DNA from: Cerasicoccus sp. TK19100 | GTDB lineage: Bacteria; Verrucomicrobiota; Verrucomicrobiia; Opitutales; Cerasicoccaceae | Assembly (NCBI RefSeq): GCF_027257155.1 | Contig: NZ_JAPWDU010000004.1 | Coordinates: forward strand, 1-64,000 | Reading direction: 5' to 3' | DNA length: 64,000 bases | Shown: one piece after another, positions 1-64,000 of the stretch | Layout: every line of letters starts with the position of its first letter | Position numbering within the stretch: the first letter of the stretch is position 1 | Notes under the pieces: generated by a model | Seen by the model: the letters and a program-made list of their open reading frames with translations, nothing else | Told to the model about the DNA's origin: nothing | Database searches by the model: none | Position numbers and translations under genes: made by a program

Positions 1-60
1 CGTAAGCTCATCATCATGCTCAACGCCATCATCAAAAACCCAAACTATAAAATAGCATGA
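1..60 (+). CDS. IS110-type transposase, C-terminal end only (cut by window edge)
   Basis: Frame 1 is open from the first base to TGA at 58-60 and reads RKLIIMLNAIIKNPNYKIA. IS110/IS116/IS902-family transposases typically end in an R-K-L-x-x-x-L-N-A-hydrophobic stretch followed by a short polar tail, and this fits. Only 19 residues are visible, so the call rests on that short match. IS110 elements use a RuvC-like DEDD domain and usually lack terminal inverted repeats, so no element end is expected to be obvious; none is seen in 61-120. Whether the element is intact lies outside the window. Confidence 0.5.
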   Translation, partial: RKLIIMLNAIIKNPNYKIA

Positions 61-120
61 GCCAAAACAAAGACAGTCGCTCCAGCGCGCAGGATGAAAC
101 ATTGAAACGGCAGGGCCAGC

Positions 121-975
121 TTACACATACGCGCTCGTCATGCGGCGCCAGTAGTAGCCGCGGTGGGCTTCTTCGTTCCAGGTGTGGAGGTTGTGCGGGA
201 TGCCCTTGCGGCGGAGGCTGGTGCTGAAGTCCACGTTGTGGCGATAAAAGGCGTCGTCTCGGCCAATGACGATTTGGATGTCCATGCGACGCATAGCTTC
301 GAGGATGTCATGGTCGCGCAGGTTCGGAATGAAGTGCGCCGGCGTATGGTAGTAAATGTCCTGGTCGTAATAGCCGTCGAAGAGGTCGCGAAAGCCATTC
401 ATGTGCGTGGTCAGATCGAACCGACCGCTGAATGAGCACAGCTTGCAGAACAGGTGCGGATGGCGAAGCGCAATGTTGGTGGCGTGGTAGGCACCCAGGC
501 TACAGCCAAACGAGATGACTGGCGTGCCCGGATTCTTATACTCCATGAGCGGGAATACCTCTTCGAGCACGTATTGCTCGTATTTCATGTGGCGCTCGAT
601 GCGGCCACGCGGCTCAGCCCACCAGCAGTAGAAGCTCTCGCCGTCGATGGAATCGAGGCAGTAAACCTGGAGATGGCCGTCGGCAATCTTGTCGCGCAAG
701 CGGTCGATGATCCGGAGGTCCTCGTATTGATAAAACGTGCCGCCGGCGGTGGGAAACATCAGCACTTTCGTCCCCGAGTGGCCAAAGACAAGTAGCTCCA
801 TTTCGCGCTCCAGACGCGGGCTGTGCCACTTGTGATATTCACGGTGAATCTCGCGCAACTCAGGAGCTGCCGGAGCTTTGGCCTTGGGCTGTTTCTTCAT
901 TGCAGACGTTTTATGCGCGGAGCGCTTGTCGCGTGTGATGGTTTTCGCTCTGGTAGCTTTAGCAGTGGTGCTCAT
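121..975 (-). CDS. Esterase-like alpha/beta hydrolase
   Basis: A 284-residue cytoplasmic alpha/beta hydrolase resembling putative esterases of the esterase D / COG4947 type. The nucleophile elbow is GCSLGA with Ser159. The likely acid is Asp240 or Asp241 in VIGRDDAF and the base is His271 near the C-terminus. The substrate is unknown. The first 25 residues are rich in Lys, Arg, Thr and Ala and look non-conserved, so Met26 is a plausible alternative start. It lies 39 bases downstream of the acetyl xylan esterase-like gene on the same strand if that gene's stop is at 1015, so the two probably form one transcript with the 1980 gene first. Confidence 0.75.
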   Translation of the reverse strand: MSTTAKATRAKTITRDKRSAHKTSAMKKQPKAKAPAAPELREIHREYHKWHSPRLEREMELLVFGHSGTKVLMFPTAGGTFYQYEDLRIIDRLRDKIADGHLQVYCLDSIDGESFYCWWAEPRGRIERHMKYEQYVLEEVFPLMEYKNPGTPVISFGCSLGAYHATNIALRHPHLFCKLCSFSGRFDLTTHMNGFRDLFDGYYDQDIYYHTPAHFIPNLRDHDILEAMRRMDIQIVIGRDDAFYRHNVDFSTSLRRKGIPHNLHTWNEEAHRGYYWRRMTSAYV

Positions 976-1014
976 GAGTGGATTCGTGGTCGAGTGGTGG
1001 TTGTTGAAGGGTGG

Positions 1015-1980
1015 CTAAAGGTCTTCAAAAAAGGCTTCGATCGCGTCCATGATTTCCTGGCCTTGCTGGGCCTCGTTGTCATACGAAAAATGCCCGGCAT
1101 CCTGCACGTAGAGCTTCTTTTTCTTGCCGGGGATGGCATTGTAGACCGCGAACTGGCCTGGCGGACAGACGTTGGGGTCAAACAGAGCGCAGGCGCAGTG
1201 AACGGGAATTTTGATGTGCGTCGCGGCGATGGCGGCGTCGTAGTAAGGCAGTGTCCGCTCAGCGACCCAGGGATGTTTCTGGTGAAACTTGCGGACGGAC
1301 TCACCGCTGCCCTGCCCCACGCACTGGAGCCGGATCGGGTGGTGGCCAAAGGTCGGTACCCTCAAGTGCGCCTTGCTGATGCGATCATCCCACGGAAGCG
1401 CCAGCGCGCCCAGCCCCCCGCCGAAACTACCGCCAAGGTAGCCCACGTGGCCCTCGACCTGCGGGAACAGGTTCAGCATCGCCGTAACGGCGACCCAGAT
1501 ATCCTGCACGCAGCCACGAAGGACGTATTTGTCCGGCTTGTCGATGTCGTGCAGCACGTGATACTGCGACTCGTGCGAGATGGGCGGGTTCATACTGCGC
1601 GACCACTGCCCCCGCATGCAGGGGTAAAAGATCACCGACTCGCGCAGCGGATAATGCGTGTCGCAGCCACCGCGACCACCGTAACCATGGCCAATGACGA
1701 AGCCACGCCGGATGGGGCCCTTGACGGGGACGCCAACCCAGCCACCGATCTTCATGCCACCGGTCGAGGTGTAATTAAGGTCGTAGATACGCCAGCCGTT
1801 CTCGGTCTTGCCGGTGTCGGCAAGCCGCGCCATGGGCTGGGCATTTTTAGCCTCTTCGTAAGCACGCTGCCAAAATTCTGCAAAGCCCTCGGGCTCCGCT
1901 GGCGGGGTGATATCCAAGAGCGTCTCCAACGTGTAACCATACGTTGGGTCGAAAGAATAAGGATATTTCTTCGGTACCAT
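1015..1980 (-). CDS. Acetyl xylan esterase-like (AXE1) hydrolase
   Basis: A 321-residue alpha/beta hydrolase of the acetyl xylan esterase / cephalosporin-C deacetylase family, which removes acetyl groups from xylo-oligosaccharides and related esters. The triad is readable: Ser185 in GGSFGGG, Asp268 in LFDPNVCPP and His297 in DAGHFSY. The C-P-P near the acid and the Y-N-x-I-x-G spacing are family-typical, and the length matches (about 320). The start is placed at the ATG at 1978-1980 (MVPKKYPYSFDP); an ATG 17 codons further up adds a Cys/Arg-rich tail that looks spurious. No signal peptide is seen, so it probably acts in the cytoplasm on imported oligosaccharides. The specificity is inferred from the family. 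Confidence 0.85.
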   Translation of the reverse strand: MVPKKYPYSFDPTYGYTLETLLDITPPAEPEGFAEFWQRAYEEAKNAQPMARLADTGKTENGWRIYDLNYTSTGGMKIGGWVGVPVKGPIRRGFVIGHGYGGRGGCDTHYPLRESVIFYPCMRGQWSRSMNPPISHESQYHVLHDIDKPDKYVLRGCVQDIWVAVTAMLNLFPQVEGHVGYLGGSFGGGLGALALPWDDRISKAHLRVPTFGHHPIRLQCVGQGSGESVRKFHQKHPWVAERTLPYYDAAIAATHIKIPVHCACALFDPNVCPPGQFAVYNAIPGKKKKLYVQDAGHFSYDNEAQQGQEIMDAIEAFFEDL

Positions 1981-2218
1981 AGTGACAGGAAACTGACAGT
2001 CCCGCCAAGAACAACGCGCTTGGCAAGACAAACGCCCACCGAAAGCAATTATGCTACCAAATCGTCAAATTTGCATGAAAAGATTTAATGACGAGCCGAG
2101 GGTGAAGCTGAAATACCTCTCTCTGAGTCCACGTGTCTTTAATAAGTGAAGCATTACTCGGAAGATTTCCTATATGCCGACTTGACCGTGTGCCTGAAAG
2201 GCATACTATTATTCAGTA

Positions 2219-2500
2219 GTGAAATTCGACTGGAACCCGGAGAAAAACGAATGGCTAAAAGCGGAAAGAAACATTTCATTCGACGAAATCGCACTGCTGC
2301 TTTCGGAAGGCCTACTTTGGCGAGTCATGGAACACCCCAATCAGGAGCGCTACCCCAATCAGCAGATATTCTTAGTCCCGATCGATGATTATGTTTACTT
2401 AATCCCATTTGTAATGGATGGAGAAACCATCTTTCTGAAGACCGCAATTCCAAGCCGTAAAGCAACGCGAGACTACCGCAAAGAGATGGAGGACATGTAA
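2219..2500 (+). CDS. brnT: BrnT family toxin (type II TA)
   Basis: A 93-residue protein that begins KFDWNPEKNEW, the usual BrnT opening (FxWDxxKxxxN), followed by an amphipathic helix with FDEI and a beta-rich second half ending in Arg/Lys residues. BrnT toxins are RelE-fold ribonucleases that arrest translation. The start is GTG at 2219-2221. The next gene starts inside the stop codon (TAATG), so the pair is translationally coupled with the toxin first, the usual BrnTA order. Local base composition is more AT-rich than the flanking esterase and pcp genes, which fits horizontal acquisition. Confidence 0.8.
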   Translation: MKFDWNPEKNEWLKAERNISFDEIALLLSEGLLWRVMEHPNQERYPNQQIFLVPIDDYVYLIPFVMDGETIFLKTAIPSRKATRDYRKEMEDM

Positions 2501-2763
2501 TGGACAGTGAAGAAAAAGAAATTCTCGATAGCTATGAGAAGGGAGAGGCAACACTCTCGCGCCCCTCGCCGGAGCTAATGTCTCAATTAAAAACGGCGGG
2601 TGAAAATACCTTCAAAAAGGACAAGCGCATCAACATTCGACTCAGCAGCCACGATCTATTAGGCATACAGCGTAAAGCGATTCAGAAGGGCATCCCCTAC
2701 CAAGCGCTCATCTCCGGCTTAATTCACCAATACGTCGAAGGCAATCTGACGGAAAAGCGATAA
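2500..2763 (+). CDS. brnA: BrnA/CopG-like antitoxin
   Basis: An 87-residue protein with an acidic N-terminal half (likely toxin-binding) and a ribbon-helix-helix C-terminal half: KRINIRLSSHDLLGIQRKA followed by a G-I-P-Y-Q-x-L-I motif. That layout is typical of BrnA/CopG antitoxins. Its ATG overlaps the last base of the upstream toxin stop codon. In this family the antitoxin neutralises the ribonuclease and represses its own promoter. The promoter region upstream of 2219 was not resolved to a clear operator. Confidence 0.8.
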   Translation: MDSEEKEILDSYEKGEATLSRPSPELMSQLKTAGENTFKKDKRINIRLSSHDLLGIQRKAIQKGIPYQALISGLIHQYVEGNLTEKR

Positions 2764-2778
2764 CCCCGGTTGCGTCTA

Positions 2779-2796
2779 GCGCCAGAAGGCTGGCGC
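2779..2796 (+). terminator. Hairpin after the BrnTA pair
   Basis: A 7-bp perfect stem (GCGCCAG / CTGGCGC) with an AAGG loop lies 15 bases after the antitoxin stop. It sits between this operon and the convergent pcp gene. There is no T tract, so intrinsic termination is only a possibility. Confidence 0.35.
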
Positions 2797-2834
2797 ACTC
2801 CATAACTGAGGCAAAAATCGTGGTATAATACCCG

Positions 2835-3503
2835 CTAAATCTGTAGGCGGCCTGAGATCGGTGCATCGATGTCGGTTTCGTGGGCGGCGCAGGCTTCGAT
2901 AGCGGCTTTAAGGCCGGCTACTTGCGTTTCGAGAGCCATGCTGGGGAGGCCGACATTTTTGTCCAGCGCGGCGGTTTCCGGCAGAGAAGGCAAATGGACC
3001 CAGCCAGCGCGCACAGGTAAGTCATTCACTGAAATGTGGTGCAACACGCCGAACATCAGCAAGTTACACCCAAAGGTAGCGGCGGTGTCCGAGATATCCG
3101 CCGGGACGCCTGCATCGCGCATCGCTCGGACCATGGCGCGCAGCGGAACCGTGGCCGGGTAGGCATACGGGGCACCGGGGACGACGGGCGCGTCCTGCGG
3201 CATGTCGCCAACGTCGTCGCTCATGTTGTAGCGTGTGGCGTCGATGATGTTCTGGGCAATGCGCTCCACGGTGATCATGGTGCGGCCATTGTATTCGCCC
3301 ATGGACAGGACGATGTCGGGCTGATGCTCGTCCATTGCGCGGACCACGCAGGGGATCATTTCCTTGAAAATGGAAGGGGCAATGACACTCGTCACGATTG
3401 CCCCGTTGAGCTTGGCACCGTCAAGCGCCTTGGCGACCTCGCCTGCTGGATTGGCGCAGCTGCCGGCCCAATCGCCGAAGCCGGTCAGGAGAACTTTTTT
3501 CAT
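2835..3503 (-). CDS. pcp: Pyroglutamyl-peptidase I
   Basis: A 222-residue cysteine peptidase of family C15, which removes N-terminal pyroglutamate from peptides in the cytoplasm. The catalytic triad is Glu80 (ITVERIAQN), Cys146 (ATFGCNLLMF) and His170 (GWVHLPSLPE). The N-terminal VLLTGFGDW and the substrate-pocket region are in the expected places, and the length is right for the family (about 210-225). The start is placed at the ATG at 3501-3503, giving MKKVLLTGFG; further upstream ATGs would add a non-conserved 14-residue tail. It is divergent from glnD. Confidence 0.9.
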   Translation of the reverse strand: MKKVLLTGFGDWAGSCANPAGEVAKALDGAKLNGAIVTSVIAPSIFKEMIPCVVRAMDEHQPDIVLSMGEYNGRTMITVERIAQNIIDATRYNMSDDVGDMPQDAPVVPGAPYAYPATVPLRAMVRAMRDAGVPADISDTAATFGCNLLMFGVLHHISVNDLPVRAGWVHLPSLPETAALDKNVGLPSMALETQVAGLKAAIEACAAHETDIDAPISGRLQI

Positions 3504-3581
3504 GACGCAGAATGCTAGCAAAGCCCGGATTTGCATCAACCTCATTCATCTTTGAGAATAAAGTTATCTTATCGGTGTCCG

Positions 3582-6458
3582 ATGCAGTATTTCCCATTGA
3601 AATTCAGCTACGGGTGTGCGTCTTTTTATCAACACTTGAACAAGCGATTACAGGACCCATTATTTAGACGCATCCGCCTGCACGCAGATAAGCGGCTGAC
3701 CTTTGGTCCCGATACGCCGTCGGGTGAGCGCCTGAAGCAGCTCAAGGAATATCAGCGCCTGGAGCACGAGATGCTGCAGCGCTACCACGACAAAGGCGAT
3801 GGCGGCCTGCGCGTCGCCAAGGCGCACACCATGATGGTCGATGTGCTGATCGAGCGGCTGTTTCTGAACGCCTTGGCCGTGTATGAGAAAAAGAAAGGCC
3901 CGCCCCCCTACTCCGTCGCCATGTTGGCGCTGGGCGGCTACGGGCGTGCCGAGCTTTGCCCGCTGAGCGACATCGACATCATGTTCCTCTACCCGAAGAA
4001 GGCTAAGCCGGAGCTGCTCAAGCCGCTACAGGAGGTCATGTCCGATGAGATCCTTTACCCACTATGGGACCTCGGCCTGAAGGTCGGGCACTCCAGCCGG
4101 ACGGTTAAAGAAACCGTTTCCGAGGCCAAGGCGGACGTCCAAACGCTCAACGCCCTGCTCGAAGCACGTCACATTTGCGGCGACGCCGAGCTATTCGACG
4201 AGTTCGAGAAAAACTACCGTAAATATTACCGCCGCACGGATCAGCGTGCCTACGCCAAGCAACGCCTGGCCGACCAGGCGGAGCGCCGCGAAAAATACGG
4301 CGGCAGCGTCTTTTTGCAGGAGCCCGACATCAAGAACGGCGTCGGCGGGCTGCGTGATTATCAAAACATCCTTTGGATGGCCGAAGTGCGCATTGGCGAC
4401 GGCTCGCTGGACGCGCTGGTGGAGAAGAAATTCCTGAGCCACCAGGAGCGCGACCACCTGATCGCTGCCTACGATTTCCTCCTGCGCGTGCGCAACGAAG
4501 TCCACTTCAACAGCAAGCGCCCCAATGACACGCTGAGCCTGGAGGCGCAGCCCAGCATCGCCTGGGACCTCGGCTACAAGCAGCACGACATTTTCCGCCG
4601 CGTCGAGGCCTTCATGCAGGACTACTACCGGCACGCCAATTACATTTACCAGACCTCGAAGCTGCTCGAACAGCGCCTGGCCTTTAGTAACCTGGACGCC
4701 AACCGCGGCTACACATTCCAGGCCGTAATCGACTCCCGCCGCCAAGACCGGCAAAAGGACCTCGATGGCTTCCTGATCACGCCCAACACGCTCTCGGCCG
4801 AGTCCAGGAACACCTTTAAGGAAGACAAAACGCGCATCATTCGCGTCTTCCGCTATCTCCAGCAATATGATCTGGAGCCCGATCTCGACCTGCGCGTTCT
4901 GATCAGCCAGTCCCTGGATTTGATCGATGCCAAGCTGATCCATAACGAGTCGGCCAACCGCACCTTCCGCTCTATTTTGCAGACGCGGGGCAACGTTTAT
5001 CCAACGCTCTTGCTCATGCACGAGACCGGCGTTTTGGGGCGTTTCGTGCCGGAGTTTGGCGATATCACCTGCCTCGTGCAGCACGAGTTTTATCACCGCT
5101 ACACAGCCGATATCCACACACTGAACACTATTCGCAAGCTCGACGAAGTCTTCCGTGAAGAGGGCAAAAACGGTGCCAAATACCACCAGGCGCTGATCAA
5201 AACCGAGACGCCGGCGCTGCTGTATCTCATTCTCCTCGTGCATGATCTGGGAAAATCCGACGGCGTCAGCGGCCACTGCGAGAACGGGGTAAAAGTCGCC
5301 GAGCCCATCCTGCGCCGACTCGGCATCGACGACAAAAGACGGAAAATAATTTTAACAATCGTCGAAAATCATTTGGAAATGGCACGATTCTGGCAACGGC
5401 TGGATATTGATGACCCAAGAACCATCGCTTCTTTTGCTCAATTGGTGGGAGACGAAGATACCCTTCGCTACCTTTACGTGCACACTTATTGCGATGCTTC
5501 GGGCACAGCCAGTAGCCTGTGGAACAGCTACAAACAAACCCTCCATGAGAATCTTTTCCATGCTACCCTTGAACACCTTCATCACGAGCCGGATGCGATG
5601 GTCAAACGCAGGAAGGAGCGCAAATCGATGATCTACCGCGAAATCATTGAGCGACGCCTGCCCGACATCGAGAAGGACCAGATCGACGCCCACTTCAATC
5701 TGCTGCCAGAGCGGTATTTCATCCATAACGACGCGGACGACATCATCCTCCACGTCCAGATGGTGAACGAGCTGCTGGAGACCATTTCGGAGGCGGATAG
5801 TATTGGCTCTCTGGTGCCCGTCATCAACTGGCGCACCGATGAGGACCAGGGCATGACGGTCGTCAACGTCGTCACCTGGGACCGCGCCGGTCTGTTCTAC
5901 AAGCTCGCTGGTGCCCTCACGGTGGCCGGGGTCAACATCCTTAGCACCAAGGCGATTTCCCGCAACGACCACATCACCATCGACACCTTTTATGTGGTCG
6001 CCGCTGACGGTGGACCCGTGCAAGACGCCAAGGCCGAAGCCAAGTTCCGCGAACAGCTCGAAAAGGCGCTCCTGCACAATACCGACCTGATGCCAGCCAT
6101 CAAGGAGCAAGCCCGTAAGCTTGCCTCCGCCTTTGGCTCCGGCAAGATGAACCGCCTGCGCGCACCGATCCCGTCCAAGGTCGACGTCTACCACGAGCTC
6201 TCGCTCAAGCGCACCATTGTCGAAGTCCAGGCAAACGACCACCTGGGCCTGCTCTACCAACTGGCGCACGCGATTTTCAAACACGGCTACGACATCAGCT
6301 TCGCCCGCATCTCCACCGAGCGCGGAGCTGCGCTGGACACCTTTTACATCGAGCCGACACGTCCATTGGCAATCAGTAACACCGACACCCTCGTTCCGCT
6401 CCGAGACGAGATCGAGCGCATTATTTCCCACGACGAGTTCGAAGCCGCTGCGGGATAG
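3582..6458 (+). CDS. glnD: Bifunctional PII uridylyltransferase / uridylyl-removing enzyme
   Basis: A GlnD protein of about 958 residues that uridylylates and de-uridylylates PII in response to glutamine. Domains in order: nucleotidyltransferase with ALGGYGRAELCPLSDIDIMF near residues 115-135; the GlnD helical linker; an HD domain with LVHDLGK near 552; two ACT domains near 758-806 (WDRAGLFYKLAGAL) and 876-926 (NDHLGLLYQLAHAI). All signature residues are present, so both activities look intact. The start is uncertain: an in-frame ATG at 3531 adds 17 residues, but the ATG at 3582 leaves room for the divergent pcp promoter. The protein is somewhat longer than the E. coli enzyme (890). rpoN lies about 6 kb away. 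Confidence 0.93.
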   Translation: MQYFPLKFSYGCASFYQHLNKRLQDPLFRRIRLHADKRLTFGPDTPSGERLKQLKEYQRLEHEMLQRYHDKGDGGLRVAKAHTMMVDVLIERLFLNALAVYEKKKGPPPYSVAMLALGGYGRAELCPLSDIDIMFLYPKKAKPELLKPLQEVMSDEILYPLWDLGLKVGHSSRTVKETVSEAKADVQTLNALLEARHICGDAELFDEFEKNYRKYYRRTDQRAYAKQRLADQAERREKYGGSVFLQEPDIKNGVGGLRDYQNILWMAEVRIGDGSLDALVEKKFLSHQERDHLIAAYDFLLRVRNEVHFNSKRPNDTLSLEAQPSIAWDLGYKQHDIFRRVEAFMQDYYRHANYIYQTSKLLEQRLAFSNLDANRGYTFQAVIDSRRQDRQKDLDGFLITPNTLSAESRNTFKEDKTRIIRVFRYLQQYDLEPDLDLRVLISQSLDLIDAKLIHNESANRTFRSILQTRGNVYPTLLLMHETGVLGRFVPEFGDITCLVQHEFYHRYTADIHTLNTIRKLDEVFREEGKNGAKYHQALIKTETPALLYLILLVHDLGKSDGVSGHCENGVKVAEPILRRLGIDDKRRKIILTIVENHLEMARFWQRLDIDDPRTIASFAQLVGDEDTLRYLYVHTYCDASGTASSLWNSYKQTLHENLFHATLEHLHHEPDAMVKRRKERKSMIYREIIERRLPDIEKDQIDAHFNLLPERYFIHNDADDIILHVQMVNELLETISEADSIGSLVPVINWRTDEDQGMTVVNVVTWDRAGLFYKLAGALTVAGVNILSTKAISRNDHITIDTFYVVAADGGPVQDAKAEAKFREQLEKALLHNTDLMPAIKEQARKLASAFGSGKMNRLRAPIPSKVDVYHELSLKRTIVEVQANDHLGLLYQLAHAIFKHGYDISFARISTERGAALDTFYIEPTRPLAISNTDTLVPLRDEIERIISHDEFEAAAG

Positions 6459-6475
6459 CCCGGCCTGTGGCCGGG
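6459..6475 (+). terminator. Hairpin abutting the glnD stop codon
   Basis: A perfect 7-bp stem, CCCGGCC / GGCCGGG, with a TGT loop starts on the base after the glnD stop. It is very stable but has no T tract after it. It may be a termination or mRNA 3'-end structure. Confidence 0.4.
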
Positions 6476-6476
6476 C

Positions 6477-6621
6477 GTTCGAAGGTTCGAAAAGTTTGTA
6501 ATGTTCGAAGGTTGAGAGTTGTAGTCGACATTTGGAGGTTTCCATAACTCGGCACGTCACTTAAGGTTTTCATTTCCAAACCTTCGAACCTTTCGAACTT
6601 TCAAACCTTTCGAACCTTAAA
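6477..6621. repeat. TTCGAA-rich imperfect inverted repeats
   Basis: The glnD-kinase spacer holds at least five TTCGAA cores. Those at 6479-6518 lie in GGTTCGAA-type units and those at 6582-6615 in the reverse AACCTTCGAA orientation, with about 65 bases between the two arms. The right arm read in reverse aligns to the left arm over about 35 bases with a few mismatches. The pattern looks like an intergenic repeat family, not coding sequence. Confidence 0.5.
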
Positions 6622-6629
6622 AATTCCCC

Positions 6630-8333
6630 ATGGAAACAGCCGCGCCTGAACGCTCCGTTATCGATTCGCTTTACCGCATTAGCCGGCTGGTTAGTGAAAC
6701 CGATGATGCGCGCGAGGCCCTGGAAGCCATTTTGCAGGAGTTGGTCGATGTGCTCGGTGCCTCCAGTGCGTCCGTTGCGCTGACCAACCCGGACACGAAT
6801 CTGCTCGAAATCGAGGTTACCCGTGGCCTGCAGCTGAAGAATAAATTTTCACTACCGCTGGGCATCGGCATCACGGGCTGGGTTGCCCTGCACGGTAAGC
6901 CGCTACTCGTACCCGACGTCCACCGCGAGCCGCGCTACATTGCGGTCAAAGATTCCGTCCGCTCCGAAATGGCCGCACCAATGCTGATCGATGGCTCACC
7001 GGTCGGAGTGGTGAATGTCGACAGTGACCGCGAAAACGCCTTTAGCGAACAGGACCTCAAGCTCCTTTCTCTGCTCACGATTGAAGCAACATCGGTGGTC
7101 AGCCGCTTGTGGCTGATCCGGCAACTCAAAGAGAAAAACCACCAGTTGCAGACCCTGCTGCGCATTGGCCAATTACTTGGCGGCAAGCGCGAACTGCGCG
7201 ACGTGCTGAAGTCGCTCACCCGCGAATCGCGTAAGCTCATGCATTGCAGTATTTGCGCGATTTACCTGCTGACCGAGGACCGCAAACGCCTGAAGCTGGA
7301 GGTCGTCTCCGGCACCGAAGGCCCGATCGATTATCAGGAGGAGCTGCCAGTCAACGAAACTGCAGTCGGCGTGGCGATCGACCGCCGTAAGCAAGTGGCG
7401 ATTCAAAACCTGCCCCAGACCGAGGAGCATCATTTTATCGAGATCACGCAAAGTGCCGGCCTGGCCTCCCTGCTGGCGACGCCCATCATCGTCGACGGAC
7501 GCGCAATTGGCGTGCTCAATGCCTACACCGACACCCCCCACCGCTTCAACAACGACGAGCGCCAGCTCTTCACCTCCATGGCGTCCATGGGGGCCGTGGC
7601 TATCCAAAACAGTAAGCTTTACGCCCGCGTTTTCCAGAGTGAGGAAAGCCTGCGCAAAAACGAACGCCTGACCACGCTTGGCTTGCTTTCGGCGGAGATC
7701 GCGCACGAAATCCGCAACCCGCTCACCGTGATCAAGCTGCTCTTTGAGTCGCTCACTCTGGACTTCGACGACGCCGATCCACGCCACCAGGACACGGTGG
7801 TGATCAGCGAGAAAATCCTCCAACTTGAGGAAATTGTCGGCCGCGTCTTGTCCTTTGGCAAAAGCCGCACGGGCATGCATTCGCTCTACGACCTGAATAA
7901 ACTCGTCGAGGAAACCATCCTGCTGGTGCGCCTCAAGGCGGAGCAAACCGGCGTCGAGCTCGTCTGTAAAACCCACAAGGGTCCGCTCAGCGTCGAGGCG
8001 CACAAGGGGCAAATCCAGCAAGTCCTGCTCAACCTGGTGCTCAACGCATTTCAAGCCATGCCCAATGGCGGCAAGGTGGAAGTCTCCATCGAGTGCAGCG
8101 GCAGCGAAGAAATGCCCGTCGGCCAAGTCAGCGTGCGCGACAACGGTCCCGGCATTCCCGCCAATCTGCGCGACCGCATTTTCCAGTCCTTCCTGTCCGG
8201 CCGCGAGGAAGGCTCCGGCCTTGGTCTGGCCATTTCCAAGCAGATCATTAAGAGCCACCGCGGCGACATTTACCTGGTCGAAACCGGCCCACAGGGCACG
8301 ACCTTCCAGTTTTCAATTCCCCTCGCCGACTGA
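6630..8333 (+). CDS. Soluble sensor histidine kinase with two GAF domains
   Basis: A 567-residue two-component kinase with no membrane segment, so the signal is probably cytoplasmic. Two GAF domains occupy about 25-165 and 190-335. HisKA follows, with the phospho-acceptor His near 359 in EIAHEIRNPLTVIK. The HATPase_c domain has the N box (LLNLVLNAFQAM, near 466), G1 (VRDNGPGIP, near 500) and G2 ([12 protein letters not shown], near 528). All catalytic motifs are intact. No response regulator gene lies beside it, so it is an orphan kinase. The GAF ligand cannot be told from sequence. Confidence 0.9.
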   Translation: METAAPERSVIDSLYRISRLVSETDDAREALEAILQELVDVLGASSASVALTNPDTNLLEIEVTRGLQLKNKFSLPLGIGITGWVALHGKPLLVPDVHREPRYIAVKDSVRSEMAAPMLIDGSPVGVVNVDSDRENAFSEQDLKLLSLLTIEATSVVSRLWLIRQLKEKNHQLQTLLRIGQLLGGKRELRDVLKSLTRESRKLMHCSICAIYLLTEDRKRLKLEVVSGTEGPIDYQEELPVNETAVGVAIDRRKQVAIQNLPQTEEHHFIEITQSAGLASLLATPIIVDGRAIGVLNAYTDTPHRFNNDERQLFTSMASMGAVAIQNSKLYARVFQSEESLRKNERLTTLGLLSAEIAHEIRNPLTVIKLLFESLTLDFDDADPRHQDTVVISEKILQLEEIVGRVLSFGKSRTGMHSLYDLNKLVEETILLVRLKAEQTGVELVCKTHKGPLSVEAHKGQIQQVLLNLVLNAFQAMPNGGKVEVSIECSGSEEMPVGQVSVRDNGPGIPANLRDRIFQSFLSGREEGSGLGLAISKQIIKSHRGDIYLVETGPQGTTFQFSIPLAD

Positions 8334-8396
8334 TCAGCGCGGAGAGTCTTCTTTCGGTTGCTTCTTAAAAACGAGGCGGCATCTGCTCGAGAAAAG

Positions 8397-9173
8397 CTAC
8401 TCCGGAAACTTCCGTTCGCGCACTTCACTCACATAGCGGCCCAAGGCCTCGACCGCGATTTCGCGCAGGTCGACATATTTCTTCGCAAAGCCAGGATACT
8501 TGCCAGCATTCATGCCGAGGGCATCCGAGATGACCAGCACCTGGCCGTCCACCCGTGGCCCCGCCCCGATGCCAATCGTCGGGATGCTGACCGCATCGGT
8601 AATCATGCCGGCCGCGTCTTCGTCGACCATTTCGAGCAGCAGCGAGAAAGCACCCGCGTCTTCCCAGGCCTTGGCCTCGTCGAGCAAGGCCGTGCGGCTG
8701 CCATCAGTTTTGCCAAACTTGCGATAACCGCCGAGTTGCAGCACGTCCTGTGGCTTCAGGCCGATGTGGCCCATCACGGGGATACCGGCACGCGCAATAG
8801 CAGCGCACTTTTCCGCGCGGCGGACCCCACCTTCGATCTTCACACACTCGGCCCCGGCTTGCTGGAGCATGCGCGCGCAGACATCGAGCAGGTTATCCGT
8901 GGAATGCCCCGCGACGGCAAAAGGCACGTCGCACATCAGCAGCGCATTGGGCTTGGCGCGGGCAACCGCGGCGCAATGGTGGAGCATCATATCGACGGTC
9001 ACCGGGATCGTCGAATCGAAGCCCAGCGCGGTGTTCCCCAGCGAATCGCCGACGAGAATCATGTCCGCCCCAGCCTCCCCCGCGAGTTGCGCAGTAATGA
9101 AGTCATAGGCCGTCAACATGGCGATCGGCCGCTCGCCCTTTAGCTTACGAATGGTCTGCGTGGTTGTTTTCAC
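8397..9173 (-). CDS. panB: 3-methyl-2-oxobutanoate hydroxymethyltransferase
   Basis: A 258-residue PanB. It transfers a hydroxymethyl group from methylene-tetrahydrofolate to 2-oxoisovalerate, giving ketopantoate, the first committed step to pantothenate and CoA. Family features include LTAYDFITAQLAGEAG, the metal- and substrate-binding VGDSLGN, CDVPF, and VKIEGG in a TIM barrel. Length is typical (about 260-280). The start is GTG at 9171-9173. The stop of the upstream nucleoside hydrolase lies only 8 bases away on the same strand, so the two are probably co-transcribed. panC and panD are not in the window. Confidence 0.93.
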   Translation of the reverse strand: MKTTTQTIRKLKGERPIAMLTAYDFITAQLAGEAGADMILVGDSLGNTALGFDSTIPVTVDMMLHHCAAVARAKPNALLMCDVPFAVAGHSTDNLLDVCARMLQQAGAECVKIEGGVRRAEKCAAIARAGIPVMGHIGLKPQDVLQLGGYRKFGKTDGSRTALLDEAKAWEDAGAFSLLLEMVDEDAAGMITDAVSIPTIGIGAGPRVDGQVLVISDALGMNAGKYPGFAKKYVDLREIAVEALGRYVSEVRERKFPE

Positions 9174-9181
9174 GGAACCAG

Positions 9182-10105
9182 TTAAGCCAGTTTCGCCAGC
9201 TTCGTAAACAAGTCTTTGTAAATGTAATCGCGGTCGATAGCGGTGACTTCGTGAATGGTGTGGCGGCGCGGATCAATGCTCAGGGTCAACTCCGCATTAA
9301 GGATCGGGCTAGGCATGAGGTGGCTTTTAAAACCGCCTTGGTTGACGAGCCAGCCGATCGGAGCCAGATCCCAGACCACCTTTGAGCAGCCGGGATTCTT
9401 AAGGCGCTCTTCGTAAGTCGAAAATATCTCAAAAAGGTAAGCCCCCGTCTTGCCGCAAGGCTTGGCGTAGCGCTCCATCTCGGCAATGGTCGAGGTTAAC
9501 GACTCCGCGACAAGCGCGCAGGGGAATCGCACCAGCGGCACCCCGCAGTCGAGAATATATTGCGAGGCCAGCACATCGCCCTGCATGTTAAACTCGTTCG
9601 CTGACGGCCAGTAGACGGGATGCCCACCCAACCAGAGAACCACGATCTTGCGTGCGATATCGGGCGCGGCAATCAGCGCGGCGGCAACATTGGTAATGGC
9701 CCCGATCGCGACTACATAAAGAGGCTGGTCCTCGCTGTAACTGCGGGCGAGCTCGATCATGTGATCCACAGCTTCGCTCTGCGGCGCAGTCTGCTTGTTG
9801 GCGAGCCACTCGGCGGAGCCGCGGAACGCAAACCCGCTGGCCGGCGTTTCCATAAACTCCAGCAAGCGGAGGATTTCCTCGTAGCTCTTCTCCATGCCGT
9901 CGCCGGGGCCACTGGATCGCTGGTTATGAAACGGCGCGGCGTAGATCGCCTTGACGTTCATCCGTTCGGGCGAAAGCAGTGAATAAACAAGCGCGAACTG
10001 GTCGTCGATCTCGTTGTAGGTATCGGTATCGAGCACCATGTCGACCGGGCGTTCAGGCCATTGCAGCTTGCGCAGCAGTTCCTCGGGGGTAAGCGGGAGA
10101 TTCAT
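9182..10105 (-). CDS. Nucleoside hydrolase (IUNH family)
   Basis: A 307-residue ribonucleoside N-glycosidase-like protein. The family hydrolyses the N-glycosidic bond of purine or pyrimidine nucleosides. The calcium-binding aspartate cluster appears as DTDTYNEIDDQFAL near the N-terminus; the usual motif is D-x-D-x-x-x-D-D, and here one spacing position is longer. The start is placed at the ATG at 10103-10105 (MNLPLTPEE); an ATG 19 codons upstream would run into the divergent gene's promoter. It is first in a likely operon with panB. Base preference cannot be predicted from the sequence. Confidence 0.85.
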   Translation of the reverse strand: MNLPLTPEELLRKLQWPERPVDMVLDTDTYNEIDDQFALVYSLLSPERMNVKAIYAAPFHNQRSSGPGDGMEKSYEEILRLLEFMETPASGFAFRGSAEWLANKQTAPQSEAVDHMIELARSYSEDQPLYVVAIGAITNVAAALIAAPDIARKIVVLWLGGHPVYWPSANEFNMQGDVLASQYILDCGVPLVRFPCALVAESLTSTIAEMERYAKPCGKTGAYLFEIFSTYEERLKNPGCSKVVWDLAPIGWLVNQGGFKSHLMPSPILNAELTLSIDPRRHTIHEVTAIDRDYIYKDLFTKLAKLA

Positions 10106-10191
10106 GTCAGCGAATTTATTTGCGCAGCATATTGTGCGTGTCAAATGGTAAGCGCTCGCCAAGAGTAGCCCATCGCGATATTATTGCGCCC

Positions 10192-10449
10192 ATGATTAAG
10201 ACTTTCTTTCGCTGGCTCTACCACCGCCGCCAACGCCGGGCCGCGCGGGACCGCCTGCATGGCAAGCGAAAGCTCATCCCGAAGTTTCGCCGTTTCAGCT
10301 ACAGCGCCTTCGAGCGCGCTACTTTCGGCAAGTATGACTCAGGCCGTATTAGCCGCTGGAAAGCGGCGCTGGTCTACCTGCCTCTAGCCGGCTTTGCGAT
10401 CTGGTTCATGGTGGAAAGTGCTCGCGCCGTTACGATGTTTCAGCCGTGA
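10192..10449 (+). CDS. Small basic single-pass membrane protein, unknown function
   Basis: An 85-residue protein with a very basic N-terminal half (KTFFRWLYHRRQRRAARDR) and one hydrophobic segment near the C-terminus (ALVYLPLAGFAIWFMV). Positive-inside logic would put the basic part in the cytoplasm. I do not recognise a family. It is divergent from the nucleoside hydrolase gene. An upstream in-frame ATG at 10120 would overlap that gene's promoter region, so the ATG at 10192 is preferred. Confidence 0.55.
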   Translation: MIKTFFRWLYHRRQRRAARDRLHGKRKLIPKFRRFSYSAFERATFGKYDSGRISRWKAALVYLPLAGFAIWFMVESARAVTMFQP

Positions 10450-10504
10450 AAATGGATTGAAACTAAGCTGAATATTCGCACCGAAAGATAATTACAGCAC
10501 TAAG

Positions 10505-10810
10505 TTATACAAAAGGTGTTATCCTTCTGCCACAGCAAATCTCCAGAAAATCGGCGACCTTATTTACGAGTTTAGGGTCCTGTGAAACGACATTTAGAAT
10601 TAGTGGGTGCATAGAAATAGGGTCGACATCTATGCGCTCACCCATCTGTGGCCTTTTCTCTAGCGTTAGCTCAGTCCACTCTTGGTCATCTGCAAAACTC
10701 GAATCGCCGTCGGAGTCAATATCGACTCCTTCTCCCCAAACGTGCTCTGCAACCATATAATAAGGTGGTCGGGGACCTAAGATTTCAACTTTTGCAGAGT
10801 ATTCCTGCAT
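10505..10810 (-). CDS. Hypothetical acidic protein
   Basis: A 101-residue acidic protein with no signal peptide or membrane segment. It has an Asp-rich patch near the middle (GVDIDSDGDSSFADD) and two adjacent cysteines near the C-terminus. I do not recognise the family. It sits alone in an AT-rich patch (about 10450-10900) between higher-GC genes, suggesting accessory origin. Coding is supported by the clean frame and plausible composition only. Confidence 0.45.
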   Translation of the reverse strand: MQEYSAKVEILGPRPPYYMVAEHVWGEGVDIDSDGDSSFADDQEWTELTLEKRPQMGERIDVDPISMHPLILNVVSQDPKLVNKVADFLEICCGRRITPFV

Positions 10811-10895
10811 TAGAACGAAGTCATAGTAAGCATACGCTCAGCTTAAAGACCTGCAGTCCACTGGCCTTTTGCATTTTGAATACTGAGTTTTACCT

Positions 10896-11213
10896 TTAAT
10901 TAAACGAACGCCCGCAGCCGCAAGTGGAGGCTGCGTTGGGGTTGTTAATTTCAAAGCCCTTGCCGTGCAGACCGTCATCAAAGTGGATGCGGCAGCCGTC
11001 GAGGTAGGAATAGCTGTCCGGGTCGACAAGGAACTCAATCCCCTGGTCGGCCAAGCGATGATCGTTGTCCTTGGGCGCATCGAAAGTCATCCCGTATTCA
11101 AAACCCGAGCAGCCACCTGGCTCAATGAACACGCGAAGCAGTTTGTCGGCCGCATCGGCGTCGGCTTGCAGCTTACGAATTTGGGCGGCGGCGGATTCTG
11201 TTAAATTGATCAT
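10896..11213 (-). CDS. A-type iron-sulfur carrier (IscA/ErpA/HesB family)
   Basis: A 105-residue A-type carrier that receives Fe-S clusters from a scaffold and hands them to apo-proteins. The three cluster cysteines are readable: Cys35 in GGCSGFEYG, then Cys98 and Cys100 in the C-terminal CGCGRSF. The start is set at the ATG at 11211-11213 (MINLTESAA), the normal family start; a longer frame upstream has no family similarity. It cannot be assigned to IscA or ErpA by eye. It is divergent from the Ser/Thr kinase gene. Confidence 0.92.
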   Translation of the reverse strand: MINLTESAAAQIRKLQADADAADKLLRVFIEPGGCSGFEYGMTFDAPKDNDHRLADQGIEFLVDPDSYSYLDGCRIHFDDGLHGKGFEINNPNAASTCGCGRSFN

Positions 11214-11340
11214 CCAAAAAATGTGACTAATTGCCGCCGCAATGTCAAACGTGGAGCGGATTCTCAGCGCTGAGCAAGAAACGTGCACATTTCGATATTT
11301 CCGCTTGATTGAAACGCTTCGTCGTTTATCTTGCCCAACA

Positions 11341-12309
11341 GTGGAACGGTTAAAACACCTCTTCAACGAAATACACTACGAGCTAACCCGGAAGATCGCC
11401 GAAGGCGGTATGGGCGTGGTGTATGAAGGCCGACAACATGGCAGCGACGAGTTTTGCAAAGTTGTCGCCATTAAGCTCATTCGTGAGGAGTTTTCGGTGT
11501 TCGACGAGTTTCGCAGTAACTTCATCGGCGAAGCCCGTCTGGTCGCTGACCTTATCCACACCAACATCGTCCAGACCTATCATCTGGGCGCTCTAGGTGA
11601 CCAGTATTTCATGGTGATGGAATATGTAAACGGCCTCAACACCGAGGAGTTTATTAACCATCATATTGAGACCAATCAGCTAATCCCCGTCGATCTGGCG
11701 GTGTTCATCGTCTCCCGTGTGGCCCGCGGCCTCGCCTACGCGCACAACAAGCGCGACGTCCATGGCCGCCCCGTGGGCATTGTCCACCGCGACGTCGGCC
11801 CGAAGAACATCATGCTCGCTTATGAAGGCGACGTGAAGTTGACCGACTTCGGCATCGCGAAGGCGCTCGACCTGATGTATAACGAGGAAGGCGAAGTCAT
11901 TGCCGGTAAGGACGAATACCTCTCCCCCGAGCAAGCACGCAAGGAAGTCACCGACGCACGCGCCGATATTTTCCCTTGCGGCATCGTCCTCTCCGAGCTG
12001 CTGCTGGGCTACAACATTTTCGAAGGCGAAGACTCCGAAACCACCCGTGAGCGCATCCTTACGCTGGACCTGCCGGACTTCCGCCGCATGCGCGACGGCG
12101 TCGATGACAAGCTGAACGACATCCTGTATCGCACCCTCGCCCGTAATCGCGAGGATCGCTACCAGTCTGCCACCGAGCTACTCACCGCGCTCGAAGTTTA
12201 CCTTTACAGTGACGGCTACGGGCCGACCAATGAGAAACTCGCCCTCTACTTGCAAGACCTCTTCGGTCCCGAGGGCGATTCCGCCGCCGAACGTCACGCA
12301 CAACGCTAA
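11341..12309 (+). CDS. Eukaryotic-like serine/threonine protein kinase
   Basis: A Hanks-type kinase of about 322 residues. It has the Gly-rich loop [10 protein letters not shown], Lys45 in VAIKLI, helix-C Glu64, catalytic loop HRDVGPKN (His149 to Asn156), DFG at 169-171, and SPEQ in place of APE. The usual catalytic-loop Lys (HRDLKPEN) is Gly here; HRDV(S/G)P variants also occur in myxobacterial kinases, so it may still be active. There is no transmembrane segment, so it is cytoplasmic. The start is probably GTG at 11341; an ATG at 11242 would add 33 atypical residues and leave only 28 bases to the divergent gene. rpoN begins 57 bases downstream. Confidence 0.88.
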
Positions 12310-12366
12310 CCACACCGTAACGCGCACCTAAATACCCCGACGTGAGCGCATATTTTCCAGTAATCC

Positions 12367-13821
12367 ATGGCACATCAGGGACTTCAACAGGTTCAGAAGC
12401 AGACGCAGTCGCTTGTTCTAGCGCCGCAGCTGCGTCAGTCCCTTAAGATTTTACAGGCAGCTACGCTCGAGCTGCGCAACTCCATCTTGGAGGAACTCCA
12501 GCAAAACCCGACGCTCGAAGAGCTGCCCGTGGATGGCATCAGCATTGAGCAGCAAGCCAGCGAGGACAAGGAGACCAACGACAGCGAGCCCGCCAGCACC
12601 GACGAAATGCAGCTCAGCGAGGAGGACTACTCCAAGCTCAGCCAGCTCGACGAGGATTACCGCGAATACTACACGCAGGAGGCCTCGAACTCGCAGTTTA
12701 CCAGTGAGGACGCCCAACGCCGCCAGCACTTTTTCGACTCGCTCGTCAGCGAAACATCCCTGCAGGAGCACCTCCTTCGCCAAGCCGACCTCTGCGACCT
12801 AACCCCGCAGCAAAAGGAAGGCGTCGACTACTTGATCGGCAGCCTGGACGACCGCGGTTTTCTCACCATCAGCCTCTCCGACGCCGCGCTGATGACCCAG
12901 CTCCCCCTCGGCGAAATGCAAAAAGCCGCCGACGTGCTGAAGTCACTCGACCCGCCCGGCATCGGTGCCAAGGATTTGCAGGATTGTCTCCTCACCCAAC
13001 TCAAGCTGACCGAGCGCGACGACACCCTCGCCGCGGAAATCATTCGCGACCACTACGAGCTCCTCCTGCGCCACCGCATCCCGGACATCGCGCGCAAGAC
13101 CAGCTCGAAGATCGAGGAAGTGCAGTTCGCTATTGAGGAAATTGCCACGCTCGACCCGGCCCCCGGCAGTAAGTTCAGCGACGACAACAACCGCATCGTC
13201 GTGCCCGACGTCACCGTCGAAAAAAGCGACGACACCTGGCAGATCATCCTCAACAACGACTACATCCCGCGCCTGCGCATCAGCCCCGCCTACAAGGAGA
13301 TGATTGCCACCGGGAAAATCATCGGCAAAGACAAGGAATACATCCGCGAAAAGATCCGCGCCGGCCGCTTCCTGATGAACTCCATCGAGCAGCGCCAGCA
13401 GACCATCGAGCGCATCACCGAAGAGATCTTGAAGTTCCAGTTGGACTTTTTCGAATACGGCGTTTCCAAGCTGCGCCCGCTCACCATGAACCAGATCGCG
13501 CAAACCGTCGGCGTCCACGAAACGACCGTCAGCCGCGCCATCGCCAACAAGTTCATCGAGACGCCGCACGGCGTGTTTGAGTTCAAGTATTTCTTCACGC
13601 CCGGCTATCAGGGCAAGGACGGCCAGGCCGTCTCGAACAAGTCCATCAAGGACCGCATTGCGAACATCATCAGCAACGAAAACCCCGCCAAGCCGCTCAG
13701 CGACCAGGAGGTGGTAAAAATCCTTGCCCAGGACGATGTAAAAATCGCCCGCCGCACCGTCGCCAAATACCGCGAAGAGCTCGGCATCCTGCCCACGAAT
13801 TTACGCCGCCGGTTTCAGTAG
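12367..13821 (+). CDS. rpoN: RNA polymerase sigma-54 factor
   Basis: A 484-residue sigma-54. Region I is glutamine- and leucine-rich (residues 5-53, with LAPQLRQSLKILQ). An acidic region II follows, then the core-binding domain and a HTH near 380-395 (MNQIAQTVGVHETTVSRA). The RpoN box ARRTVAKYRE lies near 462-471. Length and domain order are normal. It directs RNA polymerase to -24/-12 promoters with AAA+ activators; none of those activators is in this window. The short gap from the Ser/Thr kinase gene suggests a shared transcript. Confidence 0.96.
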   Translation: MAHQGLQQVQKQTQSLVLAPQLRQSLKILQAATLELRNSILEELQQNPTLEELPVDGISIEQQASEDKETNDSEPASTDEMQLSEEDYSKLSQLDEDYREYYTQEASNSQFTSEDAQRRQHFFDSLVSETSLQEHLLRQADLCDLTPQQKEGVDYLIGSLDDRGFLTISLSDAALMTQLPLGEMQKAADVLKSLDPPGIGAKDLQDCLLTQLKLTERDDTLAAEIIRDHYELLLRHRIPDIARKTSSKIEEVQFAIEEIATLDPAPGSKFSDDNNRIVVPDVTVEKSDDTWQIILNNDYIPRLRISPAYKEMIATGKIIGKDKEYIREKIRAGRFLMNSIEQRQQTIERITEEILKFQLDFFEYGVSKLRPLTMNQIAQTVGVHETTVSRAIANKFIETPHGVFEFKYFFTPGYQGKDGQAVSNKSIKDRIANIISNENPAKPLSDQEVVKILAQDDVKIARRTVAKYREELGILPTNLRRRFQ

Positions 13822-13848
13822 GACCGGGGGTGGGACTTCTCAATAGCC

Positions 13849-14247
13849 TTACCCCACTCGAAAGTTTTTCAGCGGAAAGACTTTGGCGATAAAGGAATAG
13901 TCCCGATCCTTCTCCAAGATCGTAAGATCATATTCGAGCGCCAACGCGGCGATCAAACAGTCTATGATGCTTCGAATCGTGAGCCCCTGCTTCCGGCAAG
14001 TATCGTAAATTTCCGCCGCTTGAATATGCGTATCGAAAGTTGGGCTAATCAGAATAAAGTGACTGAGCTCCTTGATAACTTTCGCCCGGTCTTTCTTGGC
14101 TTTCACTCCCGTCAGAATTTCCTGAACAATGATCCCCGTGATGAAGACGTCCACCTCATCGGCAAGGAGCGCTTCCAGTGTCGCGACTTCTTTGGTTTCT
14201 CGCCCTTGCAGGAAATCGATCCAGACAGTGGTGTCGACGATGACCAT
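13849..14247 (-). CDS. vapC: VapC-type PIN-domain toxin
   Basis: A 132-residue PIN-domain ribonuclease. The acidic metal-binding residues are in place: Asp5 (VIVDTTVWIDF), Glu43 (VQEILTG), Asp96 (SIIDCLIAALAL) and Asp114 (LEKDRDY). VapC toxins cleave tRNA or rRNA and stop translation. It follows the antitoxin gene with a two-base gap. It converges with rpoN 27 bases away. Confidence 0.88.
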   Translation of the reverse strand: MVIVDTTVWIDFLQGRETKEVATLEALLADEVDVFITGIIVQEILTGVKAKKDRAKVIKELSHFILISPTFDTHIQAAEIYDTCRKQGLTIRSIIDCLIAALALEYDLTILEKDRDYSFIAKVFPLKNFRVG

Positions 14248-14249
14248 GC

Positions 14250-14450
14250 CTAGGTTCGCTTCGCCCGCAATGAGTCGAGATCGCCTTCCCAGCCGACCTT
14301 GCCCTTGAGCTTAAGAATGCTCTTTTGCTCCTTACGGCGAACCAATTCCCGCAAGGCATAATCAATCAAACCCTTTTGAGTATCAATTCCGGTGAGCCGC
14401 ATCCCCTTCCCAACGAGCTTTTCGTCGAGTACTATATTCGTTCGCTTCAT
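14250..14450 (-). CDS. vapB: VapB-type antitoxin
   Basis: A 66-residue antitoxin: MKRTNIVLDEKLV is a ribbon-helix-helix start, then GIDTQKGLIDYALREL, then a basic C-terminal tail (KLKGKVGWEGDLD) that would bind the toxin groove. This matches VapB antitoxins of the PF09957 type. The start is the ATG at 14448-14450; a strong promoter ends six bases upstream of it, which excludes the two further-upstream in-frame ATGs. It is expected to repress its own operon together with VapC. Confidence 0.85.
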   Translation of the reverse strand: MKRTNIVLDEKLVGKGMRLTGIDTQKGLIDYALRELVRRKEQKSILKLKGKVGWEGDLDSLRAKRT

Positions 14451-14485
14451 ACACATACAATAGCACAAACGTGTGTATCTGTCAA
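14449..14485 (-). promoter_or_regulatory. vapBC promoter with overlapping operator
   Basis: Read on the minus strand: TTGACA (14485-14480), a 17-base spacer, and TATTGT (14462-14457), a near-ideal sigma-70 promoter. A 7-bp perfect inverted repeat, ATACACA / TGTGTAT (14472-14478 and 14449-14455), brackets the -10 box, as expected for VapBC autorepression. The -10 box ends six bases before the vapB ATG, so the transcript would start at or next to the start codon. Confidence 0.7.
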
Positions 14486-14665
14486 TGCATTCTCTAGAAC
14501 TGGGAAGACGTTAGGCTCACCCGCCTCCCTCGCCACATACCGCGAATACTCCGCATCCTACAAACTAATTCATGCTGTGTTTCTAATTTTGTTTTTGCGG
14601 AAGGAAGCTAGCATCATGAAATCGGTACCCCTTCATATTCATAAAAATCTGTTTTAGGTCAGACA

Positions 14666-15064
14666 TCATTGAATAGTAACCTTGATGCCATAAAATATAA
14701 CAGGTACAATTAAAGCCAGAATAACTCTGAGTGTGAATTTAATACCAGATAAATGGAGATTAGTTTTCTGCAATTCTTCCAAAATACGACTTTCCGCATA
14801 TTGATTCGTTACAACATCATTTTCTGGAATATCACTAGTATCTGAGAATTTCAGCTCAGATAACCCTCCTTCGCCAGCATCATGAATCGGTGTTGCCTGA
14901 CCTAGAAAATATGTTTTATCACCATCAACATGGTAGAAATCACATGATAAAAATCTACCATATTTCCGTTCTATAATAGTCAATGCTTGTTCTCTTGATT
15001 TTGCAGTTACTTTTTCTTCAGTTTCAGATCCGTCCAACAAAGTCAGGTCGCAAAGAATAATCAT
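14666..15064 (-). CDS. Hypothetical protein with C-terminal membrane anchor
   Basis: A 132-residue protein. The N-terminal part is soluble, and the last about 22 residues (LRVILALIVPVIFYGIKV) form one membrane segment, so it looks like a tail-anchored protein. I do not recognise the family. The gene lies in an AT-rich stretch (about 14470-15130) beside the VapBC pair, unlike the GC-rich flanks, which suggests transfer. Confidence 0.55.
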   Translation of the reverse strand: MIILCDLTLLDGSETEEKVTAKSREQALTIIERKYGRFLSCDFYHVDGDKTYFLGQATPIHDAGEGGLSELKFSDTSDIPENDVVTNQYAESRILEELQKTNLHLSGIKFTLRVILALIVPVIFYGIKVTIQ

Positions 15065-15427
15065 ATGATTAAACCACTAGAACAGTATCAAAATTTGTCA
15101 ATTCGATCCTACCAGTAAAAACAATATCAACCATTAACATTTATAAGACATCCTTCCATAGCCAAGCATGATTCGGACCTGGCCTTTTATGTGATTCTGA
15201 CCAACCCCCTGCTGTCTGCGCAAAGAAGTGTCGCCGACGCTATAGATTACAATTGGCGATACTTAACGAGCCTTGGAGGCTTCTGGTGGGCCGACTTTTC
15301 ATGCTGAAAGTATGTCGAAAACCCCCGTTGAGGGCAAGAGCGGAAACGATGCTTTAGGAAATAACTGTTGGGGCATTGAACCTTAAAAGGTGGAGTCCGG
15401 CACCCCGACCGGGCTTGCGGTTGGCCG
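15065..15427. other. Non-coding stretch with several hairpins
   Basis: No convincing gene is seen; an 80-codon open frame on the minus strand has no family features. The first about 110 bases are AT-rich. From 15226 there are stacked short hairpins: a 10-bp stem at 15226-15235 / 15255-15264 with one G-T pair, then AGCCT / AGGCT just after. It could be a structured RNA or a decayed element. Confidence 0.3.
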
Positions 15428-16297
15428 CTATTCAGCGGAGAACAGATGCTGGTATTGAGGCGGAATTTCACCATGGCGGAAGCCGCCACTACCGAGAGTA
15501 TAACTTTTACGCATTACGCTGTAGCCCCATCCTGCTGACTCCTTTTCCCCTTGAAGATAGAATTTTCGAAAGGTGATCGTGCGATCGACGCCCCAGCGCT
15601 CACGAAACGCTTCTTCGGTGACGTTCGGTAGCATGATGTTGGCCGCCTCCTCCCCCACCGCAGCCCGTAAATCGACGCGCAGGCGAGCCAGCGCGGTCTC
15701 GATCAGCTCGGGGTTCGCCGTGACTTTGACCGTGAAGTTTTTCGGTGTCTCTTCAACCACCTCATAATGCTCCACCTCGTAAGTGCGAATCTGCGTCCAG
15801 AGGTTATCCAGCGCGGTTTCGATGCCCTGCTTCTGCTGGTCATCGAAGTTAAAGAACACCTGCGACATGACCCCCAACGCCAGCTCTTTATCGAGCCCAA
15901 TACAGTCGCGGATTGGCTCGAGCATTGCGTTGTGCTTGACCTGCAACTGATGACGCTGAGTCAGCTCTTCCATCGCTTCTCCTTCGAAGCTCTTCGTGCT
16001 CGTACCGGGAGGCTCCCTGAGCATCAAGGCCTCGCGACGCTGCAAATCATCGCACTCGACTTGCAGTAGGTCCCGCCGTTCCTCCGCCGCAGCTAATAGA
16101 CCGCGCGCCTCCGCCAACTCGGCTGCGAGCGCTTGGCTGTTGGCATCCTTGGGCAGCGCAGCGCGCGCTGTCGACGACTCAGTCGCTACGCTTGTTGGCG
16201 ACTTCTCCGCTGCGGTGTTCCACAGTGAGCCCACCAACTTGCCAGCCATCAAACCGATCAGCAAACACAAGGCACCCGTTATCAGAAGTTGTTTCAT
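15428..16297 (-). CDS. Membrane-anchored coiled-coil protein, unknown function (paralog B)
   Basis: A 289-residue protein with an N-terminal membrane segment (KQLLITGALCLLIGLMAGKLV), an Ala/Glu/Arg-rich coiled coil (about 50-115) and a C-terminal globular part ending PPQYQHLFSAE. It is a clear paralog of the next gene upstream: both have EALMLREPPG / EAMFLAVPPG, D-x-Q-x-KQGxExALDxLW, FRERWG-x-x-RTITF and a Y-Q-H-L-F end. No enzyme motif is visible. The two genes are 12 bases apart on the same strand. The protein is probably anchored in the inner membrane facing the periplasm. Confidence 0.75.
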   Translation of the reverse strand: MKQLLITGALCLLIGLMAGKLVGSLWNTAAEKSPTSVATESSTARAALPKDANSQALAAELAEARGLLAAAEERRDLLQVECDDLQRREALMLREPPGTSTKSFEGEAMEELTQRHQLQVKHNAMLEPIRDCIGLDKELALGVMSQVFFNFDDQQKQGIETALDNLWTQIRTYEVEHYEVVEETPKNFTVKVTANPELIETALARLRVDLRAAVGEEAANIMLPNVTEEAFRERWGVDRTITFRKFYLQGEKESAGWGYSVMRKSYTLGSGGFRHGEIPPQYQHLFSAE

Positions 16298-16309
16298 GCT
16301 AGCGTTCGA

Positions 16310-17164
16310 TCATTCGACGGTGAAAAGGTGCTGGTAGAGTGGCGGCACGGTCGCATCCGCAAAGCCACCGCCGTAGAAGAGTTGTCCGCCTCGACTTTCA
16401 TTGATATTCCAGTTGCTCCACTGCTTGCCTACTCCTGACTCAATGCATGTAAAAGTGATCGTGCGTTCTCCGCCCCAGCGCTCGCGAAATGCCTGCACGC
16501 TCGCATCCCGCAGCATGATGTCCGCAGCTTCTTTGCCCACGCTGGCCTGCAGATCTGCGCTCAGTTGGGCAAGCGCCGCATCGACGAGCTCAGGATTCGC
16601 CTTAACTTCTATCGCGACCTTCATGGGAGTCTCTTCCACGATCACCGCGTTCTCAGCCTCGTATTCCCGAATGGGCGTCCAGAGTTTATCCAAGGCGTTT
16701 TCGACGCCCTGCTTTTGCTCGGCATCCCAGTCGAAATACTCCTCAGCGAAGACGCCCAGCGTCATTTCTTTATTAAAGCCAATACCGTCGCGAATGGCGT
16801 TGAGCATCGCATCCTTTTTGGCCTGAGCCTTTTGACGCTTGTAATGATCGCCCGCGCTCTCGCCGGCTATGGCTTCCGTTTTCCTTCCCGGCGGAACGGC
16901 CAGAAACATCGCTTCATGGCGACGCAATTCATCGCGCTCTGCTTGCAGCGCCACCTCCTGCGTCTCGATCTCGGCCAGCATGTCGAGCGTCCACTCCAGC
17001 TCAGCTTCCAGCGCATTGCGGTCGGCGCTAGTAGACCGTTGCGCGACCTGCGACGCCTCATCTAAAGATGTCGTCTCTATCGTATACCCTTTCGAGCGCA
17101 ACACAACGCCCACGGAGAAACCAATAAACAGGCACAGCGCGGCGGTTATCCAAAGGGGTTTCAT
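16310..17164 (-). CDS. Membrane-anchored coiled-coil protein, unknown function (paralog A)
   Basis: A 284-residue paralog of the adjacent downstream gene. It has an N-terminal membrane segment (LWITAALCLFIGFSVGVVL), a coiled coil (about 40-90), then the shared core with GIGFNKEMTLGVF, KQGVENALDKLW, ANPELVDAALAQL and FRERWGGERTITF, and the shared end PPLYQHLFTVE. Identity is concentrated in the core and at the two ends; the coiled coil has diverged. This suggests an old tandem duplication. I do not recognise the family. Confidence 0.75.
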   Translation of the reverse strand: MKPLWITAALCLFIGFSVGVVLRSKGYTIETTSLDEASQVAQRSTSADRNALEAELEWTLDMLAEIETQEVALQAERDELRRHEAMFLAVPPGRKTEAIAGESAGDHYKRQKAQAKKDAMLNAIRDGIGFNKEMTLGVFAEEYFDWDAEQKQGVENALDKLWTPIREYEAENAVIVEETPMKVAIEVKANPELVDAALAQLSADLQASVGKEAADIMLRDASVQAFRERWGGERTITFTCIESGVGKQWSNWNINESRGGQLFYGGGFADATVPPLYQHLFTVE

Positions 17165-17356
17165 GCGACTGAGTGTTCAGGAGATGGCGGCATTCTATTG
17201 GAATCACGGAGTCGTTAATAGAGATATCACACCAAAAACTAGGCACAGGCCAAGTTTCGGTAAAGTACAATTTAGCTGCAGCAATTAGCCGTGCAAAAAC
17301 CGCATCAGTGCAAAACGCGCTGGCAATCTCCCCGTAAACCGGTCATACCTAGGAGC

Positions 17357-18388
17357 ATGCAGGTCATTTCCAAGCGCAAGAAACACTACCCGGTTAATGC
17401 GGACTTGCACTCGTATCTGAGCCAATACGGGCGCGAGATCGACCTGCCGATTCTTTACTCCGGCCTCACCTCGCCTTACGAATCCTTTCCCCTGCTCGAC
17501 AAGGATGGCGAGGACACGCTGTGGCAGACCTTCATTTACGAGCCGACCATTTTCCGCGAAATCAACGAGGCGTTGACCCGGATTTACGCGCTGCTGCAGA
17601 TCGCCGGTAACGAGAGCGTCGAGCACCTGCGGGTGGACCGCGTGGACTTCTGTTCGTTCGGCAATTCGCAGCCGTTCCGCATCCGCATCATTAACCAATA
17701 CAACGACAACTACGACTACTTCTACGTCAAGAAGGCCGACGCCTCACGCATCTACGGACTGGAGCTGGAGGAGATGCTTTCGCCGTCGAGCATCAATTAT
17801 CTGGTGCATCAGGATACCCTGATCGAAGAGCACATCGTCGGCGTGCCGGGCGACCAGTTTATCCGCGAATACATGAACCGCGACAGCCTCAACCGCGTTC
17901 GCGTCGCCAAGGAGTTTATCAAGTTTAACGAGCGATGCTTCGCGCGCCTGCTCGGCGACATGCGCTCGTATAACTACGTGGTCGGCATCACGCCCGACTT
18001 CGACAACGAGCAATACCGCGTGCGACCAATCGACTTCGACCAGCAGAGCTACGAAGGCCGCCACAAGATTTACCTGCCGCAGTTTTTCAAGGACAACCTG
18101 CCCGTCGTGCAGCTCTGCACCGGCCTGCTCAACTACGAGACCATCCAGCAATACCAGATCGAAGAACGCGCGCTCATGGCCCGCCGCGCCAACACCATCC
18201 CCTACCGCCTGAACAACCTCCGCGTCGTCATGGGCGAGGACACCATCTCGCCTCACGAAAAGCTCGAGCAACTAAAACGCGAGCTCTCCGACTACCACCA
18301 CTACAAGGGCTTCCTCGACTGCAGCACGATGGGCGATCTGGTGTTCCGTCACATCGATTACCTGCTATTCGAGCAGGACTTGGGGTGA
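17357..18388 (+). CDS. Conserved-looking hypothetical protein, about 343 aa
   Basis: A soluble protein of about 343 residues rich in Tyr, Asp and Arg. Notable stretches are DFCSFGNSQPFRIRI, FYVKKADASRIYG, and an N-x-x-V-V-G-I-T-P-D-F segment followed by VRPIDFDQQSYEGR. The Lys in the beta-strand and the later IDFD recall the layout of kinase-like phosphotransferases, but no full motif set is visible, so that is a guess. An ATG at 17357 (MQVISKRKKHY) is preferred; the open frame extends upstream to a GTG at 17291 through a stretch that does not look conserved. It converges with hemY across the inverted-repeat element. Confidence 0.7.
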   Translation: MQVISKRKKHYPVNADLHSYLSQYGREIDLPILYSGLTSPYESFPLLDKDGEDTLWQTFIYEPTIFREINEALTRIYALLQIAGNESVEHLRVDRVDFCSFGNSQPFRIRIINQYNDNYDYFYVKKADASRIYGLELEEMLSPSSINYLVHQDTLIEEHIVGVPGDQFIREYMNRDSLNRVRVAKEFIKFNERCFARLLGDMRSYNYVVGITPDFDNEQYRVRPIDFDQQSYEGRHKIYLPQFFKDNLPVVQLCTGLLNYETIQQYQIEERALMARRANTIPYRLNNLRVVMGEDTISPHEKLEQLKRELSDYHHYKGFLDCSTMGDLVFRHIDYLLFEQDLG

Positions 18389-18390
18389 CG

Positions 18391-18542
18391 TTTTTGAACT
18401 ACGAATAGCGCGGATGACAGCAGATATTTTTAAAGCGAAAGCCGCAGAACGTTGAGGGTTGTTTCAGCGAGATTTCCCTCAGCTAGGATCATTATACGCA
18501 TTTATGGATCTGCGTTAATCTGCGCCATTCGTAGTTCAAAAA
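18391..18542. mobile_element. MITE-like element with long terminal inverted repeats
   Basis: A perfect 16-bp inverted repeat (TTTTTGAACTACGAAT at 18391-18406 and its complement at 18527-18542) bounds 152 bases. The similarity continues inward about 20 bases with mismatches, through GCGCGGAT / ATCTGCGCC-type sequence. The centre has a further stem (TGAGGG / CCCTCA). It fills almost the whole gap between two convergent genes. It has no coding capacity. It could be a MITE, a REP-like element or a large bidirectional terminator. Confidence 0.5.
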
Positions 18543-18547
18543 GCGCG

Positions 18548-19909
18548 TTACCCCAGCGGCTCAATCGTATTGGCGGCATTGAGAATACACTGCCCCAAGG
18601 AGATGCCGCCGCGATAGTTGCCTAATAAGTGGAGACCGGGGAATTCCTTTTCGGCTTCGTTAATTGCTTCAAGAAAATCGCCGTAGCCGACGTTGTATTG
18701 CGGGATGGCCTGGGGCCAAGTCGTCCCCTCGACAAACTCCGGTTCGCCGGAAGCACCGAGCAGGTGGTTCACTTCACGCACGGCAATGGCGCGAATATCT
18801 TCCTCCGCTGTTTGGGCAAGCTCGGGCTGACGCGCGCCGCCGATGAAAACGGTGAGCAGCGCCTTGCCCTCTGGCGCGCGCCCCGCAAAAAGCGACGACG
18901 AGAACAACACGCCCAGCGCATCGCGGTCTTCCAACTCCGGTATCAGGCCACCGAAACCATCCAGCGGATGACTAATGTTTTTGCGGTCATAGCCCAACGC
19001 CACCGAAGCCACGGGTGGATACTCGATTGCCGCGAGCGGTGTCAGTGTTTCGCTTACTTTGCATGGCAAAGTAAGTTGGTCCAACGCGTGCGAGGGCGTC
19101 GTCAGATAAAGATCAGCAGCGGTCTCCGTGTGCGTGTTACCATCGCCATCTTGCCAACGGACCGACCAGCCAGACGCGGTTTGCTCAATGGACTCAACGC
19201 TCGCGGAGAGCGTCAGCGTATCGCCGAGTTTGGCGGCCAGCGCATCGGGTAGTGCTTGCAGGCCGTCTTTGAAGGAAAGCGAATAAGACTTGAAAGTGTT
19301 GCCCGCCGCGCGCTTGGCCTTGCGCTTTTTGATCATGCCACGAATCACCGAGCCGCATTCGTTCTCGGCCTCGGCCAGCATCGGGAAGGCGTGCTGCGCC
19401 GACAGCTTCCAGGGGTCGCCCGCGTAAATGCCGCCCACAAACGGGTTCACGACGTAGTCGAGAATCTCCGGGCCAAAATGCCGCTCCACAAAACTGGCCA
19501 GGCTTTCTTCACGCAGCCCCTCGGGCTTTTGGGCAAAGAATTCACCGAGCAAACGCCACTTGGCTCCACCGGAAATGAGCGGCGTCGAAAGCAGCTCACC
19601 GGGCCCCATCGGCGCAGCGACGAATTCACCTTTTTTGAGGATGTAGCGATTCCTGGCAGCCTCCTCCGGCTTGAGCATTTGCGGGCCCAGCCCAAGGCCA
19701 CGGAAAAAGTTTTCCAGCACCACGCTGTTCACGAGCAGTGAGTTGGGCCCGGCCTCGACGAGGTAGCCATCGCGGCGAATCGTGCGGATCGCACCGCCGG
19801 CTTGAGCAGACTTTTCCAGGACGCGCACTGGGCGGCCAGCGCGTTGCAGCGCCCAGCCGAGGGTGAGCCCGGTGATGCCGGCACCAATGACAATAGCGCG
19901 TTTACTCAT
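18548..19909 (-). CDS. hemY: Protoporphyrinogen oxidase (oxygen-dependent type)
   Basis: A 453-residue flavoprotein that oxidises protoporphyrinogen IX to protoporphyrin IX in heme synthesis. It has an N-terminal FAD-binding Rossmann motif (VIGAGITGLTLGWAL), RTIRRDGYLVEAGPNSLL, and the C-terminal FAD motif with GNYRGGISLGQCI. Length is normal (about 450-470). Coproporphyrinogen oxidases of the same fold cannot be excluded. It overlaps the upstream DUF695-like gene by four bases (ATGA), so they are translationally coupled. Confidence 0.92.
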   Translation of the reverse strand: MSKRAIVIGAGITGLTLGWALQRAGRPVRVLEKSAQAGGAIRTIRRDGYLVEAGPNSLLVNSVVLENFFRGLGLGPQMLKPEEAARNRYILKKGEFVAAPMGPGELLSTPLISGGAKWRLLGEFFAQKPEGLREESLASFVERHFGPEILDYVVNPFVGGIYAGDPWKLSAQHAFPMLAEAENECGSVIRGMIKKRKAKRAAGNTFKSYSLSFKDGLQALPDALAAKLGDTLTLSASVESIEQTASGWSVRWQDGDGNTHTETAADLYLTTPSHALDQLTLPCKVSETLTPLAAIEYPPVASVALGYDRKNISHPLDGFGGLIPELEDRDALGVLFSSSLFAGRAPEGKALLTVFIGGARQPELAQTAEEDIRAIAVREVNHLLGASGEPEFVEGTTWPQAIPQYNVGYGDFLEAINEAEKEFPGLHLLGNYRGGISLGQCILNAANTIEPLG

Positions 19910-20361
19910 TGCTCGTAATCAAAATAAAATTCCACCTGAGACCAGGCCGGGTCTTCCACGATCTCATACTGCACCGGGCGGTGCTGCGTCTCCGCAAATT
20001 TCTCCAACCGCTCATCGACGGGGTCTGGATCGTCAACGAAGAAGTTGAACTCGCGCACGCAGTTCCACGACGTGTTTCCGATGTAGTGGCCCGCGCCTCC
20101 CTTGCGAATCGCGGCCAGCAGCGCGTCTTCGATCGAGCCAAGCGTGCGCTCTTCTTTCGGCGTTGGCAGCCCCTGGCAATCGTCGTTGGATTGGTAGCCG
20201 ATGGCAACGCGCACGAGGTAGGGAAAATCATCCGTGGCGGCGTATCCCTTGAGCGCGGTGTTGACGATCATCAGTGAGGGCAGCCCGTCCATATCTCCCT
20301 CGCGGCGCATCGGCGCGGGCTCGGGAAAGCGGGTGCTTTTCTTGGTTTGTGGTCGGGCCAT
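19906..20361 (-). CDS. DUF695-like protein
   Basis: A 151-residue soluble protein. The sequence pattern (LPSLMIVNTALKGY, a central L-G-S-I-E-D-A-L-L-A-A-I helix, FNFFVDDPDPVDERL, and a final W-S-Q-V-E-F-Y-F-D-Y) resembles DUF695-family proteins, whose function is not known. Its stop codon overlaps the hemY start (ATGA). The family call is from memory of the pattern and should be checked by HMM. Confidence 0.6.
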   Translation of the reverse strand: MARPQTKKSTRFPEPAPMRREGDMDGLPSLMIVNTALKGYAATDDFPYLVRVAIGYQSNDDCQGLPTPKEERTLGSIEDALLAAIRKGGAGHYIGNTSWNCVREFNFFVDDPDPVDERLEKFAETQHRPVQYEIVEDPAWSQVEFYFDYEQ

Positions 20362-20386
20362 ACGATTTCTTTAATGACGCCAAGGC

Positions 20387-22117
20387 TTACTCATTGGCGT
20401 CTTCAGGCGGCGTCATTGGCTGACCGCCACTATGGTTTTGCATATCACCCTCGGCTTGCTGGATCTGGCGATAAGTCGCCGCAAATTTCACCAGGGTGCT
20501 CACCGGCGCACTGACTTTATCCGTCATGCGCCCATCGCCCAAAGAGGTGACGCCGGTGACTGGCTCAAGGTCGCTACTGGCCAGGGATTTATAAGCCTGC
20601 CTGGCCACTTCGCTTTCCGATTCAAATTCACTCGTGAAAAGATTCATCAGGCTGCGAACATCTATCCGATAAGCCGAAGACTGCCCTGCTTTCAATTGTA
20701 TGCGGCTAGCAATGCTGTCTTCAACTGGCGTTTGCTCAGCGACATTCTTCGCTAGGCCCTCAAGAACCTCCAAGGAGGCGGCGCTCAGCATGTCGCCATT
20801 GATCGTCAGGAAGAAGCTGTTGTCGGTGGTCACATCCGACTCTTCGCTGCCTTCATCTTCATTCAGTTCGACCTGAATATTGCGATAGGTACTTACTAAC
20901 TCACTAATTGATCGATCGTCAATCTTAGCCACATCAGTGCGGTATTCCATGTTCATCATTGGGCTGTCGGCAGCCAGAGTTTTGATGGCATAGGGAAAAA
21001 ATTCATTACAGTAAAACTGCATGACTTCGTTGAACGTGTCTTCATCGATATCTCCTCCCAAGACGCCATTACCGACAACTGACTCATCAAACATGGGAAA
21101 AACACCGGCCGCCGTGCCGTCCATTTTGGCGAACAGCTTGCGATTGTATTCGCCGAGCTTGGTGATCCATTCACGGCCCTCATCGGTGGCCATCAGCATG
21201 CCGCGCTCTTCGAGCACGTCGTAATATTTTTGCACTGCATCCATGTCCAAACGATAGGCGTAGGAATACGTCGAAGCAGGCACGTATTGCGCAACCGGAA
21301 CCTCGCCACCGGCTTTCATGGAAAGCAGCTCATACTCCGGAGTGCCCTCTATGGCTTGCACTGACCAGCCCACCGCAACGGTTTCCGGATCAATATCGAT
21401 ACCGCCGGAGAACCATTCCAGATTTTGGGCAATAGATGCAAAAAAATCGGTCCACTGGTTCATTCTCAGCAGCTCGGGGTCGCTTTCGCTGCCGCCTTCG
21501 AGCAGGTGCTCATCAGCCAATTTATTTTTAATTTTCTCTGTCCACATCGCGGCGTTTTCCGGACCGATAAAAATACGCAAATTGATGTCGAAGCCCGACA
21601 TCTGGTCGGCAATTTTCTCCAGAGCGTCCATATCACTCGCGTAAGTGAAGTTGGCCTCAGTGTCGGAAAACAAGGTCCACCCATCGCGATCAGTCGTGAC
21701 AAAGCCGGGCGTCAGCATGCCAAACATTGAGCCAGTATTCTCAGCCTTCGCAGTAAGCGCATTCTTAAGCATGGCGTCGTTATCCATTTTTGCCATGATA
21801 ACGAAAGGCTCGGCCTCGCCCTTTTGAGGCTCAAAGATAAACACGGTCACGTTTTCCGTCTCCGAGACACCGGGAAAGGACGGGTAACCAAACTGGCCCA
21901 GCACCATCATGGGCAAAAACTCCGTTTGCTGGCCGGGGACAATTTTCCGCGCCAGGCCCATCAGATCGTCGGACAGGGATTTCGGCGGAGGAAGCTTGAT
22001 CGCCATCAGCACCTTGGGTGCCTCTTGAGCTTGGATGGCGGCGGCCCCGCCGAGCAGCAAGGCCAATGCAACCAAGCAGCTTGACATGAATTTCTTTCTG
22101 GGAAACAGGCAGAACAT
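20387..22117 (-). CDS. Large secreted protein of unknown function
   Basis: A 576-residue protein with an N-terminal signal peptide (basic FPRKKF, hydrophobic core, cleavage likely after AAAIQA-Q). The mature part is acidic and methionine-rich, with no recognisable catalytic motif, and ends in a Gln/Pro/Glu-rich tail. A start at 22087 is possible, but the upstream ATG at 22117 supplies the positive n-region of a signal peptide. It is divergent from uppP. Probably periplasmic or cell-surface. I do not recognise the family. Confidence 0.75.
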   Translation of the reverse strand: MFCLFPRKKFMSSCLVALALLLGGAAAIQAQEAPKVLMAIKLPPPKSLSDDLMGLARKIVPGQQTEFLPMMVLGQFGYPSFPGVSETENVTVFIFEPQKGEAEPFVIMAKMDNDAMLKNALTAKAENTGSMFGMLTPGFVTTDRDGWTLFSDTEANFTYASDMDALEKIADQMSGFDINLRIFIGPENAAMWTEKIKNKLADEHLLEGGSESDPELLRMNQWTDFFASIAQNLEWFSGGIDIDPETVAVGWSVQAIEGTPEYELLSMKAGGEVPVAQYVPASTYSYAYRLDMDAVQKYYDVLEERGMLMATDEGREWITKLGEYNRKLFAKMDGTAAGVFPMFDESVVGNGVLGGDIDEDTFNEVMQFYCNEFFPYAIKTLAADSPMMNMEYRTDVAKIDDRSISELVSTYRNIQVELNEDEGSEESDVTTDNSFFLTINGDMLSAASLEVLEGLAKNVAEQTPVEDSIASRIQLKAGQSSAYRIDVRSLMNLFTSEFESESEVARQAYKSLASSDLEPVTGVTSLGDGRMTDKVSAPVSTLVKFAATYRQIQQAEGDMQNHSGGQPMTPPEDANE

Positions 22118-22220
22118 TTATCGGGTCTAGTGGCGCAGTCAGGTGGTGACAACACTTTGTTAGCGAAGGAGCAGGCTTTACAAATTGCCTGCCTTCGGGC
22201 AGATGATAGAGGTCCCGGCT

Positions 22221-23201
22221 ATGATAAAAAACCTGCCACTAATACTGTTGCTTTTAATCGGCGCGCCGCTTTTCGCGCAGGACGCACCCGCCGCCCCCAC
22301 GGAAACACTCGCCAAAAGCGAGATCAGCTACACGGATGCGCTCATCCTCGGCGTCGTCGAAGGCATCACCGAATACCTGCCCATCTCGTCCACCGGCCAC
22401 CTGATCCTGACCAACGCGGTGCTCGGCCTCGACACAGATACCGTGCTGACTGATGACAATGGCAAGCCGATCGAAACCGAGGACGGTCTGCTGACGCTCA
22501 AAGATGTCGCCAACGCCTATGCGATCATCATCCAAGCCGGCGCAATAGCCGCCGTGATCATGCTCTACTGGAGCCGCCTGGTCGACATGCTCATGGGCGT
22601 GCTCGGCAAGAGCAAGAGCGGCCTACTGCTGTTGAGAAATATCCTGACTGCCTTCATGCCCGCTGTCGTGCTCGGCCTGCTGCTCGATGACTTTATCGAA
22701 AGTAAACTCTTTCACCCGATTCCTATCGCCATCGCCCTCATTGCCGGTGCCTTTCTGATGCTGGGGGTGGAATGCTGGCGCAAGAAGCAGCCGCCCTCCC
22801 CCGAAGATGCCGGGCATGACCTGCACGAGATCACCATGCGCCAATCGCTCATTGTGGGCTTTCTCCAATGTGTGGCCATGTGGCCGGGCACCAGCCGCTC
22901 GATGATGACCATTGTCGGCGGCTACGTCATTGGCCTCACCCCCAAGCGCGCGGCGGAGTTCAGCTTTCTGCTGGGCCTGATCACGCTTTCGGCCGCGTCG
23001 GCCTACAAGGCGCTCACGCTGGGCCCGGTCATGATGAAGGCCATTGATCCCGGCCCGGCGCTATTTGGTATCGTCGTAGCGTGGATCTCGGCGATGCTCG
23101 CCGTCAAGTGGCTCGTCAATTACCTGTCCAAGCACGGCCTGGGGCTCTTCGCCTGGTATCGCATCGTGCTGGCGATCGTGGTGCTGGCCTTTTTCCTTTA
23201 A
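22221..23201 (+). CDS. uppP: Undecaprenyl-diphosphatase
   Basis: A 326-residue integral membrane phosphatase that recycles undecaprenyl pyrophosphate, the lipid carrier for peptidoglycan and polysaccharides. Both signatures are present: EGITEYLPISSTGH near 48-60 and MWPGTSRSMMTIVGGY later. The ATG at 22221 follows GAGG with good spacing. Unlike most UppP, the first about 21 residues look like a signal peptide (LILLLLIGAPLFAQ-D), and a short acidic insert (TDDNGKPIETEDG) lies in the first loop. The two flanking genes encode secreted proteins of unknown function. Confidence 0.93.
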   Translation: MIKNLPLILLLLIGAPLFAQDAPAAPTETLAKSEISYTDALILGVVEGITEYLPISSTGHLILTNAVLGLDTDTVLTDDNGKPIETEDGLLTLKDVANAYAIIIQAGAIAAVIMLYWSRLVDMLMGVLGKSKSGLLLLRNILTAFMPAVVLGLLLDDFIESKLFHPIPIAIALIAGAFLMLGVECWRKKQPPSPEDAGHDLHEITMRQSLIVGFLQCVAMWPGTSRSMMTIVGGYVIGLTPKRAAEFSFLLGLITLSAASAYKALTLGPVMMKAIDPGPALFGIVVAWISAMLAVKWLVNYLSKHGLGLFAWYRIVLAIVVLAFFL

Positions 23202-23204
23202 GCT

Positions 23205-24740
23205 CTATTCCCCCCGAAAGGTGGGAATGGGTGCCAGCTGTTTGGCGTCCAGTTTTACCGGGTCACCGAAGCTAACGTCTTCTTCCACCTGAACATTCTT
23301 CGAGGGGGTGGAAATGAAGTTGCTCGCGGCACCGGACTGATAGGACAGGACCGGACCACTGATCATGACAGCGCCAGAGCTGGGTGCCTGCGCTTCCAAA
23401 TGCACCAGGCTATCCCATTGCAGCGGCGGCTGCATGCGGTCGTCCGTGGCAAAGGATTCGTAACGCCAGCCCTTCCAGGTCACCGGGCGGGGCTTGGGTT
23501 GAAAGACTTTACCCGTCGCGTCTCGCCAACGCACGGAAAGCAGATTACCCGAGCCGTCACCATTGATCCAGAGTCCGAGCGAGGTCGGCTTGTCCACAAT
23601 GGGAACATTTTGCACCGCAATGGGTTGCAAGCTGGTCGACGCGCCCGGAGCATCAAATTTATAGGCGATCATGGCCGTCTGCACGTCCCACGGGGCTCCG
23701 GATGGCGGATTGCCCGAGCGCACTTGTGAGACCACCTCACCAGCATCCACCAGTTGCCAGGCAACCGGAGTCTTGTCCGCATTGGGGTTCAATCCGGGGA
23801 CGTTCACAAACTGCAAGGCAGGCGTCTGCGTCAGGACAACCTCCCGCCGTGGATCGCCGATATATTGCGAAATCGAAAGCCGGACGGGCTGCGGCAGCGG
23901 CAGTTGAATCCCGAGGGGCACCTCAAGTGTTTTAATCGTCTCCCGCGCTCCCATTTCGACGGGAAACTCAAACGGCAGCTGGTCGGAATCCTCCAGCTGC
24001 AAAGTCATCCGACCGGCAAAGGGATCACCCAGCGGGTTCAGCAATTCCACAGTCAATTTACCGGGCAAATTCGCCTTTACGTCGATCATCAGTGGATTCT
24101 CTTTCTCGATTGTGACGGTTTGGAAAATGCCCGATGCGCCGACCAGCACCTGCTGCGGCTCGAATGAGCGACCCACCGCTACTTCGCGGGTGACGGTGTG
24201 CCGATCCCCCGGCTTGAGCGCCACGCTCTTTTTACCCGGCATATTCAGCACGAGCACCTGATCCAGCGGATTCACAAACTCGCAATCGAGGTAGATCATT
24301 TGCGGGCCGCGAACGGTGATTGACCGTTGAATACGCTCAGCCAGGGCAGCGACCAGCAGCATCCCGTTTTCCCCTTCCGGCACGTAGATCGCGGGCTTAT
24401 CGCCGAGGATGACCGGGAGGCTGTAGTCCTGCACCGGCATTTGCATGACCTGGTTGCCCTCGGTATCGTAGATCAGGAAAGTGCCGGGCGTCACGGGGAC
24501 CGCCGCCGTCTTGGTCGGCCCGGTGGTCCAGGTCACCAGGGCGCAGCGCCGCCCTTTCGTAAAGAGCAGGATATGGTCCTCCAACGTCGGCCCGGAGAGG
24601 CGTTTATTAAAGGTAAAACCAGGCAAAACCTTGGCTACACCGTTGGCGACCTGTATTTCCTGATTGGACGCAGTCAGGGGGCTAACGAGGAGAAAAAGCG
24701 CCAACGCCGAAGCACTGAGCATTTTGGCAAAGAAATTCAT
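23205..24740 (-). CDS. Secreted beta-rich protein of unknown function
   Basis: A 511-residue protein with a clear signal peptide (FFAKMLSASALALFLLVSP, cleavage near LTA-S). The remainder is beta-rich with no membrane span and no known motif: Gly, Pro and Val are abundant, with segments such as GRRCALVTWTTGP and RGPQMIYLDCEFVNPLDQV. It ends 3 bases after the convergent uppP stop. Likely periplasmic or surface-located. I do not recognise the family. Confidence 0.75.
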   Translation of the reverse strand: MNFFAKMLSASALALFLLVSPLTASNQEIQVANGVAKVLPGFTFNKRLSGPTLEDHILLFTKGRRCALVTWTTGPTKTAAVPVTPGTFLIYDTEGNQVMQMPVQDYSLPVILGDKPAIYVPEGENGMLLVAALAERIQRSITVRGPQMIYLDCEFVNPLDQVLVLNMPGKKSVALKPGDRHTVTREVAVGRSFEPQQVLVGASGIFQTVTIEKENPLMIDVKANLPGKLTVELLNPLGDPFAGRMTLQLEDSDQLPFEFPVEMGARETIKTLEVPLGIQLPLPQPVRLSISQYIGDPRREVVLTQTPALQFVNVPGLNPNADKTPVAWQLVDAGEVVSQVRSGNPPSGAPWDVQTAMIAYKFDAPGASTSLQPIAVQNVPIVDKPTSLGLWINGDGSGNLLSVRWRDATGKVFQPKPRPVTWKGWRYESFATDDRMQPPLQWDSLVHLEAQAPSSGAVMISGPVLSYQSGAASNFISTPSKNVQVEEDVSFGDPVKLDAKQLAPIPTFRGE

Positions 24741-24907
24741 AATTGAAAGATGCGGTAACGCTGCCGGAGCATTTTGTCGATGGATATTCGCGATAAGGGA
24801 AGCGTCGAAAGTCTGAAAGTATGTTGGGTATAATCAAGTGTTGTCTCGACAAAGGTGGGGAATTTGCCCTAAATGAAAGATTCGACTAACAGTATACCAT
24901 CCCCAAA

Positions 24908-27358
24908 ATGGAACCGGAGCTCACCCCCAACGAGCGTCCAACCCCCAAAGCCTTATCGCCCTTATCTATCACCTCCGACAATCCGATTCCGGAAAGCGAG
25001 GCTAGTTTTCGTGCCGCCTTTGACGCAAGCGGCATAGGAATGGCGATATGCACACTGGAGGGGCGTTGGGTGCGCATCAATGAATCCCTGTGCCGCATCC
25101 TCGGCTACAGCAGGGAGGAGCTGCTTGGCATCACGTTTCTCGAAATCACCCACCCGGAAGACATCGCCCTGAGCCAGCGGTATCTGCGTAACACCGTCAA
25201 TGGCGACGCCGAAGAATACCGCCTCGAAAAGCGCTACATCCATGCCGATGGCCACGCGATTTGGGCCAAGCTGACCGTCTCCAGCGTCTTTGATCCCGAG
25301 GGCAAGCTGCGCTTTTTCGTCTCCCAGATCGAGGATGTCACCGAACACCACCGCCTCCAACGCGAGCTCAAAGCCGCTAACGAACGCCTGGAGCTCGCCA
25401 CGCGTGCGGGTGGCGTCGGCGTTTGGGATTGGGATGTCGTCACTGATCGTATGACCTGGGACGAACAGATGCTGCGCCTTTACGGCATTAGTAGCGGACA
25501 GTTTGGCGGTAGTATCGATGACCTGCGGAAGTGGATACACCCTGAGGACGTCGATCTGTATTTCGACCGTTTGCAGGAGGCCTTGCACAACGGCCACCCG
25601 TTCAACTTGCCCTTTCGTGTCGTGCGCCCCGACAACGAGGTCCGCCACTTGCGCGCCTTTGCGACCGTGGAGCGTAACAACAAGGGCACGGCGACCCGTA
25701 TGGTTGGAACCAATTGGGACATTTCCGAGTCCATCCATCAAAAAGAAGACCTTCGCCGCCTGGCCGAACAAGCCAAGGAAGCCAGCCAGGCCAAGAGCCA
25801 GTTTCTCGCCAACATCAGCCACGAAATCCGCACGCCGCTCAATGGCGTGATCGGCATGACTCACCTGCTCCTCGACAAGCCCGATCTAACCGAGGAACAC
25901 CGCGACACAGCTGAGCACATCCTGACCAGCAGCGAATCCCTGCTGACCCTGATCAACCAGATACTCGACTTCTCCAAAGCCGAGTCTGGTCGGCTGGAGC
26001 TCGACATCCACCGCTTCAACCTGCGCGCGCTGATTCGCCAACTATCAGCCGCCTTCAGCCTGCGCGCCGAGAAGGCTGGCATCCAGTTTACCAGCCAGAT
26101 CGATAAGCACACCCCACAGCGGCTCAACGGCGACTCCGGCAAGCTCAAGCAGGTCATCCACAACCTGATCGACAACGCCCTCAAGTTCACCGCCAAGGGC
26201 AGTGTCCACCTCGCCATTGATCTCGTCGATCAGAGCAAAGAGCGCTGCCAACTGCGCATTGCCGTGCGCGACACCGGCATCGGCATCGCACCCGAGGTCC
26301 ACGACCGCCTTTTCCGCGCATTCACCCAGGCCGACCCGACCACCACGCGACTCTACGGCGGCACTGGCCTGGGCCTGGCCATTTCCAAAGAAATCGTCGA
26401 GCTTATGGGCGGCGAAATCGGCGTGATCAGCAACCCCGGCGAAGGCTCGGAATTTTGGTTTACTGCTGACTTTGAGAAAGCGCCCGAGACGGCCTCGGGC
26501 TTTCCCGGTTCGTTCTCCCGCTCACCGTTTCCGCCGCAGCCCCAACCACTCGATCAAGTGGAGGTCGTCCGTGAGTGGATGAAGAAACACGCCGCCCATG
26601 CCCTGCTGGCCGAAGACAACCGCGTCAACCAGCTCGTTGCCCGCGGCATGCTCGACCGGCTGGGCGTCTCGGTGGACACCGCCGCCAACGGCGTCGAAGC
26701 AGTGGAATACTTTCGCCAAAACCAGTATGACCTCGTTTTCATGGACGTCCAGATGCCGGAAGTCGACGGGTTAGAGGCTGCGCTGGCCATCCGCGAGTGG
26801 GAGACCGAGCATCGCCGCACCACGACCCCCATCATTGCCATGACCGCCCACGCTCGGGCTGAGGACCACCGCGCCTGTCTCGCTGCCGGGATGAATGACT
26901 GCATCGTCAAGCCACTCAGCCCGGAAAATGTCGCGGCGGCGATCAATCGCTGCCTCGGTGAGGTCAGCGGCAAGCGCCCCACCCATACGAAAAAGGATTC
27001 GCGGCTATTCGACCCGGAGTTGCTGAATCGGCGGCTAAGTGGCGACCCTGCTCTCATTCGCGAAGTCCTGGAAATGTCCGTACTGGACTTGGGTAATCTC
27101 CTGCAACGCTATCACTCCAAGCGCAAAGCTGGCCACATCAATGAATCTGCGCGCCTGCTCCACAGCATGATTGGCATTGCCGCCAGCGCCTGCTTCGAGC
27201 GCTTTGCCGCCGCCGCATCCGCTGAGGAAAGCCACCTGATCGACACCGGCGATTTTCTGCCGACGGAGCAATCCGCAAACCTCGACGAGCTCCTCACCGA
27301 ATCCCAACAAGCCGCCAACACCTACCTCACCGGCACTAGCGAGGAGCCCCACCAGTAG
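24908..27358 (+). CDS. Hybrid PAS sensor kinase with receiver and Hpt domains
   Basis: An 816-residue soluble hybrid kinase. Domains in order: two PAS/PAC modules (about 27-150 and 155-280), HisKA with the phospho-acceptor in [16 protein letters not shown] near 304, HATPase_c with GIGIAPEV and [13 protein letters not shown], a receiver (about 560-690) with the phospho-Asp in [12 protein letters not shown] near 612, and a C-terminal Hpt-like helical domain with [12 protein letters not shown] (about 715-800). All four phosphorelay sites are present, so an internal His-Asp-His relay is possible. There is no output domain and no partner regulator nearby. PAS domains may bind a flavin, heme or small ligand. 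Confidence 0.92.
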
Positions 27359-27489
27359 CGCCAGCAAGGCACCCCAAAAAGCGGATCCAAGGGAATTTTC
27401 GAATTCTGTTAGCATGCCCCGTTGGAGCAGTTTGCGAGGCGATGCATTATGCTGTTTTCATTTTGATAGAGCTCACTAAGTTAAACGAC

Positions 27490-28269
27490 ATGAGCACCCT
27501 CGCCTTTCTCACTGATTTCGGGGTTCGCGACTGGTATGCGGCAGCCATGAAGGGCGTCGCCCGGTCTATCGCCCCACAGGCTGCGCTGGTTGACATCTCC
27601 CATCACGTCCATCAGGGCGACATCGCCGCGGCCTCCTTTATCCTGAGCCAATGCTGGCTCGACTTCCCCGCGGGGACCGTCTTCGTCACCGTCGTCGATC
27701 CCGGCGTTGGTTCGGAACGGGCCGCCGTCGCACTCAAAGCCGAGGGCCGGTATTTCGTCGGACCGGATAACGGCCTCTTCGGTTGGCTCGGTCGCAAGGT
27801 CACGCGTTGCCATCGGATTACCAACGAAGACTTTTTCCGCGACAACGTCTCCCACACCTTTCACGGGCGGGACATTTTTACGCCCGTCGGCGCGCATCTG
27901 GCCAGTGGTCAAGCTTCACTCGAGCAAGTCGGCCCCGAGCACGGAGAGCTGGTAACCGCCCCTTGGCCCAAGCCCGAATACGAGGACGACCGCGCGTTTG
28001 GCCGCATTCTCTACATCGACCACTACGGCAACGCGATTACCAACCTACAGCAAACTGCGCTGGAAGAACGCTACGCCCTCAGCGGCACCAGCGTCTCCCT
28101 ACACCCGCGACGTATCCCCCTGCTCAAGACCTTTAGCGATGCGCCCGCGGGCACGGCGCTGGCATACTTTGGCAGCGGCGGTCTGCTCGAAATCGCCGTC
28201 AACGGCGGCAACGCGGCGCAACAACTGGATCTGCGCCTTGACCAGCATGTCGAGCTGGTCTTGAACTAA
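27490..28269 (+). CDS. SAM hydroxide adenosyltransferase (DUF62 family)
   Basis: A 259-residue enzyme of the SAM hydroxide adenosyltransferase / fluorinase-like family, which splits S-adenosylmethionine with water to adenosine and methionine. The family signatures TDFGVRDWYAAAMKG, VVDPGVG, VGPDNG and DHYGNAITN are all present. The start at 27490 (MSTLAFLTDFG) fits the family; an ATG 16 codons up gives an atypical leader. The K+ channel gene begins 3 bases after its stop, so they are almost certainly one operon. The physiological reason for SAM hydrolysis is not established for the family. Confidence 0.85.
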   Translation: MSTLAFLTDFGVRDWYAAAMKGVARSIAPQAALVDISHHVHQGDIAAASFILSQCWLDFPAGTVFVTVVDPGVGSERAAVALKAEGRYFVGPDNGLFGWLGRKVTRCHRITNEDFFRDNVSHTFHGRDIFTPVGAHLASGQASLEQVGPEHGELVTAPWPKPEYEDDRAFGRILYIDHYGNAITNLQQTALEERYALSGTSVSLHPRRIPLLKTFSDAPAGTALAYFGSGGLLEIAVNGGNAAQQLDLRLDQHVELVLN

Positions 28270-28272
28270 CCT

Positions 28273-28965
28273 ATGAACCAAGCCGAACACCAAGCAATCC
28301 ACCGCATGCAGTTGGAAAAATATTTCTGGCTGCTGGCAGCGCTGGTCGTCCTGCTGGTGCTCGTACCCGTGTTTGACAACGATACCTGGGGCGCTCCGGT
28401 GCTTGGCATCATCAGCATGCTTACCCTGGTCTTGGCGCTGCGGACCATCGCGCACGAGTTGCGCACACTGATCATCGGGCTGGTGCTCGGCGTCGCAGGT
28501 TACGGTGCCAGCACTTACGCGTATATCATGGATACCTCCCCACTGCTTGCCCTGCCCTTCCAACTCGCGTTTTATGGCTTCGTAAACCTCTCACTGCTTC
28601 GAGAAATCTTAACCGCACACAAGATCAACGCCGACACCATTTGCGGCGGCATCTGTGTCTACCTGCTACTCGGCCTAAACTTCGCGATCATCTTTTCGGC
28701 GATAGAATTCATCCAACCCGGCAGCCTGATGGTCAGCAACAGCTTCGACCAGGATGGCGTCAAAACGCCAATGGATTTCGTTTACTTCAGCTTCGTCACG
28801 CTCACCACGCTGGGCTACGGCGACATCGTGCCCGTCTCCAACGCCGCCCGCTCCGCCGCGATCGCAACAAGCGTCTCAGGCGTGCTGTTTATCGCGGTCT
28901 TCATCGGCCGCCTGGTCGGCCTGACGACCGCTCAAGGCATGCCGTATCTGGATACGGAAGAATAG
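28273..28965 (+). CDS. Potassium channel family membrane protein
   Basis: A 230-residue inner-membrane protein with about six hydrophobic segments (roughly 17-32, 42-58, 65-82, 90-108, 121-143 and 193-215) and a pore loop. The K+ selectivity filter is unmistakable: TTLGYGD at 178-184, followed by IVP. There is no RCK/TrkA domain and no obvious voltage-sensor arginine ladder, so gating is unknown. It is 3 bases downstream of the SAM hydrolase gene, an unusual pairing. Confidence 0.85.
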   Translation: MNQAEHQAIHRMQLEKYFWLLAALVVLLVLVPVFDNDTWGAPVLGIISMLTLVLALRTIAHELRTLIIGLVLGVAGYGASTYAYIMDTSPLLALPFQLAFYGFVNLSLLREILTAHKINADTICGGICVYLLLGLNFAIIFSAIEFIQPGSLMVSNSFDQDGVKTPMDFVYFSFVTLTTLGYGDIVPVSNAARSAAIATSVSGVLFIAVFIGRLVGLTTAQGMPYLDTEE

Positions 28966-29014
28966 CTTTTAGGCTGGCGGCGCGGATCGGCGCAGATCAG
29001 GCTTTGGACAAAGA

Positions 29015-29368
29015 ATGATGATGAAGCGAATATCAAAATACTTGGTCTTGTTGCTCATTACGATTTCGGGGTGCGATCAACAATATTCGCAAGTGGAGCA
29101 AGGGGACCTTAATGAGATCTTTAACATCAACTCATCTCCAACATTCATAGGCGACTTTTACGAAGGAAGTGATCAAGAGTTTCATTACTTCAGCAGTAGG
29201 TGGAAAATAGAAGGAGACCGAAAAGTAAAGGTACCTAAGACTGACCTCCAAATCACAAAAGAGTTTAATTTTGGTTCTGAGGAACTTCGCGTTACTGTTA
29301 TAAACTCACCAAGTCCCAAAACAGTTTTTTGTGAAATCGAGGGCGTACCAATCTACATTGCAGAGTAA
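29015..29368 (+). CDS. Putative small lipoprotein
   Basis: A 117-residue protein with a lipoprotein signal: basic start, hydrophobic core, and a TISGC lipobox with the likely acylated Cys at residue 20. The mature part is about 98 residues with no recognised domain. Several ATGs in a row make the exact start unclear by one or two codons. The gene is notably AT-rich compared with both neighbours, suggesting an acquired gene. Function is unknown. Confidence 0.6.
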   Translation: MMMKRISKYLVLLLITISGCDQQYSQVEQGDLNEIFNINSSPTFIGDFYEGSDQEFHYFSSRWKIEGDRKVKVPKTDLQITKEFNFGSEELRVTVINSPSPKTVFCEIEGVPIYIAE

Positions 29369-29453
29369 AATCTATCGATCCGATACTTGCGGTGGAAAAC
29401 CCGCCATTAAAAAACAGTCAAACGAGTAGACCGCACTTCTTTCATCACTCCAC

Positions 29454-30776
29454 ATGAGCCACCCATCTCCCACTGAGCCGACCGACTACACCGGCACGCC
29501 CACCCGCAAGCAGACCATCTCGTGGGCGCTGTACGACTGGGCCAATACCGGCTATGCCATGGTGGTGCTCGCGCTCATCTTCCCGAAGATGTATAAGTCG
29601 TTTTTCAGCGCGCAGCTGAGCGACGGCGAGTCGACTTATTGGTTTGGCAAAACGGTGGCCATCGCGAGCCTGCTCGTTGCGGTGGCCGCGCCGTTTCTGG
29701 GGAGCATTGGTGAGCTGGGTGGCCTGCGCAAACGGCTGCTGCTCAGCTTTTGCAGCGTGGGGGTGCTCGCGACGGCGGCGTGTTTTTTCCTGGGCGAGGG
29801 CCAATACATGCTCGCCAGCGCGGTGTATATCGTCGGCACGGTGTGCTTTTATTGCAGTAACATTTTTTACGACTCGATGCTGGCAACGGTGTCCTCTCCC
29901 AAGAAGCGACACTTCGTCAGCGGACTCGGCTTTTCCTTTGGCTACGCGGCGGGATTCATCCTGCTGGTCGTCACGCTGCTGGTCACGAAGTCCTCGCTGC
30001 CGGCGAATTCGATGTTCATGATCGCGGCCGTGTGGTGGGCGGTGTTCACGATTCCGCTAGCGCTAAACATCCCGGGGCAGCCGAAGCCCGACCGCCCCCC
30101 GGTTTTTCAAATGGCCAAGGAGGGTGCCGCCGACACCTGGAAGACGTTTAAGGAGATCCTGGGCATCAAGCCGATCCTGCTCTTTCTGCTGGCCTACCTG
30201 TTCTACATCGACGGCGTGAACACCATCATCATGATGGCCTCGTTTTACGGGACCACGATTGGTTTCAGCGAAGCGCAGATCATCACGGCATTCTTCATCG
30301 TGCAGGTATTCGGTGTGCCGTGCGCGATTCTCTTTGGCTGGGCCGGGGGTAAAATTGGTCCGCGCAAAATGATGTTCATCGCGATCGTGCTCTACATGGG
30401 CGTCACCGCCTACGGGGCAAAGATCAGCGTGGAGCCGATCCATGTCTTCGGCGTCGAGATCTCGGAAATGTTCGTGCTGGCGGCCTTGATCGGCCTCGTC
30501 CAAGGCGGCATCCAGGCGCTGTCGCGGAGCTACTTCACCACGCTGATCCCGCCCGGGCGCGAGGTGTCGTTTTTCGGTTTTTACAGCATGATCGGCAAGA
30601 GCGCTGCCGTGATCGGCCCGTGGCTGATGGGCTTTGTCGCGGCCACCTTTAACAACCCCGAGGACCCCACCTACTCCACCCGCCTCGGCATGGGCTCGGT
30701 GGCGATCCTGTTCGTGATCGGCGGCTTTTTCCTGATCCTCGCCGGCCGCTACGAAAAGCGCAATGGCGGCCAGTAA
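29454..30776 (+). CDS. MFS transporter of the Atg22/UMF1 type
   Basis: A 440-residue, about 12-span membrane transporter. The start SWALYDWANTGYAMVVL is the signature of the Atg22/UMF1 MFS family (W-x-L-Y-D-W-A-N). A cytoplasmic loop rich in Lys and Pro lies between spans 6 and 7. In yeast this family exports amino acids from the vacuole; the bacterial substrate is unknown. A long 3' gap with palindromes follows it. Confidence 0.85.
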   Translation: MSHPSPTEPTDYTGTPTRKQTISWALYDWANTGYAMVVLALIFPKMYKSFFSAQLSDGESTYWFGKTVAIASLLVAVAAPFLGSIGELGGLRKRLLLSFCSVGVLATAACFFLGEGQYMLASAVYIVGTVCFYCSNIFYDSMLATVSSPKKRHFVSGLGFSFGYAAGFILLVVTLLVTKSSLPANSMFMIAAVWWAVFTIPLALNIPGQPKPDRPPVFQMAKEGAADTWKTFKEILGIKPILLFLLAYLFYIDGVNTIIMMASFYGTTIGFSEAQIITAFFIVQVFGVPCAILFGWAGGKIGPRKMMFIAIVLYMGVTAYGAKISVEPIHVFGVEISEMFVLAALIGLVQGGIQALSRSYFTTLIPPGREVSFFGFYSMIGKSAAVIGPWLMGFVAATFNNPEDPTYSTRLGMGSVAILFVIGGFFLILAGRYEKRNGGQ

Positions 30777-31248
30777 AACCGGGCTGCGACGAACGATATT
30801 TCGCACAAAAAACGCGACCAGGCATCACCCAATGCACACCAATTGCCCCGGCTTTGGTTCACTCCAACCAAGTCCTGTTTCTACCGCGATTACCCGGTGT
30901 GGTTCCCCTTTACGTCCATGGACGTAGCCCATCTACGTCCCGGGACGTAACCCTCCTACGTCCATGGACGTAAGACGTCTACGCCCCCGGGCGTAAGAAG
31001 CCAAAACCGCAGGCTTGCCAGTGAAACAACCGGTGCTCCGTGGCACCAACCACAGCGCTGATTCGCCTCAACTGAACACAGGAAAAGTCAGTAAACAGTA
31101 GGCTCCGGAGACCGCGAGGCCAGCCCGCTTCCCGCTCTTTCCGATCTTCCGGTTACAAGATATTCCGCATGGCTGCCTCGACACGAATCCGCAAACTATC
31201 TTCACATCAAGACTTGTGCTTTTGGCGAATCTGACTTACCTGCCTGCT
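30777..31248. other. Intergenic region with the palindrome array
   Basis: No gene is seen in these 472 bases. The main content is the four-palindrome array at 30911-30995, listed separately. A short GGTGC / GCACC hairpin lies in the right-hand part (about 31032-31047). The rest shows nothing recognisable. Confidence 0.5.
30911..30995. repeat. Four 16-bp palindromes in an exact 23-bp register
   Basis: Units start at 30911, 30934, 30957 and 30980. Sequences: TACGTCCATGGACGTA, TACGTCCCGGGACGTA, TACGTCCATGGACGTA and TACGCCCCCGGGCGTA. The first three are perfect palindromes; the fourth is perfect except at its centre. Spacers are 7 bases and differ in sequence. Unit 4 changes T to C in the left arm and A to G in the matching right-arm position, so pairing is kept. 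The array may be a protein-binding cluster or a structured nucleic-acid element. Confidence 0.8.
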
Positions 31249-31848
31249 ATGGATACATTAACTGCCATCAAGGCGCGCCGCGCCGTCAAACACTACGACC
31301 CCGAACACCGCTTGACCGAAGAGGAAGAGCGCACCCTGCTCGACGCGGCCATGCAGTCGCCGACCGCATTTAACATCCAGCATTGGCGCTTCGTTCTCGT
31401 GAAGGACCCCGCCCTGCGCCAGCAGATTCGCGAAGTCGCCTGGGATCAGGCCCAGGTCACCGACGCCTCGCTGCTCATCATCATGACGGCCAACAAGGAC
31501 GCGTGGAAGACGCCCGAGCGCTACTGGGCCGGTGCCCCGCAGCCCGTGCAAGACATCCTGGTCCCCGCCATCGACGGCTATTACAACGGCAAGGACCAAG
31601 TCCAGCGCGACGAATGCATGCGCAGCTGCGGCATGGCCGGCCAGACCATCATGCTCGCCGCCAAGGCCATGGGCTATGACACCTGCCCAATGGACGGCTT
31701 TGACTTCGACGCGGTCGCCAAGCTCATCAAGCTACCCGACGACCACATCATCAGCTTCATGATCGCCGTCGGCAAAGGCACCAAGGAAGCCTGGGCCAAA
31801 CCCGGCCAACTCGGCTACGAAGAAGTCGTCATCGAGGATACGTTCTAG
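31249..31848 (+). CDS. Nitroreductase family oxidoreductase
   Basis: A 199-residue FMN-dependent NAD(P)H oxidoreductase. Family features are the N-terminal IKARRAVKHYDP (FMN phosphate contact), QSPTAFNIQHWRFVLV (flavin ring contact) and G-Q-T-I-M-L-A-A-K-A-M-G. The natural substrate cannot be told; the family reduces nitro compounds, quinones or flavins. The start is the ATG at 31249 (MDTLTAIKARRAV). It is followed by a strong bidirectional terminator and lies downstream of the palindrome array. Confidence 0.88.
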   Translation: MDTLTAIKARRAVKHYDPEHRLTEEEERTLLDAAMQSPTAFNIQHWRFVLVKDPALRQQIREVAWDQAQVTDASLLIIMTANKDAWKTPERYWAGAPQPVQDILVPAIDGYYNGKDQVQRDECMRSCGMAGQTIMLAAKAMGYDTCPMDGFDFDAVAKLIKLPDDHIISFMIAVGKGTKEAWAKPGQLGYEEVVIEDTF

Positions 31849-31924
31849 CAACATACCAGCCTGACCTGGGCCTACCGAAATCAAGGCCCGGAGTTGCGCG
31901 ACTTCTCACATATTTATGGCGAAA

Positions 31925-31957
31925 ATAAAGCCGCGGTTCTGGCAACCGCGGCTTTAT
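31925..31957. terminator. Bidirectional intrinsic terminator
   Basis: A perfect 14-bp inverted repeat (ATAAAGCCGCGGTT / AACCGCGGCTTTAT) with a 5-base loop. It lies between the convergent nitroreductase and PEP-CTERM genes. On the minus strand it is followed by TTTTC; on the plus strand the stem ends in TTTAT. It can serve both genes. Confidence 0.8.
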
Positions 31958-31980
31958 CGGAAATTAACTTCTGCCGTAGG

Positions 31981-32613
31981 CTATGCTTTGCGCATTCGAC
32001 GCCAAAACGTCACCCCAAAAATGCCAAGGCCAGCAATGATCGCATAAGTAGACGGCTCGGGAACGACCGCACTGGTGATGTCCACATTTCGGGAAACGCC
32101 ATCGGCAGCGGTTCCGATGCTTGCTCCGTCAAGCAACGATAGAGAAAAAGTTCCTGCATCGGTTGGGCTGGTGCTAATGGAAAAGGTGCCCGTAATGCTG
32201 TCGGTTGTGCCATTACCGATTTGCACTAGCTGATTTGGCACCGTTTGCGTGTCGAAGCCAAAAAACGAAAACAGGTTCAAACCATCAGGATACATTTCAA
32301 TCATGTCAGTCCCTACCCAAGTGGAGTAATCTACTGGGTTACCATTGTAGGTAGCGGACGGCGTCGTCGACAGTCCGGTAACGGTCAGTGCAAACCTGCC
32401 AGCGGCGAGGGTATTTGCCGGCGCGCCAGAATTATTGGTTAAAAATCTTGATAAGGAGGTATTTGAAGACGTGGCAGACCCCGACAGACTGAATGTGCCC
32501 GTAGTGCCGAAGTTCAGACTATCCTCATTAAAGTTAAGGCTCAGATTTAAGACACCGTAAGATGTAGCTAAGCTCGAAAGAAGCAGCGTGAACGTTGTAA
32601 GTAATATTTTCAT
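31981..32613 (-). CDS. PEP-CTERM sorting-signal protein
   Basis: A 210-residue exported protein. It has an N-terminal signal peptide (KILLTTFTLLLSSLATSYG). The C-terminus is a PEP-CTERM signal: VPEPSTYA, a hydrophobic helix (IIAGLGIFGVTFW), then a basic tail (RRMRKA). Exosortase cleaves this signal and transfers the protein to the envelope or matrix. The middle is Ser/Thr/Gly-rich with no domain that I recognise. No exosortase gene is in the window. Confidence 0.85.
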   Translation of the reverse strand: MKILLTTFTLLLSSLATSYGVLNLSLNFNEDSLNFGTTGTFSLSGSATSSNTSLSRFLTNNSGAPANTLAAGRFALTVTGLSTTPSATYNGNPVDYSTWVGTDMIEMYPDGLNLFSFFGFDTQTVPNQLVQIGNGTTDSITGTFSISTSPTDAGTFSLSLLDGASIGTAADGVSRNVDITSAVVPEPSTYAIIAGLGIFGVTFWRRMRKA

Positions 32614-32925
32614 ATATAGTAAGGATTACAGAATTCATAAATGAGCTATTCAACCCCACCTCATCAAGTCCATAAGTTACCCAAAGCACAGATTTTGAAT
32701 AAATCATATAGTTCGGTGAACACCTAACCTTTGCATCTAATTAATCGATGACTATCGATCTCAGGCGACTTCTTTATAGCCGTAATAATTCTCGACCGGT
32801 CTCCTTTTCATGCATCGATCACATTGGTAATCTCAATGCATCCCGCGCTTGATCAGTGAATTTTTGGCAGCCGGTGCTTGCGACCACCACGGATTTGGCA
32901 AAGGATCTGCATATAATCCACCTGC
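32614..32925. other. Intergenic region, nothing recognised
   Basis: 312 bases between the divergent PEP-CTERM and MFS genes. It is AT-rich near the PEP-CTERM start and presumably carries both promoters. No gene, RNA or clear repeat was found. Confidence 0.4.
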
Positions 32926-34590
32926 ATGAGCGAGAAACCCGCTGACGAAAATCAGTCCAACCCACCCGAAGAACCCACGCCCAAGTACGAGCACGCCGCT
33001 GCGGACGCGCCGACGCCAGAGCCCGCGGTAGCAGCTCCGGACCAGGACGACCTGGAGAAAGGTATGCGCAATCTCGTGATCGACGCGATTTGTGCGCGGG
33101 TCATGACGGTGCTCACCGGCGGGGCGTTTCTCGTGGGCATGGGCTTGGCGCTTGGCGCGAGTAACCTCGTGATCGGGATTCTGGCGGCAATCATGCCGCT
33201 GAGCCAAGTGGTGCAAATCCCAGCCATTCTGCTCGTCAACTGGACCCCTTCGCGCAAAAAGCTCGTGATCGCCGCCGCCACGCTGGGGCGCATGTTCTTA
33301 CTCGGCATTGCGGCGATCCCGTTTTTCGCGCCGGAGGGCTGGGCGGTGCCCGCGTTTTTATTCTGCCTGGCGATGTTTTTCATGCTCAGCGCCGTGGCTG
33401 GCTGCTCGATGAATTCCTGGATGCGAGACCTGATTCCGCAAGACCAGTTTGGCAGCTTTTTCGGCAAACGCCTGGCCATTGCTACGCTGGTTGGCGCAGT
33501 GCTGATGGTTTTTGCGGGGGTGGCCGTTGACCAGCTCCAGAAGGCAACCGGCAGCAGTGGCTACGCCTATGCCTCGGTGTTTGTGATCGGCGGGGTGTTT
33601 GGCATCGCGGGTGCGCTGTCACTCAAGGGCGTGCCCGAGCCCGCCGCCGAGCGACGCAAGGGCTTGTCGTTTCTCAAAATCATGATCGAGCCGCTGAAGG
33701 ACAAGCGGTTCCGCCGACTGCTGTGGTTCTCGGCGACGTGGAATTTTGCCATCATCATGGCGGGTGCCTTTGCGGCGGTTTACATGCTGGAGCGGGTCAA
33801 GATCAGCATCGGCGTGGTTGTCGCGCTGGCGGTGCTCAACCAGCTCATTAATGCGTGGTTCTTCCGGCTGTGGGGCATCCTCGCCGACCGCACGAGTAAC
33901 AAGGCCATCCTCCAAGTGGCCTGCCCGATTTTCATTTCGACGATCGTCATGTATCCCTTCACTACGATGCCGGATTACTGGGCGGGCAGCATCCCCATTC
34001 TGATCGTGATCCACGTCCTGGGCGGCATTGCCACGGCGGGCTTCCTGCTCTGCACGGCGAATATCGCCCTGGAATTTGCGCCAAAAGGCCAGGCCACGGC
34101 CTACCTCGCGACCAATGCCACGCTTGCCGGACTCGCGGCCACCTGTTCGCCGATTCTGGGCGGTTGGATGGCGGACTATTTCAACGAGCGCGAGTTCCGC
34201 ATCACCGCGACTTACCGTGCCCCGGAGGGCGAGGTCGACATCCCCGCGATGATCATGGGCGGGCTGGATTTTGTCTTTATCCTGGCGGCCTGCGTGGGGC
34301 TGCTCGCGCTGCATTTCCTCTCCAAAATTGAGGAGGAAGGGACAATCGAGGAAAAGGAAATTCTCAACCAGGCCTACGCCTCGGCACGCAGCAGCATCTT
34401 CGGGCTGTCCAACATGGTGGGCATGCGGCGCTTCGCCTACTTCCCGCTGGAAATGCTCGACACCGTCGCCGTGCAACCGACCCGACGCGTGGCGGGCGCA
34501 GTGCACAAAGGCTTCTCCGATGCGACGGGTGTTTTCCGCGGGCAGCGCAACAACGGCGACTCAAACCAGCAGAATGATCCGCACCAATAG
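32926..34590 (+). CDS. MFS transporter
   Basis: A 554-residue transporter with about 12 membrane spans. An extended Glu/Pro/Ala-rich cytoplasmic N-terminus (about 45 residues) and a long Lys/Arg/Asn-rich C-terminal tail flank the membrane domain. An inter-half loop around RRKGLSFLKIMIEPLKDKRFRR is typical of MFS. The substrate is not evident. It is followed 51 bases later by a secreted-protein gene on the same strand. The family assignment is by overall hydropathy and general MFS features, not a specific motif. Confidence 0.8.
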   Translation: MSEKPADENQSNPPEEPTPKYEHAAADAPTPEPAVAAPDQDDLEKGMRNLVIDAICARVMTVLTGGAFLVGMGLALGASNLVIGILAAIMPLSQVVQIPAILLVNWTPSRKKLVIAAATLGRMFLLGIAAIPFFAPEGWAVPAFLFCLAMFFMLSAVAGCSMNSWMRDLIPQDQFGSFFGKRLAIATLVGAVLMVFAGVAVDQLQKATGSSGYAYASVFVIGGVFGIAGALSLKGVPEPAAERRKGLSFLKIMIEPLKDKRFRRLLWFSATWNFAIIMAGAFAAVYMLERVKISIGVVVALAVLNQLINAWFFRLWGILADRTSNKAILQVACPIFISTIVMYPFTTMPDYWAGSIPILIVIHVLGGIATAGFLLCTANIALEFAPKGQATAYLATNATLAGLAATCSPILGGWMADYFNEREFRITATYRAPEGEVDIPAMIMGGLDFVFILAACVGLLALHFLSKIEEEGTIEEKEILNQAYASARSSIFGLSNMVGMRRFAYFPLEMLDTVAVQPTRRVAGAVHKGFSDATGVFRGQRNNGDSNQQNDPHQ

Positions 34591-34641
34591 CCGTCAACAA
34601 TTGTCATTGTATTTTAATACGCTGACACTAGCTTGTAAGAG

Positions 34642-35763
34642 ATGTCCCGTCTCCTGCTGATCACCGCCCTCTTCACTTTTGCCCTGGCAGCCTACGCTGA
34701 CCAACTGACGATTTATCAGATCGAAAGCCCCGCCAATGATGACGAGACACCCACTATGTCACTGGAAGGCAAATCCGTCACCGATCTGCTGGCCCAGTTG
34801 CCCGAAGGTGCCAAAATCACCAGCGAGGCGCTCCTGACAACATTCAGCAACGAGCACTTCTACCTCAACAATACCTACACGATGCCCTACGTCGTGGCGC
34901 AAGATGCCGAAGGGAATCCGACACAATGGACATCGCGCAAAGTCGGCATTCTGGCGAATGCGCACCTCAGCCGCGATGACCTGCTGACCATTAACTATGA
35001 GAACACCTCGCTGTCAGCATGGGCGCCCTCGCAAGACACAGCAAAACCGCCACAGCCGATCTTCTCAACGTTGGCTTTCAACAGCGATATCTACCTACCG
35101 ATCAATCAAAGTATGGTGATGACCGGTCTAAAGAATGGCAGCAAACGGAATTACACCGTCATTGAGCACAGTAGCGGAAACAACCCCCAGCCAGGCCAAA
35201 TTACCGTCGATCAACCCATCCGCCACGAGCGCTATCAGATCAGCGTCTATGAAATGGCGTTCGACGGCCCAAGCCGTAACCCCGACACTGGCGAGATCGT
35301 CCCCCGCAATCCCGACTTGGTCCGCGAGCAAGGTAAGCTGATCGACTTCTACGAGTTACGCACCGACAACGGGGTCAATTACTACTTCGACAACACACGT
35401 GGCGTCCTTGGCGGCGGAAAGAACGCCAGCGGCGAGCCAGTGCTCATGGAGTCCACCATCGGTGCCCGCATCTTGCTCTTTGCGGAAAACGATTTCGCCT
35501 CCGTCACTTTCAGTCGACGCACCCTTGATCGCTGGCGGCAGATAAAAGGCGTCGATACCCCGAGCCCAATCATCAACGAAGAGTCATTCCAAGCCAGCGT
35601 CAGCCTAAGCCCCGGCGAGCAAACTGACGAAGAGTCCATTGGCGGCATCGAAGGCACGGAAAGTCACGACGGAGTCGCCTCGCCCTACGTGTCGCGCATC
35701 TACTACCTCAAGCGCATTCCAGGTGAGCCCACCGACACCCGCGCCAACCCTTTTGGCGACTAG
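34642..35763 (+). CDS. Secreted protein of unknown function
   Basis: A 373-residue protein with a signal peptide (SRLLLITALFTFALAAYA-D). The mature protein is beta-rich, with many Asn, Thr and Asp residues, and no known motif. The sequence around VRKGxSxxxxxxVEP-type stretches is not diagnostic. It is downstream of an MFS gene on the same strand and upstream of the MBL-fold gene. I do not recognise the family. Confidence 0.65.
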   Translation: MSRLLLITALFTFALAAYADQLTIYQIESPANDDETPTMSLEGKSVTDLLAQLPEGAKITSEALLTTFSNEHFYLNNTYTMPYVVAQDAEGNPTQWTSRKVGILANAHLSRDDLLTINYENTSLSAWAPSQDTAKPPQPIFSTLAFNSDIYLPINQSMVMTGLKNGSKRNYTVIEHSSGNNPQPGQITVDQPIRHERYQISVYEMAFDGPSRNPDTGEIVPRNPDLVREQGKLIDFYELRTDNGVNYYFDNTRGVLGGGKNASGEPVLMESTIGARILLFAENDFASVTFSRRTLDRWRQIKGVDTPSPIINEESFQASVSLSPGEQTDEESIGGIEGTESHDGVASPYVSRIYYLKRIPGEPTDTRANPFGD

Positions 35764-35834
35764 GCTAACGGGAAATCGCTGCCGGTTTTGCGATTCGCAC
35801 TTGATCGCGGGCGGGCAAGTTTCATGCTCTTACT

Positions 35835-36641
35835 ATGCGATTCCGCATTTTGGGCAGCAGTAGTTCGGGGAACGCGGCGCTCCTGATAACGCCGCAAAGC
35901 AAGGTGCTGATTGACGCCGGGTTTTCCGGGCGGCGCCTACGCGAAAAGCTGGCCGGTATCGGCGAGTCGCTGGAGTCCATCGACGCTGTTTTCATCACCC
36001 ACGAACACGGAGACCATACTGCCGGGCTCAAAGCGCTGACCCGCTTGCCGCACCTCAAGTTTTTCGCCAACCGCGACACCGCCCGCGCGGCGCAGGCCAA
36101 GCTCGACCGCAAAGTCAACTGGGGCCTGTTCGAGACCGGCGTCGGCTTTCAGTTTAACGACCTCAAGGTGCATCCGTTTGCCATTCCGCATGACGCCCAC
36201 GACCCGGTCGGCTACGTCTTTGAGTGTGGCGACGGCAGTCTATTTTCCCCGTTTCGCAAGCTGGCATGGCTGACCGACCTCGGCTACGCGCCGCAGCTCG
36301 TCAAAGAGCACATCCGCGATTGCGACATGCTTGTGCTGGAGGCAAATTACGATCTGGAGCTGCTCGAACGCTGCGAAAAGCGCCCCTGGAGCACCAAGCA
36401 GCGCATCCGCGGCCGCCATGGACACCTCTCCAACGAGGCCGCCTTCGAACTGCTCGCTGAGGCCGCCAATCCGCGCTGGCGCCACATCTGCCTTGCCCAC
36501 CTGAGCAAGGACTGCAACTGCCCCAACCTCGTCCACCGTCATTTCGAGCCCCTGCGCAACGGTAACCACAACCTGCGCATCGATGTATTCGACCCATCCA
36601 GCGAGATCGGCGAGGAATACAACCTCGCCGCTGGCTGGTAG
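35835..36641 (+). CDS. MBL-fold hydrolase (YycJ/WalJ-like)
   Basis: A 268-residue metallo-beta-lactamase-fold protein. The metal ligands are in THEHGDHTAGL (His56, His58, Asp60, His61). The opening MRFRILGSSSSGNAALL matches YycJ/WalJ-type proteins, and a later LAHLSKDCNCP carries the late His ligand. YycJ-like proteins have been linked to DNA repair and cell-wall stress in firmicutes; the role here is inferred only. It is probably cytoplasmic. Confidence 0.88.
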   Translation: MRFRILGSSSSGNAALLITPQSKVLIDAGFSGRRLREKLAGIGESLESIDAVFITHEHGDHTAGLKALTRLPHLKFFANRDTARAAQAKLDRKVNWGLFETGVGFQFNDLKVHPFAIPHDAHDPVGYVFECGDGSLFSPFRKLAWLTDLGYAPQLVKEHIRDCDMLVLEANYDLELLERCEKRPWSTKQRIRGRHGHLSNEAAFELLAEAANPRWRHICLAHLSKDCNCPNLVHRHFEPLRNGNHNLRIDVFDPSSEIGEEYNLAAGW

Positions 36642-36720
36642 GGCCCATTAGCCGCGATAATTTTGCAAATTGTGACATCGTGTCGCTTGCGAAATGCCCG
36701 ATTTGCCCTATTTTGTCTAC

Positions 36721-37191
36721 ATGGCAAAAAAGAAATCCAAGAAAACCTCTACATCTGCTAATCCCGTCGCCGACGCTCTACGCCAGATCGTGGCTGACAC
36801 CTACGCTTTGTTGGGCCAGACCCACCTCTGCCACTGGAACGTGGAAGGGCCCGGCTTCTTTGCACTGCACACCGCTTTCGAGGAGCAATACACCGAGCTG
36901 TTCACTGCCGTGGACGAGATTGCTGAGCGCATCCGCGCACTGGATGCCTACGCCCCGGGCGGCCTGGGTAACCTCGCCAAAATGGCCGGCTTTAAGGAGC
37001 TGAAGGAAGATGCGACTGACAAGGAAATGGTCAGCCACCTCGCCTCTCTCCACCAAGCCACGATCAAGAACCTCGTCTCCGCGCGCGATCTCGCCGGTGA
37101 CGAAGGCGACGACCAGACCGAAGACCTGATGATTGCCCGTATTCAGGTTCACGAAAAGACGGTCTGGATGCTCCAAAGTTACCTAAAATAA
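36721..37191 (+). CDS. dps: Dps-type ferritin-like DNA-protecting protein
   Basis: A 156-residue Dps. It oxidises Fe(II) with H2O2, stores iron in a 12-subunit shell and binds DNA. Ferroxidase ligands are present: His38 in CHWNVEG, His50, Glu54, Asp65 and Glu69 (AVDEIAERIRAL). The N-terminal MAKKKSKKTSTS tail is basic, as in DNA-binding Dps. The start is the ATG at 36721. A strong terminator follows. Confidence 0.9.
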   Translation: MAKKKSKKTSTSANPVADALRQIVADTYALLGQTHLCHWNVEGPGFFALHTAFEEQYTELFTAVDEIAERIRALDAYAPGGLGNLAKMAGFKELKEDATDKEMVSHLASLHQATIKNLVSARDLAGDEGDDQTEDLMIARIQVHEKTVWMLQSYLK

Positions 37192-37216
37192 ACTCAGTAA
37201 AACACTGTATTTAATG

Positions 37217-37250
37217 GGAACCCGGCTCATTGTGAGCCGGGTTCTTATTT
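37217..37250 (+). terminator. Intrinsic terminator of the dps gene
   Basis: A perfect 12-bp stem (GAACCCGGCTCA / TGAGCCGGGTTC) with a TTG loop, followed by TTATTT. It lies 26 bases after the dps stop. This is a typical rho-independent terminator. Confidence 0.85.
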
Positions 37251-37444
37251 GGCCTTAATTTTCAGTAATTCAGAGGCTGTTTAGTTATTAACATGGAATT
37301 GTGAATAACTTTTCGTTCACATTAACCATTTATTACCAGCGATTTACTATTTATAAACAAGCCGCTATAGTGAATGCACTTTACAAAATTTAGAAGATTC
37401 GCCTTATTTGCGCTCCCTTCAGGGACTGACTTTCTGACTGACAA

Positions 37445-37960
37445 ATGAAGAGCCTATTGCGAATCACCGCGACAAGCCTGCTTCTGCTGACCGCATCACA
37501 AGCGCAGGCGGATAATGCGGAGCTTACGCACTATGAGCGACTTGTGGTGGCTTCATGTTTAGTCCTCGAAGCGGCCTCCGAAGGCTCGGAGGGTATGCAA
37601 GCAGTATTGAATGTTATTCACAACCGCGCCGAGGGGGATATTACCCGCGTCATGGGGGTCGTCTGCCGCCCCAAACAGTTCACAGCGATGAACAGCGCTA
37701 CCGGCGTGCGCAACCCCGACTACGGCCCCCTCATCGAGCGGGCTACGCTTGACCGCAACTTCAGCATCGCTTACGATCTCGTCGTGCTCATGGAAAGCGG
37801 ACAGTTGGAAGACATCACTGGCGGTGCCGATCACTACCATGCTGACCATGGCGAAGCCCCCATTTGGTCCGCCTCTATGAAGCCAACCCGCACCATTGGC
37901 AGCCACACTTTTTATCAAAGCACTTCAGCCGACCCCGCACTTCTTGCGCAGGTCGAATAA
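37445..37960 (+). CDS. SleB/CwlJ-like cell-wall hydrolase
   Basis: A 171-residue exported protein with a signal peptide (LLRITATSLLLLTASQAQA-D). The mature part matches hydrolase_2 (SleB/CwlJ), with ASCLVLEAASEGSEGMQAV and NVIHNRAEG; the Glu in LEAASEG corresponds to the catalytic Glu of that family. It would cut peptidoglycan, possibly acting as a lytic transglycosylase. SleB is known from spores, but the domain also occurs in non-sporeformers, so no sporulation is implied. Confidence 0.8.
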   Translation: MKSLLRITATSLLLLTASQAQADNAELTHYERLVVASCLVLEAASEGSEGMQAVLNVIHNRAEGDITRVMGVVCRPKQFTAMNSATGVRNPDYGPLIERATLDRNFSIAYDLVVLMESGQLEDITGGADHYHADHGEAPIWSASMKPTRTIGSHTFYQSTSADPALLAQVE

Positions 37961-38052
37961 TCACTTTTCGCGTCGTCGCCAGGCATCTTGCGTTAGTTAG
38001 GTAAAGAAAATCCAGTCATTACCACCCTTGCCAAGCGACGGCGCAGCTTTTG

Positions 38053-38078
38053 ACCCGGCAATCTTCGGATTGCCGGGT
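38053..38078. terminator. Bidirectional hairpin with UUCG tetraloop
   Basis: An 11-bp perfect stem, ACCCGGCAATC / GATTGCCGGGT, closes a TTCG tetraloop. It lies between the convergent SleB-like and AraC genes and touches the AraC stop codon. Downstream on the plus strand is TATTTG; on the minus strand AAAAG. It is likely a terminator, mainly for the plus-strand gene. Confidence 0.7.
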
Positions 38079-38932
38079 TATTTGTTGGACGGTTTCGTCG
38101 GATAGGCGTCGTGCTGGCGGGACTGCTGACGCTGCCGGTAGCGCAGCGGCGAACACCCGAAGCGACGGCTGAACTGCCGCGAGAAATGGAAGGCATCGCA
38201 GAAGCCGAGCGCCTCCGCGATCTGCCCCACCGGCTCGCTGCTGGACTCCAGCTTCATCGCCGCAGCCACCAGGCGCTCCCGCACCTGAAACTGCCCGGGG
38301 CTGATCCCGCAATCGCGCACGAACCGCTTTCGAAAGCTTTCGTAGCCCATCCCGAGGTCTGCCGCCGCCTGGCGCACGCAGTCTTGCTCGGCAATCCGAC
38401 TACGGATCAGCTGGCAGGCCCGCCCGGCCCAGCCTGCCTCGGCGCGCGGTGGCGCTTCCAACGCCGTTTCCGCCCAAATCCGCTGAAGCTCGCAGACTAC
38501 GCGTAGCTCCCCGGCTTGCTCGCCTTCTCCCTGCTTTGCCAGCCGCAGGATGTCCCGAAAACGCTCCACCCAGACCTCCACCGGGCCAAGGCTGCGCACG
38601 CGCGGTAAATCCGGCCACAGACCGGATCGCTGCCACAGCTCGAACACCGGCCCTTCAAATAAGAAATACACCTCCGACCATAAGCCATCGCTCGACGCGT
38701 AGCGGTGCCCCAGGCCCGGCCAAAGATAGATCAAGCTGCCTTCTGGCACACTGAGCGACTGACCGGAATCATCTTCGTATCGGCCGTGCCCACGGTAAAT
38801 ATAGACCATCCCATAATTGTCATAATGCCGGAAAGCCCGCATATCCATGCCGGCATGCTCCATTAACTCACCGCAGAGCGTAACTTCGCCAATGCGAACA
38901 TTGCCCGAGGGACTATTTTCACCGCGATTCAT
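38078..38932 (-). CDS. AraC family transcriptional regulator
   Basis: A 284-residue AraC/XylS regulator. The N-terminal half is a cupin-type sensor domain (about 20-150). The C-terminal half has two HTH motifs: CVRQAAADLGMGYESFRKRF and EPVGQIAEALGFCDAFHFSR, followed by GCSPLRYR. It is divergent from the PhyH gene with a 71-base shared gap, which suggests it controls that gene. The inducer is likely a sugar or compatible-solute-type ligand, which is inference. Confidence 0.92.
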   Translation of the reverse strand: MNRGENSPSGNVRIGEVTLCGELMEHAGMDMRAFRHYDNYGMVYIYRGHGRYEDDSGQSLSVPEGSLIYLWPGLGHRYASSDGLWSEVYFLFEGPVFELWQRSGLWPDLPRVRSLGPVEVWVERFRDILRLAKQGEGEQAGELRVVCELQRIWAETALEAPPRAEAGWAGRACQLIRSRIAEQDCVRQAAADLGMGYESFRKRFVRDCGISPGQFQVRERLVAAAMKLESSSEPVGQIAEALGFCDAFHFSRQFSRRFGCSPLRYRQRQQSRQHDAYPTKPSNK

Positions 38933-38960
38933 TTACCAAATAACACATAAAAATTACCAA
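38933..38960. promoter_or_regulatory. Candidate AraC operator (two direct repeats, 21 bp apart)
   Basis: TTACCAA occurs at 38933-38939 and again at 38954-38960, exactly 21 bp apart, immediately upstream of the AraC start codon and in the gap shared with phyH. Direct half-sites two helical turns apart are the normal AraC-family operator layout. Confidence 0.5.
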
Positions 38961-39003
38961 GCACGCTATGGCGGTCAATCGCATTCTAATATAAGCTATA
39001 AGC

Positions 39004-39918
39004 ATGATGACCACCCTGGCCCCCACTTCGCAAAATCTCCCAATCGACCTCTCGCCGTCTGCATTCGGATACCTGCGGGAAACCGACCCCGCGCTCCCTG
39101 CCGAAGAGCTCCTCCACCGTCTCGAAACCGATGGCTACCTGTTCCTCCGCGGCATGCATCCGCGCGAAGCCGTGCAGGCCGCCCGGGATGAAATCCTCAC
39201 CATTCTGGGCGAGATGGGGCTCACCCATCCTGACCATCCTGCGACAGAAGGCATCGCCCACCCCGAGGCGCGTAATAACTTCACCCCGGACGCCGCCGCC
39301 CGCTGCCAGTCCATGCGCGAAGTTGTCTTTGGCCCGCACATGATGGGCTTCTGCGCCAATCTATTTGGTGAACCGGCCCTGCATTTCGACTATCTGTGGT
39401 TTCGCTCCATCGGCCCCGGCAAGGGCACCACACCCCACTGCGACTGGGTTTACATGGGCCGTGGCACGCGTCGCCTTTACACCGCCTGGACCCCCTATGG
39501 TGACACCGATATGCAGCTCGGCGGCCTGATGCTCCTGGAGGGCACCCACCGCGAAGGCGACCGCATTCGCAATTACCTCGACCGCGACGTCGACGCCTAC
39601 TGCGTCAATGGCCGCCATGCCGCCGCCATTGAGTCCGGCCAGCTACAAGGGGAGTTCAATGGCCAACTGAGCAACAACCCCGTCAGCCTTCGCGAAAAAT
39701 ACCAAACCCGTTGGCTGACCGCGGAACAATTTCGCATGGGCGATGTGCTGATGTTTGGCATGGAAATGATCCACGCCAGCCTGGACAACCAGACCGACCG
39801 CCTGCGCCTCTCCTCCGACAGCCGCTACCAACGCGCCTCCGAGCCCGCCGACGAGCGCTGGATGGGTGCCAACCCCGTCGGCCACACTCTCGCTGGCAAG
39901 CGCGGGCGGGTGTGCTAA
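39004..39918 (+). CDS. Phytanoyl-CoA dioxygenase (PhyH) family protein
   Basis: A 304-residue Fe(II)/2-oxoglutarate dioxygenase of the PhyH family. The iron ligands are His145 and Asp147 (PHCDWVYMG) and a distal His257 (GMEMIHASLD), with the 2-oxoglutarate Arg in DRLRLS near 266-268. All required residues are present. PhyH family enzymes act on fatty acyl-CoAs, ectoine, taurine-like and other substrates, so the substrate is unknown. The divergent AraC regulator is its likely controller. Its stop overlaps the 3' end of the convergent hydrolase gene. Confidence 0.88.
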   Translation: MMTTLAPTSQNLPIDLSPSAFGYLRETDPALPAEELLHRLETDGYLFLRGMHPREAVQAARDEILTILGEMGLTHPDHPATEGIAHPEARNNFTPDAAARCQSMREVVFGPHMMGFCANLFGEPALHFDYLWFRSIGPGKGTTPHCDWVYMGRGTRRLYTAWTPYGDTDMQLGGLMLLEGTHREGDRIRNYLDRDVDAYCVNGRHAAAIESGQLQGEFNGQLSNNPVSLREKYQTRWLTAEQFRMGDVLMFGMEMIHASLDNQTDRLRLSSDSRYQRASEPADERWMGANPVGHTLAGKRGRVC

Positions 39919-40856
39919 GGATTCTCTACCACACTGTCCATGTAGGCCTTGATCCGGCTAAAGCAGTCCTCCCGATTCGTCAGCATAAAGAAGTGATCGC
40001 CCGGCACTTCCTCGTATTGGAGCGAGGGAATGCGCTTCTGGAATTGGCCCACCATCTTGCGCACGTCTTTGATATCGATTCGGTCGTCGGTCGCACCATT
40101 AAGCATGTAGATATTTAAGTCAGAGCGAAAGTCATCCGCCCTCAACCCCAGGGGTGCCGACGCCAGGCAAACAAAGCCTGCGAAATCCTCCGGTGCTGCA
40201 TTATAAATGCGAAACCCCGCCGGACCACCCGCCGACAGCGCAAAGAGCCAGGGCTTGTTTAACTTCACATCCGGATAACGCTCGACGAAGTCGGCCTCAA
40301 CTTCACGCAGATAATCGAGCGAGCCATCGAACCACGAATAGGTGTAAGTCGGCAACAGGATGATGGCGTCCGGAAACTCCTCTTTGAGCAGCCACGTGTA
40401 GTAAAGAAAGTTCCCGCCAAAGCCATGCAGGAAGACAATGCTCCGCGTGTCAGGTGTCACCTCGTCTGGAAAATACGCGTAGTAATGCCCCTGCGTCGGC
40501 GTCACCGATTGATACGAATACCCCAGCGAATGCGGTACCCCACGCATGACCTCGTCCTGCGCGATCCTCAGATACACGTCGTTGAAGCCTGCCATGAGCG
40601 CCTGCTGTTGCTGCGGCGAAACATTCGTCTCCTGCGACCCAAAGCTGATCACGCTTAGCACGACCAAGCCCTCCGATAGGAACGGCAGTGTCTTTTGAAA
40701 TAGCGCATACTCGCGCGCCATCGATGGCGGCGGCTCAAAAACCGGCAGCGCCTCTTGCGTCGGGAAATAGTGCGACTCGACCTTGCCCGCCATAGCCACA
40801 CCAGCCAGACCGACCAACGCCATGGCTGTGCAGGAAACTACCTTCAAAATATCCAT
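39915..40856 (-). CDS. Secreted alpha/beta hydrolase
   Basis: A 313-residue exported alpha/beta hydrolase. The signal peptide is clear (KVVSCTAMALVGLAGVAMA). The oxyanion segment FLHGFGGNF, the nucleophile elbow ALSAGGPAG and the catalytic His in PGDHFFML are visible, with a likely Asp in ATDDRIDI. The start at 40856 (MDILKVVSC) gives the signal peptide; the upstream ATG adds 14 residues. Substrate is unknown; esterase or lipase-like. It overlaps phyH by 4 bases, convergent. Confidence 0.8.
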   Translation of the reverse strand: MDILKVVSCTAMALVGLAGVAMAGKVESHYFPTQEALPVFEPPPSMAREYALFQKTLPFLSEGLVVLSVISFGSQETNVSPQQQQALMAGFNDVYLRIAQDEVMRGVPHSLGYSYQSVTPTQGHYYAYFPDEVTPDTRSIVFLHGFGGNFLYYTWLLKEEFPDAIILLPTYTYSWFDGSLDYLREVEADFVERYPDVKLNKPWLFALSAGGPAGFRIYNAAPEDFAGFVCLASAPLGLRADDFRSDLNIYMLNGATDDRIDIKDVRKMVGQFQKRIPSLQYEEVPGDHFFMLTNREDCFSRIKAYMDSVVENP

Positions 40857-40988
40857 TGCTTTCCCACAGACAAACTTTGTGATGCAAAGTTCATTCATTC
40901 TAATAGAAGAACACTTTCAGCCAGCGCCGTGCAATCCGTTTCGCAGTTTGCGCATTGCTGAATGTAAACGCAGCATCATGTTTGCCCC

Positions 40989-42344
40989 ATGCCCTCTCCT
41001 TTCCCTTGCCAGCGCCCCGCTGCCCCCGAACGCACTTTTACCAGCAACACCGTCGAGCGCGCCATTGCAAGCACCGTCGACGCGATAGCCGACCCCGAGC
41101 TAGCATGGCTGTTCAGCAACTGTTTTCCCAACACGCTCGATACGACAGTCGACTTCGAGCTCATCGACGGTCGGCCCGATACATTCATTATCACGGGAGA
41201 CATTGATGCGCTCTGGCTGCGGGATTCGACTGCGCAGATTTGGCCCTATCTGCCGCTGATTAACGAAGACGCCGCACTGCGCGAGATGGCCATCGGGCTC
41301 GTCCACCGGCAGGTGAAATGCGTGCTGCTCGATCCCTACGCCAACGCGTTCTATAAAGACTTCGGAAAAGTCTCCAAACACAATGCCGACCGTCCCTCGC
41401 CAAAGCCCGGCGTCCACGAGCGCAAGTGGGAAATTGACTCTCTGTGCTACGTCGTGCGGCTCGCGCACGAGGTGTTTCGGCTGACGGGCGACCCTGCAAT
41501 TTTTACCGACGACTTCGACCGCGCGATGCGACTTATTGTCGCCACCTTTCGCACTGAACAGCGCCTCGACGGCCAGACCCCCTACCGCTTCGAGCGCACG
41601 GTGGATATCCCCATCGACGCGCCCCCCTTCCAAGGGACCGGCCACCCGGTCAAGCCCTGCGGGCTCATTTGCTCGGCCTTCCGCCCCTCGGACGACTCGA
41701 CGATTTTCCCCTTCCTCGTGCCGGCCAACCTCTTTGCGATGCTGTCACTGCGCCAGCTGTCTGCACTCTATAGTGAAACGCTAAGCTGCCCGGACTTTGC
41801 CGCCGAGTGCGCGGCGATGGCCGATGTTATCCATACCGCGATCCAACGCCTCGCCGTAACCGAACACTTGGACTTCGGCCCGATCTACGCCTACGAAGTC
41901 GACGGCTACGGCAACCGCATTTTTATGGATGACGCCAACGTGCCCTCGCTCATGTCCCTCGCCTACCTCGAACCGGCCTTTGCCAGCGATCCCGTTTACC
42001 AGAACACCCGACGCTTCTTGCTGAGCGAGGCCAACCCCTACTACCTGCGCGGTTCGGCCGCCGAAGGCCAAGGCAGTCCGCACACCGGCAAGGACAGCAT
42101 CTGGCCGATGGGCGTCATCCTACGCGCCCTCACCTCCACCGACGAGGCCGAGATCCGCGCCTGCCTGCAAACGCTCGCGAACACTCACGCGGGCACTGGA
42201 TTTATGCATGAATCCTTCCACCGCGACGACCCGGCGGTGTTTTCGCGTACGTGGTTTGCGTGGGCAAACACGCTGTTCGGGGAATTAATTCTACAAATAC
42301 AGCGAAATTGCCCGAAATTGCTCCAAGAAACTTTTACTGATTAA
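40989..42344 (+). CDS. Glycoside hydrolase family 125 (exo-alpha-1,6-mannosidase)
   Basis: A 451-residue GH125 enzyme. The family hydrolyses terminal alpha-1,6-linked mannose by an inverting, metal-independent mechanism. Family features include GDIDALWLRDSTAQ, FYKDFGKVSKH, HERKWEIDSLCY, and a late GKDSIWPMG with MHESFHRDDP. Length is usual (about 430-480). It has no signal peptide, so it acts inside the cell on imported oligosaccharides or recycled glycans. The divergent neighbour is a secreted esterase-like hydrolase. Confidence 0.9.
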   Translation: MPSPFPCQRPAAPERTFTSNTVERAIASTVDAIADPELAWLFSNCFPNTLDTTVDFELIDGRPDTFIITGDIDALWLRDSTAQIWPYLPLINEDAALREMAIGLVHRQVKCVLLDPYANAFYKDFGKVSKHNADRPSPKPGVHERKWEIDSLCYVVRLAHEVFRLTGDPAIFTDDFDRAMRLIVATFRTEQRLDGQTPYRFERTVDIPIDAPPFQGTGHPVKPCGLICSAFRPSDDSTIFPFLVPANLFAMLSLRQLSALYSETLSCPDFAAECAAMADVIHTAIQRLAVTEHLDFGPIYAYEVDGYGNRIFMDDANVPSLMSLAYLEPAFASDPVYQNTRRFLLSEANPYYLRGSAAEGQGSPHTGKDSIWPMGVILRALTSTDEAEIRACLQTLANTHAGTGFMHESFHRDDPAVFSRTWFAWANTLFGELILQIQRNCPKLLQETFTD

Positions 42345-42392
42345 AACAGGGGTTACAGCCGGCCTTTGATTAGCTATCCTTATACGAGCTGA

Positions 42393-43781
<1,389 letters not shown>

Positions 43782-43845
43782 CAGCATCCCGCTGCACCCG
43801 AGATCCAACCTTTGGTTGATCCGAGAGGCAGATTACCAAGTTTTC

Positions 43846-43876
43846 AAACCGGCGTCCACATGGGCGCCGGTTTTTT
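43846..43876 (+). terminator. Intrinsic terminator of eno
   Basis: AAACCGGCG / CGCCGGTTT forms a perfect 9-bp stem with a 10-base loop, followed directly by a T-rich run (TTTTTT). It lies 64 bases after the eno stop. This is a typical rho-independent terminator. Confidence 0.85.
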
Positions 43877-43976
43877 GTTATAAAAAAAAAAGAGCTGAGT
43901 GGATGGTTTATCATCGAATCAAGCGCTAGACATAACAGTCCAGAGTCGATACGCTAGGTTCTTTCCCCGTTCCCTC

Positions 43977-46037
43977 ATGCATCCCCCTGCCCGTTTATTT
44001 CGCTGCTGCCTGGCAGCTTCGTTGCTCATCGCCGCCCCCCTGTTGGCCCAAACCCAGCTGGATTACCCACCAGGCCGCGTGCTCGCTGATGACATTGCGC
44101 AGATGGACTTCCAGCTAGCGCCGGACTATGCCACCCAACACCCCCGGCTGCTCTTTTTTGAGAAAGACCGCGCAGCACTTCAGCAACGCGCCAAGGATGA
44201 GCCCGAGCTCTGGCGCGCCGTCATTGCCCACGCCAACGGCATAAAGCACAACCCGCCCGACGAGGCTCGTATCCGCAAGGGCGACAAATACTGGCGCGCG
44301 GAATACATGCAGTCCGGCGCGCTGGCGTGGTTCGTGACTGGAGACGCCGCCTACCGCGACGGCACCATTGCCTGGATGAAAGCCTTTTGCGCCGTGGACG
44401 TGTGGGGGACGGGCTTCCGCGACAATGTCGACCTGCAAGCCGCGTGGTATCTCTACCACATCTCGATCGCCTACGACATACTTTACGACGAAATCCCCGC
44501 CCATGACCGCACTGCCATCGAGCAAGGAATCATCGACCACGCCGAGGCCTTGTATGCCGTCCACGCTGGCGACGAGGGACATAAAATCCGCTACGACCAA
44601 AACCACACCTACATCCCGACCACGGCGCTCACTGCCGCCGCGCTTACTTTGTATGGCAGAGTGGACGCTGCCAAAAAGTGGCTCAACCAGTCCGCCGCCA
44701 TCCTGCGGCGGAGCCGCTACGTCCAGAGCGAGGACGGCTACTATTACGAGGGCTTCGGCTACTATGTTTACGCGCTTCACTGGCAGGTGCGCGCCGCCGA
44801 GCTGCTCTCCCGCGCCACCGACGAAAACTACTTTGAGCTGCCCGTGCTACGCGACACCTGGATGAACGCGCTCTACCTGAGCCTCCCCGGTGACGCCGGT
44901 GCCTATGATATCGGCGACTGCTTCAGCTGGTCCAAGACCGGCGAACGCAACGGCCTGTCGGTCAACAACCACACGATGATGTGGGCCATCGCCTCGGCCA
45001 ACGGTTCCCCAGAAAACCAGACAGCGGGCAACTTTTATCAGGCGCGCAAGCCAGACCTCGACTACCCAGCGGCGGCCTTTCTGTGGTTTGACCCCGCCAT
45101 TGAGCCCGCACCGTTCGACACGATCCCGCCCTACCATTATTTCCCGGATCACGACATCGTCTCCTGGCGCTCCGGCTGGGACGACGACGCCACGTGCGTG
45201 CTCTTCCGCTGCGGTCCGCCGCTCGGCCATGCCGCCATGGATAAGCTCGGCGAGCTTGATGACTGGATCATGAACTGCGGCCACGTTCACCCCGACATCG
45301 GCGCGTTTTGGCTCTACGCCAAGGGGCAATACCTCGCGCTCGACACCGGCTACCTCGCCCGCAAATGGACCGAGGACCACAACACACTCCTCATCGACGG
45401 CAAGGGCCAGGGCATCGACGGCAGCTACTGGAATGACCGCGGGGCCGACTACGGTATCTTCGACCGGGCGCATATCGACGTCGTCGAGCTGACCGATGAA
45501 TACTTCCTGGCCCGGGGCGAATTCGGGTCGGCCTACACGCCGCAAGTCGCAGGCGTGGAGCTGCACCGCACCGTGGCCGGCACCAAAGACTGGATGCTCG
45601 TCTTCGATGAAATGTCTGCCAACGACGCCCACGCGCTAACCTGGATTTGCCACACCGAAGCGCCGTTCAAGCAAGTCGGTGAAAGCTATGTTGCCACCAT
45701 GTCGAGGGCCAGCCTCGCGGTGACGCCACTCTCGCCCCGCGCCCTCACCCCGACCATGCAGCCGGCGATGGTCGAGTTTGGCAGTGGCCCGCAGAACCCC
45801 CAACCGGTCCAAACCGGCTACGAACTTTTGCTGACTATGCCCGAACCGCAAAGCAAGGCCTACATCGCGAACTTACTAACACCGCTGGACCCCGACGAAG
45901 CGCCCCCCACAGCGAGTTTACGCTTCGAGCACGGCAGTCCAATCGTCCTTGAAATCCGGTTTGCCGATGGCACGCAACAGCAAGCAGCCATCGTCCCCGA
46001 CGCACCAAAGGGCACGCCCAAAGTCATTCTCAAGTAG
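43977..46037 (+). CDS. Heparinase II/III-like secreted polysaccharide lyase
   Basis: A 686-residue protein with a signal peptide (LFRCCLAASLLIAAPLLAQ). An (alpha/alpha)-barrel-type N-terminal half with NHTYIPTTALTAAALTLYG and YYEGFGYYVYALHWQ precedes a beta-sandwich heparinase II/III domain with CGHVHPDIGAFWLYAKG and LDTGYLARKWTEDHNTLLI. These resemble PF07940-type lyases, which split uronic-acid-containing polysaccharides. The specific polysaccharide cannot be named. The start at 43977 gives the signal peptide. Confidence 0.8.
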   Translation: MHPPARLFRCCLAASLLIAAPLLAQTQLDYPPGRVLADDIAQMDFQLAPDYATQHPRLLFFEKDRAALQQRAKDEPELWRAVIAHANGIKHNPPDEARIRKGDKYWRAEYMQSGALAWFVTGDAAYRDGTIAWMKAFCAVDVWGTGFRDNVDLQAAWYLYHISIAYDILYDEIPAHDRTAIEQGIIDHAEALYAVHAGDEGHKIRYDQNHTYIPTTALTAAALTLYGRVDAAKKWLNQSAAILRRSRYVQSEDGYYYEGFGYYVYALHWQVRAAELLSRATDENYFELPVLRDTWMNALYLSLPGDAGAYDIGDCFSWSKTGERNGLSVNNHTMMWAIASANGSPENQTAGNFYQARKPDLDYPAAAFLWFDPAIEPAPFDTIPPYHYFPDHDIVSWRSGWDDDATCVLFRCGPPLGHAAMDKLGELDDWIMNCGHVHPDIGAFWLYAKGQYLALDTGYLARKWTEDHNTLLIDGKGQGIDGSYWNDRGADYGIFDRAHIDVVELTDEYFLARGEFGSAYTPQVAGVELHRTVAGTKDWMLVFDEMSANDAHALTWICHTEAPFKQVGESYVATMSRASLAVTPLSPRALTPTMQPAMVEFGSGPQNPQPVQTGYELLLTMPEPQSKAYIANLLTPLDPDEAPPTASLRFEHGSPIVLEIRFADGTQQQAAIVPDAPKGTPKVILK

Positions 46038-46362
46038 CCATTTGAATCACTCTTAGCGTTTGTAATTTCGGCAGACTGCGGCCATGATCGGTTTCGTTTA
46101 CTGAAACCCGCGCACCACCGGCGGGCGTGTTATCATGCACCTGCTACCAATAGTCGACGAAGCCTGCTGCGACGTTTGCCGCACGCAAACCTCCATCTAT
46201 GTCCAGACCGGTAAAAACTTTATCAAAACCCGGCACCCTGCGGGTTATCAAATTGATCAAAATGCCGATTAACCGGCTAATAAATCGGTTATCACTCAAG
46301 AAGTTACAGTCAAGCACCGCCGAGTAGAACCAAGCGCCGCCATCCAGGGAGTCTTTTGGCGA
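46038..46362. other. Intergenic region with overlapping palindromes
   Basis: 325 bases without a convincing gene. It contains GGTTTC / GAAACC (46090-46108), an AACCC-GCA / TGC-GGGTT hairpin at 46227-46246, and two mutually exclusive short stems at 46265-46290 (CCGATT / AATCGG versus AACCG / CGGTT). These could act as regulatory RNA structure for the downstream kinase, or may be coincidental. Confidence 0.35.
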
Positions 46363-47559
46363 ATGCTCTGGATAAACATGGTGCTGCGCATGGCCTTTGT
46401 CGCCATCGGTGCCTTTCTGGGTGCCGAAGGTCGCGGTATTCTGGTGGGCGGGCTCATCGGCCTGATCATTTACGGTTTTGCCGTGCCGCTGCTCAAGCGC
46501 AACCACTGGAACTGCGTCATCCTGCTGACCAGCCTGGAGCTGTGCTTCCAAGTACGGGAGTGGATGCTGGCCTTTGGCTGGCTGGCTGGCTTCCAAACGC
46601 AGTTCCTGCTGCTCACGGCGATCACGCTGCTCTTTGACCACTTAAGCTTAAAGCGGCGCATCACACTGGCCCTGCTCCCCATTGCCTTGTACTGGATCAG
46701 CGGTTTCATGCTGAGTGGTCTAATCCCCGCCATTTCCTTATCGGAACCATCGCTGCTCACGCTACAGGCGCTAAACGTCACCTGCTTCGTCGTCGTAACG
46801 ATGATGATCGTCGTTTATTTCGCGCAGACCGCGACGCGGGAAAAGGAGCGCGCGCAGCACTTGGCGGAATCCCGGGCGCGGGTCGTCGCCAATCTCAGCC
46901 ATGAGCTGAAAACGCCCGTTGCCGCCATCCTGACCACGGCTCAGTCCATGCTTCGTCATGAGCGCACTAGCGATAAATACAAGCAAGCACTGCGGCTGTG
47001 CGAACGTAACTCGCGCAGCATGAGCCAGCTGATCCGGCGCATGCTGGATCTCGCTAAAGCCGGCTCCGACGCCTGGGAGCCCAACCTGCAAACGCTCGAT
47101 CCGCGCGAGTTGCTGGCGACCTCGATCGACCTGCACACCCCCCTCGCCCAAGACGATGGCGTGGACATGCTGCTGGTTTGCAAGGAAGGTAAATCCATCG
47201 AGTCCGACGCCGACTTACTGCTGATCATGGTCAACAATCTGCTCGGCAACGCGATCCGCTACACACCGCGGGGTAAGGCGGTCATCATCCGCTACTCGCC
47301 CGCCACCAAAGAGCATGGCCCGATGATCTCGGTGATCGACGAGGGCCCGGGCATTCGCCCCGAAGTGCTGCCCCACATTTTTGACGCGTTCTACCAGGAT
47401 CAGGAAGCCCGCAGTCGGCAGTCGACCGCGCATTCCAACTACGGCCTCGGCCTCGCGCTGACGGCCGAGCTCGCCGAGCGGCTGAAGATAAAAATCGAGG
47501 TCGAGTCCAGCCCGGGCGACGGCGCGGCGTTTCATTTGATTTTGCCCACCACACTTTAA
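46363..47559 (+). CDS. Membrane sensor histidine kinase
   Basis: A 398-residue kinase with an N-terminal membrane domain of about six spans (residues 5-155), a HisKA domain with the phospho-acceptor in NLSHELKTPVAAI near 179, and a HATPase_c domain with NNLLGNAIRYTP (near 290), VIDEGPGIRPE (near 324) and NYGLGLALTAEL (near 360). No response regulator is adjacent. The multi-span sensor lacks a large periplasmic loop, so it may sense within the membrane. It sits upstream of the epimerase gene, same strand, 55 bases apart. Confidence 0.88.
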   Translation: MLWINMVLRMAFVAIGAFLGAEGRGILVGGLIGLIIYGFAVPLLKRNHWNCVILLTSLELCFQVREWMLAFGWLAGFQTQFLLLTAITLLFDHLSLKRRITLALLPIALYWISGFMLSGLIPAISLSEPSLLTLQALNVTCFVVVTMMIVVYFAQTATREKERAQHLAESRARVVANLSHELKTPVAAILTTAQSMLRHERTSDKYKQALRLCERNSRSMSQLIRRMLDLAKAGSDAWEPNLQTLDPRELLATSIDLHTPLAQDDGVDMLLVCKEGKSIESDADLLLIMVNNLLGNAIRYTPRGKAVIIRYSPATKEHGPMISVIDEGPGIRPEVLPHIFDAFYQDQEARSRQSTAHSNYGLGLALTAELAERLKIKIEVESSPGDGAAFHLILPTTL

Positions 47560-47614
47560 TGGCTTTTCCGCGCCGAAAATTGCCGCTACCTCATTTTCAA
47601 GCAACCATCCCTAC

Positions 47615-48460
47615 ATGTCATTTAAAAAGATCATCATCACCGGAGGCAGTGGCAAGGCAGGCCGCGCCGTGGCCAACCACCTGCACAACGGCGGACGCGC
47701 CATTATCAATGTCGACATCAAAGCGCCCGAGCCCAAGCTCGCCTGCCGGTTTATCCCCGTTGATCTGACCGATTACGGACAAGTCGTGGACGTCCTGGAA
47801 GGCGCGGACGCAGTGGTCCACTTTGCGGCAATTCCCTCTCCGAGCCATGGACCGCAGAGCGAGATTTTCCGCAACAACACCGTCTCAACTTATAATGTGT
47901 TTCAGGCCGCCCGGTTGCACGGCGTTAAGCGCATCGTCTGGGCCTCGAGTGAGACTTGTTTTGGCCTGCCGTTTCATCAGGAAAAACCGGATCACGCACC
48001 GCTGAGCGAAAACGCGCCGCTCTATCCGGAGTCAGCCTATGCACTGACCAAAGTGCTGGGCGAAGAGATGGCGCGCCAGTTTCACCGCTGGTCCGGCATC
48101 ACGATCATTGGCCTGCGCCTGTCCAACGTCATGGACCCAGACACCGACTATGCGAAGTTCAGCAAATGGCAGGACGACCCCAAGCTCCGCGCCGTTAACA
48201 TGTGGGGCTACATCGACTCACGCGACGTCGCCCGCGCCACCGAATGCGCGCTTTACTGCGACTTCAACGGCGTTGACTTCTTTACCATCGCGGCGGCAGA
48301 CACCGTCATGCGCATGCCGAATGATCAGCTAATGGCGGCCGCATATCCCGACGTCCCCTACACGCCGACGCCCGGCCCGAACGATGCGCTCTACGATATT
48401 TCCAAGGCGCGCGAGGTGCTCGGCTTCACACCAAAATACAGTTGGCGCGACGAGGTGTAG
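47615..48460 (+). CDS. NAD-dependent epimerase/dehydratase family protein (uronate dehydrogenase-like)
   Basis: A 281-residue extended SDR protein. The Rossmann motif is GGSGKAGRAV (residues 10-19). The catalytic Tyr142 and Lys146 are in YALTK with Ser111/Ser112 upstream in WASSET. The sequence pattern (FAAIPSPS, NNTVSTYNVFQAA, RLSNVMDP) is close to uronate dehydrogenases and UDP-sugar epimerases. Uronate dehydrogenase fits the heparinase-like lyase nearby, but this is inference. Its stop is 5 bases from the convergent DUF1080 gene. Confidence 0.8.
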   Translation: MSFKKIIITGGSGKAGRAVANHLHNGGRAIINVDIKAPEPKLACRFIPVDLTDYGQVVDVLEGADAVVHFAAIPSPSHGPQSEIFRNNTVSTYNVFQAARLHGVKRIVWASSETCFGLPFHQEKPDHAPLSENAPLYPESAYALTKVLGEEMARQFHRWSGITIIGLRLSNVMDPDTDYAKFSKWQDDPKLRAVNMWGYIDSRDVARATECALYCDFNGVDFFTIAAADTVMRMPNDQLMAAAYPDVPYTPTPGPNDALYDISKAREVLGFTPKYSWRDEV

Positions 48461-48465
48461 GCGCG

Positions 48466-49113
48466 CTACTGCTTCAGCTCGATCTTGCGAAAACGGATGG
48501 GTGAGCCTTCGCTTTGCAGTGCGATGGCACCTTTGGCTGGCTTGACCTTGGTGATCTCGTTTACCGTTTCGCCGTTAACGATGACGGTGATGACATCGCC
48601 TTCGGCGCGGAGCTCCATCGCGTTCCATTCGCCGATTGGTTTTTCGTTGGTTTGTTTGCGGTCCAGCCGCGTCACTGGCACGCCGGGTGCCACAAACATG
48701 GAGCCCTCGCCCACAAAACCAGGCAACTGGCCAATGGCGTAAAAGTCGCCTGCCATGCCATGCTGTAGCTGCACCTCGACACTGCTTGGCCAGGTGCGGA
48801 ATCCACTCGTGGCTGGCAAGGCATGGAGCAGCACGCCGCTATTGCCGCCCTCCTCGTTGTCCCATTTCCACTCAAAGCTCAGCGTGTAGTCGCCGATGTC
48901 TTCTGTCAGTACCAGGTAGCCACGAGGAGCGCCCGAGCAGACCAACTCATCGCCCTCGACCTTCCAGGCATCGGCACCATTGAGCGCGGTTTCGCCATCG
49001 TAGAATGCTAGATCGGCAATGGGCTTATCGGGCAAGGTCGTCGTAGCAGCGTGCCCGAGTCCGGCAAGCAGCGTAGTGGCAAGGAATAGGCAGGGCGCAA
49101 GGGATTGATTCAT
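48466..49113 (-). CDS. DUF1080 (3-keto-disaccharide hydrolase) secreted protein
   Basis: A 215-residue exported protein with a signal peptide (LAPCLFLATTLLAGLGHA). The mature part matches DUF1080: FEWKWDNEEGGNSGVLLHA, VEVQLQHGMAGDFYAIGQ, and W-N-x-M-E-L-R-A followed by V-x-V-N-G-E-x-V-N. DUF1080 is a jelly-roll domain linked to 3-keto-disaccharide hydrolysis in some bacteria. The start is at 49111-49113, giving the signal peptide; upstream ATGs are less plausible. Confidence 0.82.
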   Translation of the reverse strand: MNQSLAPCLFLATTLLAGLGHAATTTLPDKPIADLAFYDGETALNGADAWKVEGDELVCSGAPRGYLVLTEDIGDYTLSFEWKWDNEEGGNSGVLLHALPATSGFRTWPSSVEVQLQHGMAGDFYAIGQLPGFVGEGSMFVAPGVPVTRLDRKQTNEKPIGEWNAMELRAEGDVITVIVNGETVNEITKVKPAKGAIALQSEGSPIRFRKIELKQ

Positions 49114-49219
49114 AAGCCCGGAGTATGCCAGCAGCGCAGGCGGCATGAAAGGCAAATCGCCCAAGGCGTTAACCGATTCTAAATCTCGACCAAATATTTC
49201 AGAAAAGTCTGCGTGCTGC

Positions 49220-50995
49220 CTACTGCGCAGCCTTCTTGCGGCGGCGGTAAAAGTCCAGCGCCCCCAGCAGGATCAAGCATCCCCCGAAAGCATAAGTCGA
49301 GGGCTCCGGAATCACACCCGGAACAATCTCACCCGTGCTCAAAATGTAGGCGTCATAGACCCCCGGAGCCAAGCCATAGGGATTCACGAACTTAATCTTG
49401 CTCAGCTGATCAGAGGTGATGCCGTTGCCGTTGGAACCAATGAAAAATTGGTCGAGACCGCCACCGCCGGTGCCAGCACCTTCGCCCGTGCCCAGGTTGA
49501 GCGGATTACCCGCCCAGTCCGTCACGTAAAGCGTTTCCGAGCTGGACCAATCAAGACCCGAGCTATCGGCAAAAGCGATCTTCGACGACGTGGTTTCCCC
49601 GGTAAAGTCGATGTTGGAGGCCGAATCGAGCGTGAGGCTCAGCGTGCTCAGGGATTCGTTGGCATTACCCACCGCAATCGTGCCGCCGGTAAACTGAACC
49701 GTCGTCGTGGAGCCAAACTGGATGTTCGTATCCGGGCTGCTCTCTTCAATGAACAGCGTGCCGCCGTCGATGCTGATGTTAGTCGTGCCACCGCTGTCGA
49801 AGCCGAGGCGTGGATTGGTTCCTGTGCCGGACATCTGCAATGTAGTGCCGTTCTGAATCGACAAGGTGCCATCGATCTCGCCGGTCTGCGATCCGCTCAG
49901 CACCAACGTGCCACCACCGGTCACATTGACGTCCTGATTGCTGGAAATAGCCGTCTGTATTGTCGCGGTATGGCCGCTATGAACGTTGACGAACGCCGTG
50001 TCGATCAGGCCGTTGTTACCCGCGCCATCATCGAAGGCGATCTGCTTACCATTGGTGTCGAAGACGATCTCACCGCCGGAGCCGTGGCCAATCGTCACCG
50101 TGCCATCGCGGAAATCCAGACCATAAACATTCTCACTGCCGACCTTGGTCACGGTATAAGTTCCGCTGGCCGCCCCGGTTCCACCGTCGTTGGCGGCAAA
50201 GGTTGCGACCTTGTAATCGGTAAAGGTGCCGGTAGTGATGTTGCCCGTTGGGTCGTTGCTCCAGTTGGTGTTCGTGCTGTTCCAGGTGCCAGTAGCGGTG
50301 GTCGAATTCGTGGCACCAGCGGTGGAGCCGTTGATATCCCAAAAAACGCCTGCGGTGAAGCCCGCCGTTTGCACGTGGTAAGAACCGGGTGTGGAAATGA
50401 TGTTACCACCGCCAACGTCGGCACCGCTATCCACCCCACCCCACACGGCCGTGTCCGCGGAAGATACAAACCACGAGCGCGTGGTCGTCGAAGTGCTGGC
50501 GTCCGGCATTTGCCACGCTTTGTCGATCGTGCTGGTGCCGTCGATCAGCTGCGTGTAGAGCGCCCATTGCGTATCCGTGTTGATGCTATTCGGATCGTTA
50601 TCATTGTAGATCCAGACATAAGCCTGCTGGCCCGGAGAAAACGTGTAGCCTGTATCTGCCCCCGTGTAGGAGGAAGTCGTTTGCTGGCTGGAACTCAGGC
50701 CCGCACTATCCACATAGAGGCCGAGATTCGACCCGCCTGCCGTGTAGAAAAACGGATCACCGTCGAAAGCGTGCCAGTTATCCGCCCACTGATCGAAGTT
50801 GTCCGCGGTCGGGACGAAGCTCCCAAACGTGCCCAACTCGTAGGTGTAGCCGTTGCTGGGTGATGGAACCGAGGTTCCGTCTTGCTGCACGATTCGATTG
50901 AACGAAAGACCCGTCCCCCAGTTAATAGTAATCTGGGCGGCCAAGGCTCCTGGCAGCATGCATAATAAGATGAATCTGGCGCGTTTAGTTAGCAC
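49220..50995 (-). CDS. PEP-CTERM protein with beta-strand repeats
   Basis: A 591-residue exported protein with a signal peptide (ARFILLCMLPGALAA). The middle is Gly/Ser/Thr/Asn-rich with repeating beta-strand patterns (GGGTLVLSGSQTGEIDGTL, TLQMSGTGTNPR), resembling autotransporter-associated beta-strand repeats. The C-terminus is a PEP-CTERM signal: VIPEPSTYAFGGCLILLG, then RRRKKAAQ. It is a substrate for exosortase and is expected in the outer envelope or matrix. The gene is the neighbour of the giant gene on the same strand, 24 bases beyond its stop. Confidence 0.88.
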   Translation of the reverse strand: MLTKRARFILLCMLPGALAAQITINWGTGLSFNRIVQQDGTSVPSPSNGYTYELGTFGSFVPTADNFDQWADNWHAFDGDPFFYTAGGSNLGLYVDSAGLSSSQQTTSSYTGADTGYTFSPGQQAYVWIYNDNDPNSINTDTQWALYTQLIDGTSTIDKAWQMPDASTSTTTRSWFVSSADTAVWGGVDSGADVGGGNIISTPGSYHVQTAGFTAGVFWDINGSTAGATNSTTATGTWNSTNTNWSNDPTGNITTGTFTDYKVATFAANDGGTGAASGTYTVTKVGSENVYGLDFRDGTVTIGHGSGGEIVFDTNGKQIAFDDGAGNNGLIDTAFVNVHSGHTATIQTAISSNQDVNVTGGGTLVLSGSQTGEIDGTLSIQNGTTLQMSGTGTNPRLGFDSGGTTNISIDGGTLFIEESSPDTNIQFGSTTTVQFTGGTIAVGNANESLSTLSLTLDSASNIDFTGETTSSKIAFADSSGLDWSSSETLYVTDWAGNPLNLGTGEGAGTGGGGLDQFFIGSNGNGITSDQLSKIKFVNPYGLAPGVYDAYILSTGEIVPGVIPEPSTYAFGGCLILLGALDFYRRRKKAAQ

Positions 50996-51019
50996 TGAAC
51001 AGTATATCTGGAATAGAGC

Positions 51020-54000
51020 TTAAGGAGTCGGTTGCGGCACAATCAGCACCGTTTCGTCCCCCTCTGGCAGCTTGATGAGACTCGCGCGATCACTGCGGAA
51101 CGACAGCGAGTTAGGTGAATCGTTGAGGTCAGTAAATGGAGGCCCGCCGACTTCCGCATAGTTCACCCATGCGTCCTCGGTATCGTCGAAGAGGAAGAAC
51201 ACCGTGGTGCGTCCATCGACTTCCGGGTCCGTCGGCCAGAGAATGATTTCCGCGGCGTTGTCCGGATCGTTGCCAGCCTGGAAGACACTGGAGGTCATGC
51301 CGCGGCCATTCTGGCCGGAGTCTGCGCCATCGACCGGCACCTGTGTCACCGGATACATGGCACCAATCAGGTTGAAGCCGGCAATGGAAGGATCGTCGCC
51401 ATTGTCATTGAGGACAACCGCCGCATCGTGGTTACGCACCTTGCCGTAGGCATACAGCTTGGAGGCTTCCTGGCGGGAAATGATCACGAAGCCGGTGGCC
51501 GGATCGATGTCCAGCGTGGCCTGATCTTCAAATGGGAATAGCTGATCTTCGCGCACCCAATAAGCTCCCTCCGTGATGCCGAAGAAGGCGAATTCCGGGC
51601 CGTAGTAGGCCAGCATGTAGGCCTCGTATTCTGGAACCGGGCGTCGGTTATTGTAGATGTAAATGTGGGTGGCGAGATTCGGGTCATCGCTTTCCTGACC
51701 TTCAAAGATCGTGTCCTTATCAAACAGCTCGCCGAACTGCTTGAAGCGGCGGATCTTGATATCCGACCCACCCAGCGCGGGCATACCGTTGGCGGTGTTG
51801 AAGGTATTGTCACTCTCCGAGGTGTAGGAGTAGATGTCCGCATCGGTGCGCAGCGTGATCTCGTCCACATCGCCGGATTCGATCTCGAAACGATGCCCTT
51901 CCAGCGCGCCACTGGTTACCTCCACGTAGTGCGTGCCGCCCGAGAGCAGAGCGCCAAGGTCCGCGCCATTGGCGGAGCTGTTCAAGTCGAGCGTCGAGCC
52001 AATCACGGTGTCAACCGTGCCGCAGAAAACTTCGTCGACCGTGAACGGCGTGGACCAGGAGTTGGCCTCGGCGGGCTCCATCTGCGTGGCCTGCCAACCA
52101 TAGGTTTGCGTGTAAAGCGTGGTCGTGCCCGTGGTCACCGCGAGGCGAACCAGACCGAAGTCCGTCGAGACAAAGCCCGAGGCCGACTGGATGTTGCCAT
52201 AGGTAATCGTTTCCGAGCCGCCGTTGTCCACGCTGGTAAACGGCGCGCCAACTACAGAGTTTGCCGGAATCGTCGCGATATTGAACCAGGTGCCGAGCAG
52301 ATCGTTCGTGCCTTGCAGCGTGTAGCTGACATTCAGCAGGCCATCCGGGCGGGTGAAGATAACATCGAAGCGACCGGTGTTGGCATTGATCAACTCAACA
52401 CGCAGCAGCGGTTCGCTGAACACGGCGGAATTGGTGTCGCCATTGAGCGCGCGTTCGAGGAAGTCCGATTCGCAGTCATTGTCGTCGTTGGCCACGGCGC
52501 TCGCGTCGTAGAACGAAGTGCCGCTGCTGATCGTGCTACCGCTGGTGACAACGATACCAGTGATGATCAAGTTGTCATTCGGGTTCTCGTCGTCGCCCGT
52601 GCTGTAGTAACCAGCTGGATCTGTTTCGCGAATGATGTAGGTGCCGACCGGGACGCTGGCGAAGCTGTAGTCGCCGTTGCCATCGGTGACGGCTGGCGAA
52701 GCGTAAACGATATCCACCGGGTCGACGAGGCCATTGCCATTGGTGTCGAGGATCAGGTCGATCACCGCACCAGCCAAGCCGGGCTCGCCGCCATCGAAGT
52801 CGCCACTCAGGTTCAAGTCGTTGTAAACCGTGCCGGAGATGGAGCCGAACTGCGCCTCCAGGAAGATCAGGTTCGAAATCTCATCACCCCTGCTTGCGAG
52901 CGTGAGCGCAGTCTCGTCACCAATGATGTTGTTAATGGTATCATTCGCGCCATCGGTGTCTGCGATGCTGATGTAGCCAACCGGCTGAGTCAGCTGCACA
53001 ACGCGATAATCACCGAGCGGAATGTTCTCAAAGGTGAAGGACCCCGAGGCATTGGTGGTCGCTTCCGGCTCCTGCACGCCGCCGGTATCCGGATCAATGT
53101 CAATCGGTGAGCCATCAGCATTACGTAGCGTCAGCACAATGCCGCTCAGGCCGGCATCACCGACGCCGTTACCATCGTTGTCCGCCAGCACGGTGCCGGA
53201 GATCGTGCCGACGTTGACTGCATTAAACTCAGTCGCGGAAATCGGGCCCGGCTGCTGGTCGCTGGACAGTTCAACGATGTTCTGAACCTGCGCAACGCTG
53301 GGGATCGGGCCATCGACAGTCGCTTCAAACTCGATAGTCATGGAATCACCAGCTCCGAGACCATAGTTGGTCGCCAGACTGGACGGATCGCCCGGAGTGC
53401 CGCTTTGGGACGCAATAGTCGTTACGGTCGCGGTGATCTGGATGTTATCGAAGTAAATAATATCCGAGGATTCCATCCCGCCTTCGGCAATGATTCGAAG
53501 CTGCGCGGTGCTGGTAAAGAAGGCCGACGAGATATTGGTCGTAGCCGTGGCGTAGGAAGTCACGGTCGGGCCACCAACGGTCTGCAAGGTTGTCCAACCA
53601 CCCGAGCCGGTTGCGCGGATTTGAATGGACGCCTCGTCATCCGCGAAGCCATTGCCGTCGTAGCGCCAGTCGAAGGACAGCGTCACGGTATCACTGGCCG
53701 TAAAGGTCGAGAGGTTGATGCCGCGCTGCAGGTATGGCTGAGCGCCGCTTCCATTATCACCAATGATGCGGAATGCGTTGTTGCCGCCATCGTTGACGAC
53801 CCGCAGGTCACCGTTGTTGGTATTGCCGTTTTCGTTGATCTCAGACCACGAGCCGTTGGACCAACCCGGCGTGCTCACGCTGCCATTGTTGTAACTAGTG
53901 CTGGGCCAAGTTTCAGAAACCACCGTCGACGTCGACGTGCCGGAAACGTAGGTTGCCGGAGCGGTTACGCTGACGGAAGATGGTACGTAGGTGATACCAG

Positions 54001-57000
54001 TTGGCAGCACATCCGTGACATCAATTCCCGTATGCGCGATCGAGTCATTGTTCTCGACGGTAATTGTATAGGTGATCGTTTCACCCGGATCGACGGCGCC
54101 TCCATCAACTGCGGATTCATTTGCACCGACCTTGGTAATGGTCAAATCACCGATCTGCGGCTGATAGCCGAAGTCGTTACCCGTATCGTCACCATTGGCC
54201 GATACCGTTATGTCGTAATACGGATTGGCGGGCGGAATCGGGAAGGAAATGCTGTAGTTCACGCCATTAGGCAAAGTGCTTTCATCAACACGGATGCGGT
54301 ATGTCCCAGCAGCCAAGTTGTTGATCGTATAATTGCCCGAGCCATCGACGGTGTCATTCGGTTCGTTGGCGTCGCGGACACCATTGGAATTCAAGTCAGC
54401 ATAAACAACGACCACACCACTGAAGCCGGATTCGCTGAAATCAAAGCTACCATCGCCGTCATCGTCTTCCCAAACTTGACCGCTGATGCTCGCGGTTTCT
54501 GCGGTTAGCAAACTATCGGTGTCGGAGCCACTCACCAGCGTGCCAAACTCATCTTCAGCATTCGTAACGGTGGCGGTGTTAACAATCGGGCTACCCTCAC
54601 CGATAACGGTAAAGTTGACGGTGATGGTATGCGTAGCACCGATGGCTAGCGTGCCGAGGTCGTTCCAGGTCAACGTCCCCGCAGACGTGGTGGATGGCAG
54701 CGGCGAAGCCGATACATAATTCAATTGGGTATCGGAGAAACTATCCGTGAACGGCACCGTGTCGAAGTTGGTGTTACCATCGTTCGTAATCGTGATGGTG
54801 TAGGCAACTGAAGCTCCGTAATTAACGGTAGTCGCACCGCCATTGAGCGTCTTGCTGATGCTCAGATTGGGGCCTTGGTTGGTGTCGAGGAATACGTTGC
54901 TGCCGTAGGTCGTGTTGGGCGAAACCGTCAGACCAATCTGGTTGTCATTCGCGCCCACAGAGTCCGCCGTGCTCAGGTAGTTGTTTGGATCGATTTCGAG
55001 CAGGAGGTAATCTCCGGCCGGAACATCGAAGCTGAAGTTGCCGGAGCCGTCGGTCACCACGGTCGTGTAAACATCTTCATTGAAATCGACCAAGCCGTTT
55101 TGATTGATGTCTTCGTAAATTTCAATCGTCACGCCAGCGATGCCGGAATCCGCGTCGCCGGTGTCGCCATCGCCATCAAGGTCGTCGCGCACCTGACCAC
55201 TGATCGTCGCAGGCAAGCCATCAATGAAGTCGGTGTCGGATTCATCCGCACCGGCACCGAGATTGATGACGGTAATGCTTGGATCACCGCCATCCGAGTC
55301 GCTAATGGAAACATAGCCAGAAGCATCCTCGGCAACGATCTGGTAAACGCCGGCACGCAGGTTGCCGAAGCTGAAGACACCGCCGCCGGAGGTCGTTACT
55401 TCAACATCAACGCCATCGAAGACGCCGTTGCCGTTGCGGTCGATGAAGACGCGAACGCCGTCAATGCCAACATCGCCGTTACCATCGCCATCGGTGTCGT
55501 CCAGGACTGTGCCCGAGATGCTACCAGGCAGTAGCTCTTCCAAGAAGTAGTAACCGCCGTTGAGCCCGATCGTTACCGTGATGGGAGTGATATCACCAAT
55601 GCGGTTTGCGATACCACCGTCGGAATCGCCCAAGCTCTGGTATCCAGCTGGTTGCACTTGGCGCACTTGGTAGGTAGCACCCGGAGTCAAGTCGCTGAAG
55701 AAGAACTGGCCGGAGACATTCGTTGTCGTTGTCGTGGCTTGGATGCCGGGGCTTCCCGGATCGCTGTCGATGCTGGCAGCGCTCGCGTCGAGTAGCTCAA
55801 TGATTACGCCTGCGATGCCAATGTCGCCATTGCCGTCCCCATCGAAGTCTTCATAGACATAGCCGATGATCGTGGCGGGCTTTTGCTCGACGAAGGTGTT
55901 GCCCGTGGTCGAGACGCCATCGGTGATGACGATGAGCGTGACGTCACCGAGGATGTTCACATCACCACCGTCATCTGCGCCTGCTACGCTTAAGAAGCCA
56001 GCTGGCTGCGTCTGGCGGACCTGGTAGCTGCCGGGTGTGACGCCTTCGAAACTGTAGGCTCCGTCGCTGTCGGTGCGGGTAATGGTCGGCTGCACGCCGG
56101 GCAGACCCGGGTCGCTGTCAATTGGGTCACCGCTGGCGTCGAGCAGCTCGACAAAGACATTCTCGATGCCCAGGTTGCCATTGCCATCGCCGGTGGTGTC
56201 CTCGAGAACGTAGCCGCTCAGGATGCCCTGTGCCGGGTCGTAAATATTGTCCGTTACCGTCGAATCAACTGCCACGCCCTGCTGATCGCTCACGACACTG
56301 GCGGTGTTCGTAATGGCGGCACCAGCCGGCTCGGCAACGACCTTTACCTTGTAGGTGATGGTGATATATTGGCCGTCAGCCAAGGTGTAATTGTTGCCCA
56401 GTTCGTTGTTTGATGGGAAGTTGCCAACGGATCCGGTCTGCGACGCAGAGTCCGTCCAATTAACGCTGATCACCAGATCGTCGAAATAGACGTAGTCGGC
56501 ATTTTCCAACACGCCGGTTTCGGAGTATATACGCAGCACCGTGTTGCTGGTGAAGAAGCTCGGATCGATCGTGATGGGCGATCCCTGGTCAACGTAATTG
56601 GCGTCATCGGCTACATTGCCGCCCTCCGTGCCAAGCGTCGTCCACGGTGCACTGCCATTGGCCGAAATCTGCACATCGACCACGTCGTCGTCGAAGTTCA
56701 ACGATTCACGGCGGAAAGTATAATCGAGGGTAGCTGAGTTTGCAGCCGAGAGGTCCAGGCCGCGACCGGCACCGAAATCCTGAGACTCCACGCGGAGTGA
56801 CCACGTCGACGGAGATGAATTGGTGTCGTTGAGGATTTGCACAAAGCCGGAGCCGAAGCCATTGGCCTCGTTGATTTCAAACCAGTTGCCAACCCAACCA
56901 GGTGCACCGCTGGCTGCGAGCGGCGTGCCACCCGCGCCATTCTGGGATTCGAAGTTGTCCGTGATGTTCGTTGTAGCGGAGATATCGTATCCGGACGGAG

Positions 57001-60000
57001 AGGAGAAATTCAGGCTGCCTGCGACGAAGGTAACATCGGCCGGCAAGGTATCGGTGATATCGATGCCTGTATGCATGCTGCCAGAATTGTTCGAAACCGT
57101 GATCGTGTAGGTAATCGTGTCCCCTGGTTCAACGTCGCCCGTGGCGTTCGAAGTCTTGAACACGCCCAGACCTGCGAAGGCAAAACCGGTGTCATTCGCC
57201 GCAGTGGTCGCACTGGCGCTGACGGTAACACTCTGCGGATCGTTGCCCGTGGTCGGCGTCGTGTCCATGCCGGCTGGCAGGGTCGAAGTATCCACCTTGA
57301 TCGAGACCGAGCCGGTAGCCGGAATGGCCAGGATGTAATCACCGGCTGCATCGGTTACGTAGCTGACTTCGTCATCGTTGTCCCCGGGGATGTTGTTTGC
57401 GCCATCGGGGTCGAGAATGCCGTCGGCGTTGACATCGTAAAATACCGTCACGCCAGAGAGATCGGGCTCGCCCGGATCCAGCACGCCATCACCATCCAAG
57501 TCGATGAACAGGTGACCGGAAACGCCTTGCGGCTGTTGGTAACCAATGCCGGTAAACGTATTAACGCCAGCGACTGCGGTGAGCGACTGAGGCTCGTTGT
57601 CCACGCCCAAGTCCGTGGTCAGCGTGTAGCCTGCAGGGAGGGACGACTCGACAACGTTCACCCAAACTTCACCCGGGGCGACTTCTGCCGTATAGCTACC
57701 ATCCGCCAAGGTGCGAATGGTCTGCACATTGCCCAGTGAATCAGTGATGACAACATCCACGCCGCCAATGCCGTTTTCGCCAATGCCGGGCGTCGTATTA
57801 CCGTCGCCATCCACGTCATTAAAGATGATGCCGGTCACGGTGGTCAGCTCTAGTCCGAAGTCCGCATCGGCGTCTTCGCCGGGTGCCAGCGTAAGTGAGA
57901 AATAAGTTAGCGCTGGCGTGGTGATGGAGAGCGCATCATCGAGGAAGTTCTCATCGATGCGCACGGTGTAGCTACCCTCGGCCAAATTACCGATGCGGTA
58001 TTCGCCGTTGGCATCGGTGATGTCGAACGGCTCGTTGGCATCACGCACGCCGTCGTCATCAAGATCGAGGAAAACACGAATGCCGGCAATGCCGCCTTCG
58101 GCACCGTTCTGGGCACCGTTGCCGTCATCGTCCTGCCAGACCGTGCCACTGACGCTGGCCGCGTCGGTAGTGAGATCTTCGTTGGTGTCCTCAGCCGGAG
58201 GAACGGGGTTGCCATCGGTGTCGATCGCATAGCGGACTTCGCCCACGTTCAAGGCCGGATCGCACTCGCCGACCACGAGGAAGGTCAAGGTAATCTGCGT
58301 CGAGGCAGACGGTGCCAAAGTCGCCGCGCCAGCGAGCAGGTCATTCCACTGCGCCACGCCGCCGCCCTTTGAATCAGGCGATGGTGTCGCAGCCAACAAC
58401 TGCAAACAGGAGCTGTAATTGTCCGTGAACGGCAAGGTCTCAATGGTGGTGTCACCGGAGTTGGTGATATCGATCGTGAACTCAACCAGGTTCCCATAAT
58501 AAGCGGTTTGCGGACCACCGACGAGCGTCTTGACGACGGTCAAAGACGGATTGGTGATCGTGAGCAGTTCGGTGTCGGTGTCGCTCGGGTCATTGAACGC
58601 GGAAGTGGCATTGGCCGTCGCGGTGCTGGAGGCCGGATTGCCGGAGTCAGCCGCCGTGTAAGTTACCGTGATGGTGACGCTTTCGCCAACTTCCAAAGCA
58701 CCGAGATCATCCCAGGTCAGCGTGCGGGTGCCTGTGGAAACCGTGTTGCTATCCGGGCTGACGGATGCCGAGACGAAAGTGAACTCGCTGTCTTCAAATT
58801 CATCCATCAGCTCCACGGAATCGAGGTCCACGTTACCCACGTTGGTAACGGTAATGCTGTAAATAACCTGGTCGCCAACGATCGCGTTGCCGTCCGATGG
58901 GCTCAGCAACACTTTGTCCACCACCACGCCCGCGGTGTTCGGAGTGGTGAGTGGCACGGCGGCCTGATCCTGAGAGCTGTCCGTTGGGTCGTCGTCGTCG
59001 AAATACGTGACCGTGAGGCCGGTGCCCACGCCCGCGTTGATGTCGCCATCGTCGCCATTCGTGGTATCTGTGGCCGAGGGGAATGCTGCGGTGAAGATGC
59101 CGGTATTGACGCCGGTTTCCACGAGAGTGACGACGTCGGTGTCGCCCGAGCTGGTGGTGATCATCACCTGCACGGTGTCGATGGCACCGGGGTCTTCGTT
59201 TTCATCATAATCGACGAGACGCACGCCAATGGACTCACCGCTGGTGTAGGTGTCGGTGTCGGGTCCGTTGTCGCCGGTGGTAAAGTAGATGCGCGACGGC
59301 GTGCCGCCATCAATGCCCGCCAGCGTGACGGTGCTCTGCATCGTGTCAGAAACGGTGCCTTCTGTGCCCTCATCCGCCGAAACAGTAACGGTATAAACGC
59401 CGTCCGTTGCCGGGGTTTGCCACTCGTATTCGTAGGTAATCGAGTCTGAATCACTCGCGATCACCGTTGCCACGGAATTCAGATCGCTCGGGTCCGGGAT
59501 CAGCAGGTTGGCGCTGTTGGGATCAGTAATTTGAATGCTCGGGTTGCTGATGTCCGAAGTGCCAAAGGGGTCGCTGATCGTGGTGCGGATATAGAACTTC
59601 TGGCCGACAAAACCGTCGGCGGCAATGCTGCCATTGGGGAATGGTGCGTCGTAGATATCCACATTTTCCACGTCAATAACGGTCGTTGCCGGGAGCGCCA
59701 ATGCGCTCGGGTAAGTTCCGCTGTCGTAGAGAATATCGTAAGTAATTCCGGTGCCATTGAGCAGCCCAATATCGATCGCCTCACCGGGATTGATGGTGAA
59801 ATCCGAGCCAAGCAGACCGCTCCAGTCCAAGCGATAAATGTTCGTCGCCCCGGTCGAGATGGTAGTCACCGTCGCGGTGTCGTCTTGGAAGAAGCTGTTT
59901 CCACCGACGGACAGATCGACGGAAATATCCGCCGTAGCACCCAGCGTCGCCGTGGTTTCAATGAAGACCGTAGCGCCCACTGCGCCATTGGTCGGCATGC

Positions 60001-63000
60001 TGAAAGTGGAACTCATCGTCGGCGATTGCGAGAAGCTGACGGCGTTATTCACCGAGCTGTTGATCGCAAAGGCGGCCACCGCCCAGGCATCACTGCCGCC
60101 AAAGGTCCAGCCGAAGTCCGCCGAACTTTCTCCGGGGCCAATAATCTTGGAAGAAATTTCACCCTCGGAACCATCACCCGTGGTGCCTTCAGCCTTCACC
60201 GGACCAAACACATTGTCCTGCCCGGGATTCGCGGTGATCGTGCGCGCGTCGTCCTGAGAAACATAAGCATAAACCAGGTCACCCGGATCACCCGGCACAT
60301 TGGTGATGGTAGCCGAAGTGGAGTAACCGCTGTTGGTTTGTGGCGTGTCGAAGGGGCTGCCCTGATCCACGTTATTGAAGGTCGTGGCCACGACGATAAT
60401 CGAGTCTTCCGAACCGCCGTTGACGCGGCCTTCGATCATGGACACATCCACATCGCCATTGCCCAAGGCTGGATTGAGCACATACCAAATTTCAACGAAG
60501 GCTTCTTCCGTCGTGCCCTGGTCACTCAGCTTCGTAGCCGTTTGTGGGGCCGCCGAATCGGAGTCCCAACGAACGCTGCTAATGTCGAAGCCGGTGTAAT
60601 TTTGGTCTTCCTCACCGAAAATAGCGATCACCAGAATGCGGTCATTGCCAGCATTAACCGTGTGCGCCAAGCTGACCGTAGCTGAAGCGCTGGAGCTGAA
60701 ATCGATGCCCGCCACGTAGGTGTCAAAATCCGAGGGACCATTTTGCTCCACGCCGGACTCCATGGTGAGGGTCGAGCCGGGGCGGCCAGCGGCACCTGGC
60801 TCAACACGGCTCAGGGCATTGCCTGGCGCATTATCGCGCAGGTAGAGCAGCTTTTCGTTGGTCGGAACGGGCACTGTCGCGGTCGCGGAATCGGAATTCG
60901 GCAAACTAACGGGGTCGCCGGGGTCAGTGGCCGTAACGCTGATCGTGTCACCCACGTCCATCGTCAAAATTCCATTCTGAGAGGAACCCGATGTACCGCC
61001 GGCAGTGGCAAGTGGACCACCCCGGAAGACGCCGGTATCAGCACCGGTTTCGGTCAACTCAACCAGCTCGAAGTCACCGTTGTCCGTGTTGGTCACCACG
61101 ACAGTGAAGGTGTCGGCGGTGTTCTCGCTAATGCTCAGGTCGGAATCAACTAACTGCAGGTAAATATCGTCGCCGATGTCGTAAAGTGAAACCGTCGCAT
61201 AGCCGTTGTCGGTGAAATTGATCGACGGGGCGACGCGGTCATTGACCACGTTAATCTGGCTGGAAGACGACAGCGTATCGGCGATCAGCACTTCCGGACC
61301 AATGTCCAAAATCGCGGTATTCACCAAGCTACCTGCGGCGGCGGGATCCAGCGTGACATCAAATACGACCAACAACTCCTCGCGGACGCCGATAGTCGGC
61401 AGAATGATGCCGTCACCATCGAGCGGGAACGGCGTGCCCGAAGGATCATCGGCCTGCGCAATGCCGCCGACCTCTAAGGTGCCGGGAACATATGTAACCG
61501 TGCTTGGCAGCTCGTCGGACAAGACCAGGTCGGCCAGCGGAACGGCCCCCAGATTTGTCACGCTGATCGTATATTCTACGGTGTCTCCCGGCTCATAGAT
61601 GCCGTCACCATCGGAGACTTCCTGAGCGGTTTTCACGAGCTGCGGAAAGGGAAACGGCGGTACCGTTGTGCCCAAGTCCAAGTAAGGATTGCCCGAACCC
61701 GCCGTGCTTGGGTCCTGCCCCCAGGCTGCAGTGATCAGCGTGCCATCGACCGTGTAGAGCTTCATGCCCGTCTGGTCGTTATCATTATTGTCGTAAACCT
61801 TGGTCTGCTGCAGGCGATTCAGGTTGAAGGCCACGTCGTAACGGTTGCCATTCGGGTCGGCATTTGGGCCGGTGGAGGCGTCTCCATCGTAGTCCACATA
61901 AACCACGGTGCTATCGGTGACTGCGACCCATACCGGGCTACCCTGGGCGTCCGGTATGCCGTTGCCATCGCGATCATCCGCGCCTGGGCCCCAGCCGACG
62001 ACAACTTGCGGCGTCAAAATTTCTTCCGGCACGAGGCTGAAGCCCCAGTCCCAGGTATCGTTATCCGTGCCAGAGGAACCGCCGTTGTTCGTGCCAGCCG
62101 CGACGCTGGCGACGCCAAAGAACGGCTCACCTCCCTGCGAGTTAAAGACCGCGCCGGAGCTGGTTGGCATGGTGTATTCCGCAATGGCACCCGGGCCGAT
62201 GTTGATCGTGCCAGAGCTGACGAAGGTCTCGAAATCCACATCAATCGCAGTGCCACTCGGGTTATAAAGATAGACACGGGTTGGCTGGTTGTTGCCGGAG
62301 CTGCCAACCGGGTTATAGTACCGCGAGCTCCAGGTATCGATCGGCAGTTGGGTGAACCAACGTGCTTCCAGATTACCGCCGTTGTTGCTTTGGTTACCGG
62401 TGATCAGGTGGACCTGCACCTTCTCGGTAGAAGTGATCGTGCCACCGGTTTCAACGCCGTTGGCAAAGAAATTTTCGCCCTCATTGAGCGTGCGGGTCAG
62501 GTCCACGATGCCATCGCCGTCCAAGTCGATTTGCACCGTGTTGCCATCTTTCACCGACATGACATAGACGGACACATACTCGAACATCTCGTCGGAAATG
62601 CCTGCCATGTCCTCACCGATCGGGAACTCATACTCTCTACCCAGGAAGGCGACCGAGTAAACTTCCACCGCGCCGGCCAGAACGGTACCGGGATCGGTCG
62701 CCCATTCTGCACGTGTCATGGCAACGGCCTTCGTGGAGGCCAGCTTATCACGCGCGTCAAAGAGAATGTTGGAGACATTGCGCGGTGTCGGGACATCGTT
62801 GGTCAAGGCGATGACGGCGTCCGCATCGATGATATCCGTCGCGAATCCCGGAGGGATACCGTTGGACGGATCGTTGTCCCCCCAGATCTGCGTGCCACCG
62901 GGATTGCTCGCACTGTAGATATTTACCGGATTGGCGATATCGATGTCATAACCATTTTCCCAATGGTCATAATAAATGATCGTTGTGTCGCGGGTAGTCG

Positions 63001-63208
63001 TCAGCGAGGTAACGCTCCGCATCGTCTGCCCGATGCTGCGGGTGGGCTGAAGCTCCGCGAGCGTACGCTGCATGGAAGCCTCGGGCAGCGGTAGGTAGAA
63101 ATACTGAACCGGCTCAGGGCCGGCCCATAAAACTGAAGTAAAGCCAAAGAGCAATGCGCCGATCAAAGTGCGCACCAGTAAAGCAAAAGTTGTAGTTTTT
63201 CGTTTCAA
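51020..63208 (-). CDS. Giant secreted multidomain protein with ten SdrD-B-like and six DUF11-like domains
   Basis: A 4062-residue protein with a signal peptide (LVRTLIGALLFGFTSVLWA). Residues about 30-500 resemble an IgGFc-binding N-terminal module. DUF11-like repeats start near 519, 1423, 1552, 2012, 2780 and 3020. SdrD-B-like repeats with D-x-D-G-D-G motifs start near 1688, 1793, 1897, 2330, 2447, 2564, 2669, 2908, 3335 and 3457. Jelly-roll-like modules are inserted in the 2012 and 3020 DUF11 domains. The final about 470 residues form a distinct module. No PEP-CTERM, LPXTG or transmembrane anchor is at the C-terminus (ends VPQPTP). Many Asp residues suggest calcium-stabilised domains. It is likely a long surface or matrix protein, perhaps adhesive; the function is inferred only from domain type. 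Confidence 0.85.
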   Translation of the reverse strand: MKRKTTTFALLVRTLIGALLFGFTSVLWAGPEPVQYFYLPLPEASMQRTLAELQPTRSIGQTMRSVTSLTTTRDTTIIYYDHWENGYDIDIANPVNIYSASNPGGTQIWGDNDPSNGIPPGFATDIIDADAVIALTNDVPTPRNVSNILFDARDKLASTKAVAMTRAEWATDPGTVLAGAVEVYSVAFLGREYEFPIGEDMAGISDEMFEYVSVYVMSVKDGNTVQIDLDGDGIVDLTRTLNEGENFFANGVETGGTITSTEKVQVHLITGNQSNNGGNLEARWFTQLPIDTWSSRYYNPVGSSGNNQPTRVYLYNPSGTAIDVDFETFVSSGTINIGPGAIAEYTMPTSSGAVFNSQGGEPFFGVASVAAGTNNGGSSGTDNDTWDWGFSLVPEEILTPQVVVGWGPGADDRDGNGIPDAQGSPVWVAVTDSTVVYVDYDGDASTGPNADPNGNRYDVAFNLNRLQQTKVYDNNDNDQTGMKLYTVDGTLITAAWGQDPSTAGSGNPYLDLGTTVPPFPFPQLVKTAQEVSDGDGIYEPGDTVEYTISVTNLGAVPLADLVLSDELPSTVTYVPGTLEVGGIAQADDPSGTPFPLDGDGIILPTIGVREELLVVFDVTLDPAAAGSLVNTAILDIGPEVLIADTLSSSSQINVVNDRVAPSINFTDNGYATVSLYDIGDDIYLQLVDSDLSISENTADTFTVVVTNTDNGDFELVELTETGADTGVFRGGPLATAGGTSGSSQNGILTMDVGDTISVTATDPGDPVSLPNSDSATATVPVPTNEKLLYLRDNAPGNALSRVEPGAAGRPGSTLTMESGVEQNGPSDFDTYVAGIDFSSSASATVSLAHTVNAGNDRILVIAIFGEEDQNYTGFDISSVRWDSDSAAPQTATKLSDQGTTEEAFVEIWYVLNPALGNGDVDVSMIEGRVNGGSEDSIIVVATTFNNVDQGSPFDTPQTNSGYSTSATITNVPGDPGDLVYAYVSQDDARTITANPGQDNVFGPVKAEGTTGDGSEGEISSKIIGPGESSADFGWTFGGSDAWAVAAFAINSSVNNAVSFSQSPTMSSTFSMPTNGAVGATVFIETTATLGATADISVDLSVGGNSFFQDDTATVTTISTGATNIYRLDWSGLLGSDFTINPGEAIDIGLLNGTGITYDILYDSGTYPSALALPATTVIDVENVDIYDAPFPNGSIAADGFVGQKFYIRTTISDPFGTSDISNPSIQITDPNSANLLIPDPSDLNSVATVIASDSDSITYEYEWQTPATDGVYTVTVSADEGTEGTVSDTMQSTVTLAGIDGGTPSRIYFTTGDNGPDTDTYTSGESIGVRLVDYDENEDPGAIDTVQVMITTSSGDTDVVTLVETGVNTGIFTAAFPSATDTTNGDDGDINAGVGTGLTVTYFDDDDPTDSSQDQAAVPLTTPNTAGVVVDKVLLSPSDGNAIVGDQVIYSITVTNVGNVDLDSVELMDEFEDSEFTFVSASVSPDSNTVSTGTRTLTWDDLGALEVGESVTITVTYTAADSGNPASSTATANATSAFNDPSDTDTELLTITNPSLTVVKTLVGGPQTAYYGNLVEFTIDITNSGDTTIETLPFTDNYSSCLQLLAATPSPDSKGGGVAQWNDLLAGAATLAPSASTQITLTFLVVGECDPALNVGEVRYAIDTDGNPVPPAEDTNEDLTTDAASVSGTVWQDDDGNGAQNGAEGGIAGIRVFLDLDDDGVRDANEPFDITDANGEYRIGNLAEGSYTVRIDENFLDDALSITTPALTYFSLTLAPGEDADADFGLELTTVTGIIFNDVDGDGNTTPGIGENGIGGVDVVITDSLGNVQTIRTLADGSYTAEVAPGEVWVNVVESSLPAGYTLTTDLGVDNEPQSLTAVAGVNTFTGIGYQQPQGVSGHLFIDLDGDGVLDPGEPDLSGVTVFYDVNADGILDPDGANNIPGDNDDEVSYVTDAAGDYILAIPATGSVSIKVDTSTLPAGMDTTPTTGNDPQSVTVSASATTAANDTGFAFAGLGVFKTSNATGDVEPGDTITYTITVSNNSGSMHTGIDITDTLPADVTFVAGSLNFSSPSGYDISATTNITDNFESQNGAGGTPLAASGAPGWVGNWFEINEANGFGSGFVQILNDTNSSPSTWSLRVESQDFGAGRGLDLSAANSATLDYTFRRESLNFDDDVVDVQISANGSAPWTTLGTEGGNVADDANYVDQGSPITIDPSFFTSNTVLRIYSETGVLENADYVYFDDLVISVNWTDSASQTGSVGNFPSNNELGNNYTLADGQYITITYKVKVVAEPAGAAITNTASVVSDQQGVAVDSTVTDNIYDPAQGILSGYVLEDTTGDGNGNLGIENVFVELLDASGDPIDSDPGLPGVQPTITRTDSDGAYSFEGVTPGSYQVRQTQPAGFLSVAGADDGGDVNILGDVTLIVITDGVSTTGNTFVEQKPATIIGYVYEDFDGDGNGDIGIAGVIIELLDASAASIDSDPGSPGIQATTTTTNVSGQFFFSDLTPGATYQVRQVQPAGYQSLGDSDGGIANRIGDITPITVTIGLNGGYYFLEELLPGSISGTVLDDTDGDGNGDVGIDGVRVFIDRNGNGVFDGVDVEVTTSGGGVFSFGNLRAGVYQIVAEDASGYVSISDSDGGDPSITVINLGAGADESDTDFIDGLPATISGQVRDDLDGDGDTGDADSGIAGVTIEIYEDINQNGLVDFNEDVYTTVVTDGSGNFSFDVPAGDYLLLEIDPNNYLSTADSVGANDNQIGLTVSPNTTYGSNVFLDTNQGPNLSISKTLNGGATTVNYGASVAYTITITNDGNTNFDTVPFTDSFSDTQLNYVSASPLPSTTSAGTLTWNDLGTLAIGATHTITVNFTVIGEGSPIVNTATVTNAEDEFGTLVSGSDTDSLLTAETASISGQVWEDDDGDGSFDFSESGFSGVVVVYADLNSNGVRDANEPNDTVDGSGNYTINNLAAGTYRIRVDESTLPNGVNYSISFPIPPANPYYDITVSANGDDTGNDFGYQPQIGDLTITKVGANESAVDGGAVDPGETITYTITVENNDSIAHTGIDVTDVLPTGITYVPSSVSVTAPATYVSGTSTSTVVSETWPSTSYNNGSVSTPGWSNGSWSEINENGNTNNGDLRVVNDGGNNAFRIIGDNGSGAQPYLQRGINLSTFTASDTVTLSFDWRYDGNGFADDEASIQIRATGSGGWTTLQTVGGPTVTSYATATTNISSAFFTSTAQLRIIAEGGMESSDIIYFDNIQITATVTTIASQSGTPGDPSSLATNYGLGAGDSMTIEFEATVDGPIPSVAQVQNIVELSSDQQPGPISATEFNAVNVGTISGTVLADNDGNGVGDAGLSGIVLTLRNADGSPIDIDPDTGGVQEPEATTNASGSFTFENIPLGDYRVVQLTQPVGYISIADTDGANDTINNIIGDETALTLASRGDEISNLIFLEAQFGSISGTVYNDLNLSGDFDGGEPGLAGAVIDLILDTNGNGLVDPVDIVYASPAVTDGNGDYSFASVPVGTYIIRETDPAGYYSTGDDENPNDNLIITGIVVTSGSTISSGTSFYDASAVANDDNDCESDFLERALNGDTNSAVFSEPLLRVELINANTGRFDVIFTRPDGLLNVSYTLQGTNDLLGTWFNIATIPANSVVGAPFTSVDNGGSETITYGNIQSASGFVSTDFGLVRLAVTTGTTTLYTQTYGWQATQMEPAEANSWSTPFTVDEVFCGTVDTVIGSTLDLNSSANGADLGALLSGGTHYVEVTSGALEGHRFEIESGDVDEITLRTDADIYSYTSESDNTFNTANGMPALGGSDIKIRRFKQFGELFDKDTIFEGQESDDPNLATHIYIYNNRRPVPEYEAYMLAYYGPEFAFFGITEGAYWVREDQLFPFEDQATLDIDPATGFVIISRQEASKLYAYGKVRNHDAAVVLNDNGDDPSIAGFNLIGAMYPVTQVPVDGADSGQNGRGMTSSVFQAGNDPDNAAEIILWPTDPEVDGRTTVFFLFDDTEDAWVNYAEVGGPPFTDLNDSPNSLSFRSDRASLIKLPEGDETVLIVPQPTP

Positions 63209-63302
63209 GGGAATTTATCGATGAGGAATTTACTCCAATGAATAGCAGGTCTAGTTAGTAGTTAAGAATCAAATACAAACCTACTAATCAGAGGTGAAAG
63301 AA

Positions 63303-63331
63303 TTGACAAACCATACGGTTTAAAATAGCAA
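63303..63331 (+). promoter_or_regulatory. Possible promoter of the 63346 gene
   Basis: TTGACA lies at 63303-63308. The only -10-like sequence at a 17-base spacing is a weak TAGCAA at 63326-63331. A small palindrome, AAACC-ATAC-GGTTT, lies between the two boxes (63308-63321) and could be an operator. The call is weak. Confidence 0.3.
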
Positions 63332-63345
63332 AACATTAATAAAAA

Positions 63346-64000
63346 ATGAAGGATTTACAAAAAGAGTCGGAAAAGACACTATTATTCCAGAGAAAATTGC
63401 TCAATAGCAAAGTCTTCACCTTGCTAATATTGGGGTCATTATCCCTTATCTTCTGTAAAGGCCTTTCAGCCCGTTCTTTAGACTGGGGCGGCTCGGTATA
63501 TGCAGTTAACCTACAGAGCGATTTGGCCACCCCATTGGACTCTAGTTACGTTTTCTATCTGGGATATTTTGCCGACTTTACTCCGACCCCCAGCAACGTC
63601 GCAGATTGGGCGGAAAATTGGGAAACCATCGATGCCGTGAATTACAACACCCAGTATAGCGTGTTCAACGCAAGGCACGAGGTAACCAACACCGACCCAA
63701 TTGGAGAACAAGGCTATATCTGGGGCGTGCGCCGCACCCGCGACGATATGGAATGGATTCTCATTACTGACCCGGCCTGGATCTGGCCCAGCGACGGCGT
63801 GCTCGAACAAAAGGTAAACTGGATGGTCGGCTCCGCCACTGAAGCAATTATTGGCTACATCAATGGTACTGGTTACCAGATGGTGACTTCACCAGTAAGC
63901 AACACCACCCCAATCCCCGTCATCTCCTACGACCTGTGGGCGAAGAAGTTCTTCGCGGACACGGACGCCAATGCCGGTGCCGAAGATGACGCGAATGGCA
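63346..64000 (+). CDS. Secreted protein of unknown function, 3' end beyond window
   Basis: An ATG at 63346 opens a frame that stays open for 218 codons to the window end. It has a signal-peptide-like start (SKVFTLLILGSLSLIFCKG) and a beta-rich, Trp- and Tyr-rich mature part (LDWGGSVYAVNLQSDLA, YIWGVRRTRDDMEWILI). The last visible residues (FADTDANAGAEDDANG) look like the start of an Asp-rich, dockerin- or calcium-binding-like stretch common in Verrucomicrobiota secreted proteins. It is divergent from the giant gene, with a 137-base gap. Truncated by the window edge. Confidence 0.65.
   Translation, partial: MKDLQKESEKTLLFQRKLLNSKVFTLLILGSLSLIFCKGLSARSLDWGGSVYAVNLQSDLATPLDSSYVFYLGYFADFTPTPSNVADWAENWETIDAVNYNTQYSVFNARHEVTNTDPIGEQGYIWGVRRTRDDMEWILITDPAWIWPSDGVLEQKVNWMVGSATEAIIGYINGTGYQMVTSPVSNTTPIPVISYDLWAKKFFADTDANAGAEDDANG

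Follow-up and report, generated by a model that had tools for sequence, protein, structure and literature searches.

Intergenic palindromes associated with a protein gene have been described for the REP/BIME repeats and their RAYT transposases, in which the palindromes carry GTAG or CGTC tags (PMC3733652). The arrays described here share several properties with these repeats: they are intergenic palindromes that favour the 3′ sides of genes and convergent gene pairs, a single genome holds several of their sequence families, and the repeats that flank a protein gene are the same as those dispersed elsewhere. Unlike REP/BIME, however, the arrays consist of four core units at a fixed period of 22–24 bp, no clearly separate, unpaired GTAG or CGTC tag was seen, and the linked protein combines an HU-fold DNA-binding domain with an Ig-like domain instead of being a tyrosine transposase. 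GTAG can be read at one end of the asymmetric units (65 of 80), but its GTA belongs to the palindrome. No RAYT or other transposase was found among the neighbour genes inspected.

Plasmid iterons and operator arrays, as well as parS/ParB systems, likewise have direct arrays of ~22-bp sites beside the gene of the binding protein. In contrast to these, the arrays reported here are chromosomal, have many dispersed gene-less copies and show neither a replication or partition gene nor clustering at the origin or terminus. The linked proteins are, by Pfam and profile match, members of the HU-HIG clade (PF18291, PF14734; 4fmr) of the HU/IHF nucleoid proteins. A literature search that covered few subscription journals returned no paper on DUF4469. 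The HIG group was reportedly named in a survey of HU clades by Burroughs and colleagues (2017), and we know of no DNA repeats in that survey. Nor do we know of any report of HU-HIG genes that each have a 3′ palindrome array or a private DNA site. A HU-HIG gene with its putative cognate array looks like a system for which we found no description.

The window, that is the whole stretch of 64,000 nucleotides that was analysed, contains the locus with the following features:

29454..30776, plus strand: MFS transporter gene (ATG22-like), the upstream neighbour, which ends 134 bp ahead of the core
30845..30910, no strand: left arm, a mirror of the right arm with roughly three degenerate units of ~23 bp that keep the register of the core
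30911..30926, no strand: core palindrome unit 1, TACGTCCATGGACGTA
30934..30949, no strand: core palindrome unit 2, TACGTCCCGGGACGTA
30957..30972, no strand: core palindrome unit 3, TACGTCCATGGACGTA
30980..30995, no strand: core palindrome unit 4, TACGCCCCCGGGCGTA, in which a T/A pair has become C/G; 7 of 8 pairs match
30996..31066, no strand: right arm, roughly three degenerate units of ~23 bp with the consensus AGGACCA-ACAACCGNGGGGNTGT-tgatgca-ACACACGCCTGGATTC-...
31249..31848, plus strand: nitroreductase family gene, the downstream neighbour

The original prediction had described four palindromes of 16 bp that recur exactly every 23 bp, with 7-bp spacers of differing sequence, unit centres of AT, CG, AT and CC, and a paired T-to-C/A-to-G change that preserves the symmetry of unit 4. 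All of this was borne out: the units start at 30911, 30934, 30957 and 30980, the spacers are GCCCATC, ACCCTCC and AGACGTC, and unit 4 is symmetric at 7 of 8 pairs, the exception being its centre, since CC is not self-complementary. On a four-unit periodic-palindrome score (periods 17–40), the array reached 31 out of 32, compared with 22 elsewhere in the window and 21–24 in 40 dinucleotide shuffles. As had also been claimed, no coding frame runs through the array (no ORF of at least 80 aa covers it), and it is not a CRISPR array: its spacers measure 7 bp as opposed to ~25–40 bp, and no cas gene was recognised among the neighbours inspected. The four units are real, but the feature extends beyond them. 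On either side, about three degenerate units hold the ~23-bp register, which makes the four-unit core part of a larger element of ~225 bp (30845–31066, by profile match). The structure of the arms was derived from 40 aligned half-flanks, and between unrelated arrays similarity drops to background ~75–100 bp out from the core. Elsewhere in the window, a minus-strand ORF (31981–32613) has the C-terminal sequence VPEPSTYAIIAGLGIFGVTFWRRMRKA, a PEP-CTERM-like sorting tail.

A motif search of the organism's own genome (5.07 Mb, 13 contigs) found six arrays (C4:30911, C4:74314, C4:111101, C5:566880, C8:60883 and C10:21163). Together with four in Cerasicoccus frondis and ten in C. maritimus this gives 20 arrays; in every one the core has four units, no more and no fewer, and a period of exactly 23 bp. 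Motifs scattered singly and without a period were looked for and not found; the motif occurs in four-unit arrays only, except for a lone, weakly matching and chance-like site at C7:269972. The 23-bp period is common to all of these copies; their neighbours are functionally mixed as judged from simple ORF calls. At the loci inspected, the arrays are intergenic, mostly 3′ of genes and often between convergent genes. Within the genus, three out of four genomes have the family, the named matches being C. frondis and C. maritimus; the exact motif was absent from the rest of the 88 relatives searched, and the array arms, with up to 3 mismatches allowed, from the rest of 384 genomes of the class. A profile search with the whole element revealed related arrays in a second genus (G004), with four units, 15-bp palindromes and a 22-bp period; in units of one of these, TACCT..AGGTA arms take the place of TACGT..ACGTA. 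A match in Acidobacteria (L039) was rejected as unrelated, being a lone site that lies upstream of what is probably a regulator gene. The outer bases are asymmetric (C..A or inverted T..G) in 65 of the 80 units of the 20 TACGTCC arrays, so that every palindrome has an orientation; most often three units of an array point the same way and the remaining one is reversed.

Two of the six own-genome arrays are located directly 3′ of paralogous genes that encode an HU domain plus a DUF4469 Ig-like domain, with PF14734 matches at C4:111306 and C5:566538. The C5 protein scored above cut-off for PF18291, PF14848, PF00216 and PF14734, and the family has a profile match to the solved relative 4fmr_A and a weak match to the HU chain 5eka. 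Searching 16 genomes for PF14734 returned 21 genes in five genomes, namely the four with arrays of the window family and G007. All 21 genes have an array with a 22- or 23-bp period at most 420 bp 3′ of the stop codon (empirical p <= 0.007 per gene, against 3906 control windows); the set comes from few genomes and includes orthologues and recent duplicates, so that not all genes are independent. One of the G004 arrays overlaps, with its first palindrome, the stop codon of an HU-HIG gene. The upstream side of the PF14734 genes showed no such arrays, with one borderline value. By profile search, PF14734 is absent from the array-free congener G002, and no convincing array was found in the genomes without PF14734 (G002, G005, G006, G008, G009). 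The sequence of the linked arrays varies by gene lineage (for example GTTCCTCGGCGAGGAA, TTAGCACAG..CTGTGCTAA, CCCAAT..ATTGGG and CCACTGGTG).

In the protein tree, the TACG-type HU-HIG genes of both genera form sister groups (91/98). The 22/23-bp period changes three times across the 21 proteins, compared with about seven times in shuffles. Array sequence and period thereby appear to follow the HU-HIG protein tree, a signal that is weaker once orthologues are collapsed (95 of 1000 shuffles then match the observed result).

Dispersed arrays were also compared with the arrays of individual paralogues. The window array matches the linked arrays L137 and L141 (z 36 and 47), while values for the other linked arrays are ~0. 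Six further non-coding 23-bp arrays were found in ~380 kb of other own-genome stretches, from which some tens of such arrays per genome would be expected. The best match is linked array L128 for L064, L073 and L077, linked array L124 for L078 and L070a (the L128 and L124 families being partly alike), and linked array L132 for L118b. The orphan array L070b (CAGTTTGCCCATAGG type; L070:17240-17430, C5 ~157 kb) matches none of the five PF14734-linked own-genome arrays, and C. frondis has AACAACCG-type arrays for which its draft assembly holds no clearly matching PF14734 gene.

Several further arrangements were observed. At L118:2405-2610 on C6 of the own genome, an array of the CAACATACGCCCG type lies next to one of another family, the GTCGGCGAC type. 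A recent repeat family in C. frondis (L114-L117) combines AACAACCG..CGGTTGTT palindromes with AAAAGCCTTATGC units at 23 bp, with a common tail, ACCACGAAGGACAC, after three of the four copies. Also in C. frondis, a gene-linked array is followed by a series of small ORFs, all on the same strand, that resembles an integron and has attC-like repeats GCTACTCTTAGCGTT (L026:6250-11975), and the matching place in the own genome contains an integrase remnant (L008:6122-6613). A link to integrons was rejected, as this orthologous array (L008/L026) is the only one to abut an integron-like region.

Ten homologues from Bacteroidota, Spirochaetota and faecal contigs were inspected, drawn from a Treponema saccharophilum plasmid, Parabacteroides distasonis records labelled as plasmids, and the faecal contigs. 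Nine of them have a 23–24-bp palindrome array just past the stop codon, and that of L150 (CATGATAGCTATCATG, 16 bp plus 7 bp) has the geometry of the window array. In the tenth, L146, the array is ~490 bp away, behind a small ORF. Viral contigs scanned with HU-HIG queries yielded no confirmed relative. Nearly every HU-HIG gene examined, across three phyla, has its own 22–24-base array, and the whole therefore looks like a system of a protein and its cognate DNA site.

We consider it probable, judging from these sequence comparisons, that the window array is a solo (gene-less) cognate DNA-site array of a Cerasicoccus HU-HIG/DUF4469 protein and that it acts as DNA. The cognate assignment draws on the shared array family, the gene linkage, the lineage-specific array sequences and the constant 22–24 bp rhythm, on the matches between scattered own-genome arrays and individual linked arrays, and on the PF14734-free genomes without a convincing array and the conservation of cores above arms (see below). 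The gene-linked copies of the window array sit directly behind the two HU-HIG genes at C4 ~111 kb and C5 ~566 kb, whose proteins are predicted to prefer TACGTCCNNGGACGTA arrays. A dimer of the HU superfamily has two-fold symmetry, which suits a palindrome. Each palindrome would be bound by one such HU-type dimer, placing four adjacent dimers ~2.1 helical turns apart and almost in line along one face of the DNA. Dimers that pack cooperatively, one every ~23 bp, could then nucleate a local nucleoprotein patch, and the Ig-like domain may subsequently join neighbouring dimers or distant arrays. The likely outcome would be a sequence-addressed, HU-type structuring or bridging of DNA with an effect on the protein's own gene region. 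Both the binding of the array by the HU-HIG protein and its physiological role are what we infer from sequence. Against the cognate-site reading stands that HU proteins usually bind DNA with little sequence preference; the small and partly non-independent set of genes and genomes, the distant array of L146, the orphan L070b and the AACAACCG-type arrays of C. frondis also count against it. Among the roles first proposed for the palindromes, the best fit is a dimeric DNA-binding protein or a DNA-structuring site, and the poorest is an RNA element. The MFS transporter gene is a mere neighbour and lies outside the proposed system.

Selection on the array, as originally proposed, is upheld by a comparison of orthologous sites. 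Cores are 80–92% identical across species (mean 87%) and arms generally ~50–85%, with the arm less identical than the core in nearly every arm comparison. Paralogous copies inside one genome average ~76% identity. Taken together, this indicates that the positions are old and that the core is held by selection, not by homogenisation. Three congeners that keep the neighbour genes have no array at the site of the window array, and a 307-bp non-coding, array-bearing repeat of G004 occurs at two unrelated loci (L109:3828-4134 and L110:3629-3935) with 94% identity; elements have therefore been gained or lost over time. The empty site, the duplicated repeat, the dispersal of intergenic copies and the presence of HU-HIG plus array in several differing genomic contexts would also suit a small non-autonomous mobile element (MITE or REP-like), in which the HU-HIG gene and its array are mobile, solo arrays are remnants and HU-HIG is an architectural cofactor or passenger. 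We regard this as unlikely. The copies inspected showed neither terminal inverted repeats nor a target duplication or a transposase; the 307-bp copies do not end in clear inverted repeats, and the empty window site has no clean boundary. Moreover, within-genome copies are only ~76% identical, and old orthologous copies are constrained at the core, unlike decaying relics.

It is considerably less probable again that the array is an RNA element whose four small transcript hairpins act, for example, as a terminator, as a protein-binding RNA or to stabilise a 3′ UTR. In its favour, a palindrome is able to fold into a hairpin, both strands give clearly negative folding z-scores, and arrays mostly lie 3′ of genes. 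Palindrome positions 5 and 12 co-vary, as would be expected from hairpin pairing, with shared descent as another possible source. However, the symmetry includes the central bases, which an RNA hairpin would need for its loop, the covariation term of the consensus fold is almost nil (-0.01), and arm pairing within an element barely exceeds pairing between elements. An intrinsic terminator lies between gene and array in some PF14734 genes and behind the array in others, so that several linked arrays sit past the terminator of their gene. This placement on either side, like the pairing result, argues for a role at the DNA level. The window array itself has no credible Rfam match (gathering score) and no intrinsic terminator (hairpin plus T run).

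That the array is a local operator, through which a dimeric regulator controls the nitroreductase gene or the MFS gene, is highly improbable; its position between two co-directional genes would allow it, but the MFS–nitroreductase synteny is kept without the array in the three congeners, and other copies have unrelated neighbours, often between convergent genes. Partition, terminus or origin sites (parS- or matS-like) can be practically dismissed: parS is likewise a 16-bp palindrome, but the window array does not conform to a TGTTNCACGTGNAACA-like parS, canonical parS lies elsewhere, a dif-like site lies on C2, and array neighbours map all over the chromosome. Clustering at the terminus or origin, at which GC skew had hinted, was dropped after the dif location and neighbour mapping. 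The conserved dif-like site (G000:C2:261364 and G004:C1:3898704) and the canonical parS pair (G000:C3:449641, 449689) help to place the terminus and origin in draft assemblies.

DNA packaging that pays little heed to sequence has its archetype in the HU-type proteins. If the arrays are indeed cognate sites of HU-HIG proteins, they would offer ready-made putative binding sites for DUF4469 proteins, account for a group of repeats found between genes and imply that private DNA addresses have evolved for HU folds. More tentatively, and with somewhat less confidence than an even chance, the HU-HIG proteins of Bacteroidota, Verrucomicrobiota and Spirochaetota may be many privately addressed nucleoid proteins, each paralogue with its own array behind its gene, and in expanded lineages tens of scattered copies may tie distant loci into paralogue-specific contacts or patches.
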